From Galbibacter pacificus (GTDB taxonomy: Bacteria > Bacteroidota > Bacteroidia > Flavobacteriales > Flavobacteriaceae), in assembly GCF_029603165.1 (NCBI RefSeq), contig NZ_JAQSVC010000001.1, positions 992,001-1,056,000 of the forward strand: a stretch of 64,000 nt of DNA, given 5' to 3'. Below are positions 1 to 64,000 of this stretch, one piece after another. The position numbers and the translations under genes were made by a program. The notes under the pieces are model-generated. The model was not told where the DNA came from and did not search any database. It worked only from the letters and a program-made list of their open reading frames with translations. The number at the start of each line of letters is the position of its first letter. Positions within the stretch are counted from its first letter, which is position 1.

Positions 1-154
<154 letters not shown>

Positions 155-225
155 TTAGTTAATTTAAAAAGATATTCACAAGAACTTCCTTTTTAATAAA
201 TATCAATAAGGATACTATTTTTTGT

Positions 226-233
226 TACATTTG
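226..233 (+). promoter_or_regulatory. Candidate -7 promoter element for the HD phosphohydrolase gene
   Basis: TACATTTG matches the Bacteroidota -7 consensus TAnnTTTG and lies 20 bp upstream of the ATG at 253. No clear -33 TTTG was found at the expected spacing, so this is a motif match only. Confidence 0.35.
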
Positions 234-252
234 AATATCAATACCCTGTTAA

Positions 253-2301
253 ATGAAGCGATTTTTAGACAACTTATATAAAAATCAATCTATAGTTTAT
301 AAAGGATTTTTATTTATAGCCACTATTGTTTTGATAGTTTACCTTTTCCCAAAAGGAGGGAAATTTAAATATGATTTTCAAAAAGGAAAATTGTGGCAAT
401 ATGAAACTTTATACGCGCCATTCGATTTTGCCATATATAAAACCGATGCGGAAATAAAAAAAGACAAAGAAGCCATACAGGCCAACCATCCTGATTATTT
501 TAGGTATGAAGATGCCATAACAGATGCCGTTTACAACGGTTTCGACGAAAAGTTTAACTCATATTTCCCTTCGGATGATTACGGTAAGAGCGAAAGGGAT
601 CGGTTATATTCATATGGGCAGGAACTGCTTAATACCATATATGAAAAAGGGGTTGTACAGTTTAACTCTGATTATACAGACGATAGCGTTGTGAATGTGG
701 TTAAGAGAAATGAAGAAAGAACGGTTTTATATGGAAGTTTTGTTAAACTAAATCAAATAGACCGGTTAATAAGCACTTTTATAAAAGAAAAAGGGCTTAC
801 CGAATATAAATCTCAATACAACAGCCTCTATTTTGATATTATTCAACCAAATGTCTTCTTTGATGAAGTACTTACCGCGAAAACATTAGAACGTGAACTG
901 GCAAAGGTAACAACCACAAGGGGGAACATAGATAAAGGAAAACGGATTATTGCCAAAGGCGAAGTTGTAGAAGGCGAAAAATACAATATTTTAAGTTCCC
1001 TCCGGAAAGAATACCAGTCTAAACTGTGGAATGAAAGTAATTATAACTGGATTGTATTCGGGTATACCATTTTGGTGGGGATTACACTGTTTATGTTGCT
1101 GTTGTTTTTGCAAAAATACCGTCAAGAGGTATTTATAAACAACAATAAGGTAACATTTATTTTCTTTAATATTTTGGTGATGATATTCTTAACAACCACG
1201 GTAGTTAAGTTTAATGTAGATTATGTGTATGTCGTTCCGTTGTGTATCATGCCCTTGATATTAAAAGCATTCTTCGACCCACGGCTGGGCTTGTTCACGC
1301 ATGTTTTAACCGTGTTGTTGTTAGGCTTTATCGTGCCTAATAGTTTTGAATATGTTTTTCTTCAAATTATTGCGGGGATCGTAACCATTCAAACTATTTC
1401 CGAACTGCATAAAAGAGCCAATCTGTTTATATCGGTAGCACAGATTACCTTGGTGTACATTATAGCGTATTTTGCATTTTATGTGATCCATGAAGGAAAT
1501 TTTGAAAACATACATTGGATAACATTTGGGTTGTTTGTATTGAACGGGTTAGCAACGCTGGCCGCATTTCCATTGATTTACATTTACGAAAAATTGTTTT
1601 CATTGGTGTCTGATGTTTCTTTATTGGAATTATCCGATACGAATTCCAAATTGTTAAAAGAATTATCCGACAAAGCACCGGGAACCTTTCATCATTCCCT
1701 GCAAGTGGCAAACCTAGCGGAAGCAGCAGCCAATGAAATTGGGGCAAACTCTATGTTGGTAAGGGTAGGGGCATTGTATCACGATATAGGGAAAATGAAC
1801 AATCCAACTTATTTTACCGAAAACCAGACTACAAGTGTAAATCCCCACAACGAGCTATCACCCGAAGAAAGTGCCAAAATTATCATCGATCATGTTATTG
1901 AGGGGATTGAATTGGCAAAGAAAAATAATTTGCCCGATCGGGTAATCGATTTTATACGTACCCACCACGGGACGTCCTTGGTTTATTATTTTTACAGAAA
2001 GGCTTACGATTTAAACGAAGATGTTTCAAAAGAAGATTTTCAATATCCGGGCCCCATTCCGTATTCAAAGGAAACAGCAATATTGATGATGTCGGATTCG
2101 GTTGAAGCAGCATCTAAAAGTTTAAAAAACCCCACGTTCACGATTATTAACGATTTTGTAGAAAAAATTGTTACAAAGCAAATAGACGAAGGTCAGTTTT
2201 TAAATGCAAATATTACTTTTAAGGAAATAGAACAAATAAAAAAGGTGCTAAAACAAAAATTGACAAATATATACCATTTGCGAATAGAATATCCGGAGTA
2301 G
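253..2301 (+). CDS. 7TM-HD family phosphohydrolase (PgpH-like)
   Basis: This 682-residue membrane protein has the layout of the 7TMR-HD family, whose Gram-positive member PgpH hydrolyses cyclic di-AMP. One N-terminal membrane helix (about residues 16-33) is followed by an extracytoplasmic domain to about 260, a block of hydrophobic helices from about 267 to 450, and a cytoplasmic HD domain. The HD metal-binding residues are visible: HH at 480-481, the YHDIGK motif at 509-514, HH at 571-572 and the late Asp at about 615. Family knowledge supports a phosphodiesterase role; the nucleotide substrate in this organism is inferred. The gene stands alone ahead of the tRNA cluster. Confidence 0.85.
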   Translation: MKRFLDNLYKNQSIVYKGFLFIATIVLIVYLFPKGGKFKYDFQKGKLWQYETLYAPFDFAIYKTDAEIKKDKEAIQANHPDYFRYEDAITDAVYNGFDEKFNSYFPSDDYGKSERDRLYSYGQELLNTIYEKGVVQFNSDYTDDSVVNVVKRNEERTVLYGSFVKLNQIDRLISTFIKEKGLTEYKSQYNSLYFDIIQPNVFFDEVLTAKTLERELAKVTTTRGNIDKGKRIIAKGEVVEGEKYNILSSLRKEYQSKLWNESNYNWIVFGYTILVGITLFMLLLFLQKYRQEVFINNNKVTFIFFNILVMIFLTTTVVKFNVDYVYVVPLCIMPLILKAFFDPRLGLFTHVLTVLLLGFIVPNSFEYVFLQIIAGIVTIQTISELHKRANLFISVAQITLVYIIAYFAFYVIHEGNFENIHWITFGLFVLNGLATLAAFPLIYIYEKLFSLVSDVSLLELSDTNSKLLKELSDKAPGTFHHSLQVANLAEAAANEIGANSMLVRVGALYHDIGKMNNPTYFTENQTTSVNPHNELSPEESAKIIIDHVIEGIELAKKNNLPDRVIDFIRTHHGTSLVYYFYRKAYDLNEDVSKEDFQYPGPIPYSKETAILMMSDSVEAASKSLKNPTFTIINDFVEKIVTKQIDEGQFLNANITFKEIEQIKKVLKQKLTNIYHLRIEYPE

Positions 2302-2358
2302 TATTTTATTGGTAGCTAGGAAAGTACTTTTTTACTTTAAAAATAATTAAAAAAATAG

Positions 2359-2389
2359 TTGCATTGTTCTAGATGAACTACTACATTTG
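2359..2389 (+). promoter_or_regulatory. Promoter for the tRNA-Ser gene
   Basis: A TTG (2359-2361) and TACATTTG (2382-2389) are separated by 20 bp, a good match to the Bacteroidota TTTG / TAnnTTTG promoter. The predicted start is about 40 bp before tRNA-Ser. It may also serve the downstream tRNAs. Confidence 0.55.
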
Positions 2390-2434
2390 CATCCGCAATT
2401 TTAGGTTGCACGTTCATAATTAATATAAAGAATT

Positions 2435-2518
2435 GGAGAGGTGCCGGAGTGGTAACGGAGCAGATTGCTAATCTGTCGGCGGGTAACTGTCGCCAGGGTT
2501 CGAATCCCTGTCTCTCCG
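2435..2518 (+). tRNA. tRNA-Ser(GCT)
   Basis: The acceptor GGAGAGG pairs with TCTCTCC (one G-U) and the discriminator G is at 2518. The anticodon stem 2460-2464 / 2472-2476 encloses a seven-base loop with anticodon GCT at 2467-2469. A long variable arm follows, as expected of a class II serine tRNA, and the T-arm contains GGTTCGAATCC. CCA is not encoded. Confidence 0.95.
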
Positions 2519-2561
2519 CTTTTATTTTTCGATGTTATTTATTTTAAAACCGAAAAAATTT

Positions 2562-2636
2562 CGGATGTAGCGTAGCCCGGTTATCGCGCCGCGTTTGGGA
2601 TGCGGAGGTCGTCACGCTTGAGGCGTGACCACCCCA
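2562..2636 (+). pseudogene. tRNA-Pro-like pseudo-tRNA with a replaced T-arm
   Basis: Positions 2566-2610 are nearly identical to the D-arm, anticodon arm and variable loop of the intact tRNA-Pro at 2900-2974, with only C to T at 2601. The normal T-arm (17 nt with the TTCGAAT loop) is replaced by a 19-nt hairpin at 2611-2629 (GTCACGC, loop TTGAG, GCGTGAC). The sequence then rejoins the tRNA with CACCCC. The 5' acceptor strand (TCGGATG) pairs poorly with CACCCCA. Without a T-loop it is unlikely to be a working tRNA. It lies immediately upstream of the GIY-YIG gene. Confidence 0.7.
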
Positions 2637-2653
2637 AACATATGAAATGAAGA

Positions 2654-2893
2654 ATGGATTATGTGGTTTATATATTGTTCAGCGAAGGTATTTCGCAATA
2701 TTATGCTGGGCAAACCGAAAACATTGAAAAAAGAATAATCAGGCACAATCGGGGCTTGGTGAAATCGACCAAAAGGGGAGTGCCTTGGAAGTTGATAAAA
2801 ATAATACCAGTTTCAAGCATAGCAGAAGCTATGAAACTGAAAAGAAAAGTTAAAAAACGAGGAATAAAAAGGTTTCTTGCCGATTTAACTTAA
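2654..2893 (+). CDS. Small GIY-YIG family protein, probably catalytically impaired
   Basis: This 79-residue protein belongs to the small GIY-YIG / UPF0213 group. The first motif is VVYILFS (4-10), the second YYAGQT (16-21), and the conserved Arg is in EKRIIRHN (25-32). The C-terminal block AEAMKLKRKVKKRG (57-70) fits the family pattern AEAxxLExxIKKRG, except that the Glu expected to bind the catalytic metal is Lys63 (AAA, one transition from GAA). It may therefore have lost nuclease activity. The gene sits between a tRNA-Pro-like pseudo-tRNA and the intact tRNA-Pro, and its stop is only 6 bp before the tRNA. This suggests that the gene and tRNA segments were inserted or duplicated as one unit. 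Confidence 0.8.
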   Translation: MDYVVYILFSEGISQYYAGQTENIEKRIIRHNRGLVKSTKRGVPWKLIKIIPVSSIAEAMKLKRKVKKRGIKRFLADLT

Positions 2894-2899
2894 CACCTT

Positions 2900-2974
2900 C
2901 GGGGTGTAGCGTAGCCCGGTTATCGCGCCGCGTTTGGGACGCGGAGGTCGCAGGTTCGAATCCTGCCACCCCGA
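2900..2974 (+). tRNA. tRNA-Pro(TGG)
   Basis: The acceptor CGGGGTG (2900-2906) pairs perfectly with CACCCCG (2967-2973). The anticodon stem CCGCG / CGCGG encloses TTTGGGA with anticodon TGG at 2935-2937. The T-arm GCAGG-TTCGAAT-CCTGC is intact. CCA is not encoded. It begins 6 bp after the GIY-YIG stop codon. Confidence 0.95.
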
Positions 2975-3054
2975 CAAAAGATGGAGGTCGTCGCGCTTGA
3001 GGCGTGACCACCCCGACAAAAGATGGAGGTCGTCACGCTTGAGGTATGGCCATC
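2971..3054 (+). repeat. 42-bp tandem repeat, two units, derived from tRNA-Pro 3' sequence
   Basis: Units 2971-3012 and 3013-3054 each start with CCGACAAAAGATGGAGGTCGTC. The first begins inside the 3' acceptor strand of the intact tRNA-Pro. Both contain the variable-loop segment GGAGGTC joined to the non-tRNA hairpin also present in the pseudo-tRNA at 2611-2629, and the first unit ends back in CCACCCCGA. The second has decayed to GTATGGCCATC. An apparent minus-strand reading frame across this stretch is antisense to tRNA and repeats and is not a gene. Confidence 0.75.
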
Positions 3055-3066
3055 TCAATTCACAAT

Positions 3067-3140
3067 GGTCGCGTAGCTCAGTTGGATAGAGCATCTGCCT
3101 TCTAAGCAGACGGTCCCAGGTTCGAATCCTGGCGCGATCA
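3067..3140 (+). tRNA. tRNA-Arg(TCT)
   Basis: The acceptor GGTCGCG (3067-3073) pairs with CGCGATC (3133-3139, one G-U) and the discriminator is A3140. The anticodon stem TCTGC / GCAGA encloses CTTCTAA with anticodon TCT at 3101-3103. The T-arm carries GGTTCGAATCC. A strong terminator follows directly. Confidence 0.95.
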
Positions 3141-3141
3141 C

Positions 3142-3180
3142 AAAAACCCTGCAACCATTTGGTTGCAGGGTTTTTGTTTT
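3142..3180 (+). terminator. Rho-independent terminator of the tRNA cluster
   Basis: AAACCCTGCAACC and GGTTGCAGGGTTT form a 13-bp stem with an ATTT loop, followed by a T-rich run to 3180. It lies directly after tRNA-Arg. Confidence 0.9.
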
Positions 3181-3409
3181 TCTGAAGTTATTTTTTGATA
3201 CAAAGCATATTATTTTATCTGATATTATTCTTTTTTATGTATTGCCATAAAATTTAATTAATTTGAAATCTAATTTTTGAGGTGTAGTGAAGAAGAAATG
3301 AAGCTTCAAAGCCGAAGCTCCGGAAGTATTAGGTTTAAGTTATGACGCTTGTCTCTGCACTATCACGAGCGTCACAATCGTTTCGGGAATGAGTAAGCAG
3401 GGGAAAACA
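3181..3409. other. Intergenic stretch with an imperfect hairpin
   Basis: No gene is seen. TGACGCT (3343-3349) and AGCGTCA (3368-3374) form a 7-bp inverted repeat with an 18-nt loop just beyond the 3' end of the minus-strand gene at 3410, but it has no T-tract. Confidence 0.4.
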
Positions 3410-3808
3410 TTATTGGTCATTGCAATTGACATGAACCCATTGAATGGCATTCTCAATATTTCGGAAAAGTTTCATTTCTTTTCCGTAAAAATATTTTTCT
3501 ATTTTATAATTGTGCTTAAATATTTCTTTGGTAGAAACAATGGCTACGGCCTTTAGGTTTTCGACCTCTTTGATATATGCATACAAAGCGGGGTCTATGG
3601 CATACGAATTTTTTCTTAAGGAAATGTACCCAAAGTTTTTGTTTCGGTAATGTATTTCGGCCAATGAGGCCAATGATGAAATATTTTCCAACGTAAGGTC
3701 TATACCATCATTCATAGAGCCAATGGCAAAATTGGGGTAAATCTCTATATACCCAAAATCCAGCGTATATGATTTTATTAACCGATGCTTGGAAGTAAGT
3801 GCATTCAT
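3410..3808 (-). CDS. Conserved hypothetical protein, possibly STAS/SpoIIAA-like
   Basis: This 132-residue soluble protein has no signal peptide or membrane helix. I do not recognise a specific family. The order of a short N-terminal strand, a charged middle (NKNFGYISLRKNSYAIDPALY, about 57-77) and a strand-helix pattern with KAVAIVSTKE (about 85-94) resembles small STAS/SpoIIAA-like proteins common in flavobacteria. That assignment rests on general sequence feel only. It is transcribed from its own start at 3808, downstream of and on the same strand as the RimB-RimK fusion. Confidence 0.6.
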   Translation of the reverse strand: MNALTSKHRLIKSYTLDFGYIEIYPNFAIGSMNDGIDLTLENISSLASLAEIHYRNKNFGYISLRKNSYAIDPALYAYIKEVENLKAVAIVSTKEIFKHNYKIEKYFYGKEMKLFRNIENAIQWVHVNCNDQ

Positions 3809-3923
3809 GTGGCAAAATTACGCTATTTCCAAAGCAAATTGTAGTGGCCTTTTAAATATTAGATTAACTACATTTTTATTAGATAAATTGATGTGGTGCT
3901 TAAAAAAAGATAATGGTTATATG

Positions 3924-5297
3924 TTATTTTTTAGCTTTCCAGTTCAATTTTTTTTCAATAGATTTTATCATGAGCCCTGCAATGTCTATGTCGGTAGCGG
4001 TTTCGATCCCTTCCAAACCTGGCGACGAATTTACTTCCAATAGGAGCGGGCCTTTGGAAGAACGTATAATGTCTACTCCGGCTACGTCCAGTCCCATGGC
4101 TTTGGTGGCTTTTACGGCAATCTTTTTCTCGGCCGATGTTAACTTGATTAACGATGCCGTTCCGCCAAGGTGCATGTTTGCCCTAAATTCTCCCGGAGGT
4201 GCTTCCCGTTGCATGGCCGCAACTACTTTTCCGTCAATAACAAAACAACGGATATCTTTGCCGTTAGCTTCTTTTATAAATTCTTGGACAAGAATGTATG
4301 CATTAAGACTTTTAAAGGCGTTAATAACACTTTCGGCCGCTTTCTTTGTTTCGGCCAGCACGACGCCTTTTCCCTGGGTGCCTTCCAAGAGTTTTATAAT
4401 CAGGGGCGAACCGCCAACCATTTTTATTAGGTCATTGGTATCTAGCGGGGAGTTTGCAAACCCTGTCGTGGGAATGCTTACGCCGTTTTTAAGGAGCAAT
4501 TGCAACGAAAATAGCTTGTCCCGGGACTGCCTAATGGCTTCGGCTTTGTTAAGGCAGGCTATATGTATAGACTCGAAATGCCTGGCCAGTGAGCATCCGT
4601 AATAGGTCATGCTCGGCCTGATTCTCGGGATTATGGCGTCGAGATCGTTTAAAATCTTTCCACCACGGTAATGTATTTCCGGCGTTTCTGCATCCAGTTT
4701 CATATAACATTGCCGGATATTGAAAAACTCGACTTCGTGCCCCATGCGTTCTCCGGCTTCAATAATCCTCCGGTTACTATATAAATTGGGGTTGCTGGCC
4801 AGTAATCCAATTTTTAAGCCTCCTTGATTTTGCACATTGGCCTTGTAGCGTTTGTTTACATCTTCATCGCTTAGGTCGCCAAAAATAAAACTGCTTTCTG
4901 GATCTACAATCAATCTCCCCATCATGGCTTCCCTTCCAAGGAGCATGCGGTAGCCCATACTGTCTCTATTGGTCAAGGAAACTTCAATATCCCAAGTGGT
5001 GTCGTTTATATTGAGCGTAGTTTTAATTATGTACCTATTCTCGCGGTTTCCGGTAGAGCTTTTTATAACACGCTTGTCTATAACAACGGCCTCGCAATGA
5101 ATAACCTTTTTACCGTTATGCTGAATAGGGTATACGTCAAAGGTAACCCAAGTTTCGTTATTCCTCTGAAAGGGCTGGATGTTAACAGCGTGTAGGGCAG
5201 AAGTTTTGGCACCGCTGTCTACCCTTACTTTTATGGTTGGAATCTCTAGTTCTGGTAATGATACCCATTCTTGGCTACCAATGATCGTTTTACTCAT
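3924..5297 (-). CDS. rimK: RimB-RimK fusion: retropepsin-like domain plus ATP-grasp glutamate ligase
   Basis: The 457-residue protein joins two domains usually encoded separately. Residues 1-150 match the RimB / ATP-dependent zinc protease family (PF05618), with the Asp motif DSGAKTSALHA at 27-37 and RMLLGRE at 117-123. Residues about 162-457 are a RimK ATP-grasp ligase, with the glycine-rich LLEGTQGKG at 303-311 and the metal-binding LLEVNSSPG at 419-427. In Pseudomonas, RimK adds glutamates to the C-terminus of ribosomal protein S6 and RimB is a retropepsin-like protease acting with it. The fusion implies a coupled add-and-trim activity; whether S6 is the target here is inferred. Confidence 0.85.
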   Translation of the reverse strand: MSKTIIGSQEWVSLPELEIPTIKVRVDSGAKTSALHAVNIQPFQRNNETWVTFDVYPIQHNGKKVIHCEAVVIDKRVIKSSTGNRENRYIIKTTLNINDTTWDIEVSLTNRDSMGYRMLLGREAMMGRLIVDPESSFIFGDLSDEDVNKRYKANVQNQGGLKIGLLASNPNLYSNRRIIEAGERMGHEVEFFNIRQCYMKLDAETPEIHYRGGKILNDLDAIIPRIRPSMTYYGCSLARHFESIHIACLNKAEAIRQSRDKLFSLQLLLKNGVSIPTTGFANSPLDTNDLIKMVGGSPLIIKLLEGTQGKGVVLAETKKAAESVINAFKSLNAYILVQEFIKEANGKDIRCFVIDGKVVAAMQREAPPGEFRANMHLGGTASLIKLTSAEKKIAVKATKAMGLDVAGVDIIRSSKGPLLLEVNSSPGLEGIETATDIDIAGLMIKSIEKKLNWKAKK

Positions 5298-5413
5298 TTA
5301 TTTTAATTTGATTCACTTCTAAGTTAAGAAGAATTTTAGAGCGGATAAAATTAAATAAAAAAACGTGCGATAATTAATACCGCACGCTTTAATATTTGGA
5401 ATTATTTTAATGT

Positions 5414-7966
5414 TTACGATTCAGCAGATTTTTCTGCTTTCTCGATAGTAATGGTAAGTTCTTCCTTTTCAGAAATTAGGTCCATTAAAATACTATCGCC
5501 TTCAGTTAACTTGGAAGTAATAATTTCTTCCGCCAGGGCATCTTCAATATATTTTTGAATGGCCCTTTTTAACGGCCTTGCCCCATATTGCTTGTCGAAA
5601 CCTTTATCGGCTATGTAGTCTTTGGCCTTATCGGTTAGCTTTAAATGATAACCCAGGCCTTCAATCCGCAGGTAAAGTTTTTCCAGTTCGATATCGATAA
5701 TCTTGTGGATATCTTCTTTTTCCAATGGATTGAACACGACAACATCGTCAATTCGGTTTAAGAATTCTGGAGCAAAAGCTTTTTTAAGGGCATTTTCGAT
5801 AACACTTCTAGAGTGCTCATCGGCCTGTGCCTTTTTAGCTGAAGTTCCAAAACCAACTCCTTGACCGAAATCTTTTAATTGACGCGCACCAATGTTGGAG
5901 GTCATTATAATGATGGTGTTCCTGAAATCTATTTTTCTTCCCAGGCTATCGGTAATGTAACCGTCGTCTAAAACCTGAAGCAACATGTTAAACACATCGG
6001 GGTGTGCTTTTTCTACCTCGTCGAGGAGAATAACGGCATAAGGTTTTCTTCTTACTTTTTCGGTAAGCTGACCGCCTTCTTCGTAGCCTACATATCCCGG
6101 AGGTGCTCCTATTAATCTCGACACGGCAAATTTTTCCATGTATTCGCTCATGTCGATTCTAATTAAGGCGTCGTCCGAATCGAACAATTTATTGGCCAAC
6201 ACTTTAGCCAATTGGGTTTTTCCAACCCCTGTTTGCCCTAAAAATATAAACGAGCCAATTGGTTTGTCGGGATCTTTAAGCCCGGCACGGTTACGCTGTA
6301 TTGCTTTTACAACCTTGGCAACCGCTTCGTCCTGACCAATAACTTTTCCTTTTATGAGTTTGGGCAGTTCGGCCAATTTAGAGCTTTCTGCCTGCGCTAT
6401 ACGGGTTACGGGAACCCCGCTCATCATGGAAACCACGTCGGCCACGCTTTCGTCCGTAACGGTTTCCCTGTGGAGCTTGCTTTCTTCTTCCCATTGGTCC
6501 TGCGCCTGCGTTAATTCTTTTTCCAAACGTTTTTCGTCGTCCCTTAATTTAGCGGCCTCCTCGTATTTTTGCTTTTTGACTACGGAATTTTTCAGTTCTT
6601 TTACATCTTCCAGCTGTTTTTCGAGCTCTAGGATTTGTTTTGGAACTTCCATGTTGGTTATATGGACACGGGATCCGGCTTCGTCTAAAGCATCAATGGC
6701 CTTATCGGGCAAGAAACGATCGGTTAAGTACCTATTGGTTAGCTTAACGCACGATACAATGGCCTCTTCGGTATAGATTACATTGTGGTGTTCTTCATAT
6801 TTATCTTTAATATTATGAAGTATTTCAATGGTTTCTTCTACCGAAGTAGGTTCTACGATTACTTTTTGGAAGCGTCTTTCCAAGGCGCCGTCTTTTTCAA
6901 TATACTGTCTGTATTCATCCAAAGTGGTGGCACCGATGCATTGAATTTCGCCCCGCGCCAGGGCCGGTTTGAACATATTGGAAGCATCGAGGCTTCCAGT
7001 GGCACCACCGGCGCCTACAATGGTGTGTATCTCGTCTATAAAAAGAATAATATCGTCGTTCTTTTCAAGTTCGTTCATTACGGCTTTCATACGCTCCTCA
7101 AACTGGCCGCGGTATTTTGTGCCGGCAACCAACGAAGCCAAATCAAGCGTTACAACGCGCTTGTTGTAGAGTATCCTTGAAACTTTCTTTTTAACAATAC
7201 GGAGTGCCAAGCCTTCGGCAATGGCACTTTTACCAACACCCGGTTCGCCAATAAGCAATGGGTTGTTTTTCTTTCTTCGACTTAATATTTGAGAAACCCT
7301 TTCAATTTCTTTTTCCCTTCCAACAACTGGGTCCAATTTGTCCTCCTCGGCCAGTTGGGTAAGGTCCCTTCCAAAATTGTCAAGGACCGGGGTTTTGGAC
7401 TTTTTGTTTGATTTAGGGGTACTTCCCGTACCGCCAAAAGGATTGTCCCTTCCTTCTTCTCCTGCACCCGTTTCGTCTGAAAACGATTCGGATGTTGGCG
7501 AATCTATAAAATCGTCATCACTGGTAATCATAAGCTTGAATTGTTCTTTAACGTTGTCATAATCGATTTTAAGCTTATTTAGCAACTTTGTGGTCGGGTC
7601 GTTTTCATTCCTTAAGATACAAAGTAATAAGTGAGCTGTATTGATCGACGAACTTTGAAATAGTTTGGCCTCCAGAAAAGTAGTTTTTAATGCTCTTTCT
7701 GCTTGTCTGGTGAGATGCAAGTTGCGTTTGTCGTTCGCAGCTACATTAGTTCCAGGGTTTGAGGGGCTTAATATTTCTACTTTTCTCCTTAAATGATCAA
7801 GGTCTATGCTTAATGCAGTTAAAATGTCTATAGCTTTTCCGTTTCCGTCACGCAAAAGTCCGAGCATAAGATGTTCTGTGCCAATAAAGTCATGACCTAA
7901 ACGTAAGGCCTCTTCTTTACTATATGCTATAACATCTTTAACCCGAGGTGAAAAATTATCATCCAT
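5414..7966 (-). CDS. clpC: ATP-dependent Clp protease ATP-binding subunit ClpC
   Basis: This is a Hsp100 AAA+ unfoldase that feeds substrates to ClpP and remodels aggregates. Double Clp-N repeats occupy about residues 1-150, followed by an acidic linker. AAA-1 has Walker A GEPGVGKS (246-253 counted from the longer start) and Walker B ILFIDEIH (313-320). A UVR-type coiled segment (about 470-495, QKYEEAAKLRDDEK) marks it as ClpC rather than ClpA or ClpB. AAA-2 has GQTGVGKT (583-590), and the C-terminal D2-small domain is complete. I prefer the start at 7966 (MDDNFSPRVKD), as in related proteins; an ATG six codons upstream (7984) is also open. The gene is divergent from gyrA. Confidence 0.95.
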   Translation of the reverse strand: MDDNFSPRVKDVIAYSKEEALRLGHDFIGTEHLMLGLLRDGNGKAIDILTALSIDLDHLRRKVEILSPSNPGTNVAANDKRNLHLTRQAERALKTTFLEAKLFQSSSINTAHLLLCILRNENDPTTKLLNKLKIDYDNVKEQFKLMITSDDDFIDSPTSESFSDETGAGEEGRDNPFGGTGSTPKSNKKSKTPVLDNFGRDLTQLAEEDKLDPVVGREKEIERVSQILSRRKKNNPLLIGEPGVGKSAIAEGLALRIVKKKVSRILYNKRVVTLDLASLVAGTKYRGQFEERMKAVMNELEKNDDIILFIDEIHTIVGAGGATGSLDASNMFKPALARGEIQCIGATTLDEYRQYIEKDGALERRFQKVIVEPTSVEETIEILHNIKDKYEEHHNVIYTEEAIVSCVKLTNRYLTDRFLPDKAIDALDEAGSRVHITNMEVPKQILELEKQLEDVKELKNSVVKKQKYEEAAKLRDDEKRLEKELTQAQDQWEEESKLHRETVTDESVADVVSMMSGVPVTRIAQAESSKLAELPKLIKGKVIGQDEAVAKVVKAIQRNRAGLKDPDKPIGSFIFLGQTGVGKTQLAKVLANKLFDSDDALIRIDMSEYMEKFAVSRLIGAPPGYVGYEEGGQLTEKVRRKPYAVILLDEVEKAHPDVFNMLLQVLDDGYITDSLGRKIDFRNTIIIMTSNIGARQLKDFGQGVGFGTSAKKAQADEHSRSVIENALKKAFAPEFLNRIDDVVVFNPLEKEDIHKIIDIELEKLYLRIEGLGYHLKLTDKAKDYIADKGFDKQYGARPLKRAIQKYIEDALAEEIITSKLTEGDSILMDLISEKEELTITIEKAEKSAES

Positions 7967-8232
7967 ACTTCTCTCTTTCTTCAATTAAAAATAGTAAAAC
8001 AACTACAAGTAGGCAAAAACTATACCCTAATTAATTAGAATTAGGACTACTTTTAGCTAATAGACAAAAAAACTCGGCAAAATCAAAAAAATTAACATTC
8101 AATTTATTAACCTTTTCGCAGCTGTTCTTTGTTGATAAAAACATGAAAAAACCTTTTAACGGAAAGCGAAAGCGTCTATAAAATACGTATATTGGCACGA
8201 TTTATAATTAAAACATACATAAAATATTTAAT

Positions 8233-10788
8233 ATGGCAGAAGGAGAAAAGCTGATCCCTATTAATATTGAGGACGAGATGAAATCGGCTTACATTGATTA
8301 TTCAATGTCGGTCATTGTGTCACGTGCTCTACCAGATGTTAGGGACGGACTAAAACCTGTTCACCGACGCGTTTTGTTCGGGATGCATGAATTGGGAGTT
8401 AGATCTAACAGTTCTTATAAAAAATCTGCGAGAATTGTAGGTGAAGTTCTAGGTAAGTATCACCCGCACGGAGATACTTCCGTTTACGATACCATGGTAC
8501 GGATGGCCCAAAGCTGGAGCTTGCGCTACATGATGGTAGATGGTCAGGGGAACTTTGGATCGATAGATGGAGACAGCCCGGCGGCAATGCGTTATACCGA
8601 AGCCCGTATGCGGAAAATATCAGAAGATATGCTTGCTGATATTGATAAAGATACCGTAGATCATCAGTTAAACTTCGACGATACCTTAAAAGAACCTAAA
8701 GTACTTCCTACCAGGGTGCCAAACCTATTGATAAATGGTGCATCGGGGATTGCTGTGGGAATGGCTACCAATATGCCCCCGCACAACCTATCGGAAGTTA
8801 TAGACGGTACCGTAGCCTATATAGAAAACAGCGACATAGAGATAGACGAGCTCATCGAGCACGTAAAGGCCCCCGATTTTCCAACAGGAGGTATTATTTA
8901 TGGCTACGATGGCGTTCGTGAAGCTTTTAAAACCGGAAGGGGGCGCGTGGTAATGCGTGCCAAGGCCCATACGGAAGAAGTTAACGGAAGAGAGTCTATC
9001 GTTGTAACCGAAATTCCATATCAGGTCAACAAGGCAGACATGATTAAGAAAACGGCAGACCTTGTTAACGATAAAAAAATTGAAGGGATTTCGAACATCC
9101 GTGACGAATCGGACAGAAACGGGATGCGCATTGTTTATATCTTAAAGCGCGATGCCATTCCAAATATTGTTTTAAATACACTTTATAAATATACGGCACT
9201 GCAATCTTCGTTTAGCGTAAACAATATTGCATTGGTAAACGGTAGGCCGCAATTGCTTAATTTGAAAGACATGATCCACCATTTTGTGGAACACCGTCAT
9301 GAAGTAGTTGTAAGAAGGACCGAATACGAACTGCGCAAAGCGGAAGAACGGGCCCATATTCTTGAAGGCTTGATTATTGCTTCTGATAATATAGACGAAG
9401 TAATTGCCATTATCCGGGCTTCCAGCAATGCAGATGAAGCGCGTACCAAATTAATAGAACGTTTTAAACTGTCGGAAATCCAGGCCAAGGCAATCGTAGA
9501 AATGCGATTGAGACAATTAACGGGGCTGGAACAGGACAAACTGCGTTCTGAATATGAAGAAATTAAAAAATTCATTGATGATTGTAAAGATATTCTTGCC
9601 CGTAAAGAGCGTAGAATGGACATCATCAAAGAAGAACTTCTGGAAGTAAAAGATAAATACGGAGATGAACGTCGCTCTCAAATAGAATACGCCGGAGGCG
9701 ATTTGAGCATTGAGGACATGATCCCGGACGAGCAAGTGGTTATTACCATTTCTCATGCGGGTTACATTAAAAGGACACCGCTTACCGAATACAAAACCCA
9801 AAATAGGGGCGGGGTGGGCCAAAAAGGCTCTTCGACAAGGAACGAAGACTTCTTGGAGCATTTGTTCGTGGGTACCAACCACCAATACATGTTGTTCTTT
9901 ACCCAAAAAGGAAAATGTTTCTGGATGCGCGTTTACGAAATCCCCGAAGGGAGCAAAACTTCCAAAGGAAGGGCTATCCAAAACCTAATCAATATTGAAC
10001 AAGACGATAAGGTAAAAGCTTTTATTTGCACCAAAGATTTAAAAGACGAAGAATATATCAACAGTCATTTTGTCATAATGGCCACAAACAAAGGTGTGGT
10101 CAAGAAAACGTCACTTGAGCAATATTCGCGTCCGCGCCAAAATGGTATCAATGCCATAACCATTCGGGAAGGCGACGAACTTTTGGAGGCAAAGCTAACC
10201 ACCGGAAACAGCCAGATACTGCTTGCGGTCAAGTCTGGTAAAGCCATCCGGTTTGAAGAAAGCAAAACACGGCCAATGGGAAGAAATGCTTCTGGTGTGC
10301 GTGGGATTACCCTTGCCGATGATAACGACGAGGTAGTCGGGATGGTTTCCGTTAACAATTTTGAAGACAATATTTTAGTGGTTTCAGAAAACGGTTACGG
10401 AAAACGTACTTATCTGGACGACCCAGAAGATGGAGAAGCCGTTTACCGGATTACCAATCGTGGCGGTAAAGGTGTTAAAACCATGTCCATTACCGAAAAA
10501 ACAGGTGCTTTGGTAGCTATCAAAAACGTGTCTGATGAAGACGACCTTATGATAATTACAAAATCTGGAGTAGCCATAAGAATGGCCATTGAAGATCTTA
10601 GGGTAATGGGCCGTGCCACACAAGGCGTAAAATTAATAAATTTGAAAAACGATTCCATTGCCGCTGTTGCCAAAGTGATGAAAGAAGAAGAGGAGATAGA
10701 TGATGTAGAAGATATCGAGGTAAACGATGATGGCATAGATGTTGATTCGAACACGGAAGAAAATACAGATAACAACAATAACGAATAA
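8233..10788 (+). CDS. gyrA: DNA gyrase subunit A
   Basis: This is the type II topoisomerase subunit that cuts and rejoins DNA. The catalytic Tyr is Y121 in [10 protein letters not shown]. The quinolone-determining region reads [17 protein letters not shown] (77-93), so the residue equivalent to E. coli Ser83 is Thr82 while the Asp87 equivalent is kept (D86). [17 protein letters not shown] marks the end of the coiled-coil part. The C-terminal beta-pinwheel follows, with a degenerate GyrA box (QNRGGVG). The protein ends in a long acidic, Asn-rich tail of about 35 residues. The TPR gene begins 25 bp downstream and is probably co-transcribed. Confidence 0.97.
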
Positions 10789-10813
10789 CACTTAACACAA
10801 ATTTTTATTACCA

Positions 10814-12085
10814 ATGAAAAAACAAGTTTTATTAGCGTCGGCAATATTGGCTTCTTCTTTCGCAATAGCCCAAAAAAGCGAGCTGAGGGATGCTGAAAAA
10901 GCCTTGGACAAAGGGAGTTCTGCCGAAGCGAAAAGCACATTAGAAAGCATATCGTCTACCATTGAAACAGCGGACGATAAATATAAAGATGAGTATTATT
11001 TCCTTTTAGGAAAAACATATGTAGACTTGGCCAAAAAAAGTGGCTCTGATGCAGATTACGAAAAAGCCGTAAATTCTTTTAACCAGTTAATCGAATTTGA
11101 AAAATCGTACAAGACAAAATATACAGATGAAGCCAAAGAAATCCTTAACGGCTTGTCTGGAGACATTGTAAATGCCGCTGTTGAAGATAACAAAAACGAA
11201 AACTTTGCCGGGGCAGCCAAAAAACTGCATATGGCTTATGAAATGACCGACAATCAGGATTATTTATACTTTGCTGCATCTAGTGCAGTAAACGGTGGAG
11301 ATCTGGATACGGCTCTTGAATATTACGAGAAATTGAACGAGTTGGAATACACCGGAGAGAGTACCGCATACATGGCCGTTAACAAAGAAACCGGTGAAAC
11401 CGAAAACCTTGGGTCTGAGCAAAATCGTGACCTCATGGTTAAAACTGGTGAATACACAGATCCATCTGAGGAAGAAACCGAATCGAGATATCCTGAAATT
11501 ATAAAAAACATTGCGTTGATTTATAATGAAAAAGGAGAGACCGAGAAGGCCGCTGAAGCCATTAAAGATGCAAGAGAAGCAAATCCAGAAGATATTAACT
11601 TATTGCTTACCGAAGCTAATATGTACATAAAAATGGGGGATAAGGCCAAGTTTCAATCTTTAATGGAAGAGGCTATTCAAAAAGACCCCAACAATCCTAC
11701 ACTTTATTACAACCTTGGCGTTATAACTGCCGAGCAGGGTAATAAGGAACAGGCTAAAAAATACTATGAAAAAGCCTTGGAATTGGATCCCGAAAATGAA
11801 AATGTATATTTAAACATGGCTTCCTTGATCCTTTCTGATGAAAGAGCAATGGTTGATGAAATGAACGGATTGGGGAATTCTGCTGCCGACAACAAACGTT
11901 ACGACGAATTAAAAGGTCAGCGTGAAGAATTGTACAGAAGCGCGGTTCCTTATCTTGAAAAACTTTTAACCATCAATCCAGATAATATAGATGCCGTAAG
12001 AACACTTATGAATATCTATGGAACACTTGGTGAACAAGCTAAGTTTAAAGAAATGAAAGATAAATTGGCTACTTTGGAACAATAA
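10814..12085 (+). CDS. Secreted TPR-repeat protein
   Basis: The 423-residue protein begins with a signal peptide (MKKQVLLASAILASSFAIAQ), with likely cleavage after AIA. It consists of tetratricopeptide helices, clearest at about 230-345 (for example NPTLYYNLGVITAEQGNKEQ followed by KKYYEKALELDPENENVYLNMA) and again at 375-415. It presumably acts as a periplasmic or outer-membrane scaffold; its partner is unknown. It follows gyrA by 25 bp and ends in a strong terminator. Its placement after gyrA need not mean a functional link. Confidence 0.85.
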   Translation: MKKQVLLASAILASSFAIAQKSELRDAEKALDKGSSAEAKSTLESISSTIETADDKYKDEYYFLLGKTYVDLAKKSGSDADYEKAVNSFNQLIEFEKSYKTKYTDEAKEILNGLSGDIVNAAVEDNKNENFAGAAKKLHMAYEMTDNQDYLYFAASSAVNGGDLDTALEYYEKLNELEYTGESTAYMAVNKETGETENLGSEQNRDLMVKTGEYTDPSEEETESRYPEIIKNIALIYNEKGETEKAAEAIKDAREANPEDINLLLTEANMYIKMGDKAKFQSLMEEAIQKDPNNPTLYYNLGVITAEQGNKEQAKKYYEKALELDPENENVYLNMASLILSDERAMVDEMNGLGNSAADNKRYDELKGQREELYRSAVPYLEKLLTINPDNIDAVRTLMNIYGTLGEQAKFKEMKDKLATLEQ

Positions 12086-12107
12086 GAGAGCTAAAAATAT
12101 TATTAGG

Positions 12108-12135
12108 AAAAGCGCCTTGAAAAAGGCGCTTTTTT
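12108..12135 (+). terminator. Terminator after the gyrA-TPR unit
   Basis: AAAAGCGCCTT and AAGGCGCTTTT form an 11-bp stem with a short A-rich loop, running into a T-tract. The T-tract is shared with the first base pairs of the 104-bp dispersed repeat. Confidence 0.9.
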
Positions 12136-12234
12136 ATTGGCGCCGCCAAAGGGTATAATATCTCGAGGCTTGCCTCGAAATTAAAAATTTGTTTCCGACC
12201 AATGCCTCGTGTGTTTGCACCGAGGTAGTTTACT
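12131..12234. repeat. 104-bp dispersed repeat, copy 1
   Basis: This segment is 100/104 identical to 35211-35314, in the same orientation. It contains two hairpins: CGAGG-CTTG-CCTCG, and CCTCG(T)GTGC-TT-GCACCGAGG. It ends with the TTA that is the stop codon (TAA) of the minus-strand CE12 esterase gene. The palindromic architecture resembles REP-type elements; no transposase is present in the window. Confidence 0.85.
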
Positions 12235-12994
12235 TTAGGTATTTTGCTAACGGGCTATTGCTCTTTTTTAATTTATCTACAGCCAGTTTGGCAATTAAGG
12301 TAGCTCCTTTTACGGATAAATGGGTGTTGTCTTCTTTACCGTTTGGGTAATAGGCAATTTCGCCCGGTTTATAATGCAAGTGGAGTTCTTTTGATTTTTC
12401 CGGCCCATAGGATTCCTCTAAAATTTCGGTCATGTACTGAAGGTCGATAAAAGGCACATTCATTTCACCGGCAACCAAACGTGTTTCTAGCGGATATTCC
12501 CCATGTGTATCTACCAAAACCCCATGTTCGTTAAAATTTCTTCTTACAATAGACGACAATAGAATAGGGGAGGCACCTTTTTCTCTGGTTTCGCGCACAA
12601 ACTTTATTAGGTTGTGCCTATAGGCCGTATGTGGATTGGTATACCTTGTGGCATCTTTTATTTTTTGATCGTTGTGCCCAAATTGTATAAAAACATAATC
12701 TCCCGGTTTTAATTCATTATAAATAGAATCCCAGCGGTTTTCATTAATAAAGCTGCGGGTGCTCCTTCCGTTTACGGCCTTGTTTTTAACAAGCACATCA
12801 TTATTGAAAAACTGCTGTAGCATTTGTGCCCAGCCCCTTTCTGGATTTTCTTCTGGATTGGGTTTGTTTGCCATGGTAGAATCTCCAATGGTGTAAAGTG
12901 AAATTTGCTGGGCGTTTACCTGAACCGCAAAAAGGAACATGACAAACAGGCTTATAACCTTTATTTTTTTATGGTTTGAGGTACCATTTATCAT
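12230..12994 (-). CDS. Rhamnogalacturonan acetylesterase, CE12-like SGNH hydrolase
   Basis: The 254-residue exported esterase carries the SGNH blocks: GDSTM with nucleophile Ser39, NGRS (75-78), GHND (106-109) and EDNTHLS with the catalytic Asp/His pair at D222 and H225. The DNTHLS form is typical of CE12 rhamnogalacturonan or pectin acetylesterases, which remove acetyl groups from galacturonosyl residues. A signal peptide ends near VNAQQ (about residue 29). Its start overlaps the end of the upstream pectinesterase gene by 26 bp, suggesting translational coupling. It is the last gene of the susC1 operon, and its stop codon lies within a dispersed repeat. Confidence 0.9.
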   Translation of the reverse strand: MINGTSNHKKIKVISLFVMFLFAVQVNAQQISLYTIGDSTMANKPNPEENPERGWAQMLQQFFNNDVLVKNKAVNGRSTRSFINENRWDSIYNELKPGDYVFIQFGHNDQKIKDATRYTNPHTAYRHNLIKFVRETREKGASPILLSSIVRRNFNEHGVLVDTHGEYPLETRLVAGEMNVPFIDLQYMTEILEESYGPEKSKELHLHYKPGEIAYYPNGKEDNTHLSVKGATLIAKLAVDKLKKSNSPLAKYLK

Positions 12995-13955
12995 CTTGGT
13001 CTGTTTTTAAAATGTTTTTAACTGTATATACCTTGTATTGCTCTTTGGTAAGTTGATGCGACCATGGAACGCGGCTTGTTATATTTTTACCCAATCCTGT
13101 CGAGTTGTATTCGGCATAAAGGGTTTTTTGGTGGGTATCGGGTTTGTCCCAATCGTCCCAGCCTTTCGGGAGTATATGTTGCCCCATATTGCAATTTATA
13201 AAAACGGTTTTTGCATACACGCGCCACGGCCTTCCTAAATAAACCTTGCCCACATTGGTAGCGGCGGTAAGCCTGCAATTAATAAATACCAGTCCAAACC
13301 CGATTCCTTTGGGTGTAGAGGCTGCTGTAATATAGGAATCGCTTTTACTGTGTAAGATGCAATTATTAAAAACAGCGGTTGCCTGACCAAAAATAAAATC
13401 GGTTGAGCCCTCAATATAACAGTTTTTAAAATATTGTTTATTGCCTTCCCCGGCAACGTATACGGTATCTTGATTTCCGTTAATGTTGCAATTTTCCACA
13501 ATTACCCTATTGGATGTTATTGCCAGTGAAATGGCCTGCCCAACAGGACCAGCCGAATTGGAAATGGTAAGGTTTTTTACAATACAGTCGTTTGCATCAA
13601 TTTGAAGCGTGGCGGTATGGAAGGTACTGTTTCTTCCCAGTCCGATGGCATCAAAATAATCGTTGTATTCAATAATCGTTTCTTCTTTACTTTCGCCAAT
13701 AATCGTGAGCATGGGGTTCCATTGGTATATTTTTACTTTTTCATGGTAAGTACCTTTTTTTATAAAAATGGTGATTCTTTCGTATGGAAAAGACTTTATA
13801 GCGTTAATGGCTTCCTGTATTGAAGTATAATCACCGCTTCCGTCTTTGGCCACTATAAAATCTATTTCTTCTTTATGAGAATTATTGTCGATTCCATACA
13901 ATTGAAGACTTATCAGAAATAAAAAAACAAAGAATAATTTGAATAAAGGTTGCAT
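12969..13955 (-). CDS. Pectinesterase, CE8 family
   Basis: The 328-residue protein has a signal peptide (about 1-22) followed by a right-handed beta-helix pectin methylesterase. Visible family signatures are KDGSGDYTSIQEAI (37-50), GNQDTVY with catalytic Asp163, GSTDFIFG with nucleophile Asp186, and LGRPW with Arg242. The enzyme removes methyl esters from homogalacturonan, making it accessible to lyases and hydrolases, and acts in the periplasm or at the cell surface. It lies 3 bp downstream of GH105 and overlaps the CE12 gene at its end. Confidence 0.93.
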   Translation of the reverse strand: MQPLFKLFFVFLFLISLQLYGIDNNSHKEEIDFIVAKDGSGDYTSIQEAINAIKSFPYERITIFIKKGTYHEKVKIYQWNPMLTIIGESKEETIIEYNDYFDAIGLGRNSTFHTATLQIDANDCIVKNLTISNSAGPVGQAISLAITSNRVIVENCNINGNQDTVYVAGEGNKQYFKNCYIEGSTDFIFGQATAVFNNCILHSKSDSYITAASTPKGIGFGLVFINCRLTAATNVGKVYLGRPWRVYAKTVFINCNMGQHILPKGWDDWDKPDTHQKTLYAEYNSTGLGKNITSRVPWSHQLTKEQYKVYTVKNILKTDQDDKWYLKP

Positions 13956-13958
13956 GGT

Positions 13959-15185
13959 TTATTTATCGAGTTGTAATGCTGCCAAAATAAAAGGTCCGGT
14001 TCCCTTGGGGTCGTTGTCCTTTTTACGCTCGTTGATGTAATATTTGTACGTTCCATCCCTGTATGGGTTACCGCCAAGGCCTGCCACGGCACATACTTGG
14101 GTAAGGGTTATGGTGCCATTATCTTGTACCTTGATAAGTTTTGTGGTAAGCCCATTAAAACCTTTTGTTGCATTTTCCATGAAATAATCCGGCAAATAAC
14201 CTTTGTTTACACCTTTGGCCAATGCATAGGTTAACATGGCCGAACCCGAAGCTTCCAGGTAATTCCCATCACGGTCGCCCATATTGGGCACTTGGTACCA
14301 AAGTCCACTTTCATCTTGAAATGCAACAACGGCTGTGGCCAATTGGTTAAGGGACGTTATCAGCTCTTGTTTTTTAGGGTGATTTTCTGGAAAATAATCG
14401 AGCACATCTACCAAAGCCATTGCATACCACCCCAGGGAACGTGACCAAAAATTAGGTGAAGTCCCCGTTTTTTTATCGGCCCATTCCATTTGCCTACTTT
14501 CGTCCCAACCATGATATAATAATCCGGTATTTGGGTCTTTGGCATTTGTTTCAATAAGTTGAAATTGCTTGGCAATGTCGTTCAATGCTTTTCCTTCTTC
14601 AAAAGTTGTGGTGTATTGGGTATAAAAGGGGGCTCCCATGTATAGACCATCCAGCCACATTTGATTTGGATACCGTTTTTTGTGCCAAAAACCACCGGAT
14701 TTCGTACGTGGCTGATCTTTTAATTGAAGCCGCAAGGTGTCCATGGCAATTTTGTACCGTTTATCATTTGTTTTGGCATATAGATCGAACAATATCTTAC
14801 CGGCATTGATCATGTCTATGTTATATTTTTCTATTTCGTAATTAACAATATTGCCACTGCTATCTATTAAAGCATCGGCATAGCCTTTGGCATAATCATA
14901 ATAAGCTTTGTTTTGGGTTTCTGCATACAATTTTTCAAAGGCCAGCGAAACCAGGCCGTGTACATAATCCCATTTGGGCCTTTTTGCATCGTCAATTTGC
15001 CAAGCTTCCGGGTTTCTGTACATAATGGATTTTGCCATTTTTTCTGACCATTTTTCAGTGGAATCTACAACCATTTTTATTCGAGACGTAGTCGTTTCGG
15101 CTTTCTTTTCAGTCTTCTTACAACTAAAAAAAGATGCGGAAATAGCCAAAATGGCCATAAAAGAGATGCAGTAAGTAAATTTCAT
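13959..15185 (-). CDS. GH105 unsaturated rhamnogalacturonyl/galacturonyl hydrolase, lipoprotein
   Basis: The 408-residue protein starts with a lipoprotein signal (lipobox ending at Cys22). The rest is an alpha/alpha-barrel of YteR/YesR type, with WDYVHG (72-77), MWLDGLYMG containing the likely catalytic Asp179, SPNFWSRSLGWYAMA and GDRDGNYLEASGSAM. GH105 enzymes hydrate and release the 4,5-unsaturated uronate left by pectin or rhamnogalacturonan lyases. Their product feeds KdgF, KduI and KduD, all encoded about 15-20 kb away in this window. It sits between DUF4861 and the pectinesterase in the susC1 operon. Confidence 0.93.
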   Translation of the reverse strand: MKFTYCISFMAILAISASFFSCKKTEKKAETTTSRIKMVVDSTEKWSEKMAKSIMYRNPEAWQIDDAKRPKWDYVHGLVSLAFEKLYAETQNKAYYDYAKGYADALIDSSGNIVNYEIEKYNIDMINAGKILFDLYAKTNDKRYKIAMDTLRLQLKDQPRTKSGGFWHKKRYPNQMWLDGLYMGAPFYTQYTTTFEEGKALNDIAKQFQLIETNAKDPNTGLLYHGWDESRQMEWADKKTGTSPNFWSRSLGWYAMALVDVLDYFPENHPKKQELITSLNQLATAVVAFQDESGLWYQVPNMGDRDGNYLEASGSAMLTYALAKGVNKGYLPDYFMENATKGFNGLTTKLIKVQDNGTITLTQVCAVAGLGGNPYRDGTYKYYINERKKDNDPKGTGPFILAALQLDK

Positions 15186-15196
15186 AAATAAATTGG

Positions 15197-16228
15197 TTAT
15201 GGTAATTGGTTATTAGAGTTTAAGGTCTCAAGTACACCATTGATGTATTCAATAAAATCGGCTTGATTGGTAATACCATCTTTTTCTTTTTCCCAAGCCC
15301 CTAAAAAGTAATAAGATATGGCATTGGCAGTGGGTTTGAAAACCAATAAATGATCGTCCGGGCCTTCAACCTCATTTTCAACATCTGTGGTTTTATAGAA
15401 GATTGCCATTCCCAATTTATCGGGGACAAGAGTTTGTGTACCGTATGTTGCCATATATGCCCAGTTGCCATTTGCACTCTTTTTGGAAATTAAATCAATG
15501 TCATCAAATTTTACGATTCCTGTGCATATGCCTTCAATAGCTTTGGAAGGAGTAACGGTATGTTTTGTATAACGGTGATTTTGGGTAATGCTTAATTTTG
15601 AAAAAAGGTCTATTTTTTGTTGATTGGTTTCCCACCCGTGATAATCCACATACACTGAAGAAGCAGTGGCAGAGTTTTCAACTTTTGCATAGGTGGAGTC
15701 CACTTTTTCAAAATGCAGTACTTTTCCGTCTATATATCTTCCAATAGAACCTATTCCAAGGGATTTTCCGGCTTTTAGGATGTCCATTCCCCAATCGTTC
15801 ATTTCGTGGTACGAGTCAAAATTGTCCTGTCCAACGTTGGGGAGCACCATTTCGCTGGTTTTTTTTCCGAAGATATCTATGGCGTTACGCCAGTCCAGAT
15901 ATAAGCGATAGCCTACTTTGTTGCTTTCCCACCCGGGGCCTTCATACCTTATGTACCATGAATGATCTGTATGTTCTTTTGGTACTTTGAGTTCTTGAAC
16001 ATTTTTATAAGATGTTCCATTGCTATATTCTTTGTGATTTTTTGAACCGTCTACCCATTTGCCACCTTGGGCAATAGAAATTTCGGCATATGTTTTTCTT
16101 TTGTTTTGTTGTGTCTCTACAGGTTTTTCAGCAGGGGCATTATCGGCTGATTCTTTTTTTGGTTCGGTTTTGCATGCTGTGGATAATGCCAAGCAGCATA
16201 ATGGGATTAAGAATTTAACTTTTTTCAT
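15197..16228 (-). CDS. DUF4861 family lipoprotein
   Basis: This 343-residue exported lipoprotein (signal with Cys19 in LSTACK) is followed by a low-complexity linker and a beta-rich domain of the DUF4861 type. Blocks such as YIRYEGPGWESNKVGYRLYL (92-111) and the EMNDWGMDILKAGKSLGIGS region are characteristic. The family is common in pectin utilisation loci of Bacteroidota; its reaction is not known to me. The first gene after the hairpin behind susD1, it probably acts on pectic oligosaccharides in the periplasm. Confidence 0.82.
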   Translation of the reverse strand: MKKVKFLIPLCCLALSTACKTEPKKESADNAPAEKPVETQQNKRKTYAEISIAQGGKWVDGSKNHKEYSNGTSYKNVQELKVPKEHTDHSWYIRYEGPGWESNKVGYRLYLDWRNAIDIFGKKTSEMVLPNVGQDNFDSYHEMNDWGMDILKAGKSLGIGSIGRYIDGKVLHFEKVDSTYAKVENSATASSVYVDYHGWETNQQKIDLFSKLSITQNHRYTKHTVTPSKAIEGICTGIVKFDDIDLISKKSANGNWAYMATYGTQTLVPDKLGMAIFYKTTDVENEVEGPDDHLLVFKPTANAISYYFLGAWEKEKDGITNQADFIEYINGVLETLNSNNQLP

Positions 16229-16273
16229 TGTATTGATTTTAATATTGAATTGTAGGTTTTTATTTTAAACATT

Positions 16274-16307
16274 ATGAACTTGGCGACTTTTATATCACCA
16301 AGTTCAT
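16274..16307 (-). terminator. Hairpin between susD1 and the enzyme genes
   Basis: ATGAACTTGG (16274-16283) and CCAAGTTCAT (16298-16307) form a perfect 10-bp stem that extends inward after one mismatch. There is no long T-tract, so it could be a processing or mRNA-stability hairpin that sets higher susC/susD levels rather than a full terminator. Confidence 0.6.
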
Positions 16308-16342
16308 GAATGCTAACTAAATGTACGATTTAAAAACGAAAA

Positions 16343-17965
16343 CTATTCATATGCAGTATTTTGAGGGAAATCTTTATTCTGGTTTAGGTCTATTGCCTCT
16401 TGCGGAATAGGCCTTAATATTTTAAGCTCCCCATTGGCTCCAACAAAGTTTCCTTCATCGATTAAATAATGGTACATGGAGGCTCTTTCTACCAATTTTC
16501 CGGTACGTTTTAAATCGAACCAGCGATGGTATTCCCCAAGGAGTTCCCTTGCTCGTTCATCCAGGATATAATCAATATCCATATCGGCGGCCGTTGCGGG
16601 AGTGGCATTGGCTCTTTCCCTAACGGCATTAAGTCTCGCCAAGGCCGTTCCGGCATTTCCGTTTTGAAAATAAGCTTCGGCAGCGATTAAATAGGTGTCT
16701 GCCAATCTGGACAAAATAATATCTCTTGTGCTTCCTCCATTGCTGCTGAAAGGTGATTTAGGGTCGTCAAACTTTTTAACGGGAATGGTTTCGTAATCAA
16801 AATTTCTGTTTTCAGAAGGTACATATTCCCCATATGCATGTATGGTTGTATTTGGATGATCCAAACGGTAAGCAGTAGTATCGGCCGTGGTGCTAGCCCA
16901 TTTAGGCGCATAATAATGCGCTACTTCCAGCCCACTATGATCTTCTACCCTAAAATAATCGTAATATTTTTGGAAAGCTTCCGTCATAAATGTTCCTTCC
17001 CAGCGCTCGTCGCCTTCATCAAACAGGCTAACGGCAAAAGCGGTAGGGCATAGGGTGTATGATCTGTATGGTGCATTATCGGCAACTTCGGCCCCGCCTA
17101 AATACGAGCTGAAATAATAGTTTTGCTTGTTCCCGATATTAGTTGGATCCGAGCTGTTTGATGTTTCATCATATTGAACGGAAAAAATGGTTTCAGCATT
17201 CATTTCATTGCCCGGGGCCCACAATTCTTCAAAAGGAATGGTTAATGCCTGCCCGTTAATGGCATCGTCGGCATAGCTGGCGGCTTTGCTAAAATCGTCG
17301 GAAGCGGCGAAACTTTCGTACCCCCTTGTTAAATGTACCTTGGCAAGCAAATGCTGAACCGCCCTTTTGTTAACATGGCCATCGAATGCCCCGCTACCAA
17401 CCATGGTTAAAGATTCTTCAAGTTCCGAAACTATAAAACTGTAAACTTCTTCGGCAGAGTTCCTGTCGAACGTCAATACCGGGCTGTCGATATAATCGGT
17501 TACCAGTCCAACGCCACCATATGTCTGAACCAATAAAAAATAGGCATTGGCGCGTAAATATTTAACTTCTCCAAGTTGTTGGCTAAGATTAGGTGTTTGT
17601 TCGGTCAAGTCGCTATAATAAATGGCCATATTCGCACTTTGTATGGCTTGATAGCAGGTTGTATACAATTGTCCAACGCCTTGAGAAGAAGACGTTAATT
17701 GGGTATATCGGCTTAATCCCGGCGGTTCTTGGTCACGTCCTTCGGCATAAAGATCTGTACCAGCACTAAACAGCCAAGCATCGCCACCATAAATATCTTT
17801 AAGTTTTGCATAATTGACATTGATTAATGAATTATAACCATTAGCAGTGGTATAAAAGCTGTCGGCAGTAACGTTTGATAGATTTTCTTCTTCTAAATAA
17901 TCATCACAAGAGAAGCATGTGATGCTTATGATTCCTAAACCTAGTAATATATTTTTGATCCTCAT
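16343..17965 (-). CDS. SusD/RagB family glycan-binding lipoprotein (PUL 1)
   Basis: The 540-residue surface lipoprotein (lipobox ending at Cys20) has the SusD fold: an N-terminal TPR-like part with YLRANAYFLLVQTYGGVGLVT (about 145-165) and a C-terminal RagB/SusD region with DERARELLGEYHRWFDLKRTGKL (about 470-492). It caps the SusC channel and binds imported oligosaccharide. It follows susC1 with 6 bp between them, the standard pair. Given the esterases and GH105 downstream, a pectic ligand is likely but is an inference. Confidence 0.95.
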   Translation of the reverse strand: MRIKNILLGLGIISITCFSCDDYLEEENLSNVTADSFYTTANGYNSLINVNYAKLKDIYGGDAWLFSAGTDLYAEGRDQEPPGLSRYTQLTSSSQGVGQLYTTCYQAIQSANMAIYYSDLTEQTPNLSQQLGEVKYLRANAYFLLVQTYGGVGLVTDYIDSPVLTFDRNSAEEVYSFIVSELEESLTMVGSGAFDGHVNKRAVQHLLAKVHLTRGYESFAASDDFSKAASYADDAINGQALTIPFEELWAPGNEMNAETIFSVQYDETSNSSDPTNIGNKQNYYFSSYLGGAEVADNAPYRSYTLCPTAFAVSLFDEGDERWEGTFMTEAFQKYYDYFRVEDHSGLEVAHYYAPKWASTTADTTAYRLDHPNTTIHAYGEYVPSENRNFDYETIPVKKFDDPKSPFSSNGGSTRDIILSRLADTYLIAAEAYFQNGNAGTALARLNAVRERANATPATAADMDIDYILDERARELLGEYHRWFDLKRTGKLVERASMYHYLIDEGNFVGANGELKILRPIPQEAIDLNQNKDFPQNTAYE

Positions 17966-17971
17966 GATTGA

Positions 17972-20900
17972 TTAAAATTTTAAGTTGATTCCTAACTGAT
18001 ATGTAATAGAGCTTACGCGCCCTACACCTAAACCTGCACCTGCCCATTCCGGGTCGTACCCATCATAATCTGTAAATACAAAAGGATTTATAACGTTTGC
18101 GTATATCCTGAAATATTTAATATTTAATTTTTCAATTAGGTTATTGTTAAATGTATATCCCAATGCAATGTTTTTTACCTTTACAAAGGAAGCGTCCCTG
18201 TAATATCCTACGCCGTCGTCTTTCCAATAGGTCCCCATATTCCTTGGTTGTGGGTAACTATTTGAATATTGCGCGGGAACCCCGGCTTGGTTTTCCGGCA
18301 CGTACCAGTCGATATCCAATTTCTGGCGGCCACGGTCTTCTGTATTGGTGAAATTGGCATGGAAATTACTATAAACATACATACCTTGATTTGTTATTAC
18401 AGAAGCTGAGAGGTCAATATTGCCAACTTGTAGTTTGGTAAATAAACTACCGGACCAATCTGGGTTTGGAGTTCCTAAAAATATACGGTCGTCATTCGGG
18501 CTAATTACCCCATCGTTATTAATATCCCTTACTTTTGCTTCTCCTTCGCTTTGGTTGTATGATGCTGCTTCGGCAACTTCGTCACCTTGCCAAATACCAT
18601 CAAAGTCATAATTATATATTACATCAATGTCTTCTCCTATGAACCATCCATTTCCTACATCGTCTACTTCATCTTGACCATACAATTCTTCAACAGAATT
18701 TTTGTTTTTGGTAAAAGTAAGCGTGGTCGACCATGAAACTTTTTCATTGTCGATTATACGTCCTGTTAAACTGGCTTCCACCCCTGTGTTTTTTACCGAT
18801 CCAACATTGGCATTTATCAATGGCCAACCTGATTCCAATGGAAGGTTTTGTTCCATAATCAAATCATCAGAAAGCCTATCGTAAACATCTACGGTACCGC
18901 TAATACGGTTGTTAAAGAAACCATAGTCCAGACCAAAGTTCATTTCCCTGGTTTTTTCCCAGCCTAATACGGTATTCGCTAATTTACTGGGGAGCCAACC
19001 GTTGGCAGTAGTTCCGTTAAAATCGTAGTACAGTTGCTGGTCCAAGATATTTTGCGTGGAATAGGGGTCCACATTATTATTTCCGGTATAACCGTAACTA
19101 AGTCGTAATTTAAGGTTGGAAATGGTATTCGAATTGTTCAAGAAATTTTCTTCACTTATACGCCATGCAAAAGCTGCCGAGGGGAAGGTATCCCATTTTC
19201 TATCCTGTGCCAATAATGATGAACCGTCCCAACGGTTGGAGAGTGTAATTAAGTACTTGTCTTTATAGCCATAGTTGAGGCGCAGGGCATAAGAGCTTAA
19301 AGTTTGCTTAGAATAAGCCGACCCTAAATTGAAGGTGCTTTGTTCCCCGGAACCAAGATTGTAGAATCCCGTATCGAAAGGCATGTTTCTGGCGCTCTCA
19401 AAAGAACTTTCGCTCCTGCTGTAATATAAACTTTGAAGTGCCAAAAAATTAAAAGCGTGAACATCGTTAAATGTATAATCAATATTAAACTGGTTGTCCC
19501 ATGTGCCGTTAAAATTCTCACTGTTTTCAATAGATGCGGAAGCTTTGTTGTTATTGGAAACCCCGGTGGCCGTCATAGCGCCCCATGACTGTCCTCTTCT
19601 CGAACTGGTATATCCTGCGGAATAGGTTGTTTTAAACGATAACCAATCCAGTATGTTGTACTGAAAATACACATTTCCAATCCCGGTCCATCTTCGTGTT
19701 TCATCAGAAGTATTTCTAATCTCGAGAATTGGGTTGTAGGTACTGGTTTTGTCAATGACCATATTTCCATCTGCATCGGTTAGTTTTCCCGGTAGCGGAA
19801 ACAATCTCGTGCCGTCCAGTTCATAAGGGTTTAAGAAAGGATTTAGCCTAAATGCTTCCTGCATGGCAATATCACTACCATCTTGTTGTTCCGTCATGGC
19901 AACGGTAAAATTGGCACCTAATGAAAATTTATCGTTGATTTTTTTATCGAGCCCCGATTTAAAACTATATTTTTTAAGGGATTCATTTTCAATATTTCCT
20001 GTTTCGTTTTGAAGCCCTATACCTAAATTATACCCCAAACCATCATCGGTCCTTCCGGATACATTTACGTAATTGTTTTGTTGAATACCGGTTTTCAATA
20101 CGGCATCGTACCAATCGAACGTTTCGTTGTTATTGGCCCTTCTCAATAATTCTGAGTTGCGGGTACCAATTACTGCATTGTACAAAGTTTCTGGGGTTAC
20201 ATAGCCATCGGGGCCATCGCTTGCGGTTGCCAGATAAGCCGATTGATGGTAATACCACCATTTTTCACCGCCCATCATTTTAGGAAGCCTTGCTACTTCT
20301 TTTACCCCCATATAACTATCTAGGGAAACTGTAAAATCCGATGGTGCATTGGCGCCACTTTTTGTAGTAACAATTACCACCCCATTAGAACCCCTTGAAC
20401 CATAAATGGCCGTAGAGGATGCATCTTTTAAGATATCCATTCGCTCAATGTCCTCTGGGTTTAAAAAGTTAATATTGCTTGTGGGAACACCATCAACAAC
20501 AAAAAGCGGTCCTGAATTTCCACCCAGGGAATTCTTACCCCTAATAGTAATGTCATACCCGTCGCCAATACGTCCTGTTGATTGCGTAATTTGCACCCCC
20601 GGAACATTACCCTGCATGGCCTCCAGCGGATTGTTCATGCTCCTGTCGGTAAGGGTTTCGGTATCCATACTCCCCACAGCTCCGGTCAGATCGGATTTTT
20701 TCTGGGTACCATATCCAATTACAACTACTTCATCCAACGATTGCGTATCGGGCTCAAGAACAATGTTTATGGATGAAGCTCCATTTAAAGGAATTTCTTG
20801 AGTTTTGAAGCCAATATAGCTAATTATCAGTGTTGCATTTAGACTGGAGACGTTAATGGAATAATTTCCGTCAAAATCGGTTGTGGTTCCATTAGAACTC

Positions 20901-21076
20901 CCTTTTTCAACTACATTAACACCCGGTAAGGGTGTGCCAGTTTCTGTTTCAGTAATACTCCCTGTCACGGTCGTATTTTGCTGTCCAAAACTTAAGCTAC
21001 ATGCCAGCAAGCAAAGAGCTGTTGTAGCTTTTAAAAGCTTTGAAGGTTTTAAACGGTTAATAAAGTTAATTTTCAT
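17972..21076 (-). CDS. SusC/RagA TonB-dependent outer-membrane transporter (PUL 1)
   Basis: The 1034-residue protein has a signal peptide ending at FGQQ, a carboxypeptidase-D-like regulatory domain (about 33-118, GVNVVEKGSSNGTTTDFDGNY), a TonB-box-like segment LDEVVVIGYGTQKKSDLTG, a plug domain with the SusC signature DASSTAIYGSRGSNGVVIVTTK, and a beta-barrel ending in the aromatic terminus INLKF. It imports oligosaccharides with SusD. It heads the pectin operon and has an operator-promoter unit 60-100 bp upstream. Confidence 0.96.
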   Translation of the reverse strand: MKINFINRLKPSKLLKATTALCLLACSLSFGQQNTTVTGSITETETGTPLPGVNVVEKGSSNGTTTDFDGNYSINVSSLNATLIISYIGFKTQEIPLNGASSINIVLEPDTQSLDEVVVIGYGTQKKSDLTGAVGSMDTETLTDRSMNNPLEAMQGNVPGVQITQSTGRIGDGYDITIRGKNSLGGNSGPLFVVDGVPTSNINFLNPEDIERMDILKDASSTAIYGSRGSNGVVIVTTKSGANAPSDFTVSLDSYMGVKEVARLPKMMGGEKWWYYHQSAYLATASDGPDGYVTPETLYNAVIGTRNSELLRRANNNETFDWYDAVLKTGIQQNNYVNVSGRTDDGLGYNLGIGLQNETGNIENESLKKYSFKSGLDKKINDKFSLGANFTVAMTEQQDGSDIAMQEAFRLNPFLNPYELDGTRLFPLPGKLTDADGNMVIDKTSTYNPILEIRNTSDETRRWTGIGNVYFQYNILDWLSFKTTYSAGYTSSRRGQSWGAMTATGVSNNNKASASIENSENFNGTWDNQFNIDYTFNDVHAFNFLALQSLYYSRSESSFESARNMPFDTGFYNLGSGEQSTFNLGSAYSKQTLSSYALRLNYGYKDKYLITLSNRWDGSSLLAQDRKWDTFPSAAFAWRISEENFLNNSNTISNLKLRLSYGYTGNNNVDPYSTQNILDQQLYYDFNGTTANGWLPSKLANTVLGWEKTREMNFGLDYGFFNNRISGTVDVYDRLSDDLIMEQNLPLESGWPLINANVGSVKNTGVEASLTGRIIDNEKVSWSTTLTFTKNKNSVEELYGQDEVDDVGNGWFIGEDIDVIYNYDFDGIWQGDEVAEAASYNQSEGEAKVRDINNDGVISPNDDRIFLGTPNPDWSGSLFTKLQVGNIDLSASVITNQGMYVYSNFHANFTNTEDRGRQKLDIDWYVPENQAGVPAQYSNSYPQPRNMGTYWKDDGVGYYRDASFVKVKNIALGYTFNNNLIEKLNIKYFRIYANVINPFVFTDYDGYDPEWAGAGLGVGRVSSITYQLGINLKF

Positions 21077-21131
21077 AATTGCGTTAGCTTGGTTTTTGTA
21101 ATTTGGTTTAATCTGTTCGTGTTAGTTTTTT

Positions 21132-21145
21132 TGTAATCGATTGCA
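21132..21145 (-). promoter_or_regulatory. LacI-type operator of the susC1 operon
   Basis: TGTAATCGATTGCA differs at one position from the perfect palindrome TGTAATCGATTACA found ahead of kduI. The central CG is typical of LacI-family operators. It directly abuts the predicted susC1 -7 element (21146-21153), so a bound repressor would cover the transcription start. Confidence 0.75.
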
Positions 21146-21176
21146 CGAAACTAATGAAATACTACTAAAAAACAAA
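21146..21176 (-). promoter_or_regulatory. Predicted susC1 promoter
   Basis: On the minus strand, TTTG (21176-21173), a 19-bp spacer and TAGTTTCG (21153-21146, one mismatch to TAnnTTTG) form a Bacteroidota-type promoter. The operator begins at the next base, and the susC1 ATG is 70 bp downstream of the -7 element. Confidence 0.5.
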
Positions 21177-21317
21177 TTTTTTATCAAAAAAAATGATAAA
21201 TCGGTAATATAAAACCTTCAATTTTAACAAAATAGTATTACATTAGCATATATTTTATGGATTAAGGGGTGCTACATCCCTTAATTATAGAGCTTTTGAC
21301 CCTTTTATAGTTTAATT

Positions 21318-21331
21318 TGTAATCGATAACA
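21318..21331 (+). promoter_or_regulatory. LacI-type operator ahead of the regulator gene
   Basis: TGTAATCGATAACA is one mismatch from the perfect palindrome ahead of kduI. It lies 67 bp before the regulator ATG, which suggests autoregulation or looping with the site at 21132. Confidence 0.65.
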
Positions 21332-21397
21332 TAAAAATTAGCACTATAAACCAAAATAGTTACATTTGTAAGCTATTATCTATTAAAGGATAACAGA

Positions 21398-22411
21398 ATG
21401 AGTGAAAAAACTACCATTTACGATATAGCCAAGGCACTAAACATTACAGCTGCTACGGTTTCCAGGGCACTTAATAATAACCCGAAAATTAGTGCCGCTA
21501 CAAAAAAACTGGTCATGGAAACTGCGGCTAAGATGAATTACAAACAAAATAGGCTTGCACTGGCTCTTAAAAGCGGTAAGAGCAATAACGTTGGCGTTAT
21601 TGTTCCTTATATTGATAGAAATTTCTTCTCGGCAATTATAAGGGGCATTGAAGAAGAATTGTACCCGTTGGGCTATCATGTCATTATATGTCAAACGCAC
21701 GAGCAGGAAAGCACCGAAATCGATAATATCAATGCATTGCTCAATGCACAGGTTGACGGTATTTTAATGTCGGTTTCCAAGTTAACCACGCAAACGGACC
21801 ATTTTGAATACGTATTGGAAAAGAATGTGCCCTTGGTATTTTTTGACCGTAAAAAAGATTTAAAAGGTGTAAGTACCGTAACCATTGACGATTTTGAGGG
21901 CGGATACAGGGCAACCAAGCACCTAATTGACCAAGGCTGTAAACGCATTGCTCATTTATCGGGGGACTGGAGCCTAGAGATTTATAAAAATAGGTACGAA
22001 GGTTACAAGAAAGCATTGACCGATCATGGCATTGCCCTTAAAAAGGAATATGTAATTAAAACAAAAAGCGATATCCGGGCCGGTCAAAAGGCTTCAGAAA
22101 AGTTATTGATGCTCCCGGAACCACCCGATGCTATTTTCTCCTCCAGTGATTACGTGGCTTTGGGGGCCATTCAGCAGTTAAAGAAACATGGAATTAAAAT
22201 TCCCACCGAATTTTGTGTGGTGGGCTTCAGTAACGAGCCTTTCACCAAATTTTTAGAACTTTCCATGACAACGGTCGATCAATCGCCGGTGGAAATGGGC
22301 AAAATGGCTGCCAAGGTTTTTCTGGAGCAAGTAAAAGACTCGAACGTTAAAATAGAAAAAAAAGTGGTGCTTTCGCCCACTTTAAAAATAAGGATGTCTT
22401 CGGTTAAATAA
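21398..22411 (+). CDS. LacI-family transcriptional regulator (PUL 1 / uronate operon)
   Basis: The 337-residue protein has an N-terminal LacI helix-turn-helix (TIYDIAKALNITAATVSRAL, residues 5-24), a hinge helix (about 51-60) and a periplasmic-binding-protein-like effector domain beginning NNVGVIVPYI. Its position between susC1 and the uronate operon, with matching palindromes before susC1, itself and kduI, makes it the likely repressor of both units. The inducer is probably a pathway intermediate such as KDG or DKI; this is inferred. Its stop is 6 bp from the stop of uxaA, so the 3' ends converge. Confidence 0.92.
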   Translation: MSEKTTIYDIAKALNITAATVSRALNNNPKISAATKKLVMETAAKMNYKQNRLALALKSGKSNNVGVIVPYIDRNFFSAIIRGIEEELYPLGYHVIICQTHEQESTEIDNINALLNAQVDGILMSVSKLTTQTDHFEYVLEKNVPLVFFDRKKDLKGVSTVTIDDFEGGYRATKHLIDQGCKRIAHLSGDWSLEIYKNRYEGYKKALTDHGIALKKEYVIKTKSDIRAGQKASEKLLMLPEPPDAIFSSSDYVALGAIQQLKKHGIKIPTEFCVVGFSNEPFTKFLELSMTTVDQSPVEMGKMAAKVFLEQVKDSNVKIEKKVVLSPTLKIRMSSVK

Positions 22412-22417
22412 TGATGA

Positions 22418-24031
22418 TTACAGGGAAACACCTCTTTTCCAAGGGATAAAATCGTTTTGATTTAATGCCATGGCTTTCGACTTTTTCCCGCTAGCTATTT
22501 CTATGATATATTCCAATAGGATGCCTGCCATTTCTTCGATGGTTTTTTCGCCACGGATGATGGCCCCGGTATCGATATCGATTATATCGGGCATTTTTGA
22601 GGCGAGCTCGCTATTTGAAGCCACTTTTATTACCGGCGTTATCGGGTTCCCGGTCGGGGTTCCCAGACCTGTGGTAAACAATATAATATTGGCTCCAGAA
22701 CCGGCCATGGCGGTGGTGCTTTCTACATCATTTCCGGGTGTGCACAGGAGGTTTAACCCTGGTTTGGTGGCATATTCGGTATAATCCAGAACATCGGTAA
22801 TGGGAGAGGTGCCTCCTTTTTTGGCGGCCCCTGCCGATTTCATGGCATCGGTTATGAGTCCGTCTTTAATATTTCCGGGCGAAGGGTTCATATCGAAGCC
22901 CGATCCCGCGTCTACAACAGATTTTTCGAAATCTTTCATAAGCTTCAAAAAGCGTTCTGCTTGGGAGTCGTCGATGCAACGGTTTACCAATTCTTGCTCC
23001 ACGCCACAGAGCTCCGGGAATTCTGATAAAATTGCTGTTCCTTTTAAAGCGGCCAGAATGTCTGAAACATGACCAAGGGTCGGGTTGGCGGAAATACCTG
23101 AAAACCCGTCGGAACCCCCACATTCCAGTCCTATTTTAAGTTTAGAAAGAGGCGCAGGTTTACGTACTATTTTATTGGCCTTTTTTATTTCCTCAAAAGA
23201 TTCTTCAATAATGGTATTGAGCATGTTTTCAATGGTTCCCATTTGTTGTTGCTCATAGATTAAAATAGGCTTTTCGTTATCCGGGGAAACTTCATTTAAG
23301 GCATCTTTAAAAATCTTGATCTGCAAATTCTGGCAACCAAGGCTCAATACCGTGGCCCCGGCTACATTTGGGTTGTTAACATAGCCGGCCAAAAGCCTTG
23401 CCAATGTTTCCGAGTCTTGGCGGATACCACCGCAGCCTCCTTGATGCGTAATAAATTTTACTTCAACGTTGTTAAAAACGGGGACTTGCCCTGAAGTGGT
23501 TTCTTCTTGACCGGCACCTTCCTTTTTATTGATAAGGGACCGAAGTAACAATCGGTGTTTGTTGATGTCTTCATTTAAAAGCTCTTTTTCGAAAACTTCT
23601 TTTAGGACTTCAATATTTCTATTTTCGCAAAATACCAAAGGAAAAAACAGCCAGACATTACGGGTACCTACCTGCCCGTCTTTACGATGGTAGCCGGAAA
23701 AAGTCTTGTTTTCCCATTTTTTTACATCGGGTGCTTCCCAATTGTAGGTGGCGGTTTTTCCAGATACCTTTTCACTTTGGTGTTTTACGTTTTCGGTGGT
23801 GATAACGTCTCCCTTTTCTATGTTTTGGCCTGCACTGCCTACCAACACACCGTACATAATGATACGGTCCCCGGGATTAAAAGCTTGCAGCGCAATTTTA
23901 TGTTTGGCCTTTACGTTGGTGGTTGGTATAACGTTTTCACCTTCAAAGGTAATGGAATCTCCGGCCGATAGGTTTTTTAGTGCAACGGCCACATTATCTG
24001 AAGGGTGTACCTTAATTAACTTCTTTTCCAT
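22418..24031 (-). CDS. uxaA: Altronate dehydratase
   Basis: The 537-residue enzyme joins an N-terminal SAF domain (about 1-95, with KIALQAFNPGDRIIMYGVLVG) to the UxaA/GarD dehydratase domain. That domain starts at GYHRKDGQVGTRN and includes HQGGCGG and LGLECGGSDGFSG-type Cys/Gly motifs. It dehydrates D-altronate to 2-keto-3-deoxygluconate in galacturonate catabolism. It is somewhat longer than the roughly 495-residue E. coli enzyme. It is the last gene of the ten-gene operon that starts at kduI. Confidence 0.94.
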   Translation of the reverse strand: MEKKLIKVHPSDNVAVALKNLSAGDSITFEGENVIPTTNVKAKHKIALQAFNPGDRIIMYGVLVGSAGQNIEKGDVITTENVKHQSEKVSGKTATYNWEAPDVKKWENKTFSGYHRKDGQVGTRNVWLFFPLVFCENRNIEVLKEVFEKELLNEDINKHRLLLRSLINKKEGAGQEETTSGQVPVFNNVEVKFITHQGGCGGIRQDSETLARLLAGYVNNPNVAGATVLSLGCQNLQIKIFKDALNEVSPDNEKPILIYEQQQMGTIENMLNTIIEESFEEIKKANKIVRKPAPLSKLKIGLECGGSDGFSGISANPTLGHVSDILAALKGTAILSEFPELCGVEQELVNRCIDDSQAERFLKLMKDFEKSVVDAGSGFDMNPSPGNIKDGLITDAMKSAGAAKKGGTSPITDVLDYTEYATKPGLNLLCTPGNDVESTTAMAGSGANIILFTTGLGTPTGNPITPVIKVASNSELASKMPDIIDIDTGAIIRGEKTIEEMAGILLEYIIEIASGKKSKAMALNQNDFIPWKRGVSL

Positions 24032-24042
24032 AACTCATCATT

Positions 24043-25497
24043 TTAAACATTCTGAAGATAGGCCTTAAAGTTTTCAAAGCCTTTTTCAACACCGTGGCCT
24101 TCAATTTCCTTTAGGGCCATTGTTATCGCTTGTTTAAGTCCGTTTATATTGCTTAAGTCTTCATCCCAGAACAAAGTTTCTGAAAGAATGGTTTCAGAAA
24201 TGGTTTCCATGGAATTTACAGTCCAAACATCCTTAAATTTATTTACAATGCTTTTGTCGTCATGGACCGGGAGTAGCTTACCGTTCCATTCGCCTTTGTA
24301 AAACCGTATTAGGCATGCCAGTGCAAAAGTTAGGTGAGGAGGAGGGGTTTTGTTTATTTCAATATAGCCTTTTAGGCTTGGCAATACCCTTACCTTGAAT
24401 TTTGATATTGAATTTAGGGCAATGCTGGAAAGTTGATGTTTAATAAACGGATTCCTAAAGCGGTCCAATATATCATTTGCAAAATTTTGCAGTTCTTTTT
24501 TGTCCATGTTCAGGGTTGGGATAATTTCGTTAAAAACCGCTTTTTGAACAAAATCCCCCGTAAAACCATTATCTATGGTCTCTTTTACGGTTTCATTCCC
24601 ATAGAGTAAAGAAAACGGGACCATGGTGGTATGGGCACCATTGAGTATCCTTACCTTTCGGGTGCGGTATGGTTGCATGTTTTTTACAACCAGTACATTT
24701 AACCCTGTTTTGCCAAAAGGAAGTTTTTCTTTGAGATTCTCATCCCCTTCAATTACCCAGAGGAAGAATTTTTCGGCTGAAACGATTAAATCATCTTCAT
24801 AATCGAGTTCTTTGCGGTATGTTTCAATATCATCCTTTGGATATCCGGGAACAATTCTATCTACCAAAGTATTATGAAAAGTATTGTGGTTTAGCAACCA
24901 GTTTTTAAAGGCATGGTCGAGTTCCCAAAGGTCGATATATTTTAAAATAATTTCTTTTAAGGTATCTGCATTGTAATTTATCAATTCGCACGGGATGATG
25001 GTCAGCCCTTTGTTTGGGCTTCCTTGGAAATAATTGTAGCGTTCCAACAACAAGCGAGTTAGTTTTGCCGGAAAGGAAGCAGGAGGCTGCATGTTTGGGG
25101 TATCGTTTGGATTAAAAGCAATACCGGCTTCAGTGGTATTGGAAATGATAAACTCCAATTCTTCTTCCTTGGCCAAGTCTAAATACTCTTGAAAGTGAGT
25201 GTACGGGTCAATTCCCCGAACAATGCTGGTAATCAATTCTTTTTCCTGAACCTCTTCGCCTTGATAAAGACCTTTCATAAAAAGGGTATACAATCCATCT
25301 TGCTCATTTAGTTTGGCTACCATGCCTCCGGCCAATGGTTGAACCACGGCCACTCCGGCATTGAAATTGCATTTTTGGTTAAGGGTATGAACGGCATAAT
25401 CTACAAAAGCCCTTAAAAAGTTCCCTTCGCCAAACTGGACAATCTTGACAGGAGGTTTTGTTTGGTGGGTTTTAATGTTTCTATTTAATTTTTTCAT
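24043..25497 (-). CDS. uxaB: Tagaturonate reductase (altronate oxidoreductase)
   Basis: The 484-residue enzyme matches the length of E. coli UxaB (about 483). It belongs to the polyol/mannitol dehydrogenase superfamily, with the nucleotide-binding start VKIVQFGEGNFLRAFVDY (17-34) and the family block VRILNGAHTTMVPFSLLYG (about 282-300). It reduces D-tagaturonate to D-altronate with NADH, between UxaC and UxaA. It is encoded 11 bp upstream of uxaA on the same mRNA. A fructuronate-reductase role is less likely, because an SDR-type enzyme for that step is encoded at 34.4 kb. Confidence 0.93.
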   Translation of the reverse strand: MKKLNRNIKTHQTKPPVKIVQFGEGNFLRAFVDYAVHTLNQKCNFNAGVAVVQPLAGGMVAKLNEQDGLYTLFMKGLYQGEEVQEKELITSIVRGIDPYTHFQEYLDLAKEEELEFIISNTTEAGIAFNPNDTPNMQPPASFPAKLTRLLLERYNYFQGSPNKGLTIIPCELINYNADTLKEIILKYIDLWELDHAFKNWLLNHNTFHNTLVDRIVPGYPKDDIETYRKELDYEDDLIVSAEKFFLWVIEGDENLKEKLPFGKTGLNVLVVKNMQPYRTRKVRILNGAHTTMVPFSLLYGNETVKETIDNGFTGDFVQKAVFNEIIPTLNMDKKELQNFANDILDRFRNPFIKHQLSSIALNSISKFKVRVLPSLKGYIEINKTPPPHLTFALACLIRFYKGEWNGKLLPVHDDKSIVNKFKDVWTVNSMETISETILSETLFWDEDLSNINGLKQAITMALKEIEGHGVEKGFENFKAYLQNV

Positions 25498-25519
25498 TTT
25501 TATAGCGTAGCATTTTTAT

Positions 25520-26815
25520 TTATAAATCGAATAAACTTGGTAACCAAAGCGTAAGTTGTGGAAAGTAGGTTACGAGGAACAGGGCAAAGATCATTGCCAA
25601 AAACATAGGAATTAATGGTTTTACCACTTTTTGTATGGTTGTATTTGCCACCCCGACGCCCACAAACAGTACCGAACCAACGGGAGGCGTACACAAACCT
25701 ATACAGAGGTTCAGTACCATGATAATACCAAAATGTACAGGATCCATGCCCAATTTGGTTACCACGGGTAAAAAAATAGGGGTGAAAATTAGTACCGCCG
25801 GGGTCATATCCATAAAAATCCCTACAAACAATAAGAGCAGGTTGATTATAAGCAGGATTATAATGGGGTTATCGCTAATGCCCAACAGAACACTACTGAT
25901 ATTTTGAGGGATGTTCTCGTATGACATTACCCACGACATACTCATCGATGCGCCTATCAATAACATTACAATGGCGGTTGTCGCGGCAGAATCCAATAAA
26001 ACCTGCGGAAGGTTTTTAAATGATATTTCCTTGTAGAGAATCCCTAAAACCAAAGTGTACAATACTGCAATGGCTGAAGCTTCAGTAGCGGTAAACACAC
26101 CTATAACTATTCCGCCGATAACAACTACAAGTAAAAATAAACTGGGAAGGGCATCGATAAAAGTTTTAAAAACTTCTTTTAAAGAACTTCTTTTACCAAC
26201 CTTATATTTTTTCTTTTTTGCCCAAACAGCAGCCACAATCATTAAAAAAAGCCCTGTTAATATTCCCGGGATATACCCGGCAAGGAACAGTGCTGCAATA
26301 GAAACCCCGCCACTGGCAAGAGAATAGACAATTAGCACATTACTGGGCGGTATTACCAATCCCGTAGTTGCAGAGGTAATATTTACGGCCACGCCAAATT
26401 GCTTGGAATACCCTTCTTTTTCCATTTCAGGGCCCAAAATGCTTCCCATGGCCGATGCAGAGGCCATGGCCGACCCGGCAATGGCACCCATTAACATGGC
26501 AGCGATAACATTAATCAATGCAAGCCCGCCCGGAAGCGAGCCTACCAAGGTTTTGGCAAAGGCAATAAGCCGATGGGCAATCCCTCCTTTGTTCATTAAT
26601 TGGCCCGAGAGAATAAAAAAAGGAATTGCCAAGAGGGCAAAACTGTCGAGGCCAGTGGCCATTCGTTGCGATACTGTTGTAAAAGCCGGTAATGCCGAAA
26701 TACTTACCAACATTGTTAACAAAGATGAAATGGTAATACTCCACGCAACGGGGGTTCCAATAGCCAATAAAGCTATAAAGCTAATTACCAATACAAGTAC
26801 AGGTATATATTCCAT
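25520..26815 (-). CDS. TRAP transporter large permease (DctM type)
   Basis: The 431-residue protein is almost entirely hydrophobic, with about 12 membrane segments, and has the DctM signature blocks IPFFILSGQLMNKGGIAHRL and LVIPPSNVLIVYS. It forms the ion-coupled channel of a tripartite TRAP importer. The small permease (1 bp upstream) and the binding protein are encoded next to it. Its location inside a uronate operon points to hexuronate, or unsaturated uronate, as cargo. Confidence 0.94.
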   Translation of the reverse strand: MEYIPVLVLVISFIALLAIGTPVAWSITISSLLTMLVSISALPAFTTVSQRMATGLDSFALLAIPFFILSGQLMNKGGIAHRLIAFAKTLVGSLPGGLALINVIAAMLMGAIAGSAMASASAMGSILGPEMEKEGYSKQFGVAVNITSATTGLVIPPSNVLIVYSLASGGVSIAALFLAGYIPGILTGLFLMIVAAVWAKKKKYKVGKRSSLKEVFKTFIDALPSLFLLVVVIGGIVIGVFTATEASAIAVLYTLVLGILYKEISFKNLPQVLLDSAATTAIVMLLIGASMSMSWVMSYENIPQNISSVLLGISDNPIIILLIINLLLLFVGIFMDMTPAVLIFTPIFLPVVTKLGMDPVHFGIIMVLNLCIGLCTPPVGSVLFVGVGVANTTIQKVVKPLIPMFLAMIFALFLVTYFPQLTLWLPSLFDL

Positions 26816-26816
26816 G

Positions 26817-27278
26817 TTATGATTTCTTTAAAATATCCGAAGTTTTATAAAAAATAATGAGTAAGCCACTTATTGGAATTACCAAATAAACAACTGCCAA
26901 CGGTACGTTAAGGGCTGGCGAGTGTTGACCGAGAATGTAGCTTATGTAAACAAGGCGTATGCCCCCAATAACAAATGCAACCAAGGCAAACAATATAATT
27001 AATACATTTACCAATATTTTAAGCTTTTGCTGTGTTTTGGTACTGGCTTTGGACGGAAGTACGTCTATGGCCACGTGCATGTTCCGCCCGGAAACATATG
27101 CAGCGCCCAATACCCCGACCCATATCATTAAATAGCGGGCCAGTTCGTCTGTAAAAGAGCTTGGGGTTCCGGTAACATAACGTGTAAATACCTGCCACAA
27201 TACGTTTATAACCATAATGGCCATTATTAAAACGAGGAATCTGCCCAAGAGAAGGTCTATCTTTTTTCTAATGTCCAT
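26817..27278 (-). CDS. TRAP transporter small permease (DctQ type)
   Basis: The 153-residue membrane protein has four hydrophobic helices and the DctQ-typical stretch TDELARYLMIWVGVLGAAY (about 43-61). It pairs with the large permease at the inner membrane. The stop of the binding-protein gene is 2 bp upstream, and the next gene begins almost immediately, so all three TRAP genes are one unit. Confidence 0.93.
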   Translation of the reverse strand: MDIRKKIDLLLGRFLVLIMAIMVINVLWQVFTRYVTGTPSSFTDELARYLMIWVGVLGAAYVSGRNMHVAIDVLPSKASTKTQQKLKILVNVLIILFALVAFVIGGIRLVYISYILGQHSPALNVPLAVVYLVIPISGLLIIFYKTSDILKKS

Positions 27279-27280
27279 GC

Positions 27281-28261
27281 TTATTTTGTTTGTTTAATTT
27301 CCTGAATGAGGGAATACATTTCCTTATTGTCTTTATAACTGTTGTAGACGCTTTGTACTTCTTTGGCAAAAGGCTCTTTGTTTGGGTGAATAATTTCAAC
27401 ACCTGCTTCTTTTACGGCGTCCAAGGCTTCTTTTTCTGATTTGGCCCATAATTTACGTTGGTATTTTACCGATTTGTCTGCGGCTTCCTGCAACCATTTT
27501 TGTTCTTGTTCCGTTAGGCTGTTCCAAAAATGTGTTCCAACCACCAACACATCGGGAAGTACGGTATGCTCGTCGAGCGAATAGTATTTACATACCTCAT
27601 AATGCCTGGAGAGGTAAAAACTTGGCGGGTTGTTTTCGGCTCCATCTACCACACCTTGTTGCAAGGATGTATATAACTCTCCCCATGAAATAGGGGTTGG
27701 GGAGCCGCCCAAGCTTCTTACCATGTCCATTGCCGTAGCACTTTCCATCACCCTAATTTTCATTCCTTTTAGGTCTTCGGGATTTTTTACAGGCCTGTCT
27801 TTTGTATAAAAGCTTCTGCTTCCCGCATCGTAGTAACAAAGCCCTTTTAACCAATATTTTTCACCTTCATTTAAAAGTTGCTTACCAATGGGTCCGTCCA
27901 AAACATTAAAAGAATGTTCCTTGTTCCTGAAAAGAAACGGAAGCCCCAGCACCTTCATTTTAGGAGCAAAATTTTCCATAACGCCTACAGAAACCTTTGT
28001 CATGTCAAGGCTTCCTATTTGAAGCAGCTCCAGACATTCCCTCTCGGAGCCTAATTGTTGGTTGGGGTAAATTTTAATGGTGAGCTTGCCGCCGGAAGCT
28101 TCTTCAAGGTTCTTGGCCATTTCAAGCATTGCCTTGTGTACCGAATGGTTTACGTCCAGCCCGTGAGCCAGCCTTATTGTTTTATGTTTTGTAGATTCAT
28201 TGCACGATAAGCACAACAGAAAGCCAAATACAACGATTGAGATTTTTAAAAAATTCTTCAT
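27281..28261 (-). CDS. TRAP transporter substrate-binding protein (DctP type)
   Basis: The 326-residue protein is exported; its N-terminus ends in LCLSC, making it a likely lipoprotein anchored at Cys20. The DctP fold is seen in IRLAHGLDVNHSVHKAM (29-45), the conserved Arg in MKIRVMES (about 170-177) and GVVDGAENNPPSFY (about 201-214). It captures the organic acid in the periplasm and delivers it to DctQM. Its start overlaps the eda stop by 4 bp, indicating coupled translation. Confidence 0.93.
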   Translation of the reverse strand: MKNFLKISIVVFGFLLCLSCNESTKHKTIRLAHGLDVNHSVHKAMLEMAKNLEEASGGKLTIKIYPNQQLGSERECLELLQIGSLDMTKVSVGVMENFAPKMKVLGLPFLFRNKEHSFNVLDGPIGKQLLNEGEKYWLKGLCYYDAGSRSFYTKDRPVKNPEDLKGMKIRVMESATAMDMVRSLGGSPTPISWGELYTSLQQGVVDGAENNPPSFYLSRHYEVCKYYSLDEHTVLPDVLVVGTHFWNSLTEQEQKWLQEAADKSVKYQRKLWAKSEKEALDAVKEAGVEIIHPNKEPFAKEVQSVYNSYKDNKEMYSLIQEIKQTK

Positions 28262-28926
28262 TTTTTGGCCTTTTTAATCATATTAAGTACTGCTTCAACG
28301 TTTTTCTCCAGTTTTTTGTAATCGCCTTTTTCTATAATTTCCTTTGAAATTAATTTAGAACCCATTCCAACACATGTTACCCCGGCATTAAACCAGTCGG
28401 TAATGTTTTTTTCGTCTGGACTAACGCCGCCCGTTGGCATAATACTTGTCCAGGGACATGGCCCTTTTATGGCCTTTACAAACGATGGGCCGTAGGTTGC
28501 TCCGGGAAAAAGTTTTACAATTTCACAGCCAAATTCTTCTGCTTTTGCAATTTCGGTAAGGGTTCCGCATCCTGGTGCCCATAAAATTTTTCTACGGTTG
28601 CAGGCAATGGCTATATCTTCCCTAAATACGGGGGTTACAATAAATTGTGCTCCCAATTGAATGTATAATGAAGCCGATGCTGCATCGGTTACCGAGCCCA
28701 CGCCCAATATCATATCGGGGCAATGCTGGCCGCAATATTTTACCAAGTCTGAAAAAACTTCATGGGCCAAGGCACCACGGGCCGTAAATTCGAACAAACG
28801 TGCGCCACCATCATAACAGGCCTTTACTGCCTGGCATACAACATCTTTATCGGGGTGATAAAACAAAGGCACCAGTCCGGTACTTTCCATTGTTTTGGCG
28901 ACTTCTATTCTTGTATATGTTTTCAT
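28258..28926 (-). CDS. eda: KDPG / KHG aldolase
   Basis: The 222-residue class I aldolase has the Schiff-base Lys in EIVKLFPGATYG and catalytic Glu in LFEFTARG, plus the phosphate-binding MPTGGVSPD. It cleaves 2-keto-3-deoxy-6-phosphogluconate to pyruvate and glyceraldehyde-3-phosphate, the last step of the uronate pathway. It lies directly downstream of kdgK, which makes its substrate. Confidence 0.95.
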   Translation of the reverse strand: MKTYTRIEVAKTMESTGLVPLFYHPDKDVVCQAVKACYDGGARLFEFTARGALAHEVFSDLVKYCGQHCPDMILGVGSVTDAASASLYIQLGAQFIVTPVFREDIAIACNRRKILWAPGCGTLTEIAKAEEFGCEIVKLFPGATYGPSFVKAIKGPCPWTSIMPTGGVSPDEKNITDWFNAGVTCVGMGSKLISKEIIEKGDYKKLEKNVEAVLNMIKKAKK

Positions 28927-28956
28927 GTACTTAATTTTATAGTTTTTGTTGACGGT

Positions 28957-29967
28957 TTACCTATTTACCCTACCGGAAGTATCACCGCCCATTAAATTTT
29001 CCACATCATCTTTAGATACCAGATTGGCATCACCGTATATAGTGTGTTTTAAACAGGAGGCTGCAACGGCAAAATCCAGTGCCTTTTGGTCGTTGTAATG
29101 GCTGAGCCCGTAAATTAAGGCGCCCATAAAACTATCGCCCGCTCCAATCCTGTCAACAATATCTGTTATGTCGTAAGATTGAGACGAGCGCATTTTTTCC
29201 CCGTCATACATTACGGCCGACCACTTGTTGTGCAATGCGCTTATGTTTTTTCGGTTGGTAATAATTATTTTTTTGCTATTTGGAAAACGCTGCTTCAATT
29301 TTTCGCAAAGGGACTGTTGAAGCTTTTCTTCTGAATCTCCATCGGGAACGATATTAAAATACTGTTTAGAAGCATAATCGCCCGCAAGGATTACATGGCA
29401 TTTAGAAACCATTTTTTCCATGATATCTCCGGGGGTTTTCCCATAGTTCCAAAGGTTGGCACGGTAGTTAAAATCGGTTGAGACGGTAAGGCCCAACTGT
29501 GTGGCCTTTTCAATGGCTTCCAGGCAAACATCGGCGGCACCTTGAGAGACCCCGGGTGTAATTCCCGACCAATGAAACCATGCGGCATCTTTAAAAACCG
29601 TTTCCCAGTCGATCATCCCTTTTTCAATATCGGCAAAAGAAGAATGTGCACGGTCGTATATAATTTTACTTCCCCTTACAGAAGCGCCTTTTTCCAAAAA
29701 ATAGAGCCCTAAACGTTTACCGCCTTTAAGAATATGTTTTGTGCCAATATTGTATTTTCTCATTTGCATGAGTGCTGTTTGGGCAATATCGTTTTCGGGC
29801 AGGCGCGTAACCATTTCTGCCTGCATGCCAAAATTTGCCAATCCGGTAAGTACGTTTAATTCGCTTCCGCCATAATCGGCATTGAGTTCAATGGCTTGAG
29901 AAAATTTTAAATGACCTTTGGTGGAGAGCCTTAACAAAACTTCCCCCAGTGCAACTACTTTTTTCAA
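28957..29967 (-). CDS. kdgK: 2-keto-3-deoxygluconate kinase
   Basis: The 336-residue PfkB-family sugar kinase has the N-terminal GGSELNVLTGLANFG block (33-47) and the C-terminal signature DRIGAGDSFMGALIYGL with the catalytic Asp in GAGDS. It phosphorylates KDG to KDPG. Placement between uxaC and eda supports the KDG specificity over other PfkB kinases. Confidence 0.93.
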   Translation of the reverse strand: MKKVVALGEVLLRLSTKGHLKFSQAIELNADYGGSELNVLTGLANFGMQAEMVTRLPENDIAQTALMQMRKYNIGTKHILKGGKRLGLYFLEKGASVRGSKIIYDRAHSSFADIEKGMIDWETVFKDAAWFHWSGITPGVSQGAADVCLEAIEKATQLGLTVSTDFNYRANLWNYGKTPGDIMEKMVSKCHVILAGDYASKQYFNIVPDGDSEEKLQQSLCEKLKQRFPNSKKIIITNRKNISALHNKWSAVMYDGEKMRSSQSYDITDIVDRIGAGDSFMGALIYGLSHYNDQKALDFAVAASCLKHTIYGDANLVSKDDVENLMGGDTSGRVNR

Positions 29968-29995
29968 GGTAATAGGTTTTGGTGGTTAATGCTAT

Positions 29996-31399
29996 TTAAA
30001 AATTAAAATATTCTTTGGCGTTATTATATGAAATATCCTGAACGATCTTTCCAATCCATTCCATATCATTGGGCAATTCCCCATTTTTGATTTCTTCCCC
30101 AAACAAGTTACATAAAATTCTTCTGAAATATTCATGTCTTGGGTATGAGAGAAAACTTCTGGAATCGGTTAGCATGCCTATAAAACAACTAATAAGCCCC
30201 ATGTTTGATAAAGCGTTCATTTGCTTTATCATCCCGTCTTTTTGGTCTAAAAACCACCAACCGGAACCAAATTGTACTTTTCCTTTTATGGAACCATCGT
30301 TAAAATTGCCAATCATGGTGGCCATAACTTCGTTATCGGCAGGGTTAAGATTGTATATTATGGTTTTTGTTAACGTATTGTTAGTGTCCAGACTGTTGAG
30401 GAACTTGGAAAGGTTTTCCGCTTGCGGATAATCGGCAATGGAATCCCAACCCGTATCCGGCCCTAATTCCTTCAACATACGTGTGTTGTTGTTTCTTAAA
30501 GCCCCTAAATGAAATTGTTGTACCCAACCCTTTGCGTGGTATTGTTCGGCTAGGAATTGCAATACGGCACTTTCATATTTAGAGATTTCTTCATTGGTAA
30601 GTTGTTTTTTATCGATACGCTTTTTAAAGATATCCGTAATTTCCTTTTCGGTATATGCTGCATAGGGAATTGCATTTAAGCCATGGTCGGATACTTTACA
30701 GCCATTTTCATCAAAATAAGCTATCCTGTCTACCAACGCATCTTTTAGGTCTTTGTACGAATTGATTGAAATTCCCGAACTTTTCTCAAGTTTATTCAGG
30801 TATTGAACAAAATCTTCGTTTCCAATTAAAATGGCCTTATCCGGCCTAAAGGAAGTTGAAATATGGGTTTTAAAATTACTTTTTGCCAGTTTTTGATGAT
30901 GTTCCAGGGAATCTGTTGGATCTTCTGTGGTACAAACTACTTTCACGTTCATTTTAGAAAGCAGGCTTTGGCAACTAAAGGCATCAGAATTTAATTTTTC
31001 TGAAGCTTCTTTATAGATACTTTCAGCGCTTTTTTCATTCAACAAATCATAGATATCGAAATAGCGGGCCAATTCCAATTGTGTCCAATGGTACAATGGA
31101 TTTCGCATGGTATACGGAACAGTTTTAGCCCATTGAAGAAATTTATCTTTATCAGAAGCATTTCCGGTAATAAATTTTTCGTCAATGCCCAAAGTACGCA
31201 TGGCACGCCACTTGTAATGGTCGCCATAAATCCATATTTGCGTTAAGTTTTCAAACACCTTATTTTCTGCAATATCCTTTGGGGGCAAATGGCAATGATA
31301 ATCTATAATCGGCATTTTGCTCGCATACTTATGATAAAGCTCTTCTGCGTATTTATTTTGAAGTAAAAAATTGTCGTTTATGAAAGTATTTTTCGCCAT
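29996..31399 (-). CDS. uxaC: Glucuronate/galacturonate isomerase
   Basis: The 467-residue enzyme matches UxaC in length (E. coli about 470) and motifs: the amidohydrolase-like HxH in DYHCHLPPKDIAEN, GWVQQFHLGALRNNN (about 293-307) and DSRSFLSYPRHEYFRR near the C-terminus. It converts D-galacturonate to tagaturonate and D-glucuronate to fructuronate, so it opens both routes. Its start codon begins one base after the kduD stop. Confidence 0.95.
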   Translation of the reverse strand: MAKNTFINDNFLLQNKYAEELYHKYASKMPIIDYHCHLPPKDIAENKVFENLTQIWIYGDHYKWRAMRTLGIDEKFITGNASDKDKFLQWAKTVPYTMRNPLYHWTQLELARYFDIYDLLNEKSAESIYKEASEKLNSDAFSCQSLLSKMNVKVVCTTEDPTDSLEHHQKLAKSNFKTHISTSFRPDKAILIGNEDFVQYLNKLEKSSGISINSYKDLKDALVDRIAYFDENGCKVSDHGLNAIPYAAYTEKEITDIFKKRIDKKQLTNEEISKYESAVLQFLAEQYHAKGWVQQFHLGALRNNNTRMLKELGPDTGWDSIADYPQAENLSKFLNSLDTNNTLTKTIIYNLNPADNEVMATMIGNFNDGSIKGKVQFGSGWWFLDQKDGMIKQMNALSNMGLISCFIGMLTDSRSFLSYPRHEYFRRILCNLFGEEIKNGELPNDMEWIGKIVQDISYNNAKEYFNF

Positions 31400-32185
31400 T
31401 TATTTTTCATTTATTGGTTTCCCGATGGTGGCCAAAATGCCGCCATCTACATAAATTACCTGACCGTTTACAAAATTACTTGCCCCAGAAGCCAGGAAAA
31501 CCGCAGTTCCGGCCAGGTCTTCCGGATTTCCCCAACGGGCGGCAGGTGTCCTGTTGATGATGAAATCGTTAAATGGATGGCCGTCAACACGAATGGGTTC
31601 GGTTTGCGAAGTTGCAAAATAACCCGGCCCAATGCCGTTTACCTGTATATTGTGCTTGGCCCATTCGGTAGCCAGGTTTTGGGTAAGCATTTTTAGGCCG
31701 CCTTTGGCCGCGGCATATGCGGTAACGCTGTTCCTGCCAAGTTCGCTCATCATGGAACATATATTTATAATTTTACCGCCTCCGCGTTCAATCATATTTT
31801 TTGCAACCAATTGAGACATGATAAACGCTCCCACAAGGTCCACATCGATTACACGGCGGAAATCGGCAACATTCATGTCCAATGCAGCTTCTCTTTTTAT
31901 AATGCCCGCATTGTTTACCAAAATGTCGATATGACCTTGATTTTTATATATTTCCTGTACTTTTTCGGCAGCTTTGTTCTCATCGGTAATATCAAAAAGA
32001 TAACCGTTTGCAACATACCCCTTGCTTTTGTAATGGTTTAATGCATTTTCGAGCTTTTCGGGGGTGGTACTGCTTATTACAAGTTCGGCACCCGCATCGG
32101 CAAGGCCTTCGGCCATGGCCATTCCTAGCCCGTGCGTACCTCCTGTTACTAATGCCCTTTTTCCTTTTAGGTTGAATAAATTCAT
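31400..32185 (-). CDS. kduD: SDR-family 2-deoxy-D-gluconate 3-dehydrogenase (KduD type)
   Basis: The 261-residue SDR enzyme has the TGGTHGLG nucleotide-binding motif (15-22), NNAG (about 90-93) and the catalytic Ser / YAAAK (about 157-161). KduD reduces 3-deoxy-D-glycero-2,5-hexodiulosonate (DKII) to KDG after KduI. It is 5 bp downstream of kduI. Gluconate 5-dehydrogenase is a close relative, but context favours KduD. Confidence 0.92.
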
Positions 32186-32190
32186 CTATT

Positions 32191-33027
32191 TTATTTTAAT
32201 TCGTTTGGCGCAACACCGTCCATGTCGCCATAATCTAGATTTTCACCGGCCATTCCCCAAATAAAAGAATAATTGGCCGTTCCCGACCCAGAGTGGATGG
32301 ACCATTCGGGAGAAAGCACAGCTTGATGGTTTTCCATGAAAATATGGCGTGTATGCTGAGGTTCCCCTAAGAAGTGGCATACGGTTTGACCTTCTTCCAG
32401 ATCGAAATAAAAATAAGCCTCCATTCTTCTTGTATGGGTATGTGAGGGCATGGTATTCCATACATTTCCTTCTTGAAGCTCCGTAACCCCCATTTGAAGC
32501 TGGCATGTTTTTACAATGCTGTTTACAATAAGTTTATTTAATATTCTTTTGTTGGCGTATTTTTGGTCGCCCAATTCTATAATTTCGGCATCTTCGCGGC
32601 CTACTTTTTGAGTTGGATATTTATGATGGGCCGGGGCAGAGTTAATATAAAATAAAGCCTGCTCGCCGTCGGTAGATTCAAAAACAATATCTTTACATTC
32701 CTTGCCTACATATAAGGCCTCTTTTTTGCTGAGCTCATAAACATTGCCATCTACGGTTACAACTCCCTTTCCGCCAACATTTATAATTCCCAATTCGCGC
32801 CTTTCCAGAAAATAATTGGCCTTTAAATGGTCGAACGTCTCTAATTTAAGGGATTTATCAACCGGCATGGCACCGCCAACAATGTACCTATCGTACATGG
32901 TGTAGGTTAATCTTATTTCATTTTCCTTGAAAATGGGATTCAACAAAAAATGATCCCTTAATTCGTCTGTTCCGTACTTTCTGGCATCTATTGGATGCGT
33001 TGCATATCTAAAGTCTACTTTAGTCAT
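32191..33027 (-). CDS. kduI: 5-dehydro-4-deoxy-D-glucuronate isomerase
   Basis: The protein is 278 residues from the chosen start, exactly the length of E. coli KduI. Metal-ligand motifs are visible in [16 protein letters not shown], and the cupin-like halves are complete. It isomerises DKI to DKII in the unsaturated-uronate route. I chose the start at 33027 ([20 protein letters not shown]); a longer frame to 33057 would run through the operator and promoter. It is the first gene of the ten-gene operon ending at uxaA. Confidence 0.96.
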
Positions 33028-33040
33028 AATTATGTGTTTA

Positions 33041-33054
33041 TGTAATCGATTACA
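33041..33054 (-). promoter_or_regulatory. Perfect LacI-type operator at the head of the uronate operon
   Basis: TGTAATCGATTACA is a perfect 14-bp palindrome with a central CG. It directly follows the predicted -7 element and ends 14 bp before the kduI start, so it should cover the transcription start. Two near-identical copies flank the LacI-type gene at 21.1-21.3 kb. Confidence 0.85.
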
Positions 33055-33087
33055 CAAATATAAATCAATTTTTTAAATATTACCAAA
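33055..33087 (-). promoter_or_regulatory. Predicted promoter of the kduI-uxaA operon
   Basis: On the minus strand, TTTG (33087-33084), a 21-bp spacer and TATATTTG (33062-33055) are a full match to the Bacteroidota TTTG / TAnnTTTG promoter. The operator begins at the next base. The geometry is the same as at susC1. Confidence 0.7.
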
Positions 33088-33183
33088 AATCAAAAAAAAC
33101 TTAGTGTTATTTTTATTATCCATTGATTTTTATAAAAAATTTAATGTATTTTTCAATAAAACAAACAATATTGTCTTTCAGGT

Positions 33184-34389
33184 TTACGCTGTCGATTTCC
33201 TGATGCCCATTTCGAGCCCCCTTAATTCTGCCAGTCCGCGCAACCTGCCAATAGCCGAATAGCCGGGGTTTGTTTTCTTTTTAAGGTCGTCGAGCATTTT
33301 ATGCCCATGATCTGGGCGCAGGGGCATCCTGTAATCCAATCGGTTGTTTGTTGCCCTTTTGCACTGCTCGTTAATCAATTCTTTCATGACCCCATACATG
33401 TCAACATTGCCTTCCAGATGGTTAGCTTCATGAAAATTCCCTTCGGCATCTCTTTGTGTACTTCTTAAATGAATAAAATGTATACGATGGCCAAAGCGTT
33501 TTACCATTGCTGGAAGGTCGTTATCGGGACGCACCCCAAACGAGCCTGTGCAAAAAGTGAGCCCGTTAAACTGGCTGTCAACAGCGGCAAATATATCGGC
33601 AATGTCCTTTTCTGTACTTACCACCCGGGGAAGCCCAAGAATAGGGTAGGGCGGATCGTCTGGATGGATGCAAAGCCTTACGTTGGATTTTTCGGCTGCT
33701 GGCACAATATTCTCCAAAAAGTAAAAAAGGTGTTCTTTAAGTTTTTTGGCGTCTATGTTGTTATACTTTTGAAGCACATTGTTGAATTCGGTTAAAGAAT
33801 AACCTTCTTCGGCCCCCGGAAGCCCGGCAATAATATTATTCACCAGTTTTTGCTTTTCTTCTTCCGATAAGCTTTCGATATACAGTCTTGCAGCTTCAAT
33901 TTCTTCTTTTGAATAATTATTTTCGGCCCCAGGCCTTTTCAGTAAAAACAATTCAAAGCCTGCAAATGCCTTTTTATGAAACCGTAAAGCCGTAGATCCA
34001 TCTTCAACTAAAAAATCCAAATCGGTACGGGTCCAATCCAGTACAGGCATGAAATTGTAACAAACGGTATCGATGCCGCACTGGCCAAGGTTAATAAGTG
34101 TTTGCTTGTAATTGTCTATATATTGCTTGTAATTTCCTGTTTGCGTTTTAATGCTTTCGTGCACGGGAACACTCTCTACAACCGACCATGACAAACCTGT
34201 TTTTTCAATTACTTTTTTATGTTGCAAAATAGCCTCCATTTCCCAGACATCGCCATTTGGGATATGGTGGAGTGCGCTTACAACCCCGGTTGCCCCGGCC
34301 TGTTTGATATCTTGAAGCGATACGGGATCGTTTGGTCCGTACCAACGCCATGTTTTTTCAAGTGTAAGATCCATTTTATTGATTTTCAT
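33184..34389 (-). CDS. uxuA: D-mannonate dehydratase
   Basis: The 401-residue enzyme carries the UxuA blocks [20 protein letters not shown] (14-33), [19 protein letters not shown] with the metal-binding residues, and [11 protein letters not shown]. It dehydrates D-mannonate to KDG in the glucuronate route. It is 7 bp downstream of the SDR reductase. A 156-bp gap with promoter and operator separates it from kduI. Confidence 0.95.
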
Positions 34390-34396
34390 AATTCAA

Positions 34397-35203
34397 TTAA
34401 ACCCCGCTAAAAGCACTAAACCCACCGTCAATGGGGATAACGACACCAGTTACAAAAGAAGCCCCGGCAGATGCCAGCCAATTTACTACCCCTTGCAGTT
34501 CTTCTGGTTTTCCAAAGCGTTTCATGGGTGTTTGCGCAACAATGGTATTTCCCCTTTGTGTTAGAGATCCATCTAGATTTAACAAAAGGGCCCGGTTTTG
34601 TTCTCCCACAAAAAAGCCTGGTGCTATGGCGTTTACGCGTATTTCGTCTCCGTATTTTAGTGCCATTTCCACTGCTAACCACTTGGTGAAGTTATCTACC
34701 GCAGCCTTACTGGCCGCATATCCTACCACACGGGTTATGGCTTGTTGTGCCGCCATTGATGAGATGTTGATGATGCTTCCGCTTTTTTGCGCTGCCATTT
34801 GTTTGCCAAAAACAAAAGAGGGGAGAACGGTACCTTTAAAATTAAGGTCGTTTACTTTGTCAAAATCATCCAAGGAAAGATCGAAAAAGGTGTCTTCGGG
34901 AGCTATGGTAGCCCCTTTTCTGTTGCCTCCGGCCGCATTTACCAATATATCTATTGTTCCCCAGTTTTTTACAACAGTGGTTTTGGCGTTTTCGAGTGTG
35001 TTTTTGTCCAGAACATCTGCAACCAGAACCATTGCCTGTCCGCCATTTTTCTGTATTTCCTTTACTACTTGTTGTACGGTTTCTTCGGTTCTTCCTAAAA
35101 TGCCTACCTTGGCACCACATTGTGCAAGGCCTTTTGCAATAGCCCCGCCCAATACGCCATTTCCACCAGTAATTATGGCTACTTTATTTTTAAGTTGATT
35201 CAT
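34397..35203 (-). CDS. uxuB: SDR-family fructuronate reductase (D-mannonate oxidoreductase)
   Basis: The 268-residue SDR enzyme has TGGNGVLG (13-20), NAAGG (about 89-93), the catalytic Ser and YAASK (about 162-166). The insert GNRKGATIAPEDTFFDL is typical of SDR-type D-mannonate oxidoreductases (YjmF/UxuB of Bacillus), which replace the long-chain UxuB of E. coli. Its place just before uxuA fits fructuronate to mannonate reduction. A long open frame opposite it on the plus strand is a shadow. Confidence 0.88.
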   Translation of the reverse strand: MNQLKNKVAIITGGNGVLGGAIAKGLAQCGAKVGILGRTEETVQQVVKEIQKNGGQAMVLVADVLDKNTLENAKTTVVKNWGTIDILVNAAGGNRKGATIAPEDTFFDLSLDDFDKVNDLNFKGTVLPSFVFGKQMAAQKSGSIINISSMAAQQAITRVVGYAASKAAVDNFTKWLAVEMALKYGDEIRVNAIAPGFFVGEQNRALLLNLDGSLTQRGNTIVAQTPMKRFGKPEELQGVVNWLASAGASFVTGVVIPIDGGFSAFSGV

Positions 35204-35210
35204 GTAATTT

Positions 35211-35314
35211 TTTTTATTGGCACCGCCAAAGGGTATAATACCCCGAGGCTTGCCTCGAAATTAAAAATTTGTTTCCGACCAATGCCTCGTGTGCTTGCAC
35301 CGAGGTAGTTTACT
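35211..35314. repeat. 104-bp dispersed repeat, copy 2
   Basis: This is 100/104 identical to 12131-12234 and in the same orientation, with the same two hairpins. Its last bases again supply the TAA stop codon, here of the kdgF-like gene. It lies inside a run of same-strand genes (kdgF to uxuB), so its RNA would be transcribed within the operon. Confidence 0.85.
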
Positions 35315-35660
35315 CTGATAAAAAATCTTCACGGGCGGGATTAAAAACATCGACCAAAACACCATCTTCGATACATTTTGCCCCATGGATGATGTTTGGT
35401 TGCACAAAAAAAGTATCTCCGGTCGTTAAAATCTCCGTTTTGCCGCCTATGGTTATTTCAAATTTCCCCGATGCAATAAAAGAGCTTTGCGAATGGATGT
35501 GTTGGTGTTGGTAACCAATGGCTCCTTTTTTAAACTTAACCTTCACCATCATAAGGTCGGTATTAAATCCGGTAATTTGCCTGCTTATTCCTTCAGCAAC
35601 AGCTTCCCAAGGATTTTCATCTTCTTTAAAAAAATCGGTTGTTTTCTTTTCCTGCATCAA
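35310..35660 (-). CDS. kdgF: KdgF-like cupin (unsaturated uronate linearisation)
   Basis: The 116-residue single-domain cupin has metal-ligand candidates H52, H54 and Q58 in YQHQHIHSQ, and H92 in NIIHGAKC. This matches KdgF, which opens 4,5-unsaturated galacturonate and similar monouronates to the linear ketouronate DKI, the substrate of KduI. GH105 in the same region releases such monomers. The gene is 8 bp downstream of the Gfo/Idh oxidoreductase. Its TAA stop lies in the dispersed repeat. Confidence 0.9.
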   Translation of the reverse strand: MMQEKKTTDFFKEDENPWEAVAEGISRQITGFNTDLMMVKVKFKKGAIGYQHQHIHSQSSFIASGKFEITIGGKTEILTTGDTFFVQPNIIHGAKCIEDGVLVDVFNPAREDFLSE

Positions 35661-35668
35661 AAAAAAGT

Positions 35669-37009
35669 TTATAAAGTTGGTTCCCAGCCTTTTTCATATT
35701 CACGTCCCCAAAGTTTCATGGCATCGTTATCGAGCATTTTTCCGTTCTTTTCATCAATTTTAAAGCCTTTTTTAATGCGATAAGCAATATTGGTGTAATG
35801 CACCATTGCCATACTCACACTGGCATCATCGATAGGGGCGTTTAATTTTTCTTTTCCACGGATGGTTTCAAAAAAGTTAACCATATGGCTTGTAGACATG
35901 TCGCCACCACCACCGAGTGCCGTGCCTGCTTCATTAGAGCTTGCGTTGACTTCTTTTACCACTTTTCCGGAGCGGTCCATAAGAATGTATTTTTCCCTGT
36001 CTACATAAACAGAGCCTTCACTTCCATAGATTACGGTACCGCGGCCACCGCCGTAGGTTTGATAACCGTTTCTACTTTTTCCGTCCCATTGGATAATTTT
36101 ATTGTCGGCAAATTTAAAAGTGGCCAACATGGTATCGTACATTTCCCAGCCATCATCTAAAAAGTGTCTTTTATTGCCTTCTACTTCTGCATGTTGCGGA
36201 AAGCCTACCTGTAATGCCCAACGGGCAACATCCAGTTCGTGCGTGGCATTGTTTCCGGCTTCTGCCGTACCGTAGTTCCAACCGTACCAGTGCCAGTTAT
36301 AATCCCAAGTGTTATCAGTATATTCCCTGTGGACTGCGGGCCCTTGCCAAAGTTCCCAATCGAGCCCTTGCGGAACGGGTGCCTTTTTTTGGATTGGCGT
36401 TTCGCCACGGCCATTGCTGTAAAAAGCAACCGCTTTATATGGGGTGCCGATTACGCCGTTATGAATTTGATTGATGATATCTATGGTATGGCCAGACGAA
36501 CGTTGCTGGTTCCCCATTTGTACAATTTTGTTGAATTTTTTAGAGGCAGCAACCAACATTTCGTTCTCGTTCATGTTATGGCTACAGGGTTTCTCCACAT
36601 ATACGTGTTTATCGCCCTTCAAGGCCAGAATAGAGCCGGGGGTGTGCCAATGGTCTGGGGTTGCATTAACTAGGATATCTACCTTTTTATCGTCTATAAC
36701 CTTTCTAATATCGTTTTCCAGTTTTGGGGTATAATCAATCAATTTGGAGAAATTTTCCTTGGCCTTAAGTCTTTGGCTTTCCATAACATCGCACAAATAC
36801 ATAAGGTTTACATTGCTTTTTTTTCTTGCAATGGGCTGGTAATATGCACCCAAACGGCGGCCCAAGCCGGCAATGGCCACATTTAAACGGTCGTTGGAAC
36901 CAATAATCCTTCGGTAACTGCTTGCGGGCATCCCCATTACAGAGCTGCCCACGGCAAGGGCGGTACTGCTTAATACGGTGTTTTTTATAAAGTTGCGTCT
37001 AGTTGTCAT
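35669..37009 (-). CDS. Tat-exported Gfo/Idh/MocA family oxidoreductase
   Basis: The 446-residue protein starts with a twin-arginine signal (MTTRRNFIKN, Arg4-Arg5, then a hydrophobic stretch). It has an NAD(P)-binding Rossmann start (LNVAIAGLGRRLG, 42-54), the family motif YVEKPCSHN with Lys140, and a catalytic-type His in ATHELDVARW. Such enzymes oxidise or reduce sugar hydroxyls; some Bacteroides members act with DUF1080 proteins in 3-keto-glycoside cleavage. Tat export puts it in the periplasm with a pre-bound cofactor. It lies 4 bp downstream of the DUF1080 gene, so a joint role is plausible but inferred. Confidence 0.88.
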   Translation of the reverse strand: MTTRRNFIKNTVLSSTALAVGSSVMGMPASSYRRIIGSNDRLNVAIAGLGRRLGAYYQPIARKKSNVNLMYLCDVMESQRLKAKENFSKLIDYTPKLENDIRKVIDDKKVDILVNATPDHWHTPGSILALKGDKHVYVEKPCSHNMNENEMLVAASKKFNKIVQMGNQQRSSGHTIDIINQIHNGVIGTPYKAVAFYSNGRGETPIQKKAPVPQGLDWELWQGPAVHREYTDNTWDYNWHWYGWNYGTAEAGNNATHELDVARWALQVGFPQHAEVEGNKRHFLDDGWEMYDTMLATFKFADNKIIQWDGKSRNGYQTYGGGRGTVIYGSEGSVYVDREKYILMDRSGKVVKEVNASSNEAGTALGGGGDMSTSHMVNFFETIRGKEKLNAPIDDASVSMAMVHYTNIAYRIKKGFKIDEKNGKMLDNDAMKLWGREYEKGWEPTL

Positions 37010-37013
37010 GATT

Positions 37014-38393
37014 TTATAAAGTTTTTATTTTGATGTTTTTATAAGATACTCTGTTTCCGTGGTCTTGTAATAGGATGCTTCCTTTTTCCAGTTCCCCGAA
37101 GTTTGGCCATTTTTTGTATTTACTTTCTGAAACGAGTTTACGGAATTCATCGCTTCCCCTTTCGTATTCCAAAACCTTCATTCCGTTTAGCCAGTGTTCC
37201 ACATGATTGTCTTTTGAAACAATTCTAGCGGTATTCCACTCCCCGATAGGATGAATTGGTTTTTTAGGGTTGGCTTGAATTAGGTCGTATAAAGAAGCAA
37301 CGGTCCTACTCCCGTCGTGGTTCCCTAGTTTTGCATCCGGGTGATTGTCGTCGTCAAGGATTTGATACTCCAAGCCTATGGAAGAGCCCGGGCCTTTGTT
37401 TATTTCGGTATCAACATAATATTTAATGCCGCTATTGGCCCCTTTAGTAAGTTTAAAATCTACTTTCAGCTCAAAATTGGCGTATGGCTTTTTGGTAACA
37501 ATATCGCCACCGGCAGCCGATTCCTTTCCTTCACTTTCCAAAACGGTTAAAATACCATTTTCTATTACCCAACCTTTATCTGGGAATTCATCGAGTCTGG
37601 CACCTCTCCATCCGTTGGTGGTTTTACCATCCCAAAGCATTTTCCAGCCGTTTTTCTTTTCGTCTATGGTTAAGTTGTTTTTGGTAACAACCGGGGGAAC
37701 TGGGGTTTTTGTGCTGTATTTGCTTAAACTATCGGTAAGTATATTTATGTTTTTCCATATAATTTCTGTTCCCTCTTTGGCATCTTTGCCAATTGCATGT
37801 ACTTGCAGGGCTATAAACCCAGTATGTGTTTTGTCGTCTACGAGATGTGCAGCGGGTACACCATTGATCCATGTTTTTATGGTATCTCCAATGGCTTCAA
37901 TTCTATAATGGTTCCAATCTCCTTGTTTAAATGCTTGCTGCGCCTGTTTATCGTCTGTTAGCGGGAAAAGCCACCCACGTCTTCCTTCATCATAAATACC
38001 GGCGCTCCAGGCCCTGTCGGAAGGGTCTATTTCAATTTGGTAACCATGTACGCGCCCATTTTGGTATTGGGGAATGCTGTTACTTCGGATTTGAATACCG
38101 GAATTCATCGTAGAATCTACCTTATAATCAAGTTCCATAATAAAATCGTCGTACATCTTATCGGTTGTCATGAATGAGTTTGGCGTATCGTGAACGGTAC
38201 TTCCTATAACCATTTCGTTTTCTACCCGATATTTTGCTTTTCCGCCTTTTTGCGTCCATCCGTTTAAGTCTTTACCGTTAAAAAGCGGTGTCCAAGGGGT
38301 ATTGTCTTTTGGACCTTCCTGGCAACCCGATAAACTAACGGTAAGGCCTAATGCTAAGGCATAGAGTTTGTAATTTTTGATTCTTGATTTCAT
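37014..38393 (-). CDS. Tandem DUF1080 lipoprotein (3-keto-disaccharide hydrolase-like)
   Basis: The 459-residue lipoprotein (lipobox ending at Cys24) has two DUF1080 domains in tandem: about 31-215 (LFNGKDLNGWTQKGGKAKY; FMTTDKMYDDFIMELDYKV; NSGIQIRS) and about 248-458 (LWDGKTTNGWRGARL; ANFELKVDFKLTKGANSGI). DUF1080 proteins are jelly-roll enzymes, some of which cleave 3-keto-glycosides. The exported Gfo/Idh gene directly downstream could make such 3-keto substrates. It sits between susC2/susD2 and the uronate genes. Direct activity is not shown by the sequence. Confidence 0.88.
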   Translation of the reverse strand: MKSRIKNYKLYALALGLTVSLSGCQEGPKDNTPWTPLFNGKDLNGWTQKGGKAKYRVENEMVIGSTVHDTPNSFMTTDKMYDDFIMELDYKVDSTMNSGIQIRSNSIPQYQNGRVHGYQIEIDPSDRAWSAGIYDEGRRGWLFPLTDDKQAQQAFKQGDWNHYRIEAIGDTIKTWINGVPAAHLVDDKTHTGFIALQVHAIGKDAKEGTEIIWKNINILTDSLSKYSTKTPVPPVVTKNNLTIDEKKNGWKMLWDGKTTNGWRGARLDEFPDKGWVIENGILTVLESEGKESAAGGDIVTKKPYANFELKVDFKLTKGANSGIKYYVDTEINKGPGSSIGLEYQILDDDNHPDAKLGNHDGSRTVASLYDLIQANPKKPIHPIGEWNTARIVSKDNHVEHWLNGMKVLEYERGSDEFRKLVSESKYKKWPNFGELEKGSILLQDHGNRVSYKNIKIKTL

Positions 38394-38424
38394 GTGTTTG
38401 TATTTAGTTGTTTTTTAAGTGGAA

Positions 38425-38483
38425 AAAATGAAACATCCATGAGGGTCTATTTTATTGTGTGTTGAATATGGATGTTTCATTTT
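38425..38483 (-). terminator. Hairpin/terminator between susD2 and the DUF1080 gene
   Basis: AAAATGAAACATCCAT (38425-38440) and ATGGATGTTTCATTTT (38468-38483) form a perfect 16-bp stem with a 27-nt loop. On the minus strand the stem runs into six T residues, so it can act as a partial rho-independent terminator after susD2. Confidence 0.8.
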
Positions 38484-38506
38484 AATATATTTTTTTTGAA
38501 TATTCA

Positions 38507-40114
38507 TTAATATCCCGGGTTTTGTGGAAACTCGTTTGAGGTCCTATCTATTTGGGTTAAGGGGATAGGCCTCAAATTATGATAATCTTGAATGAAGGAA
38601 GCCGCTTGCGGGTTGTATAGTTTTACACGTTCCACCAACTTTCCGGTACGTACAAGGTCGAACCACCTTTTTCCTTCCTGAGCCAGCTCTTTGGCTCTTT
38701 CTTCAAGAATTACATCAATATCAACAGCATCAATGGTTGGAAGCTCGGCAACATTATCTACACCATAAGCCCTTTTTCTTACTTCATTGAGGTAAAAAAG
38801 CGCTTTTGTTTGATCGGGGCTTGACTTTAAAGCATTTGCTTCTGATGCGATCAAGTAAATTTCGGCCAAGCGGTAGGCAATAAAATCCCTTCCACCAGAT
38901 TCTTCGTTGGTAGAAGCCCTATTGGGCTGCAACCATTTTTTACTGGACGGATATATTTTCTCGGTATATTCATCTTGGTTATAAATACTTTCCCCATATG
39001 GCTTGGCATCTTTTTCGGTCTGTGAAAAAGGAACACGTGGCAGGTAAACGGCAGTATCGCCCACTTCGACACCAGGTGGTGCAGAATCCGGGTTATTTGC
39101 ATAATATACCGTTACAAAAGTGCCATCGTACCTTTGATCTTCCATATCGTATAAATTTAATAAATAATTTGTAGGTCTAAACCTTTTCCACGGTCTTCCG
39201 TTTACAACATCCCTTTTCATGCCCGGTAATTTGTCATATTCCATTAAAAAGAAAAGGTGCGCCGGGTTCCCGCCATTATCGTATTCCAGTTCGTCTGCAA
39301 ATTGCGTAGACCATATTACCTCGCTGTTTTGTTCGTTTTCAAGCTCCCATAATTCGGCATAAGAGCCTACCAGTGAAAATGGGCCATTGTCTATAATGTC
39401 CTCGGCATAGGTAGCTGCCATATCGTAATTTTTACGGGTAAGGTACAGGTCTGCCAAGGTTGCCTTAGCGGCCCAAGACGTGGCTCTTCCAAAATCGTCC
39501 TGAACCCCCGGTAAATTATCTTCTGCAAATTGCAAATCTTCTATAATTTTCGGGTACAATTCTTCCAGGGCCATTCTGTGCGCCTCGGTTTCGGCTGTTG
39601 TTGTTTCTTCATTGGTATAATGTACGGGTCCCCATATACGTACCAGCCAATAATAGTAATAAGCCCTTAAAAATCGTGCTTCGGCTACAACTTCCGTTAC
39701 TTTTTGAGGATTGTTGGGAATTGCTTCTTGGGCCCGGCCAATAACTGTATTGGCGGTATTGATGCCTTTGTAAAATTCGTCCCAGGATTCCCGTACAATC
39801 TGCGAACTCGCATTGAGGTCGGAATCATATGTATTGAAATATTTAAAACCACCATCCGAACCGTTGGTATAGGTATCGGTACCAAAGGCAATAAGGGTCC
39901 ATCCGGTTTCTTTGTTTGTACCGTCCCGAACGGTATTGCTGTTCCCTATGAATACGCCCAGCGAGGCATAGGCTCCGTTCAGGGCAAAGTCGATTCCTTC
40001 TTCATCAATAAAAACGCCATCGGCCGTAAGGTCCCCGGTAAGTTCTTCATCTAAAATATCACTACAGGAGATTAGTGACAATAATGCGAATATGTATATT
40101 ATGTTTTTCTTCAT
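38507..40114 (-). CDS. SusD/RagB family glycan-binding lipoprotein (PUL 2)
   Basis: The surface lipoprotein has the mature N-terminal CSDILDEELTG and SusD blocks (EARFLRAYYYYWLVRIWGPVHY; EERAKELAQEGKRWFDLVRTGKL). I chose the start at 40114 (MKKNIIYIFALLSLISC); an upstream in-frame ATG at 40135 overlaps the susC2 stop and gives a poor signal peptide. It follows susC2 closely. Its ligand is probably a uronate-containing glycan, judging from the downstream genes. Confidence 0.95.
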   Translation of the reverse strand: MKKNIIYIFALLSLISCSDILDEELTGDLTADGVFIDEEGIDFALNGAYASLGVFIGNSNTVRDGTNKETGWTLIAFGTDTYTNGSDGGFKYFNTYDSDLNASSQIVRESWDEFYKGINTANTVIGRAQEAIPNNPQKVTEVVAEARFLRAYYYYWLVRIWGPVHYTNEETTTAETEAHRMALEELYPKIIEDLQFAEDNLPGVQDDFGRATSWAAKATLADLYLTRKNYDMAATYAEDIIDNGPFSLVGSYAELWELENEQNSEVIWSTQFADELEYDNGGNPAHLFFLMEYDKLPGMKRDVVNGRPWKRFRPTNYLLNLYDMEDQRYDGTFVTVYYANNPDSAPPGVEVGDTAVYLPRVPFSQTEKDAKPYGESIYNQDEYTEKIYPSSKKWLQPNRASTNEESGGRDFIAYRLAEIYLIASEANALKSSPDQTKALFYLNEVRKRAYGVDNVAELPTIDAVDIDVILEERAKELAQEGKRWFDLVRTGKLVERVKLYNPQAASFIQDYHNLRPIPLTQIDRTSNEFPQNPGY

Positions 40115-40135
40115 GACTTTTTCTTTAAGATTCAA

Positions 40136-43100
40136 TTAAAAGGCTACGTTTAGCCCAAATAAAATGGTTCTTGGCGAAGCAATAAAGTCGTCTCCACTAC
40201 CAAGTTCGGGATCAAAACCTTTTAAATCGGTTTTTGTAAACAAGAAAGGATTTTGAGCAGATGCATAGAACCGCAATCTATCCAATCCCAGAATTTTATT
40301 TACATTTTGATTAACAGTGTACCCCAGCGTAATATTACGTACACGCACAAACGATGCATCCACATAACTTAGAACACCGTTGTCCAGAGGCCTTTCCCTG
40401 TTTATGTTAGGCCGTGGATATTCGTTGCTCGGGTTTTCGGGCGACCAGTAATTTAGGTCCAGATCGTTGTTACGTCCAAAAATGGTTACGTTTTCTAATG
40501 CGCGGGATCGGGTTAAATGCCCTTGACGTGTATAAAGCGATACCACAAAATCAAAACCGGCATACTCCATTTTACTGGTAAAACCACCAATCCACTTGGG
40601 ATCTAGCTGCCCCAAAATTTTTCGGTCATCATCATTTAATGCGCCATCGTTGTTTAGATCGGCCAGTTTAATATCTCCCGGTCTTCTTCCGTAGCTATTG
40701 GCGGCATCATTTTCGTTAAGTTGCCAAATTCCGTCAAAAACCCGGTCGTAATAAACGCTTAGGGGCTGCCCAATAAACCAACCGTTTCCAACATCGTCTG
40801 TTTCGCTGTCCAAAAGCTTCACGATTTCACTTTTGTTGGCAGAAAAATTAAAATCGGTGGTCCACCTAAACTTATCTGTTTCAATATTAACCGTACTTAA
40901 AGTTAATTCGATTCCAGAGTTTTTGGTTTCCCCAACGTTTTGAAGAATAGAAGAATAGCCAGAAGTAGCAGGCAATACCCTATTTAGCAGCAAATCGGTT
41001 GTTTTTCCGGTATAGAAATCGATACTTCCCGCAATTCTGTTTTTGGCAAATGCATAATCCAGCCCGATATCGAAAGTTGTAGTGGTTTCCCATTTTAAAT
41101 CTGGGTTGGCAATATCTTCTGGCTGAAAACCATAGGCGGGGTTTCCGCCAAACGAATTTTCGAACCTTTTAATGCTCCCGAAAGTAGAGTAGGGGGCAAT
41201 GGGATTACGCCCAACTTGACCGTATCCCGTTCTAAGCTTAAGGTCGCTTAAAACAGATTGGTTTTTAAGGAAATCTTCTTGAATGATCCTCCATGCAAAG
41301 GAAGCAGAAGGGAAGAAGCCCCATTTTTTTCCTTTGGAGAGTTTAGAAGAACCGTCATACCGGCCGGTAAGGGTAAGTAAATATTTATTTTTATAACCAT
41401 AATTAACACGCCCCATATAAGAAACCCATCCTTCGGTTTCCAAGGAACTGTCACGGTTGTCTACTTGAGAGGCATCGCTTAAATTATTGAAAGTCTGACT
41501 GTCGTTTGCAAGTCCTGAAACCTGAAGGTATAAGCGGTCCCTTTTAGTTTCCTGAAAACTGTATAGGAAAGTGGCATCAACCGAGTGGTCCTGCCCGAAG
41601 ACTTTGGTATAATTTAAAATGTTCTCGATGGTATAGGCCGTATTGACCCTGGTTTCTTTTGATGCTTGAGATAACCCGCCCGTGCGGCTCTGAGACATAG
41701 AAGCCCTAAAATCGTTATATGTAACGGACTCAAATTGCGGTTGAACGTTTAAAGTATATTTTAGCCCATCTAAAATTTGATAACTCGCAAAAATATTGGC
41801 AAAATACCGGTAGCTAATATCTTCATCGATATAATTTCCCGGGGTTTCATTGCTAAGCGGGTTCCAATTTAACCCATCGGCCAATGGATCGAGCGTAGCT
41901 ACGCCATCTTCGTCAAAGGGAGTAACCAATGGTGGCTGGTTCATTAAACTGGCCAAAGGGTTGAAATTGTTTTTTTTAGAAAAATTGGCCTGTTGCGATA
42001 GCCCTACTTTAAGTTTGTCGGTAGCGTTAATATCGAGGTTTGTCCTGAAAGTATACCTTTCATAATCGGCTAAATTGTATACTCCATCCTGATCGAAATA
42101 ACTAAGCGAAAGATTGTACCTTATTTTTTCTGAACCCCCTGAAACGCCGAGCTGATAATTGATTTGTTGCCCAGAACGTGTGCCGAGGTCGATAAAATCG
42201 GTATCCACTCCATTTTGGTAGGCTTCCAATTGAAGCGGTTCCAGCGAACTTTGCACCGATGGCAATGGCAAGGTACCGGGAACAAGCCCCTGTTCTTCTT
42301 CTTGTCCGGCCCTTCTGGCTTCACGTCTAAGGTTTACGTAACCATCTGCATCGAGTAACTGGTAATTTTCAGGTACTTCGGCAAAGCCATAATACGTATC
42401 GAAGGTAAATTTGGCTTTTCCGGCCTGTCCTCTTTTTGTGGTAACTAAAATAACGCCATTCGCGCCTCTTGCACCATAAATTGCGGTTGAAGAAGCATCC
42501 TTTAAAACTTCTACGGAAGCGATATCGGCAGAATTGATGTCGTTCAGGCTTCCTTCCATGGGAATCCCATCCACGACGATCAAGGGTTCGTTTGAAAAGT
42601 TAAGCGAACTCCTTCCCCTAATAAGCAAACTAGGCGATGTACCTGGCGATGCACTGGTTACACCCACATCCAATCCGGCCACTTTACCTGCCATGGCGTT
42701 AAAAGCGTTCCCTTCTTTTGTAGAGTTGATATCGTCTCCGGAGATAGAAGAAATGGCCCCTGTAACATCGGTTTTCTTTTGAGTTCCATAACCTATTACA
42801 ACCACTTCGTCCAGTGCGGCGGCATCGGTTTCCAGAGTGATGCTTACATTGCTTTGCCCGTTGAGCGGAACCTCTTTGGTAGAAAAACCAACAAAAGATA
42901 CTGCCAGCGTAGCATTTTGGCTGGATACGGGTAATTGAAACTTACCGTCGAAATCTGTTTGAGTTCCGTTTTGAGTTCCTTTTTCTATAATCGTGGCGCC
43001 CGGGAGGGGGAAACCTTCAGCGTCCAAAACCGTACCCGTAACTGTAGTTTCCTGAGGCTGTTGGACAATGTTTTTTGCATGCAACGGGTTTATAATCCCG

Positions 43101-43189
43101 ATGCATAAGGTAAAAAGCAGCAAAAATAAATTTTGATACCTACAAATGGATGCAGACATCCAAAATACAGGTTTTTTAAAGTGTTTCAT
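40136..43189 (-). CDS. SusC/RagA TonB-dependent outer-membrane transporter (PUL 2)
   Basis: The 1017-residue protein has a long N-terminal extension before the CarboxypepD-reg domain (TVTGTVLDAEGFPLPGATI, about 49-67), the LDEVVVIGYGTQKKTDVTG segment, a plug with DASSTAIYGARGANGVILVTTK, and a barrel ending in FGLNVAF. It imports oligosaccharides with susD2. It heads the second susCD unit and lies behind a strong palindrome at 43228-43245. Confidence 0.95.
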   Translation of the reverse strand: MKHFKKPVFWMSASICRYQNLFLLLFTLCIGIINPLHAKNIVQQPQETTVTGTVLDAEGFPLPGATIIEKGTQNGTQTDFDGKFQLPVSSQNATLAVSFVGFSTKEVPLNGQSNVSITLETDAAALDEVVVIGYGTQKKTDVTGAISSISGDDINSTKEGNAFNAMAGKVAGLDVGVTSASPGTSPSLLIRGRSSLNFSNEPLIVVDGIPMEGSLNDINSADIASVEVLKDASSTAIYGARGANGVILVTTKRGQAGKAKFTFDTYYGFAEVPENYQLLDADGYVNLRREARRAGQEEEQGLVPGTLPLPSVQSSLEPLQLEAYQNGVDTDFIDLGTRSGQQINYQLGVSGGSEKIRYNLSLSYFDQDGVYNLADYERYTFRTNLDINATDKLKVGLSQQANFSKKNNFNPLASLMNQPPLVTPFDEDGVATLDPLADGLNWNPLSNETPGNYIDEDISYRYFANIFASYQILDGLKYTLNVQPQFESVTYNDFRASMSQSRTGGLSQASKETRVNTAYTIENILNYTKVFGQDHSVDATFLYSFQETKRDRLYLQVSGLANDSQTFNNLSDASQVDNRDSSLETEGWVSYMGRVNYGYKNKYLLTLTGRYDGSSKLSKGKKWGFFPSASFAWRIIQEDFLKNQSVLSDLKLRTGYGQVGRNPIAPYSTFGSIKRFENSFGGNPAYGFQPEDIANPDLKWETTTTFDIGLDYAFAKNRIAGSIDFYTGKTTDLLLNRVLPATSGYSSILQNVGETKNSGIELTLSTVNIETDKFRWTTDFNFSANKSEIVKLLDSETDDVGNGWFIGQPLSVYYDRVFDGIWQLNENDAANSYGRRPGDIKLADLNNDGALNDDDRKILGQLDPKWIGGFTSKMEYAGFDFVVSLYTRQGHLTRSRALENVTIFGRNNDLDLNYWSPENPSNEYPRPNINRERPLDNGVLSYVDASFVRVRNITLGYTVNQNVNKILGLDRLRFYASAQNPFLFTKTDLKGFDPELGSGDDFIASPRTILFGLNVAF

Positions 43190-43495
43190 AATTTTAAAGT
43201 TTTTGTTAGCGGTGTTTATCAGTTTAGAATGTGTACGTACACATTTTTAATAAAAAGTTTATTTCATAAGCGTTTAATTAGTGATTAATTTAAATTTTCA
43301 TTGATTTTAAAGCCGAAATTTCGCCCAAGTTAACATTTTTTTTGGATAAAAGTAATTTTGAAGGTTGAAAATAAGGTACGTATAACATTTGGTTACTTTC
43401 AAAAGTGAAATAGTTATTTTAATATTTAATCAATAAAAACTATAAATAATTGGTGATTATTCAGGATAAGAGAAACATTCTAGATTGTTGTTGTG
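43190..43495. other. Regulatory gap between the second LacI-type gene and susC2
   Basis: This 306-bp AT-rich stretch has no gene. It holds the perfect palindrome at 43228-43245 and a weaker related site GGTACGTATAAC near 43375-43386. I see no convincing TAnnTTTG promoter for susC2. Confidence 0.7.
43228..43245 (-). promoter_or_regulatory. 18-bp palindromic operator upstream of susC2
   Basis: AATGTGTACGTACACATT is a perfect palindrome with a central CG, located 38 bp upstream of the susC2 start. It differs from the TGTAATCGATTACA sites, so it most likely binds the second LacI-type regulator encoded just upstream. A partial match (GGTACGTTAAC) occurs before that regulator gene near 44606-44616. 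Confidence 0.75.
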
Positions 43496-44551
43496 TTACA
43501 CGACATCGTCGTTGTAGTACATTAAATTTTCCTGCGTGATAATGTCCAGCGGAAGGTATTTTTTTTGCGGCACCGATTTGCCCAGTACCAAATGCTTGTA
43601 AAAACTTTCGAGTGCCAAATAGCCTTGGTTTTCGGGCCTTTGACCAATTAAATAGTTGATGACGCCTTTTTTTAGGTACTTTACATTGTTTGCAATTAAA
43701 TCGTTCCCCACTAACTTTATATTGCTCATGGTGTCAAAATTGGCCTCGATGCATTTGGCGACATGGTGAATCATGGAGCTTGGCACAAAAATCCCAACGG
43801 TATTATTGGTGGGCGTACAGGCTTGCATTAAGTTTTCCTCCCAATTGGCAGTTCCTAAATGTATGTTGTTTTCTATCAGGGTAATGTTGGCAATAAAATT
43901 ACTGTTATAAATGTAGTCCTTAAAGCCCTCAATACGCTGTTGAAGCGTTTTGTTGTGGTTTTCGTTATTTTTTATGGATATGATCGAAATGGTGCCTTGT
44001 GAATTTATTTCAGAACATAATAGTTTGGCCGCTAGTTTCCCGCTTTGAAAGGCATCTTGCCCAATAAAGCTCAATGCCTTGCTGTTCGGGATGTTCGAGT
44101 CGATAAGACTGAAAGGAATCTTGCCCGATTCTAGTTTTTTGGTAAGTTTTACGGCTTCAAAATTAATGACCGGAGCAAGTATAACGCCGTCTGGTTTTAG
44201 TTTTAGAAGTTCGTCGACCTTTTCGTTAAACGAAGGGACAGAATTTTGGTCGAAGTATAATATATTGAGGTTTACCCCAAACTGGCTCAGGTTTTTTTCT
44301 GCCATCTTGATTCCTTTTGACGGCATTTCCCAATATTCCCCTTCAATAAAAGAAGGGACCAGCGCAACAATGGTATACGATTTGTTTAAAACCAGCCCGC
44401 GGGCATAGATATTTGGTTGGTAATTTACTTTCTCGATGATGGCCAATATTTTTTCCTCGGTTTTCTTGGAGACCTTGCCCCGCTTGTGGATTACACGGTC
44501 TACAGTCCCTAATGAAACATTGGCTAATTTGGCTATTTCTTTAATTGTCAA
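43496..44551 (-). CDS. LacI-family transcriptional regulator (PUL 2)
   Basis: The 351-residue protein has a LacI-type HTH (MTIKEIAKLANVSLGTVDRV, with VDRVIHKRGKV instead of the usual VSRxLN) and a periplasmic-binding-like sensor domain. The different recognition helix agrees with a different operator upstream of susC2. It is the first gene on this strand before susC2 and probably controls the second susCD unit. The effector is unknown, likely a glycan breakdown product. Confidence 0.9.
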   Translation of the reverse strand: MTIKEIAKLANVSLGTVDRVIHKRGKVSKKTEEKILAIIEKVNYQPNIYARGLVLNKSYTIVALVPSFIEGEYWEMPSKGIKMAEKNLSQFGVNLNILYFDQNSVPSFNEKVDELLKLKPDGVILAPVINFEAVKLTKKLESGKIPFSLIDSNIPNSKALSFIGQDAFQSGKLAAKLLCSEINSQGTISIISIKNNENHNKTLQQRIEGFKDYIYNSNFIANITLIENNIHLGTANWEENLMQACTPTNNTVGIFVPSSMIHHVAKCIEANFDTMSNIKLVGNDLIANNVKYLKKGVINYLIGQRPENQGYLALESFYKHLVLGKSVPQKKYLPLDIITQENLMYYNDDVV

Positions 44552-44639
44552 GTTTTGTGTTCTTTGTTGGTTGAGCGACTAAAATAGTAAATAAAAAATA
44601 AATGAGGTACGTTAACGCTCGCTTGTTGTTTTTGTGTTT

Positions 44640-45821
44640 TTACGTTTTTTTGGCACTGATAACTATTTTTTCATTGTTGAAATTAGTACAAAAAAACAAA
44701 TAAATATCCCCACCGTCTTTTATGCCCGTTTTTTTGCGTATCTGTGCAACGCTTTCCGGGAAATTTCTTGTGGTAATATTGGCTTTGTTGCCTGGCAAAG
44801 CTTTCTTCAGTATTTTTTTGTTGTAAGGTAATATTTCTTTTATAATAAAACCCCTGCCCGGAAAATCAATTTTATGGTTGCTTGTATATAAATGGGTGTT
44901 TGGATGCAGTTTGCTTACGGCAAATTTTTGAGTCAGGATATTAAATGCGCCGCTTTTTAAAACGGCCGCATTGGGCTCGTATAAATATTTTTCGGGTACC
45001 GAAAAGGTGGCAATATTGGCGCTTTCTTCCTGCCAGGCAAAATTAAGGCATTGGCTCCCTTCATTCAGCATGTTTACGGTCTTTATTTGAATATCCGTAC
45101 CGGCATTTGGCCCTAATAGCCACAACAGTTCCTTGACTTCGTTATTAACGGCAACAATATGTATTTCTTTAACATGTCTCAAATCTTCAATGCTCTTGGA
45201 AAGATCTATTAAAGGTGAAGTCTTCATTAAAACAAGATTACTTTTCTTGAGTAAAAAGGGAAGGATTTTTAAAATATCCGGCTCGCAATCATGTAGTAAA
45301 AACACTTTATTTTTTGAAGCGTCCCTGCGTGATGGATCTAAAAAAATAACATCAAAGTGTTTTTTGCTTTCCTCTAAAAATGCTACTCCGTTTTGATGGA
45401 TTGCATGGATGTTTTTTGTGTTTAAAATTTTAAAATTGTGCGCTGCAATTTCAGCTAATTCTTTATTTATTTCGCAGTGTATAACCGTTTCGAATTTTTT
45501 AGCAAAATAGTAGGTGTCCACACCAAATCCACCGGTGATGTCAACAAGGGTTTTTCCCTTTATGATTTTTGATTTATATTGTGCTGTTTCTTCAGACGAA
45601 GTTTGTTCTATGTTTAATTTGTTGGGGTAATAAATTTGCTTGCTGTTAAACCAAGTAGGGAGCTTTTTTTTGGTTTTTTTCTTCGCTTCAATTTGTTGTG
45701 CCACTTCTTTTGGCGAAACACCGTCCAAATGTACGCCTTTTAGCAAAAGTGACGAAATGTCAGTGTTCAAATTTTTTGTTATAAATAATTGTATACCAGT
45801 ATTTAATATGTTTTTATTCAA
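44640..45821 (-). CDS. Class I SAM-dependent methyltransferase with THUMP-like C-terminal domain
   Basis: The 393-residue protein has the SAM-binding motif VDITGGFGVDTYYFA (about 93-107), an acidic motif II after CEINKELAEIAAHN and a DPSRRDASK motif (about 161-169). The C-terminal region (about 325-385) fits the THUMP-like domain of this family. These proteins are thought to methylate RNA; no target is established that I know of. It starts 7 bp downstream of the AI-2E family permease. Confidence 0.85.
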   Translation of the reverse strand: MNKNILNTGIQLFITKNLNTDISSLLLKGVHLDGVSPKEVAQQIEAKKKTKKKLPTWFNSKQIYYPNKLNIEQTSSEETAQYKSKIIKGKTLVDITGGFGVDTYYFAKKFETVIHCEINKELAEIAAHNFKILNTKNIHAIHQNGVAFLEESKKHFDVIFLDPSRRDASKNKVFLLHDCEPDILKILPFLLKKSNLVLMKTSPLIDLSKSIEDLRHVKEIHIVAVNNEVKELLWLLGPNAGTDIQIKTVNMLNEGSQCLNFAWQEESANIATFSVPEKYLYEPNAAVLKSGAFNILTQKFAVSKLHPNTHLYTSNHKIDFPGRGFIIKEILPYNKKILKKALPGNKANITTRNFPESVAQIRKKTGIKDGGDIYLFFCTNFNNEKIVISAKKT

Positions 45822-45828
45822 AGTTTTA

Positions 45829-46929
45829 CTATAAGTTTTTTGTGAGCTTACTAACGATGTTGTTTTCTGATAAAAATTCTTTTAAAACTACCTTAATTGC
45901 TGTATATGCAGGTACTGCAAGCACCATCCCGAATACTCCAAATACCATTCCCGCAATAATAATTACCAAGAAGATTTCTAATGGATGCGATTTTACACTG
46001 CTTGAAAATATAAGGGGCTGGCTAAAGAAATTATCTACTAATTGACCAATGATAAAACCAATTAAAACATATATGGCTTTTGGTAAGATTACGGTGCTAA
46101 AATCTGCTCCCAAATTACTAGACATGGTTAAGGAAACCATAAGTATTCCCCCGATAAGCGGACCCACATATGGAACCAAATTTAGCAGGGCACAAAGAAA
46201 GGCAATAACGATTGCATTTTGTATACCAAACACCAATAAAACTATGGTATAAATTACAAAGAGAATTGCTATTTGTAACAGCAAACCAATAAAATATCTT
46301 GATAGTAAATTTTTTATACTTTCCAACGAATTTATTACGCGCTGTTCGTTGCTTGGCGGAATAAATGTTAACAGGCCATTTTGGAAAAGGCGCCTATCTT
46401 TTAAAAAGAAAAACGAAATGAAAATAATGGTAAACAATGCAACGGTAATCGAGCCGAGCCCCCCGATGATGTAATTGAACATATTAGGAATGGCAGATAG
46501 GTCTATGGTAGATATAAAATCGGATTTTTTAAGGGATTCTTCAATAGATGCCTCTACTTCGTAACGGCTTACTGAAAAATAGTCGGATAATTCCCGGTAT
46601 ACATCCTGTAAGCTCATCCTGAGGTTTTCTATGTTTAGCAAAGATAAATTCTTTCCCTGTTCAATAATAAGCGGTATAAACAGGCTTACAATGCCCACCA
46701 AGAGAATAATCATTACCATCATGGTTATAATAACGGCCACATTATTGTTGAATTTGCACCGTTTTATTAAAAAGCGTACCAGCGGCCTCCCGATTAACGA
46801 AATTACTACTGCTATAATAATATAGGCTATCACTGCTTGAATTTTGTATAAGAAAAACAGTAAAAGCAAAATACCAACAATGGTTGCAATGGCTCTTAAT
46901 ATGCCATTGGCTATAGTTTTAGAATCCAT
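45829..46929 (-). CDS. AI-2E family transporter (PerM/TqsA type)
   Basis: The 366-residue membrane protein has about eight hydrophobic helices and the family block NLVPYVGPLIGGILM (about 251-265). Members include AI-2 exporters and Na+/H+ antiporters; the name says little about this one's substrate. It is followed closely by the THUMP-like methyltransferase. Confidence 0.88.
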   Translation of the reverse strand: MDSKTIANGILRAIATIVGILLLLFFLYKIQAVIAYIIIAVVISLIGRPLVRFLIKRCKFNNNVAVIITMMVMIILLVGIVSLFIPLIIEQGKNLSLLNIENLRMSLQDVYRELSDYFSVSRYEVEASIEESLKKSDFISTIDLSAIPNMFNYIIGGLGSITVALFTIIFISFFFLKDRRLFQNGLLTFIPPSNEQRVINSLESIKNLLSRYFIGLLLQIAILFVIYTIVLLVFGIQNAIVIAFLCALLNLVPYVGPLIGGILMVSLTMSSNLGADFSTVILPKAIYVLIGFIIGQLVDNFFSQPLIFSSSVKSHPLEIFLVIIIAGMVFGVFGMVLAVPAYTAIKVVLKEFLSENNIVSKLTKNL

Positions 46930-47057
46930 GTTTTATTGTATTAGTTAAGTCTAAAATTTTATTGTGTTTAGCCAGATAAATTATTTGTTGTTATTGTAAG
47001 TATAGGAGGAGTGTGGTTTATTGATGTCCGTAAAAATAAATAAAAAGCATCAACTAT

Positions 47058-47567
47058 CTATATCTTGAGCTTATTTGTTAATTCATAGAGGCATATGCCG
47101 GTGGCATGGGCAAGGTTCATACTGCTGTTGTTCCCGTACATTTCTATATGGTGGACCGTATGGGCAGTTTCCAGCCATTTTTTTGAAACCCCGTGATTTT
47201 CGTTTCCTATAACAAGAACTATAGCGGTATTTTTTGGCAATTGCATGGTTCCAACCGGGCTACTGTTACTTGTAATTTCCAGGGCAATGATATATTGTTT
47301 TTCTTTTTTTAGGTTGTTTATAAAGTCATTTTCGTCTTCAATATATTTGTATGGAACCGTTTTATGGGTAGTACGGGCTGTTTTTTCCATCCGTCTGCTA
47401 AGTAGTGGTTTTATGCCCGTAAAAATAATCTGTTCTACGCCAAAAGCATCGGCTAGCCTAAAAATAGAACCTATGTTGGATGCGCTCGATATATGGTCGC
47501 AAACAATGGTTATTGGAAATTGCTTTTTTAAAAAAGGCGTATTGGTATGTTGAAGCTGCGCTGCCAT
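47058..47567 (-). CDS. SpoU/TrmH family RNA 2'-O-methyltransferase
   Basis: The 169-residue SPOUT protein has all three motifs: SNIGSIFRLADAFGVEQIIF (29-48), IVLVIGNENHGVSKKWLE (about 115-132) and NNSSMNLAHATGICLYEL near the C-terminus. It transfers a methyl group to ribose 2'-OH in tRNA or rRNA. The target is not determined from the sequence. It is 2 bp downstream of the DUF4159 gene. Confidence 0.92.
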   Translation of the reverse strand: MAAQLQHTNTPFLKKQFPITIVCDHISSASNIGSIFRLADAFGVEQIIFTGIKPLLSRRMEKTARTTHKTVPYKYIEDENDFINNLKKEKQYIIALEITSNSSPVGTMQLPKNTAIVLVIGNENHGVSKKWLETAHTVHHIEMYGNNSSMNLAHATGICLYELTNKLKI

Positions 47568-47569
47568 GA

Positions 47570-48217
47570 TTAATTTTCAAAGGCATATTGAATAATATTG
47601 GCGCCCATTTCCAGCGCTTGAATCCTCACGTTTTGCGGGTCGTGATGCACTTCTGGGTCTTCCCACCCGTCTCCAAGGTCGCATTCAAAAGTAAAAAGAA
47701 GAATTAGCCTGTTATTGTCGAAAATGCCAAAGGCCTGGGGCCGTTTTCCATCGTGCTCGTGTATTTTTGGAAGTCCGTTTGGAAATTTATAAGTCTGGTT
47801 AAAAATGGGGTGGTTGGCGGGAAGCTCGGTAAATTCTTTATCCGGGAATATTTTGGGGATTTCTTTTTTAAAGTAATTTATCATTCCATAATTATCGTCT
47901 ACATGTAAGAAACCGCCCGAAAGTAAATATTTGCGTAAATTTTGAGCCTCTTCATTGGTAAAAAAAACATTTCCGTGGCCTGTCATATGTATAAAGGGGT
48001 ATTGAAAAATATCGCTGCTTCCGGGTTCTACCGTGGCCGGTTTTTCATTAATGGTGGTATGGATATTTTTATTGCAAAATTTAATGAGGTTTGGCAGGGA
48101 AGTGGGGTTGGCATACCAGTCGCCGCCACCTTTGTACTTTAGCAAGGCTATTTCTTGCGACTGCGCCAAGAGCCCGAACAAACAAAACAGCAAGCATGCC
48201 CAATATTTTTTTATCAT
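47570..48217 (-). CDS. DUF4159 family exported protein
   Basis: The 215-residue protein has a signal peptide (about 1-20, ending LLAQSQ). Its DUF4159 blocks are GGGDWYANPTSLPNLIKFCN (about 30-49), HMTGHGNVFFTNEEAQNLRKYL and HEHDGKRPQAFGIFDNNRLILL. Such proteins resemble ThuA/GATase-like folds and occur widely in Bacteroidota; the function is unknown. It lies between rsmE and the SpoU-type methyltransferase. Confidence 0.85.
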   Translation of the reverse strand: MIKKYWACLLFCLFGLLAQSQEIALLKYKGGGDWYANPTSLPNLIKFCNKNIHTTINEKPATVEPGSSDIFQYPFIHMTGHGNVFFTNEEAQNLRKYLLSGGFLHVDDNYGMINYFKKEIPKIFPDKEFTELPANHPIFNQTYKFPNGLPKIHEHDGKRPQAFGIFDNNRLILLFTFECDLGDGWEDPEVHHDPQNVRIQALEMGANIIQYAFEN

Positions 48218-48300
48218 TTCTTTTTATAAGAAGTTTATCGTGTACCACAAACTTACACAATTTGTTTGGTATTGTATTTCTTGAAATGTGATGTGCTTTT

Positions 48301-49008
48301 TTAGCCGTTCGCAATAGAAATAATATGGCACCCTACAATGGCGGCTGTTTCGGTTCGTAAACGGTTGTCGCTAAGTGTAACCGGGATATAGCCACTGCTA
48401 GTTGCCTTTTTAATTTCAGCAGAAGAAAAATCGCCTTCGGGCCCGATTAAAAGCAGGGTCTTGCTGTCTGGTAATACTTTTCGTTTGAGGTCGTATTTCT
48501 CATCATCTTCACAATGGGCAATAAATAATTGACCTTCGGAATTGTTGTTTTCAATAAAAGTATTAAAATCAATGGCATCGTTAAGCTTTGGCAAATAACA
48601 GGTAAGCGATTGTTTCATGGCCGACTGAAGTATCTTTTCATAGCGTTCGGGCTTTATCACTTTTCTTTCGGAATGTTCGCAGATAATGGGGGTAATTTCA
48701 TCGATACCGATTTCCGTGGCCTTTTCAAGAAACCATTCATAGCGGTCGTTCATCTTAGTGGGGGCCACCGCCATATGCAAGTAATAATTTTTTTTATGTT
48801 TTAGGCGTGCCTGGGTAATGGTTACATTACAATGTTTTATGTCGGCGTTTATTATTTCGGCTTCAAAAAGCCAGCCTTTTCCGTTTGTAATATATAACTG
48901 GTCTCCCTCTTTTTTACGCAGAACTTTGCTTATGTGCTTGCTTTCTTCTTTGTTAAAAGAAAACAGTTTGGTGTCTTTCTCTATTTCGGGCGCATAAAAA
49001 AGTTGCAT
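48301..49008 (-). CDS. rsmE: 16S rRNA (uracil-1498-N3)-methyltransferase RsmE
   Basis: The 235-residue protein has the N-terminal PUA-like domain (about 1-70) and the SPOUT domain with LLIGPEGDFSSAEIKKA (about 191-207) and LRTETAAIVGCHII at the C-terminus. It methylates U1498 of 16S rRNA. It starts a run of RNA-modification genes on this strand. Confidence 0.95.
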   Translation of the reverse strand: MQLFYAPEIEKDTKLFSFNKEESKHISKVLRKKEGDQLYITNGKGWLFEAEIINADIKHCNVTITQARLKHKKNYYLHMAVAPTKMNDRYEWFLEKATEIGIDEITPIICEHSERKVIKPERYEKILQSAMKQSLTCYLPKLNDAIDFNTFIENNNSEGQLFIAHCEDDEKYDLKRKVLPDSKTLLLIGPEGDFSSAEIKKATSSGYIPVTLSDNRLRTETAAIVGCHIISIANG

Positions 49009-49025
49009 GGGTTTAAGTGGAGTTT

Positions 49026-49082
49026 ATAATGTTGAAAGTTTGTAAGGTTTATAAAGTTATAAAGTTGTAAAGTTAAAAGTTA
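49026..49082. repeat. Short degenerate AT-rich repeats
   Basis: Successive AAAGTTGTAAAGTT-like words repeat about every 9-10 bp. Their reverse complement (AACTTTACAACTTT) resembles the words in the repeat tract at 50597-50945. Confidence 0.5.
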
Positions 49083-49156
49083 TATGCAAAACGGATTGAT
49101 TTTTTATTTAGAAAATTTAATGGTTATTGTGTGCGGGTTTGTTTGTTGAACAAATC

Positions 49157-49187
49157 GGCAAAAAGGATATGCCAAAGGCGACATCCT
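49157..49187 (-). terminator. Terminator after the serine hydrolase gene
   Basis: On the minus strand AAGGAT and ATCCTT pair around an inner GCC/GGC stem, followed by TTTTT. It lies about 50 bp beyond the stop of the serine hydrolase. Confidence 0.7.
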
Positions 49188-49238
49188 TAAAAGCGCTTTT
49201 GTATGTCTTTTTTTACGATTATGGGATTTTTACAGCAG

Positions 49239-50276
49239 CTAGTTTTCCTTTTTTAATATTTTAACGATTCGGTTATACATTATTTCTGACATATTCCAAT
49301 TATAGCCATCAAAATTAACCGTGTTTGTAAATTGTATAACGACAGCATCTATATCTTTATGGTATTTGGCAATAGTTTGGTATCCTGGTATCAAACCTGT
49401 GTGTTCATACTTATAAATGGAAGAATAGATTTCTTTTTCTTTTTTATCCCTAAAAACCGAACCATCGTTTAGGGCACGTATAAATTTGCTCAAATCTTCT
49501 GCTGTTGCCAGTATCGAGCCTATATTGTCCGTTTTTAAATCTGCATCATAGCCCACATAGTAACCGCTCATTATATTATCTATATTTACATCTTGAATCG
49601 ATCCAAACGTATGCTTTAAGCTTAATGGATTTAAAATTTCTTCTTGAATGTATTGGAACGAACTATATCCAAGAACCTGGTTCATTATTTTGCCGAGTAA
49701 TAAGTAATTGGTATTGGAATATTCATACCCTTGGTCGGGTTTAAAATTAGCAGGCAGGTCCAAAACCAAAGCAAGATTTTCATCTGCTGTCTCTTTTGGA
49801 GCCGCCCAATACATATAGGTATCTGTATAGTTTGGAATACCGCTTCTATGTTTGACCAACATACGCAAAGTAATTTTGTCGGCATATTCTATCCTGCCTT
49901 TTAATTCGGGCAAATAATCGGCAAGTGTTTTGTTTAATGATAATTTTCCGTCGTAAACCAGTTTTGCAACGGCTACGGCATTATACAATTTGCTTACGCT
50001 GGCAATTTTAAATAGGGCATTGGGGTCGGCTGGAATTTTGTTTTCCCTGTTTTTGTAGCCCGAAGCATAAAATTCTGATTGGTTACCTTTTTTGTTCACG
50101 CAAACAATAATACCATCAAATCCGTAATCGGCTGCTTTATCAACTTGTTCCTGAACGGTGTTTGGAAGTGGCATAATCCAAGCTTTTACAATGGGCCAAG
50201 GGACAAAATATAGAGAGATAATCGCTCCCAGGAGCAATAAAACCCTAATGATGCGTTTTGATTTTTTTTTAGTCAT
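49239..50276 (-). CDS. Serine hydrolase, beta-lactamase class C / PBP family
   Basis: The 345-residue protein has an N-terminal membrane anchor or signal (about 9-27). The SxxK motif is SVSK at 93-96 (catalytic Ser93, Lys96), the YxN motif is in YEYSNTNYLLLG, and a His-Thr-Gly (HTG) block occurs near the C-terminus. The family contains esterases, DD-peptidases and true beta-lactamases, so resistance should not be assumed. It stands alone between two terminator/repeat regions. Confidence 0.85.
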   Translation of the reverse strand: MTKKKSKRIIRVLLLLGAIISLYFVPWPIVKAWIMPLPNTVQEQVDKAADYGFDGIIVCVNKKGNQSEFYASGYKNRENKIPADPNALFKIASVSKLYNAVAVAKLVYDGKLSLNKTLADYLPELKGRIEYADKITLRMLVKHRSGIPNYTDTYMYWAAPKETADENLALVLDLPANFKPDQGYEYSNTNYLLLGKIMNQVLGYSSFQYIQEEILNPLSLKHTFGSIQDVNIDNIMSGYYVGYDADLKTDNIGSILATAEDLSKFIRALNDGSVFRDKKEKEIYSSIYKYEHTGLIPGYQTIAKYHKDIDAVVIQFTNTVNFDGYNWNMSEIMYNRIVKILKKEN

Positions 50277-50950
50277 TTTATTTTTTGTTCAATATTGATT
50301 GAAAAATAGGTGAAAAATGCAATTGCATTTATTTATTTTTTAACACACCAAGTTTCATGTATAAAATGCCCTAAAAAAATAATAGCAGCGAAGAATGGTG
50401 TTGGTTTAGTTGCCCTAAAATACATATTTATCTTACAAAACAATGTTTTAACAGTATTTTTTAGTTTATAGGAGCAAATTAAGTGTGGAATGACCTATTG
50501 GATACGTCCGGAACACCGTCGGATACGTCCACCAACGTATCTGGACATATTCGGAACCCCACGGGATACGTTCACTAATGTATTTGTATGGAAATAGTTA
50601 ATGGTTGAACTTTGCACCTTTAAACCCTCAACAACATAGCATCGTAACAACCTTGAATAGTGAATAGTGAATAGTGAATAGTGAAAAGGGGTTAGTTGTT
50701 TTTTAATGGTTAATTGTTAATTGTAGAGCTTTGAACCTCTGAACCCTAAACTATAAACTCTCAACCCTCAACAACATAGCACCATAACAACCTTGAATAG
50801 TGATAAGGGAAAAGGAGTTAGTTATTTGTTAATAGTTAATTGTTGTATGTTAGGGATATTTGAAACCTGAAACATGGAACATGGAACCTTTGTAACTTTG
50901 AATCTTTGCACCTTTGAACCTCTAGACTCTCAACTCTCAACAATCAACTC
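50277..50950. repeat. Intergenic tract of degenerate direct repeats
   Basis: The 674-bp gap has no credible gene. At 50500-50585 two degenerate 42-bp units built on GGATACGTCC occur in tandem. From 50624 and 50767, two copies of a unit with TCAACAACATAGCA, ACCTTGAATAGTGA and GTTAATTGTT follow. The first contains GAATAGT four times in a row. From 50864 the words AACATGGAAC and CTTTGAACCT repeat up to the tsaD stop. Confidence 0.8.
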
Positions 50951-51973
50951 TCAAATAGAAAACCGTGCTTTGGCGGTGATGCGCTGATCGGTAAAATCTT
51001 CTTTCAAAAATTTATAATATCCTACAATACCTATCATGGCGGCATTGTCTGTGGTGTATTCAAATTTAGGAATGTAGGTCTGCCAGCCAAAGCGCTTTTC
51101 GCATTCTTTTAAAGTATCCCTTATTCCCGAGTTCGCCGAAACCCCGCCACCAATGGCTATTTGCTTAATACCTGTTTGTTTAACCGCTTTTTTTAATTTA
51201 TCTATTAAAATATTGATTATTCCCTGTTGTATGGATGCACAGATATCATTAAGGTTCTTCTCGATAAAATCCGGGTCCTTTTCGGTTTCTTTTTGAATAA
51301 AGTACAATACAGAAGTTTTAAAGCCGCTAAAGCTAAAATTAAGTCCGTCAACCTTGGGTTTCGGGAACGGATAGGCTTTAGCATCGCCCTGCCTTGCATA
51401 TTTGTCCACCAAAGGGCCGCCCGGATATGGAAGGCCTAATATTTTTGCCGATTTGTCAAAAGCTTCGCCAACGGCATCGTCTATGGTTTCGCCAATAACT
51501 TCCATATTAAAATGGCTGTTCACTTTAACAATTTGTGTGTGCCCACCACTAATGGTCAGCGCCAAAAATGGAAAACTGGGCATGGGCGTTTCGGGTTCCT
51601 TGATAAAATGTGCCAATATATGTGCCTGCATGTGGTTTACCTCGATTAACGGGATGTCTAATCCCAGGGCAAGCGACTTTGCAAACGATGTTCCAACCAA
51701 TAACGAACCCATTAATCCAGGGCCTCTTGTAAAAGCTATGGCAGATAATTCTTTTTTGTCGATATTTGCCCTGCTCAATGCTTGATGGACTACCGGAACG
51801 ATGTTTTGTTGATGCGCCCTGGAAGCCAATTCCGGTACAACGCCTCCATATTCTTCATGAATTTTTTGGTTGGCAACAACATTGCTCAACACTTTATCGT
51901 TGTGGAGTACAGCGGCCGATGTATCGTCGCAAGAAGATTCTATGGCTAGTATGTAAACATCTTGAGTATTCAT
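50951..51973 (-). CDS. tsaD: tRNA threonylcarbamoyladenosine (t6A37) transferase TsaD
   Basis: The 340-residue protein from the chosen start has ILAIESSCDDTSAAV at the N-terminus, metal-binding VNHMQAHILAH and IAIGGGVSANSGIRD. It transfers the threonylcarbamoyl group to A37 of ANN-reading tRNAs. A frame open up to 52222 would add 83 residues that do not look like TsaD, so I use the ATG at 51973. This ATG overlaps the tamB ATG on the other strand in the palindrome CATG. Confidence 0.95.
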   Translation of the reverse strand: MNTQDVYILAIESSCDDTSAAVLHNDKVLSNVVANQKIHEEYGGVVPELASRAHQQNIVPVVHQALSRANIDKKELSAIAFTRGPGLMGSLLVGTSFAKSLALGLDIPLIEVNHMQAHILAHFIKEPETPMPSFPFLALTISGGHTQIVKVNSHFNMEVIGETIDDAVGEAFDKSAKILGLPYPGGPLVDKYARQGDAKAYPFPKPKVDGLNFSFSGFKTSVLYFIQKETEKDPDFIEKNLNDICASIQQGIINILIDKLKKAVKQTGIKQIAIGGGVSANSGIRDTLKECEKRFGWQTYIPKFEYTTDNAAMIGIVGYYKFLKEDFTDQRITAKARFSI

Positions 51974-54900
51974 GCTATCTTTGGAATGGAAATTGAATGG
52001 CAAAGGTAAAACATTAAGAACTATCAAAAAACTCAGAAAAATATTAATTAGAATACTACTTGTTTTGATCCTTATTTTGGTGATGGCAAGTATTTTTCTA
52101 TCCTTACCTTTTGTGCAGACATCCATTGCAAAACGCGCTACCAAGTACTTAAACGAAACCTTCAATACCAACATCAATATAGACGAGATACATTTTATTC
52201 CCTTTTTTGGCGATGTAAACATTAAAGGGGTTTATGTAGAAGATTATAAAAAGGATACGCTTATCTATATCAATAAATTGAGCACATCTATTTTAAGCCT
52301 TCGCAATGTGGTTAAGGGCGATCTGGAGTTTGGCGAGATTAGGGCCGATGAATTGTTGCTTAACCTAAAAATCCACAAGGGCGAAGACAATACCAATTTA
52401 AATGTTTTCGTGGACAAGCTCGATAGTGGAGAAGGCGATCCGGACCATCCTTTTTTAATGACTTCTTCTAATATTTCGGTAAAAAAAAGCGAGTTCAGGC
52501 TGGTAGACGAGAACAAAGAGAACCCTGTAATATTGGGACTCGAAAATTTACATATTGAAGCCGACTCGTTTAAAATTTTGGGCCCGCAGGTAAATGTCGG
52601 GGTGGAGCAGCTGGATTTTACCTCCAAGAAAGGAGTGGTGGTAAACCGTTTAAAAACAGAATTTTCTTACAACAGAACCGAAATGCGATTGGATGGCCTG
52701 TCAATCGATACCCCCGAATCGTTTATCAAAGGAGATGTGGTTTTTAATTATGAAGTGGAAGATTTCCGGGATTTTATGAATAAGGTAAAATTAACCGGGC
52801 ACTTTGACGATTCTACCGTTTCCCTTGACGAGATAAACCTTTATTTTGATGAATTTGGTACCGGAAGGGAAGTAGAGCTGTCTTCTAATTTTAAAGGGGT
52901 TTTAAACAAGCTCGAAATGAACAATCTTAACATGACATCGCAAAACACACTTATAGACGGCGATTTTGTTTTTAACAACATGTTCGAAAAAGCCAAGCCC
53001 TTTAGCATAGATGCCCATCTAAGGAATGTATCGTCCAACTATTACCAGCTTACCAATTTACTGCCGGGCATTTTGGGCAAGGCGTTGCCTTCTTCTTTTC
53101 AAAAATTCGGTCAGCTTTCCGTTTTTGGAAACATGCGCATCACCGAGCAATCGGTTTATGCCAAGGTAAACCTTATTTCGGATATCGGTAAGGGATATTC
53201 CGATTTAACGCTTACCAGCATTAACGATATAGACGAGGCCTCGTACAAAGGAACGCTCTCTCTCCAAGATTTTAACATGGGGACCTTTATTGAAAACGAT
53301 CAACTGGGCGAAACCGATCTGGATATTCGGGTAGACGGGAAAGGATTTAAGCAGGAGGCCCTCAATACAGAAATAATTGGTGAGGTATATACCGTTGATT
53401 ACAATGGGTACGAATATAAAAACCTGAAGGTTTCGGGAATTTTAAAGGATCAGCTTTTTGATGGTTCGGTAACTTCTAAAGACGAAAATTTTGATGTTGC
53501 CTTTAAAGGATTGGCCGACCTTTCGGGCGACACCAATGAATTTAAGTTTGTGGCTTCTGTAAACAGGATAGACCTCAATCGCTTAAACTTTGTCGACCGG
53601 GACAGTATATCGGTATTCAAAGGGAATATCGTGGCCGACATGGCAGGAAATACAATGTACGATTTGGCAGGGGAGATAAGCTTTTACAAAACCAATTATA
53701 CCAACCAGAACGACAGTTATTATTTTGATGATTTTACGGTAACCTCAAAGTTTAAAGGAGACGAACGTATTATTACCGTAAATTCCCCGGACATTATTAC
53801 CGGTTCTTTAAGGGGCAAGTACAGGGTTAGGGAACTGGGTAATTTGGTAAAAAATTCCATTGGTAGCATTTATACAAATTACGAGCCCGTTGAAATTACA
53901 CCCGGACAGTATGTAGACTTCAATTTTAAAATATACAACAAGATAATCGAGGTTTTTTTCCCAAAGCTTGAATTTGGGAGCAATACCTTCATAAAAGGGA
54001 GCATGGCGGCCGATGAAGGTGATTTTAAGCTGAATTTTAACTCGCCTAAAATTAATGCCAACGGAAACATCTTTGATAATATTCAAATACAAATAGACAA
54101 CAAAAACCCATTGTACAATACCTATGTTGAAGTAAAGGATATTCAGTCTAATATTTACGATGTAAGCGATTTTAGTTTGATCAACACAAAAATTAACGAT
54201 ACGCTTTTCTTTAGAACAGAATTTAAGGGCGGTAAGGAATTCAACGACGTGTACAACCTTAACTTTTATCACACCTTCAACAACAATCAAGAGTCTGTTA
54301 TTGGCTTAAAACGTTCCCAACTTGGATTTAAGGGAAGAAACTGGATAATTAACGAAAACAACGATACCAATAATAAAGTAAGTTTCAACAAAACCTTGGA
54401 CACCATAAACATTAGCCAGGTTGTAATGAACTATAAAGACGAACAGATACGCCTGGAAGGAACGCTTATAGACAGTACGTATAAAGATATCGATCTGGAA
54501 TTTGAAAAAGTAGCACTGGACAAGATAATGCCCAATGTAGATAGCCTAAAACTGGATGGCATTGTAGATGGATATTTAAACATTTTACAGCGAAACAGCA
54601 ACTATACGCCTTCGTCCAATGTAAAAATTTCAAACTTTGCCGTAAACGATTTGCCATTGGGGAATTTGTTTCTATCTATTCTCGGGAACGACAACCTCAC
54701 CACTTTTGGGGTAAATGCAAAAATTGTAAATCAAGATACCGAATCGTTGAATATTTTAGGCGAAATTAAACCAACTGAGACCAATACAATGCTGGACCTT
54801 AATGCGCATTTGGAAGGGTTGAACCTAAAAGCACTGAGCCCGTTGGGGGGCGATGTAATTTCGGATATGCGCGGGCTTGCATCGGGCGATTTTAAAGTAA

Positions 54901-56495
54901 CAGGCGCCCTGAAAAATCCTGAAATGAACGGAAGCATACAAATAACCGATGGCGGACTTAAAATTCCATATCTAAACGTGGATATGGATTTTGATAAACT
55001 TGCGAATGTTGCGCTGGAAGGCCGTGCTTTTAAGTTTGACAATATTGGCCTTATAGACTCAAGGTACAAAACAAAAGCTAGCCTGCGCGGTTCCATAAGT
55101 TACGACCATTTTGAAGATTGGTACCTAGATCTTTACCTAGATACCATGGGCGAACGCTTCTTGGTGCTTAATACCGGGCATAAAGAAGAATCTTTGTATT
55201 ACGGAACGGCTTTTATAAGCGGTAATGCGCAAATTTATGGACTTACCAACGAAATGATAAATATAGACGTAAATGCAAAAACCGAAAAGGGCACTACGTT
55301 TGTCATACCCGTAAGCGATATTACGGAAATAGGAGACACGTCTTTTATTAATTTTATTGAAAAAAACGAAACCGAAGAAGAGGTAGAACAGCGAAAACTA
55401 GCCGATGTTCAGGGCATAGAAATGCAGTTCGATCTGGATGTTACCCCCGATGCCGAAATTGAGATTGTAGTAGACCAAAAAACCAGAAGCTCTTTAAAAG
55501 GTACCGGCGCAGGAAACCTACTGATTGAGATAAATACCAACGGAAAATTTAGAATGTATGGCGACTTTATTACCTATACAGGGGAGTACCTTTTTAAATA
55601 CGGGGGCTTTATAAACAAACGCTTTGTAGTACAGCCCGGGGGGACAATTACTTGGGAGGGCGATCCCCTCGACGATGTAGACATGAACATAGCGGCAAAA
55701 TACTCGTTGTATGCAAACCCAGCGGTATTACTGGATAATGCACAGCTTACCCGAAAAATAGAAACCGATGTAATTATTAGGCTTCAGGGGCAATTAATGC
55801 AGCCAAGCCTTGATTACGAAATTAACTTCCCGTCTACCAACGCCGTTATAAACGCCGAGCTTCAATATAGACTGGATGATAATGCAAAACGGGAGCTGCA
55901 AGCTTTTTCCCTGCTTTCCCAAGGGGTTTTCTTAAACGAATTGAGCATCAACCAAACAGCAGTTACGGGAAATTTGGTGCAAACGGCATCGAGTTTGTTT
56001 AATCAGGTATTAAACTCGGGAGACGGTAAGTTTGATGTGGGCGTTTCTTATGAAATAGGCGAGCGCAACCCAGAACTCGATTTTGTAACCGAAGACCGGC
56101 TTGGGGTTACGGTCTCTACACAAATAAGCGATAGGATACTTATTAACGGAAAAGTGGGAGTACCCGTTGGAGGTGTTACCGAAACCGTTGTTGCCGGCGA
56201 TGTGGAAGTACAGATTTTATTGAATGACGAAGGAAATTTGACCGCCCGGATTTTTAACCGCGAAAATGAAATCCAGCAATTCTTTGCCCAACAACAGGGC
56301 TATACGCAAGGTATTGGGCTTTCTTATCAAGTCGAGTTTGATACTTTTAGGCAATTGTTGCGAAAAATCTTTGAGGGAGACCCCGCCAAAGCGCAAACAA
56401 AAAAAGAACTTAAAAAGGGAGAAGAGGCTACGACCGAAGATGATAGTATGGGGAATGGCCTCGTAAACTTCCGCACCAAAAAAAGTAAGGAATAA
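51972..56495 (+). CDS. tamB: TamB-like translocation and assembly module protein
   Basis: The 1507-residue protein has one N-terminal membrane helix (about 26-47), a very long repetitive beta-strand region, and a C-terminal TamB/DUF490 domain (about 1060-1460, with LKGTGAGNLLIEINTNGKFRM and YRLDDNAKRELQAFSLLSQG). TamB bridges the inner and outer membranes in outer-membrane protein and lipid assembly. The only in-frame ATG before residue 39 is at 51972; TTG codons at 51981 and 51993 are possible alternatives. It is head-to-head with tsaD. Confidence 0.92.
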   Translation: MLSLEWKLNGKGKTLRTIKKLRKILIRILLVLILILVMASIFLSLPFVQTSIAKRATKYLNETFNTNINIDEIHFIPFFGDVNIKGVYVEDYKKDTLIYINKLSTSILSLRNVVKGDLEFGEIRADELLLNLKIHKGEDNTNLNVFVDKLDSGEGDPDHPFLMTSSNISVKKSEFRLVDENKENPVILGLENLHIEADSFKILGPQVNVGVEQLDFTSKKGVVVNRLKTEFSYNRTEMRLDGLSIDTPESFIKGDVVFNYEVEDFRDFMNKVKLTGHFDDSTVSLDEINLYFDEFGTGREVELSSNFKGVLNKLEMNNLNMTSQNTLIDGDFVFNNMFEKAKPFSIDAHLRNVSSNYYQLTNLLPGILGKALPSSFQKFGQLSVFGNMRITEQSVYAKVNLISDIGKGYSDLTLTSINDIDEASYKGTLSLQDFNMGTFIENDQLGETDLDIRVDGKGFKQEALNTEIIGEVYTVDYNGYEYKNLKVSGILKDQLFDGSVTSKDENFDVAFKGLADLSGDTNEFKFVASVNRIDLNRLNFVDRDSISVFKGNIVADMAGNTMYDLAGEISFYKTNYTNQNDSYYFDDFTVTSKFKGDERIITVNSPDIITGSLRGKYRVRELGNLVKNSIGSIYTNYEPVEITPGQYVDFNFKIYNKIIEVFFPKLEFGSNTFIKGSMAADEGDFKLNFNSPKINANGNIFDNIQIQIDNKNPLYNTYVEVKDIQSNIYDVSDFSLINTKINDTLFFRTEFKGGKEFNDVYNLNFYHTFNNNQESVIGLKRSQLGFKGRNWIINENNDTNNKVSFNKTLDTINISQVVMNYKDEQIRLEGTLIDSTYKDIDLEFEKVALDKIMPNVDSLKLDGIVDGYLNILQRNSNYTPSSNVKISNFAVNDLPLGNLFLSILGNDNLTTFGVNAKIVNQDTESLNILGEIKPTETNTMLDLNAHLEGLNLKALSPLGGDVISDMRGLASGDFKVTGALKNPEMNGSIQITDGGLKIPYLNVDMDFDKLANVALEGRAFKFDNIGLIDSRYKTKASLRGSISYDHFEDWYLDLYLDTMGERFLVLNTGHKEESLYYGTAFISGNAQIYGLTNEMINIDVNAKTEKGTTFVIPVSDITEIGDTSFINFIEKNETEEEVEQRKLADVQGIEMQFDLDVTPDAEIEIVVDQKTRSSLKGTGAGNLLIEINTNGKFRMYGDFITYTGEYLFKYGGFINKRFVVQPGGTITWEGDPLDDVDMNIAAKYSLYANPAVLLDNAQLTRKIETDVIIRLQGQLMQPSLDYEINFPSTNAVINAELQYRLDDNAKRELQAFSLLSQGVFLNELSINQTAVTGNLVQTASSLFNQVLNSGDGKFDVGVSYEIGERNPELDFVTEDRLGVTVSTQISDRILINGKVGVPVGGVTETVVAGDVEVQILLNDEGNLTARIFNRENEIQQFFAQQQGYTQGIGLSYQVEFDTFRQLLRKIFEGDPAKAQTKKELKKGEEATTEDDSMGNGLVNFRTKKSKE

Positions 56496-56872
56496 GTCTT
56501 TTTTACGTCTATATGGATGAAGTTTTTTTTAGACTGTATTTGGGCCAAAAAATCAGAAAGCATTGTAGAGTTTTGCGTTGGAATTAAAAAAAATAGGAGC
56601 GGTAAACAAAAATGCCATATTCTTACCTTTGGGCTTAATTATCATAATACATTTGGTTATTCTTATAATTGCACACAAAAATTTATTACAATAACCGTTA
56701 AGAGGGCTCTTTTTTTGTTAATTCAGAAATTCAGACTTAAAAAAAAATAACACATTTGTTAAGAATTTAGCAACGAAAACGATTGAATCTTTCATTATTG
56801 TATTTTTAAGCAAAACAATATGAGAAAATTGAAAATTCTTTGGTAGTTTTACCATCCAAATAATAAAAATTA
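56496..56872. other. AT-rich gap upstream of pfkA
   Basis: I see no gene, tRNA or clear promoter in these 377 bp. Short open frames here have biased, low-complexity composition (long A and T runs) and no recognisable domain. A possible -7-like TAGTTTTA sits about 25 bp before the pfkA ATG. Confidence 0.5.
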
Positions 56873-57859
56873 ATGTCTGCAAACATCAAAAAAATAGGAG
56901 TATTGACGTCCGGTGGCGATGCGCCGGGAATGAATGCTGCCATTAGGGCAGTTGTAAGAACATGTGCATATCATAATATAGAGTGTGTAGGTATATATCG
57001 AGGTTACCAAGGTCTTATTGAAGGCGATATGGAGGAACTAACCGCAAGAAGTGTAAGAAATATTATAAATAGGGGCGGTACCATATTAAAATCGGCTCGA
57101 TCAAAAGATTTTAGGACAAAAGAAGGCAGGGCCAAGGCCCACCAACAATTGGTAGATAACGGAATTGATGCCTTGGTATTAATTGGTGGCGATGGAACCT
57201 TTACCGGAGGCGTTGTTTTTAACGAAGAGTTTGGCTATCCCGTAATCGGGATCCCGGGAACCATAGACAACGATATAGATGGTACCATGTATACGCTTGG
57301 TTACGACACTGCCTTGAATACCGTGGTAGACGCCATTGATAGAATTCGGGATACCGCAAGTTCGCACGACAGATTATTTTTTATAGAGGTAATGGGGCGC
57401 GACTGTGGCCAGCTTGCATTGAACTCGGGTGTTGGTGCCGGAGCCGAGGAAATATTGATTCCAGAAGCAAATAGGGGGCTGGAGCGTTTGCTGCACTCTC
57501 TTGAAAGAAGCCGTACCAGTGGAAAGACATCGAGTATAGTGGTGGTCGCCGAAGGTGATAAAACCGGGAAAAATGTTTTTGAGCTTGCATCATATGTAGA
57601 AGAAAACCTGCCAAACTACGATATTAGGGTGTCCGTGCTCGGGCATATGCAAAGGGGTGGAAGCCCAACGTGTTTCGATAGGGTGCTGGCCAGTAGAATG
57701 GGTGTCCGTGCAGTAGAATCGCTCATGGAAGGTAAATCCAATTTCATGGTCGGGATTATAAAAGACGAAATTGTCCTTACACCAATAGAACAGGCCATTA
57801 AGGGAAAAACCACTATCGATAAGGAATTGATGAGGGTCTGTGAAATAATGTCAACATAA
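56873..57859 (+). CDS. pfkA: 6-phosphofructokinase
   Basis: The 328-residue enzyme has LTSGGDAPGMNAAIRAVVR (11-29), the ATP motif GGDGTFTGG (105-113), the catalytic TIDND (130-134) and the substrate-binding MGRDCGQLAL. It phosphorylates fructose-6-phosphate in glycolysis. The ATP-type GGDGT motif argues against a PPi-dependent enzyme. It is 53 bp upstream of gapA on the same strand. Confidence 0.95.
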   Translation: MSANIKKIGVLTSGGDAPGMNAAIRAVVRTCAYHNIECVGIYRGYQGLIEGDMEELTARSVRNIINRGGTILKSARSKDFRTKEGRAKAHQQLVDNGIDALVLIGGDGTFTGGVVFNEEFGYPVIGIPGTIDNDIDGTMYTLGYDTALNTVVDAIDRIRDTASSHDRLFFIEVMGRDCGQLALNSGVGAGAEEILIPEANRGLERLLHSLERSRTSGKTSSIVVVAEGDKTGKNVFELASYVEENLPNYDIRVSVLGHMQRGGSPTCFDRVLASRMGVRAVESLMEGKSNFMVGIIKDEIVLTPIEQAIKGKTTIDKELMRVCEIMST

Positions 57860-57906
57860 TACTAAAAATAAAAACAACAGATAATTAATAATTTTTTAAA
57901 ACTTAG

Positions 57907-58914
<1,008 letters not shown>

Positions 58915-58960
58915 ATAATAATAGATCTTTAAAGTAACCTAAATAGTATTTTAAAAAATA

Positions 58961-59030
58961 AGCAAACCGAAGCGATAGGCAGTTTCTACATGCCATTGGG
59001 CACAACAACCGTCTTTTGTTTGGGTTTGCT
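58961..59030 (+). other. Stem-loop in the gapA-kinase gap
   Basis: AGCAAACC (58961-58968) and GGTTTGCT (59023-59030) enclose a loop that contains GGCA (58978-58981) and TGCC (58991-58994). No T-tract follows on the plus strand, so it is not a simple terminator. It could be an RNA structure in the kinase leader. Confidence 0.4.
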
Positions 59031-59078
59031 GAAAAAAATGTAAAACTGTTTGGGTGGCTATTAATTTAAATTTAAAAT

Positions 59079-59936
59079 ATGATTTTAATAGTAGATAGTG
59101 GTGCAACAAAATCAGATTGGATCGCATTAGATGAAGAAGGTAATAAGTTATTTGTTACTAAAACTTTAGGATTAAGCCCTGAAGTATTAACCAGAGAGAT
59201 TATAGACGAACGTCTCGCAAATAACTTTGAGCTTTACAAACATCGGAAAGAAGTGACCCAGCTTTATTTTTATGGGGCAGGTTGCGGTACCGAGAGAATG
59301 CGAAAGTTTTTAAAGGAAATTTTTAACGAATACTTTATAAACGCCAAAATTTCTGTAAAAGAAGACACATATGCCGCTATTTACGCAACTGTAGAGCCAA
59401 ACCAGCACGCCATAGTGTGTATTTTGGGTACAGGATCCAATTGTAGTTACTGGGATGGAAAGGAACTTTTTCAAAAGGTAACCTCGCTAGGATATATCTT
59501 GATGGACGATTGCAGTGGGAATTATTTTGGAAGACAGCTTTTAAGGGATTACTATTACCATAAAATCCCGGAAAAACTTGCCGTGAAATTTGCCAGTGAA
59601 TACGACTTGGAAGAAGACAGTATAAAAAATCATTTATACAAACAACCAAACCCGAATACCTATTTGGCAACCTTTGCCAGGTTTTTAATCCAGAACAAAG
59701 ATGAGGAATATAGCCAGGCTTTGATAAAGAAAGGAATGCAGTTGTTTATTACCAACTCTATAACACAGTTTGAACAGGCAAAAGACGTGCCCGTTCATTT
59801 TATAGGGAGTATAGCTTATTACTTGCAAGACGAGTTAAGACAAATATTGCAAGACAACGGCTTGTCCATGGGGAAAGTACTAAGAAGGCCCATAGACGGA
59901 TTGGTAGATTACCATAAATCTGTTTTGTTTGAATAA
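59079..59936 (+). CDS. BadF/BadG/BcrA/BcrD-type sugar kinase (N-acetylglucosamine kinase-like)
   Basis: The 285-residue ASKHA protein has IVDSGATKSDWIAL (4-17), FYGAGCGTERMR and the phosphate-binding CILGTGSNCSYWDG. The group includes N-acetylglucosamine kinases. The glycan locus just downstream on the other strand could supply amino sugars, but the specificity is not shown by the sequence. It starts 164 bp after gapA. Confidence 0.85.
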   Translation: MILIVDSGATKSDWIALDEEGNKLFVTKTLGLSPEVLTREIIDERLANNFELYKHRKEVTQLYFYGAGCGTERMRKFLKEIFNEYFINAKISVKEDTYAAIYATVEPNQHAIVCILGTGSNCSYWDGKELFQKVTSLGYILMDDCSGNYFGRQLLRDYYYHKIPEKLAVKFASEYDLEEDSIKNHLYKQPNPNTYLATFARFLIQNKDEEYSQALIKKGMQLFITNSITQFEQAKDVPVHFIGSIAYYLQDELRQILQDNGLSMGKVLRRPIDGLVDYHKSVLFE

Positions 59937-59955
59937 AACATAAAAATTGAGCTAC

Positions 59956-59991
59956 AAAAAATGCCCGAACTAAATCAGTCCGGGCATTTTG
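59956..59991. terminator. Bidirectional terminator between the kinase and GHL10 genes
   Basis: AAAATGCCCG (59958-59967) and CGGGCATTTT (59981-59990) form a 10-bp stem with a 13-nt loop. A/T runs flank it on both sides, so it can serve both convergent genes. Confidence 0.85.
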
Positions 59992-60027
59992 CATTTAATG
60001 AGAACATGTAGGTATTGGTACGGAAAC

Positions 60028-61587
60028 TTATTCGGTATATATAATTTCTTGTTCCTTAAATTGACTTTGGTTTCCGGTTCGGTCTACAGCAGTAATTCCT
60101 ATTTTTAGTAGCGAGGAATTTGTTTCTGCATTTAGCAAGGGGATATTTTTTAACAGCGTTGAATTGGTTAAAATCTCATAATCCCATTTAGTTCCTTGAT
60201 ACTGAAAGTAAAAAATATAACGAAAAACATCTTCTGGCTTATGAGCTTTCCAAGTAACAAAAACCTCATCTTTTTTCACATTGATATGAGAAATAGGGTT
60301 TTCGGGCGGTGTGTTGTCGAGCCATGGACTTGGCGGAACCAGTGCTTTTTTTGCATAGGGCCTTTGTACTATATTAAGAGATAACGTATCGTACTTTATT
60401 AGCGGGCCTATGCTCCAATGTACAGTCCCTTTGCTTTTTGGGAGTATTCCACGGCTTATCATGATTTGATTGATGGTTTCGTCAACATTTACTTGCCCGC
60501 CCCCGTGGTCAACCCTAATACCGGGCCATAAATGCCTTTGTTGGTAATTTTCATGGCTCCACCATCCTAATAATTCAGGGAAACTTTGCCCTTGCTTGTT
60601 AATTTTCCAATATAGTTGAGGAGTAAAATAATCAATCCATCCTTTATTTAACCAGAGTTTTGCATCGGCATAAAGTTTATTGTACTGGTCATAACCCGTT
60701 ACAGATTGTGGATATCCCGGGCGCCATATTCCAAATGGGCTTAAGCCAAACTTAACATATGGTTTTTCTTTTTTTATGGCATAGTATACCATTTTTATAA
60801 AGTCGTTAACTTGTTTTCGCCGCCAGTCGCTTTTATTTAATTTGCCTTCAGAATTTTTGTATTGTAGCCAACTTTTATCATCAGGAAAATCTTTCCCGTC
60901 ATTATAAGAATCGTAAGGATAAAAATAATCATCAAAATGGATACCGTCAATATCGTAGCGTTTAACTATATCTTCAACCACAGATAGCGAATGCTTTTTT
61001 GTGGCTTCTAAGGCGGGGTCCATCCACCACATTCCATTGGCAAGTTCAACAACCAGTTCTGGATGTGTTTTAACTATGGAATTTTCTGAAATGGCTCCCC
61101 CAGAAGTATGGTGAGCCCTATATGGGTTTAACCAAGCATGTAATTCAAGTCCTCTTTTGTGTGCTTCTTCGACCCAAAACTTCAATGGGTCGTAAAATGG
61201 AGCAGGGGGATTTCCTTGTTTCCCTGTGAGGTAGTACGACCATGGTTCGATATTGCTTTGGTATAAAGCATCACATTGGGGCCTTACCTGAAAAATGACA
61301 GCATTATAATTATGTTCGGCCAAAAAATCCAAAAGTGAAAGAGCTTCTTCTTTTTGCTCTTCAGTTGAAAGCCCTGGTTTGCTTGGCCAGTTAATATTTG
61401 CTACCGTGGCCACCCATGCTGCCCTAAACTCTTCTATATTATAAGGAGTATTTGCTTGCCAGATTTTTGGTTTCTTTTTGGTAATGTCAATCCCGCTTGT
61501 CTTGTTGTAATAAGCTGTTTGATGTCCCGATTTACAAGAAGCAACAAAAAAAAGGATGAGAATAATCGATTTGAGTTTAAAGTTCAT
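60028..61587 (-). CDS. GHL10-type glycoside hydrolase lipoprotein (DUF187 family)
   Basis: The 519-residue lipoprotein (lipobox ending at Cys18 in VASCKSG) has the family-10-like glycosidase domain with EFRAAWVATVANINWP (53-68), NYNAVIFQVRPQCDALYQS and DIDGIHFDDYFYPYDSYNDG, where acidic residues lie in the barrel. A fibronectin-III-like tail follows at about 435-515. The substrate is unknown. It is downstream of susC3/susD3, beyond a strong hairpin. Confidence 0.88.
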   Translation of the reverse strand: MNFKLKSIILILFFVASCKSGHQTAYYNKTSGIDITKKKPKIWQANTPYNIEEFRAAWVATVANINWPSKPGLSTEEQKEEALSLLDFLAEHNYNAVIFQVRPQCDALYQSNIEPWSYYLTGKQGNPPAPFYDPLKFWVEEAHKRGLELHAWLNPYRAHHTSGGAISENSIVKTHPELVVELANGMWWMDPALEATKKHSLSVVEDIVKRYDIDGIHFDDYFYPYDSYNDGKDFPDDKSWLQYKNSEGKLNKSDWRRKQVNDFIKMVYYAIKKEKPYVKFGLSPFGIWRPGYPQSVTGYDQYNKLYADAKLWLNKGWIDYFTPQLYWKINKQGQSFPELLGWWSHENYQQRHLWPGIRVDHGGGQVNVDETINQIMISRGILPKSKGTVHWSIGPLIKYDTLSLNIVQRPYAKKALVPPSPWLDNTPPENPISHINVKKDEVFVTWKAHKPEDVFRYIFYFQYQGTKWDYEILTNSTLLKNIPLLNAETNSSLLKIGITAVDRTGNQSQFKEQEIIYTE

Positions 61588-61634
61588 GAATGGTTATTTA
61601 TTAAAAACATATGTATGGTAACTAGAACAAATTT

Positions 61635-61669
61635 AAAAGTTCTCCAGAAAATTTTCTGGAGAACTTTTT
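61635..61669 (-). terminator. Perfect 34-bp palindrome after susD3
   Basis: AAAAGTTCTCCAGAAAA pairs with TTTTCTGGAGAACTTTT in a perfect 17-bp inverted repeat with no unpaired bases between the arms. The stem ends in T residues on both strands. It lies between the susD3 stop and the GHL10 gene, which starts 47 bp further on. Confidence 0.85.
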
Positions 61670-61686
61670 AGGGTTTAAGGTAGTGG

Positions 61687-63399
61687 CTACCATCCCGGGT
61701 TTTGTTCTAAGTCTACTCCATGATCGCTGTACAGTTTAATTTGATCTAATGGAATTGGACTTAAATATACTTTTGGATCGTCAAAAACCCTTGCAGATTC
61801 TGATGCCGATGCAGGAATGATATATCCTGTAGCACCATTGGTAAGGGTAATGCTTTCCAGGTTGCTGTCTGGATAGTTTGCTTTATCTATCCAAGCCCCA
61901 CGATTAATATCTTCATTCGACACCATATCGCTGTATTCAAGTTTTTTCCATCTTCTGAGGTCGTCCAGTCTGAAGCCCTCCATCATGAGTTCGATTCTAC
62001 GTTCCCTGCGTATTTCCCATATAACGGAAGGTACCTCTGGGTCCCTGTTCGGGTCATCATACGCTACACCGCCAACAGTAACAGAATTTCCAGATACTTG
62101 GAGATGGGGGAGTGCTATTCCGGGACGGTCCCTTAATGCGTTTAATGATTTGTCCAAATCGCTTTGGGTTAGTGCCGGACCACCTATGGAAGCCAATTCG
62201 GCTGCTGCTTCGGCATAATTTATAAGGACTTCGCCATAACGTATTACCGGGGCATCAGTTGGGTTTAAGTTTGAACTTCCTTCTGGGTCGTCTTTTATTT
62301 GTTCATTTAAAAATTTATGGACGGCAAATCCTGTCGTAGAAAAATTAAAGTCTATTCCATTTAAACGGAGTATATTGGGCACAAAAGTCTCATACATTCT
62401 AGGGTCTCTGCTTGCCATTACATTTTCAATCCCCATATCTCCTTGGTAATTTGGAGAAACAGAAATGGGAAGGCCATCATCCATTAAATAAGATTCGATA
62501 GCATTTTTTGAAGCCCCCGATTGAGGTTCTTTATTGTTATAACTATTAAGGGCGTGCGTTAAAATACCTGCTTCGTATTCGCGGTATAAAATTACTTCCG
62601 GATTATTGGCCAAGCTTAAAGAATTGAATACCTCCCGGTAATTCCCTAAGGAGTAATTCCCTTGATCTATAATTTGTTCAGCGGCCCACTTGGAGGCTTC
62701 AAGGTATGTTGTGGCTCTTGTATTGTCCCCTATATGATATTTTTGCCAAGTTCCTTCAAAAAGGAATACACGCGACATATATGCCAAAACAACATCGCGA
62801 TTTACTTCTAGCCCCGGGCTGTCAACATTAGCTCTTACATATTGGGCCGCATATTGAAAATCTTCCAATACTTTGTCCATTACATAGCCACGGTCGTCCC
62901 TTGGTTTATAAAGTTCTTCCGTATCTTCTTCGGAAAGTTCTTTGTCATAATACGGCACATCGCCAAACCGGTTTACAAGGTCATGATATTCAAGCCCCCT
63001 AAAAAACCGTCCAACACCTGTCCAATGTTCTATTGCTTCCTGTTCCATAGGTACGGTTTGCACGCGCTCAATAAAAATATTTGCTTTTCTGACCCATGAA
63101 AAAGACCAACCGCCACTACTTGTGGGCACTTGTTGTGTAAATTGAGGAGGGTTTGAAGGTGCAAAATCGTCGTTTAATGTTTGTCCGGAAAAATAGTCGC
63201 CCCAAGTATATCCAGAACCATAACCGGTAAAATAGCCTGTATAAAAACCAAAAGCAAAAGTTCTTACGTTGCCTTCATTGGTCCAGTACGTTTCGTCAAC
63301 TAATTGGTCTTGTGGAGGCACTTCAAGGAAGTCTTTTTCGCATCCTATTAGTAATAATAAGGAAAAGATAATTGTTGTTATTTTGTATTTCGTTTTCAT
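61687..63399 (-). CDS. SusD/RagB family glycan-binding lipoprotein (PUL 3)
   Basis: The 570-residue surface lipoprotein has lipobox LLLLIGCEKD (Cys20), the N-terminal block WTGVGRFFRGLEYHDLVNRFGDVPYYD and the C-terminal ERRIELMMEGFRLDDLRRWK. It pairs with the SusC encoded 9 bp upstream. The ligand is unknown. Confidence 0.95.
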   Translation of the reverse strand: MKTKYKITTIIFSLLLLIGCEKDFLEVPPQDQLVDETYWTNEGNVRTFAFGFYTGYFTGYGSGYTWGDYFSGQTLNDDFAPSNPPQFTQQVPTSSGGWSFSWVRKANIFIERVQTVPMEQEAIEHWTGVGRFFRGLEYHDLVNRFGDVPYYDKELSEEDTEELYKPRDDRGYVMDKVLEDFQYAAQYVRANVDSPGLEVNRDVVLAYMSRVFLFEGTWQKYHIGDNTRATTYLEASKWAAEQIIDQGNYSLGNYREVFNSLSLANNPEVILYREYEAGILTHALNSYNNKEPQSGASKNAIESYLMDDGLPISVSPNYQGDMGIENVMASRDPRMYETFVPNILRLNGIDFNFSTTGFAVHKFLNEQIKDDPEGSSNLNPTDAPVIRYGEVLINYAEAAAELASIGGPALTQSDLDKSLNALRDRPGIALPHLQVSGNSVTVGGVAYDDPNRDPEVPSVIWEIRRERRIELMMEGFRLDDLRRWKKLEYSDMVSNEDINRGAWIDKANYPDSNLESITLTNGATGYIIPASASESARVFDDPKVYLSPIPLDQIKLYSDHGVDLEQNPGW

Positions 63400-63408
63400 T
63401 TTTTTTAT

Positions 63409-64000
63409 TTAGAAGGTTAATTGAAGTCCAAATGAAAATGATCTTCTAAAGGGATATACCCTGCCAAAAGTAGAAGTGTCGTTCAATCCGGCAGTTGTAT
63501 AGTCAACTTCAGGATCTACGGGAACTTGGGCATCTGTAAATTCAAACAGATTTTCGCCACTGAAATATATTCTAAGCCTGTTTACATGAAACTTAGACGT
63601 AAGTGATTCTGGAATGGTATATCCAAAAGCCATGTTTTTCATTCTGATGTACGACATGTCAAGAAGGTATTTGGTCTGTGGCAAGAAATTCATAGCATTG
63701 TTGGATTGTCCTTGATCGTTGGGCCTTGGGTAATATGCATCTGGATTTTCGGGGGTCCAATAATCCAACTGGTGAGTATACCAACCTTCGCCATACCGAT
63801 ATCCAGGGATAAATACCGGCCCATTGGCCCAAAAATCCCGCTTGGCCACTCCTTGTAGAAACATACTAAAATCGAAACCTTTCCAGTCTGCCCTAAATTG
63901 AAACCCGTATTGATAACGTGGTGTTGTGTTACCAATTACTTTCATGTCTCCAGAATCTCCTACGGTTTCCGTGCCATAATTTATAACACCGTCGCCATTT
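63409..64000 (-). CDS. SusC/RagA TonB-dependent transporter, C-terminal part (PUL 3)
   Basis: This is the last 196 codons of a minus-strand gene that continues beyond the window, beginning with NGDGVINYGTETVGDSGD. Typical SusC barrel sequence follows (TPRYQYGFQFRADWKGFDFSMFLQGV; MKNMAFGYTIP) and the protein ends in the aromatic barrel terminus FGLQLTF. The internal ATG at 63945 is not the true start. Confidence 0.95.
   Translation of the reverse strand, partial: NGDGVINYGTETVGDSGDMKVIGNTTPRYQYGFQFRADWKGFDFSMFLQGVAKRDFWANGPVFIPGYRYGEGWYTHQLDYWTPENPDAYYPRPNDQGQSNNAMNFLPQTKYLLDMSYIRMKNMAFGYTIPESLTSKFHVNRLRIYFSGENLFEFTDAQVPVDPEVDYTTAGLNDTSTFGRVYPFRRSFSFGLQLTF

Follow-up and report, generated by a model that had tools for sequence, protein, structure and literature searches.

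A small GIY-YIG nuclease gene flanked by a hairpin-bearing partial tRNA and an intact tRNA: a candidate homing-type mobile element of tRNA genes in Bacteroidota

The window analysed here is a stretch of 64,000 nucleotides from Galbibacter pacificus (Flavobacteriaceae, Bacteroidota), and it contains a cluster in which tRNA-Ser, a pseudo-tRNA-Pro, a GIY-YIG gene, an intact tRNA-Pro, two partial tRNA-Pro copies and tRNA-Arg follow each other, all on the forward strand (Table 1). The preliminary description of this DNA had claimed that the T-arm of the pseudo-tRNA is exchanged exactly for a 19-nt hairpin, and that pseudo-tRNA and intact tRNA-Pro bracket the nuclease gene. Both claims were confirmed by direct reading, and the intact tRNA-Pro is placed by ARAGORN and Rfam alike. 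The pseudo-tRNA retains the D-arm, the anticodon arm and GGAGGTC, carries the hairpin instead of the T-arm GCAGGTTCGAATCCTGC and ends with CACCCC. That it is otherwise tRNA-Pro-like holds overall, but not for the 5′ strand of the acceptor stem, which reads CGGATG versus CGGGGTG in the intact tRNA-Pro (one base lost, others altered), nor for the anticodon stem, where one base is changed from C to T. Two downstream copies had been said to carry the same swap; this is true of copy 1, with one base different, but in copy 2 the hairpin has decayed (GAGGTATGGC). Together the two copies form a 42-nt tandem repeat (about 2983-3056).

Table 1. Features of the tRNA-Pro unit and its neighbours in the window (window positions).
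Feature	Positions	Strand	Basis and remarks
Promoter-like box TACATTTG	2382..2389	+	Read from sequence; upstream of the tRNA-Ser/pseudo-tRNA/GIY-YIG/tRNA-Pro/tRNA-Arg cluster
tRNA-Ser(GCU)	2435..2519	+	ARAGORN, Rfam; adjacent on the upstream side, bounds the empty site of relatives on the left
Pseudo-tRNA-Pro	2562..2635	+	5′ part of the tRNA, then hairpin replacing the T-arm, then CACCCC
Perfect 19-nt hairpin GTCACGC-TTGAG-GCGTGAC	2611..2629	+	Stands where the T-arm would be in the pseudo-tRNA
GIY-YIG nuclease gene, 79 aa, UPF0213/SLX1-like	2654..2893	+	ORF and Pfam; K63 versus E in 186/187 relatives
Intact tRNA-Pro(UGG)	2900..2974/2975	+	ARAGORN, Rfam; 3′ end of the unit
T-arm GCAGG-TTCGAAT-CCTGC of intact tRNA-Pro	2950..2966	+	Sequence; the arm exchanged in the copies
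Gene-less downstream copy 1: GGAGGTC, hairpin (2990-3008), CACCCCGACAAAAGAT	2983..3024	+	
Gene-less downstream copy 2: GGAGGTC, decayed hairpin (3032-3050)	3025..3056	+	
tRNA-Arg(UCU)	3067..3141	+	ARAGORN; adjacent on the downstream side, bounds the empty site on the right

The pseudo-tRNA-Pro is not called as a tRNA by ARAGORN or by Rfam, and the predicted fold of positions 2562-2636 is not a cloverleaf. A tRNA-like RNA with a role of its own, which had been offered as an alternative, was rejected as a general reading on account of this fold; in addition, many of the loci read (uncounted) retain the 5′ part or the 3′ part of the tRNA alone. The Rfam scan of the window at the gathering score returned three tRNAs only and no group I intron around the gene. 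The unit holds no integrase, since a single 79-aa ORF lies between pseudo-tRNA and tRNA. The promoter-like box upstream of the cluster is similar to TAnnTTTG, the consensus of the Bacteroidota −7 promoter box. An ORF of 89 codons on the minus strand (2885-3154), antisense to the tRNAs, is very likely a spurious gene.

The nuclease ORF matches the Pfam family PF01541 with an E-value of 7.3e-10, and GIY-YIG was the only Pfam domain in the window protein, which has no HUH (Y1) transposase domain. The nearest solved structures are the UPF0213 protein 1zg2 (E 2.3e-14) and chains of SLX1 (E 1e-6 to 1e-5), and searches of PHROGs and NCBIfam gave only weak matches to homing or group-I endonucleases, under the NCBIfam cut-off. 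The proteins of the family consist of the minimal domain, of about 77-102 aa, in which the Tyr, Tyr, Arg and Glu residues are each conserved in 186 of 187 members. The sole protein among the 187 without Glu at the catalytic column is that of the window, which has Lys (K63) there, and this substitution suggests that the window nuclease is probably inactive. The median pairwise dN/dS was 0.09-0.25 in 10 of 12 groups, the other two being without a usable pair; by this measure the nuclease family is under purifying selection.

Of 199 genomes from the same family, 31 (own genome counted) have a match to the window protein at E ≤ 1e-8, and a profile built from 23 such proteins matched 195 of 395 genomes of the phylum at E ≤ 1e-12. 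Two hundred loci were fetched: the family search contributed 30 (L009-L038), the phylum search its 30 best matches (L069-L098) and named genomes 80 (L099-L178), while 60 more (L179-L238) were hand-picked among the top entries for the phylum. After identical ORF sequences had been dropped, 189 remained. A tRNA called by ARAGORN lies within 250 bp of the GIY-YIG gene in 168 of these 189 distinct loci, and gene and neighbouring tRNA are co-oriented in every one of them (168/168). The tRNA is downstream of the gene in 102 loci (class A, to which the window belongs) and upstream in 66 (class B). By set, the tRNA-linked loci amount to 24/30 (own family, own locus counted), 23/26, 70/73 and 51/60, where the later sets are best-scoring matches and thus biased toward this nuclease family. 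Linkage extends to tRNAs of 12 amino-acid types; ARAGORN names 13, but the lone Cys call is a hairpinned tRNA-Pro copy. The nearest-tRNA labels stem from ARAGORN, and at two loci whose contigs end before tRNA-Pro (L018, L102) the label Ser is wrong. The window's own genome has three other PF01541 genes, and the 3.2-kb locus of each lacks a tRNA. It may be added that the hairpinned copy called tRNA-Cys(ACA), on the minus strand of L198 at 1533-1603, illustrates the risk that annotation takes such copies for working tRNAs.

The nuclease genes of class A often extend up to or into the tRNA. In 61 of the 102 loci the stop codon reaches or passes the start of the intact tRNA (in one of them it lies beyond the tRNA; in 41 it is at one fixed place), and in 31 further loci it lies within 14 nt upstream of the tRNA. 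Where the stop lies inside the mature tRNA, RNase P cutting would yield a message without a stop codon, and a coupling of tRNA processing with nuclease expression is possible in class A.

Copies of the neighbouring tRNA were sought in the 171 of 189 loci with a tRNA within 430 bp, a copy being defined as a same-strand fragment of at least 9 nt of that tRNA, outside called tRNAs and no more than 600 bp from the gene. Such a fragment was found in 163 of the 171 loci and was absent in eight, as compared with 26/171 for the opposite strand and 43/171 for another isotype as controls. Several of the 18 loci outside this test end at contig ends; 10 of the 18 have a same-strand tRNA fragment of at least 14 nt, which in one case (L082) is hardly above its opposite-strand control. 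Perfect hairpins with a stem of at least 6 and a GC content of at least 50% are present in 136 of the 163 tRNA copies, versus 9.8 expected from random stretches of the same loci, and by this criterion 27 copies lack one. Among three His loci, two are without a tRNA copy and one is without a hairpin.

There were 180 non-native hairpins in all. At least one flank allowed 144 of them to be located on the tRNA, one extra hairpin with anchors in the wrong order being excluded, and 84 of the 144 start or end within 2 nt of an edge of the anticodon arm or T-arm. It must be noted that 32 of these 84 are left edges of the T-arm, nearly all from the related group at Pro-UGG, and hence are not independent. 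Fifty hairpins were placed by both flanks in order, and 19 of them are replacements of the anticodon arm, from 10 tRNA/side types belonging to Pro, Arg, Ala, Gln, Gly, Lys and Val. Many hairpins depart from a clean swap: there are insertions without loss of any tRNA base, and hairpins that cover half an arm (as for Asp). The commonest new stems are TCACGC, TCCCGC, TCCCGA, CCACGC and TGGCGC. Several arms are swapped within a single pseudo-tRNA in L016, and other copies with multiple hairpins are found in L103, L114 and L165. The idea that the pseudo-tRNA tracks the anticodon arm of its own tRNA was also considered and set aside, the excess being weak (16/21 versus 12.7 expected).

The distribution of the hairpin beyond the unit was followed with its T-arm-swap context, GGAGGTCGTCACGC-N3..6-GCGTGACCACC; 397 family genomes were scanned, of which 13 held a total of 23 matches, and the reversed control gave zero. 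These loci lie by tRNA-Pro or tRNA-Ser, the exception being a match in G619 which adjoins a GIY-YIG gene at a contig end where no tRNA is called. The linkage of the hairpin to tRNA and GIY-YIG genes that had been expected is borne out in this context, with a GIY-YIG gene beside 20 of the 23 matches (one match is at a contig end and two are a gene-less pair by tRNA-Pro in G627), but not for the bare motif TCACGC-N3..6-GCGTGA, which, in a search of 12 hand-chosen genomes, is found also away from tRNAs and GIY-YIG genes. With up to 3 mismatches, the window hairpin has five strand-wise matches at four places in its own genome, three of these places being at this locus, and it is therefore not a genome-wide repeat there. 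In a search of six hand-chosen genomes the sister motif TCCCGA-N3..9-TCGGGA proved to be dispersed, with 61 occurrences in G157 and none in the control. The hairpins of the element thus share their vocabulary with dispersed palindromes, and the hairpin may be a general palindrome rather than a part of the element.

Some further occurrences of such palindromes are recorded here in their own right. The dispersed TCCCGA..TCGGGA family of G157, for which the reversed control gave none, often reads TCCCGATAGCTATCGGGA. In L250 (G143), where tRNA-Ile lies near tRNA-Ala, perhaps in the spacer of an rRNA operon, a 3′ copy of tRNA-Ile has a TCACGC..GCGTGA hairpin in the T-arm region, and the fetched stretch has no GIY-YIG match. 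A repeat with TCACGC hairpins and GGCGGC-rich flanks, which is not at called tRNA genes, was seen in L240, L251 (G101) and L254 (G078) and is perhaps the end of another mobile element.

Tandem copies of the gene, scored as same-strand GIY-YIG matches 200-700 bp apart, are present in 54 of the 189 loci; 55 loci have at least two GIY-YIG matches, one of which (L098) was not counted as a tandem pair. Arrays of units of about 300-350 bp comprise three units in L011, four each in L016 and L076 and five in L092, and in L020 a gene-less unit of 97 bp is repeated between gene and tRNA. In G013 three units about 118 bp apart follow a tRNA-Leu (L247) with no GIY-YIG match in the locus, and the anticodon arm CTAGACTTAGGATCTAG of each is swapped for TCACGCTTTGGGCGTGA or a near copy of it. 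Two tRNA-Pro loci of G627 hold, respectively, a unit with its gene (L267) and a tandem pair of deleted units (L276). Tandem units of about 165-180 bp with the 3′ ends of tRNAs (Ser, Arg) were observed in L026, L064 and L065; L026 holds a GIY-YIG gene, and the fetched stretches of the other two gave no match.

A tree of the nucleases was built from 187 of the 189 proteins, two ORFs shorter than 55 aa being dropped, over 86 columns, and 102 of its 183 inner branches are open. The tRNA isotype, assigned to 169 members with some mislabelled (L018, L102, L198), changes 25 times on this tree, versus a minimum of 70 when shuffled, and class A/B changes 19 times versus 45 when shuffled. Clades with a single type of tRNA cross host families, as for Asn in f31 and f49 and for Asp in f29, f31, f45 and f49. 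The host-family label, with 67 changes on the tree, mixes two naming systems and was left unused.

Comparison with close relatives lacking the insert, which had been suggested as a check, revealed the empty site in genomes of the same genus. In five of six other genomes of the genus (G030, G200-G203; the locus of G199 was left out) tRNA-Ser is followed by tRNA-Pro without the gene, and none of the 29 relatives' loci (L040-L068) had a GIY-YIG match at E 1e-3. Several of the empty-site relatives retain, by eye, 8-10 nt similar to GATAACCA immediately 5′ of tRNA-Pro, and since a stretch like this elsewhere encodes the end of the nuclease, it is scar-like. By eye also, ORFs resembling the beginning of a tyrosine-recombinase gene lie downstream of tRNA-Pro in L040, L041, L042, L048, L057 and L060, and of tRNA-Arg in L043; given these integrase-like ORFs behind the same tRNA cluster in relatives that lack the nuclease gene, integrative elements may use the site too.

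Closely similar elements also occupy two tRNA genes within one genome. In G665, 382 bp with 97% identity are common to two tRNA-Pro loci with unrelated flanks, and the homology begins within the pseudo-tRNA and stops at the 3′ end of the tRNA. The nuclease is broken at one of these loci, where it stops early and has the conserved Gly and His replaced. Pairs of similar elements at tRNA-Pro loci were also found in a Eudoraea MAG (90%) and in CANMLX01 (94-97%), where homology continues 40-70 bp past the tRNA, and, with 95% identity, in G177, where one contig ends before its tRNA; these pairs are less clear-cut than that of G665. No relatives were found in viral contigs searched with one alignment, in phages searched with two proteins (E 1e-5) or in plasmids searched with one protein. 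The proposal of the preliminary description, a mobile or duplicating unit which targets a tRNA and has the intact tRNA at one end, is hence well supported and applies far more widely than to the window, given the many tRNA types, the occurrence on both sides of the tRNA, the tandem arrays, the empty sites, the gene-less derivatives and the two occupied tRNA-Pro genes of a single genome.

Our preferred reading, to which we assign a probability of about 0.58, is that the units are mobile elements of homing type which specialise in tRNA genes and are common in Bacteroidota. A unit consists of a hairpin-bearing partial tRNA and a small GIY-YIG gene on the strand of the tRNA, placed just 5′ of the intact tRNA in class A, as in the window, or just 3′ of it in class B. 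The nuclease would cut the DNA within one arm of its cognate tRNA gene, and the break in an unoccupied tRNA gene would be mended using the element as template, such that its two sides pair with the pseudo-tRNA and the intact tRNA, respectively, and the repaired locus retains one working tRNA. The pseudo-tRNA would then serve as a cut-proof homology arm, with the hairpin in place of the attacked arm; without the targeted arm it would resist cutting. Out-of-register repair would generate the tandem arrays, and loss of the gene would account for units without one, the two 42-nt copies of the window among them. Linkage, co-orientation, hairpins at arm edges, arrays and target-faithful clades are directly supported by the sequence data, as are purifying selection, empty sites and the occupation of two tRNA genes in one genome by closely similar elements; what we infer, as parts of the homing model, is that the DNA is cut and where, how it is repaired and what the hairpin does. 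Among the features of a homing endonuclease, the catalytic Tyr, Arg and Glu are found in the family, though not in full in the window copy, and the gene lies beside its presumed target, of which empty alleles exist. Some considerations speak against homing: the intact tRNA at an occupied locus should also be cut, a bare catalytic domain gives no account of how a single tRNA is recognised, and target-faithful clades together with scars fit an old vertical inheritance with loss as well. The wider claim is made more tentatively, at somewhat less than even odds: that these units represent a new class of bacterial mobile element on tRNA genes, phylum-wide, marked by arm-for-hairpin exchange, in which the truncated tRNA would supply the homology arm and the hairpin either a recombination site or a cut-proof mark, with tandem multiplication, separate lineages for each tRNA type and gene-less derivatives. 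Such an element would probably be among the smallest known.

Since the nearest solved proteins are UPF0213 and the structure-specific endonuclease SLX1, a mechanism acting on hairpins or cruciforms is the main rival to homing. The hairpin, extruded as a cruciform or in single-stranded DNA, would be the site of cutting and exchange for the SLX1-like enzyme, units would move or multiply by way of the hairpin rather than by sequence-specific cutting of tRNA genes, and tRNA arms would be used because they too are hairpins, an arm swap being an exchange of hairpin for hairpin. The recurrence of the stems TCACGC, TCCCGC, TCCCGA and TGGCGC across arms and tRNAs with varying loops, the swapping of multiple arms in one pseudo-tRNA and the retention of the hairpin in gene-less arrays are all consistent with this, but hairpins with the same stems occur elsewhere without a trace of the unit, and the clades track tRNA identity; we consider this mechanism rather unlikely. 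That dispersed palindromes exist in some genomes, and that some hairpins are plain insertions, would also suit a passive course of events, in which a slippage copy of the tRNA decays, the nuclease persists by virtue of the tRNA promoter and palindromes drop in. Hairpins in 136 of the 163 copies versus 9.8 expected, their placement at arm edges, the purifying selection, the single nuclease family with target-faithful clades across the phylum and the homology in G665 that ends at the tRNA end make passive duplication very improbable. One may further speculate that gene and pseudo-tRNA constitute a regulatory or toxin-antitoxin pair, in which the GIY-YIG protein acts on the tRNA as RNA and the transcript of the pseudo-tRNA is a decoy, an antitoxin or an mRNA-processing device. 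The invariable co-orientation makes a single transcript possible, the class A stops inside the tRNA imply that RNase P cutting and translation would compete, and a swapped T-arm should block tRNA processing. Known GIY-YIG enzymes work on DNA, however, pseudo-tRNAs retain differing and often short parts of the tRNA, with that of the window predicted to lack a cloverleaf, and tandem and gene-less arrays are left unaccounted for, so that we regard such a pair as improbable.

tRNA genes are classic landing sites of mobile DNA. Integrating islands at tRNA genes employ a tyrosine recombinase and leave their target intact after insertion. The present units likewise leave the tRNA intact, but that of the window has no integrase, the units measure only about 300-350 bp, and what is duplicated is the 5′ part (class A) or the 3′ part (class B) of the tRNA. 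The REP/RAYT system, with palindromes linked to a small nuclease gene of the HUH (Y1) transposase type and with gene-less copies, is similar in the association of palindromes with a small nuclease gene and in the gene-less copies; it differs in that the enzyme here is GIY-YIG, in that the palindromes lie inside tRNA copies, and in that the hairpin type of the window is rare in its own genome. MITEs are short, internally deleted, gene-less units which occur alongside a full one, a mode of life resembled by the deleted units of L276 next to the full L267 in G627, but unlike MITEs these units are tied to tRNA genes. Stand-alone nucleases of the UPF0213/SLX1 type share the domain and the size class, with homology over the domain. 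Stand-alone prokaryotic proteins of the Slx1 cluster are discussed in PMC1564403, the accessible part of which mentions tRNA three times, none of them concerning tRNA gene neighbours.

Among the published systems considered, the closest is phage SegB, together with other free-standing GIY-YIG homing endonucleases of T-even phages. SegB is reportedly treated in Brok-Volchanskaya 2008. In T-even phages it is a free-standing GIY-YIG gene beside tRNA genes, and its activity leads to tandem amplification of a tRNA and nuclease unit, of 718 bp in T6, with microhomology shared by the tRNA's 5′ end and the nuclease's 3′ end; homologues are reported in Bacteroidota phages too (PMC13096335). The two systems have in common a GIY-YIG gene by a tRNA, tandem units and a cut-and-repair logic, which for the present family we infer, and the microhomology is comparable to the class A ORFs that often end inside the tRNA. 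The present family differs from SegB in its location on bacterial chromosomes, its domain of about 77-102 aa, the hairpin-swapped partial tRNAs, the clades by tRNA type and the gene-less derivatives.

Titles and the beginnings of abstracts among the literature matches listed, drawn largely from outside subscription journals, contained no description of hairpin-swapped tRNA copies, and a phylum-wide family of tRNA-borne nuclease elements of about 300 bp appears to be undescribed. Such a family would explain many of the tRNA fragments, and many of the small stand-alone GIY-YIG genes, of Bacteroidota genomes and would be a bacterial counterpart to phage SegB. It would also offer a compact system for exploring how a bare GIY-YIG domain locates one tRNA gene and how exchanges of an arm for a hairpin arise.
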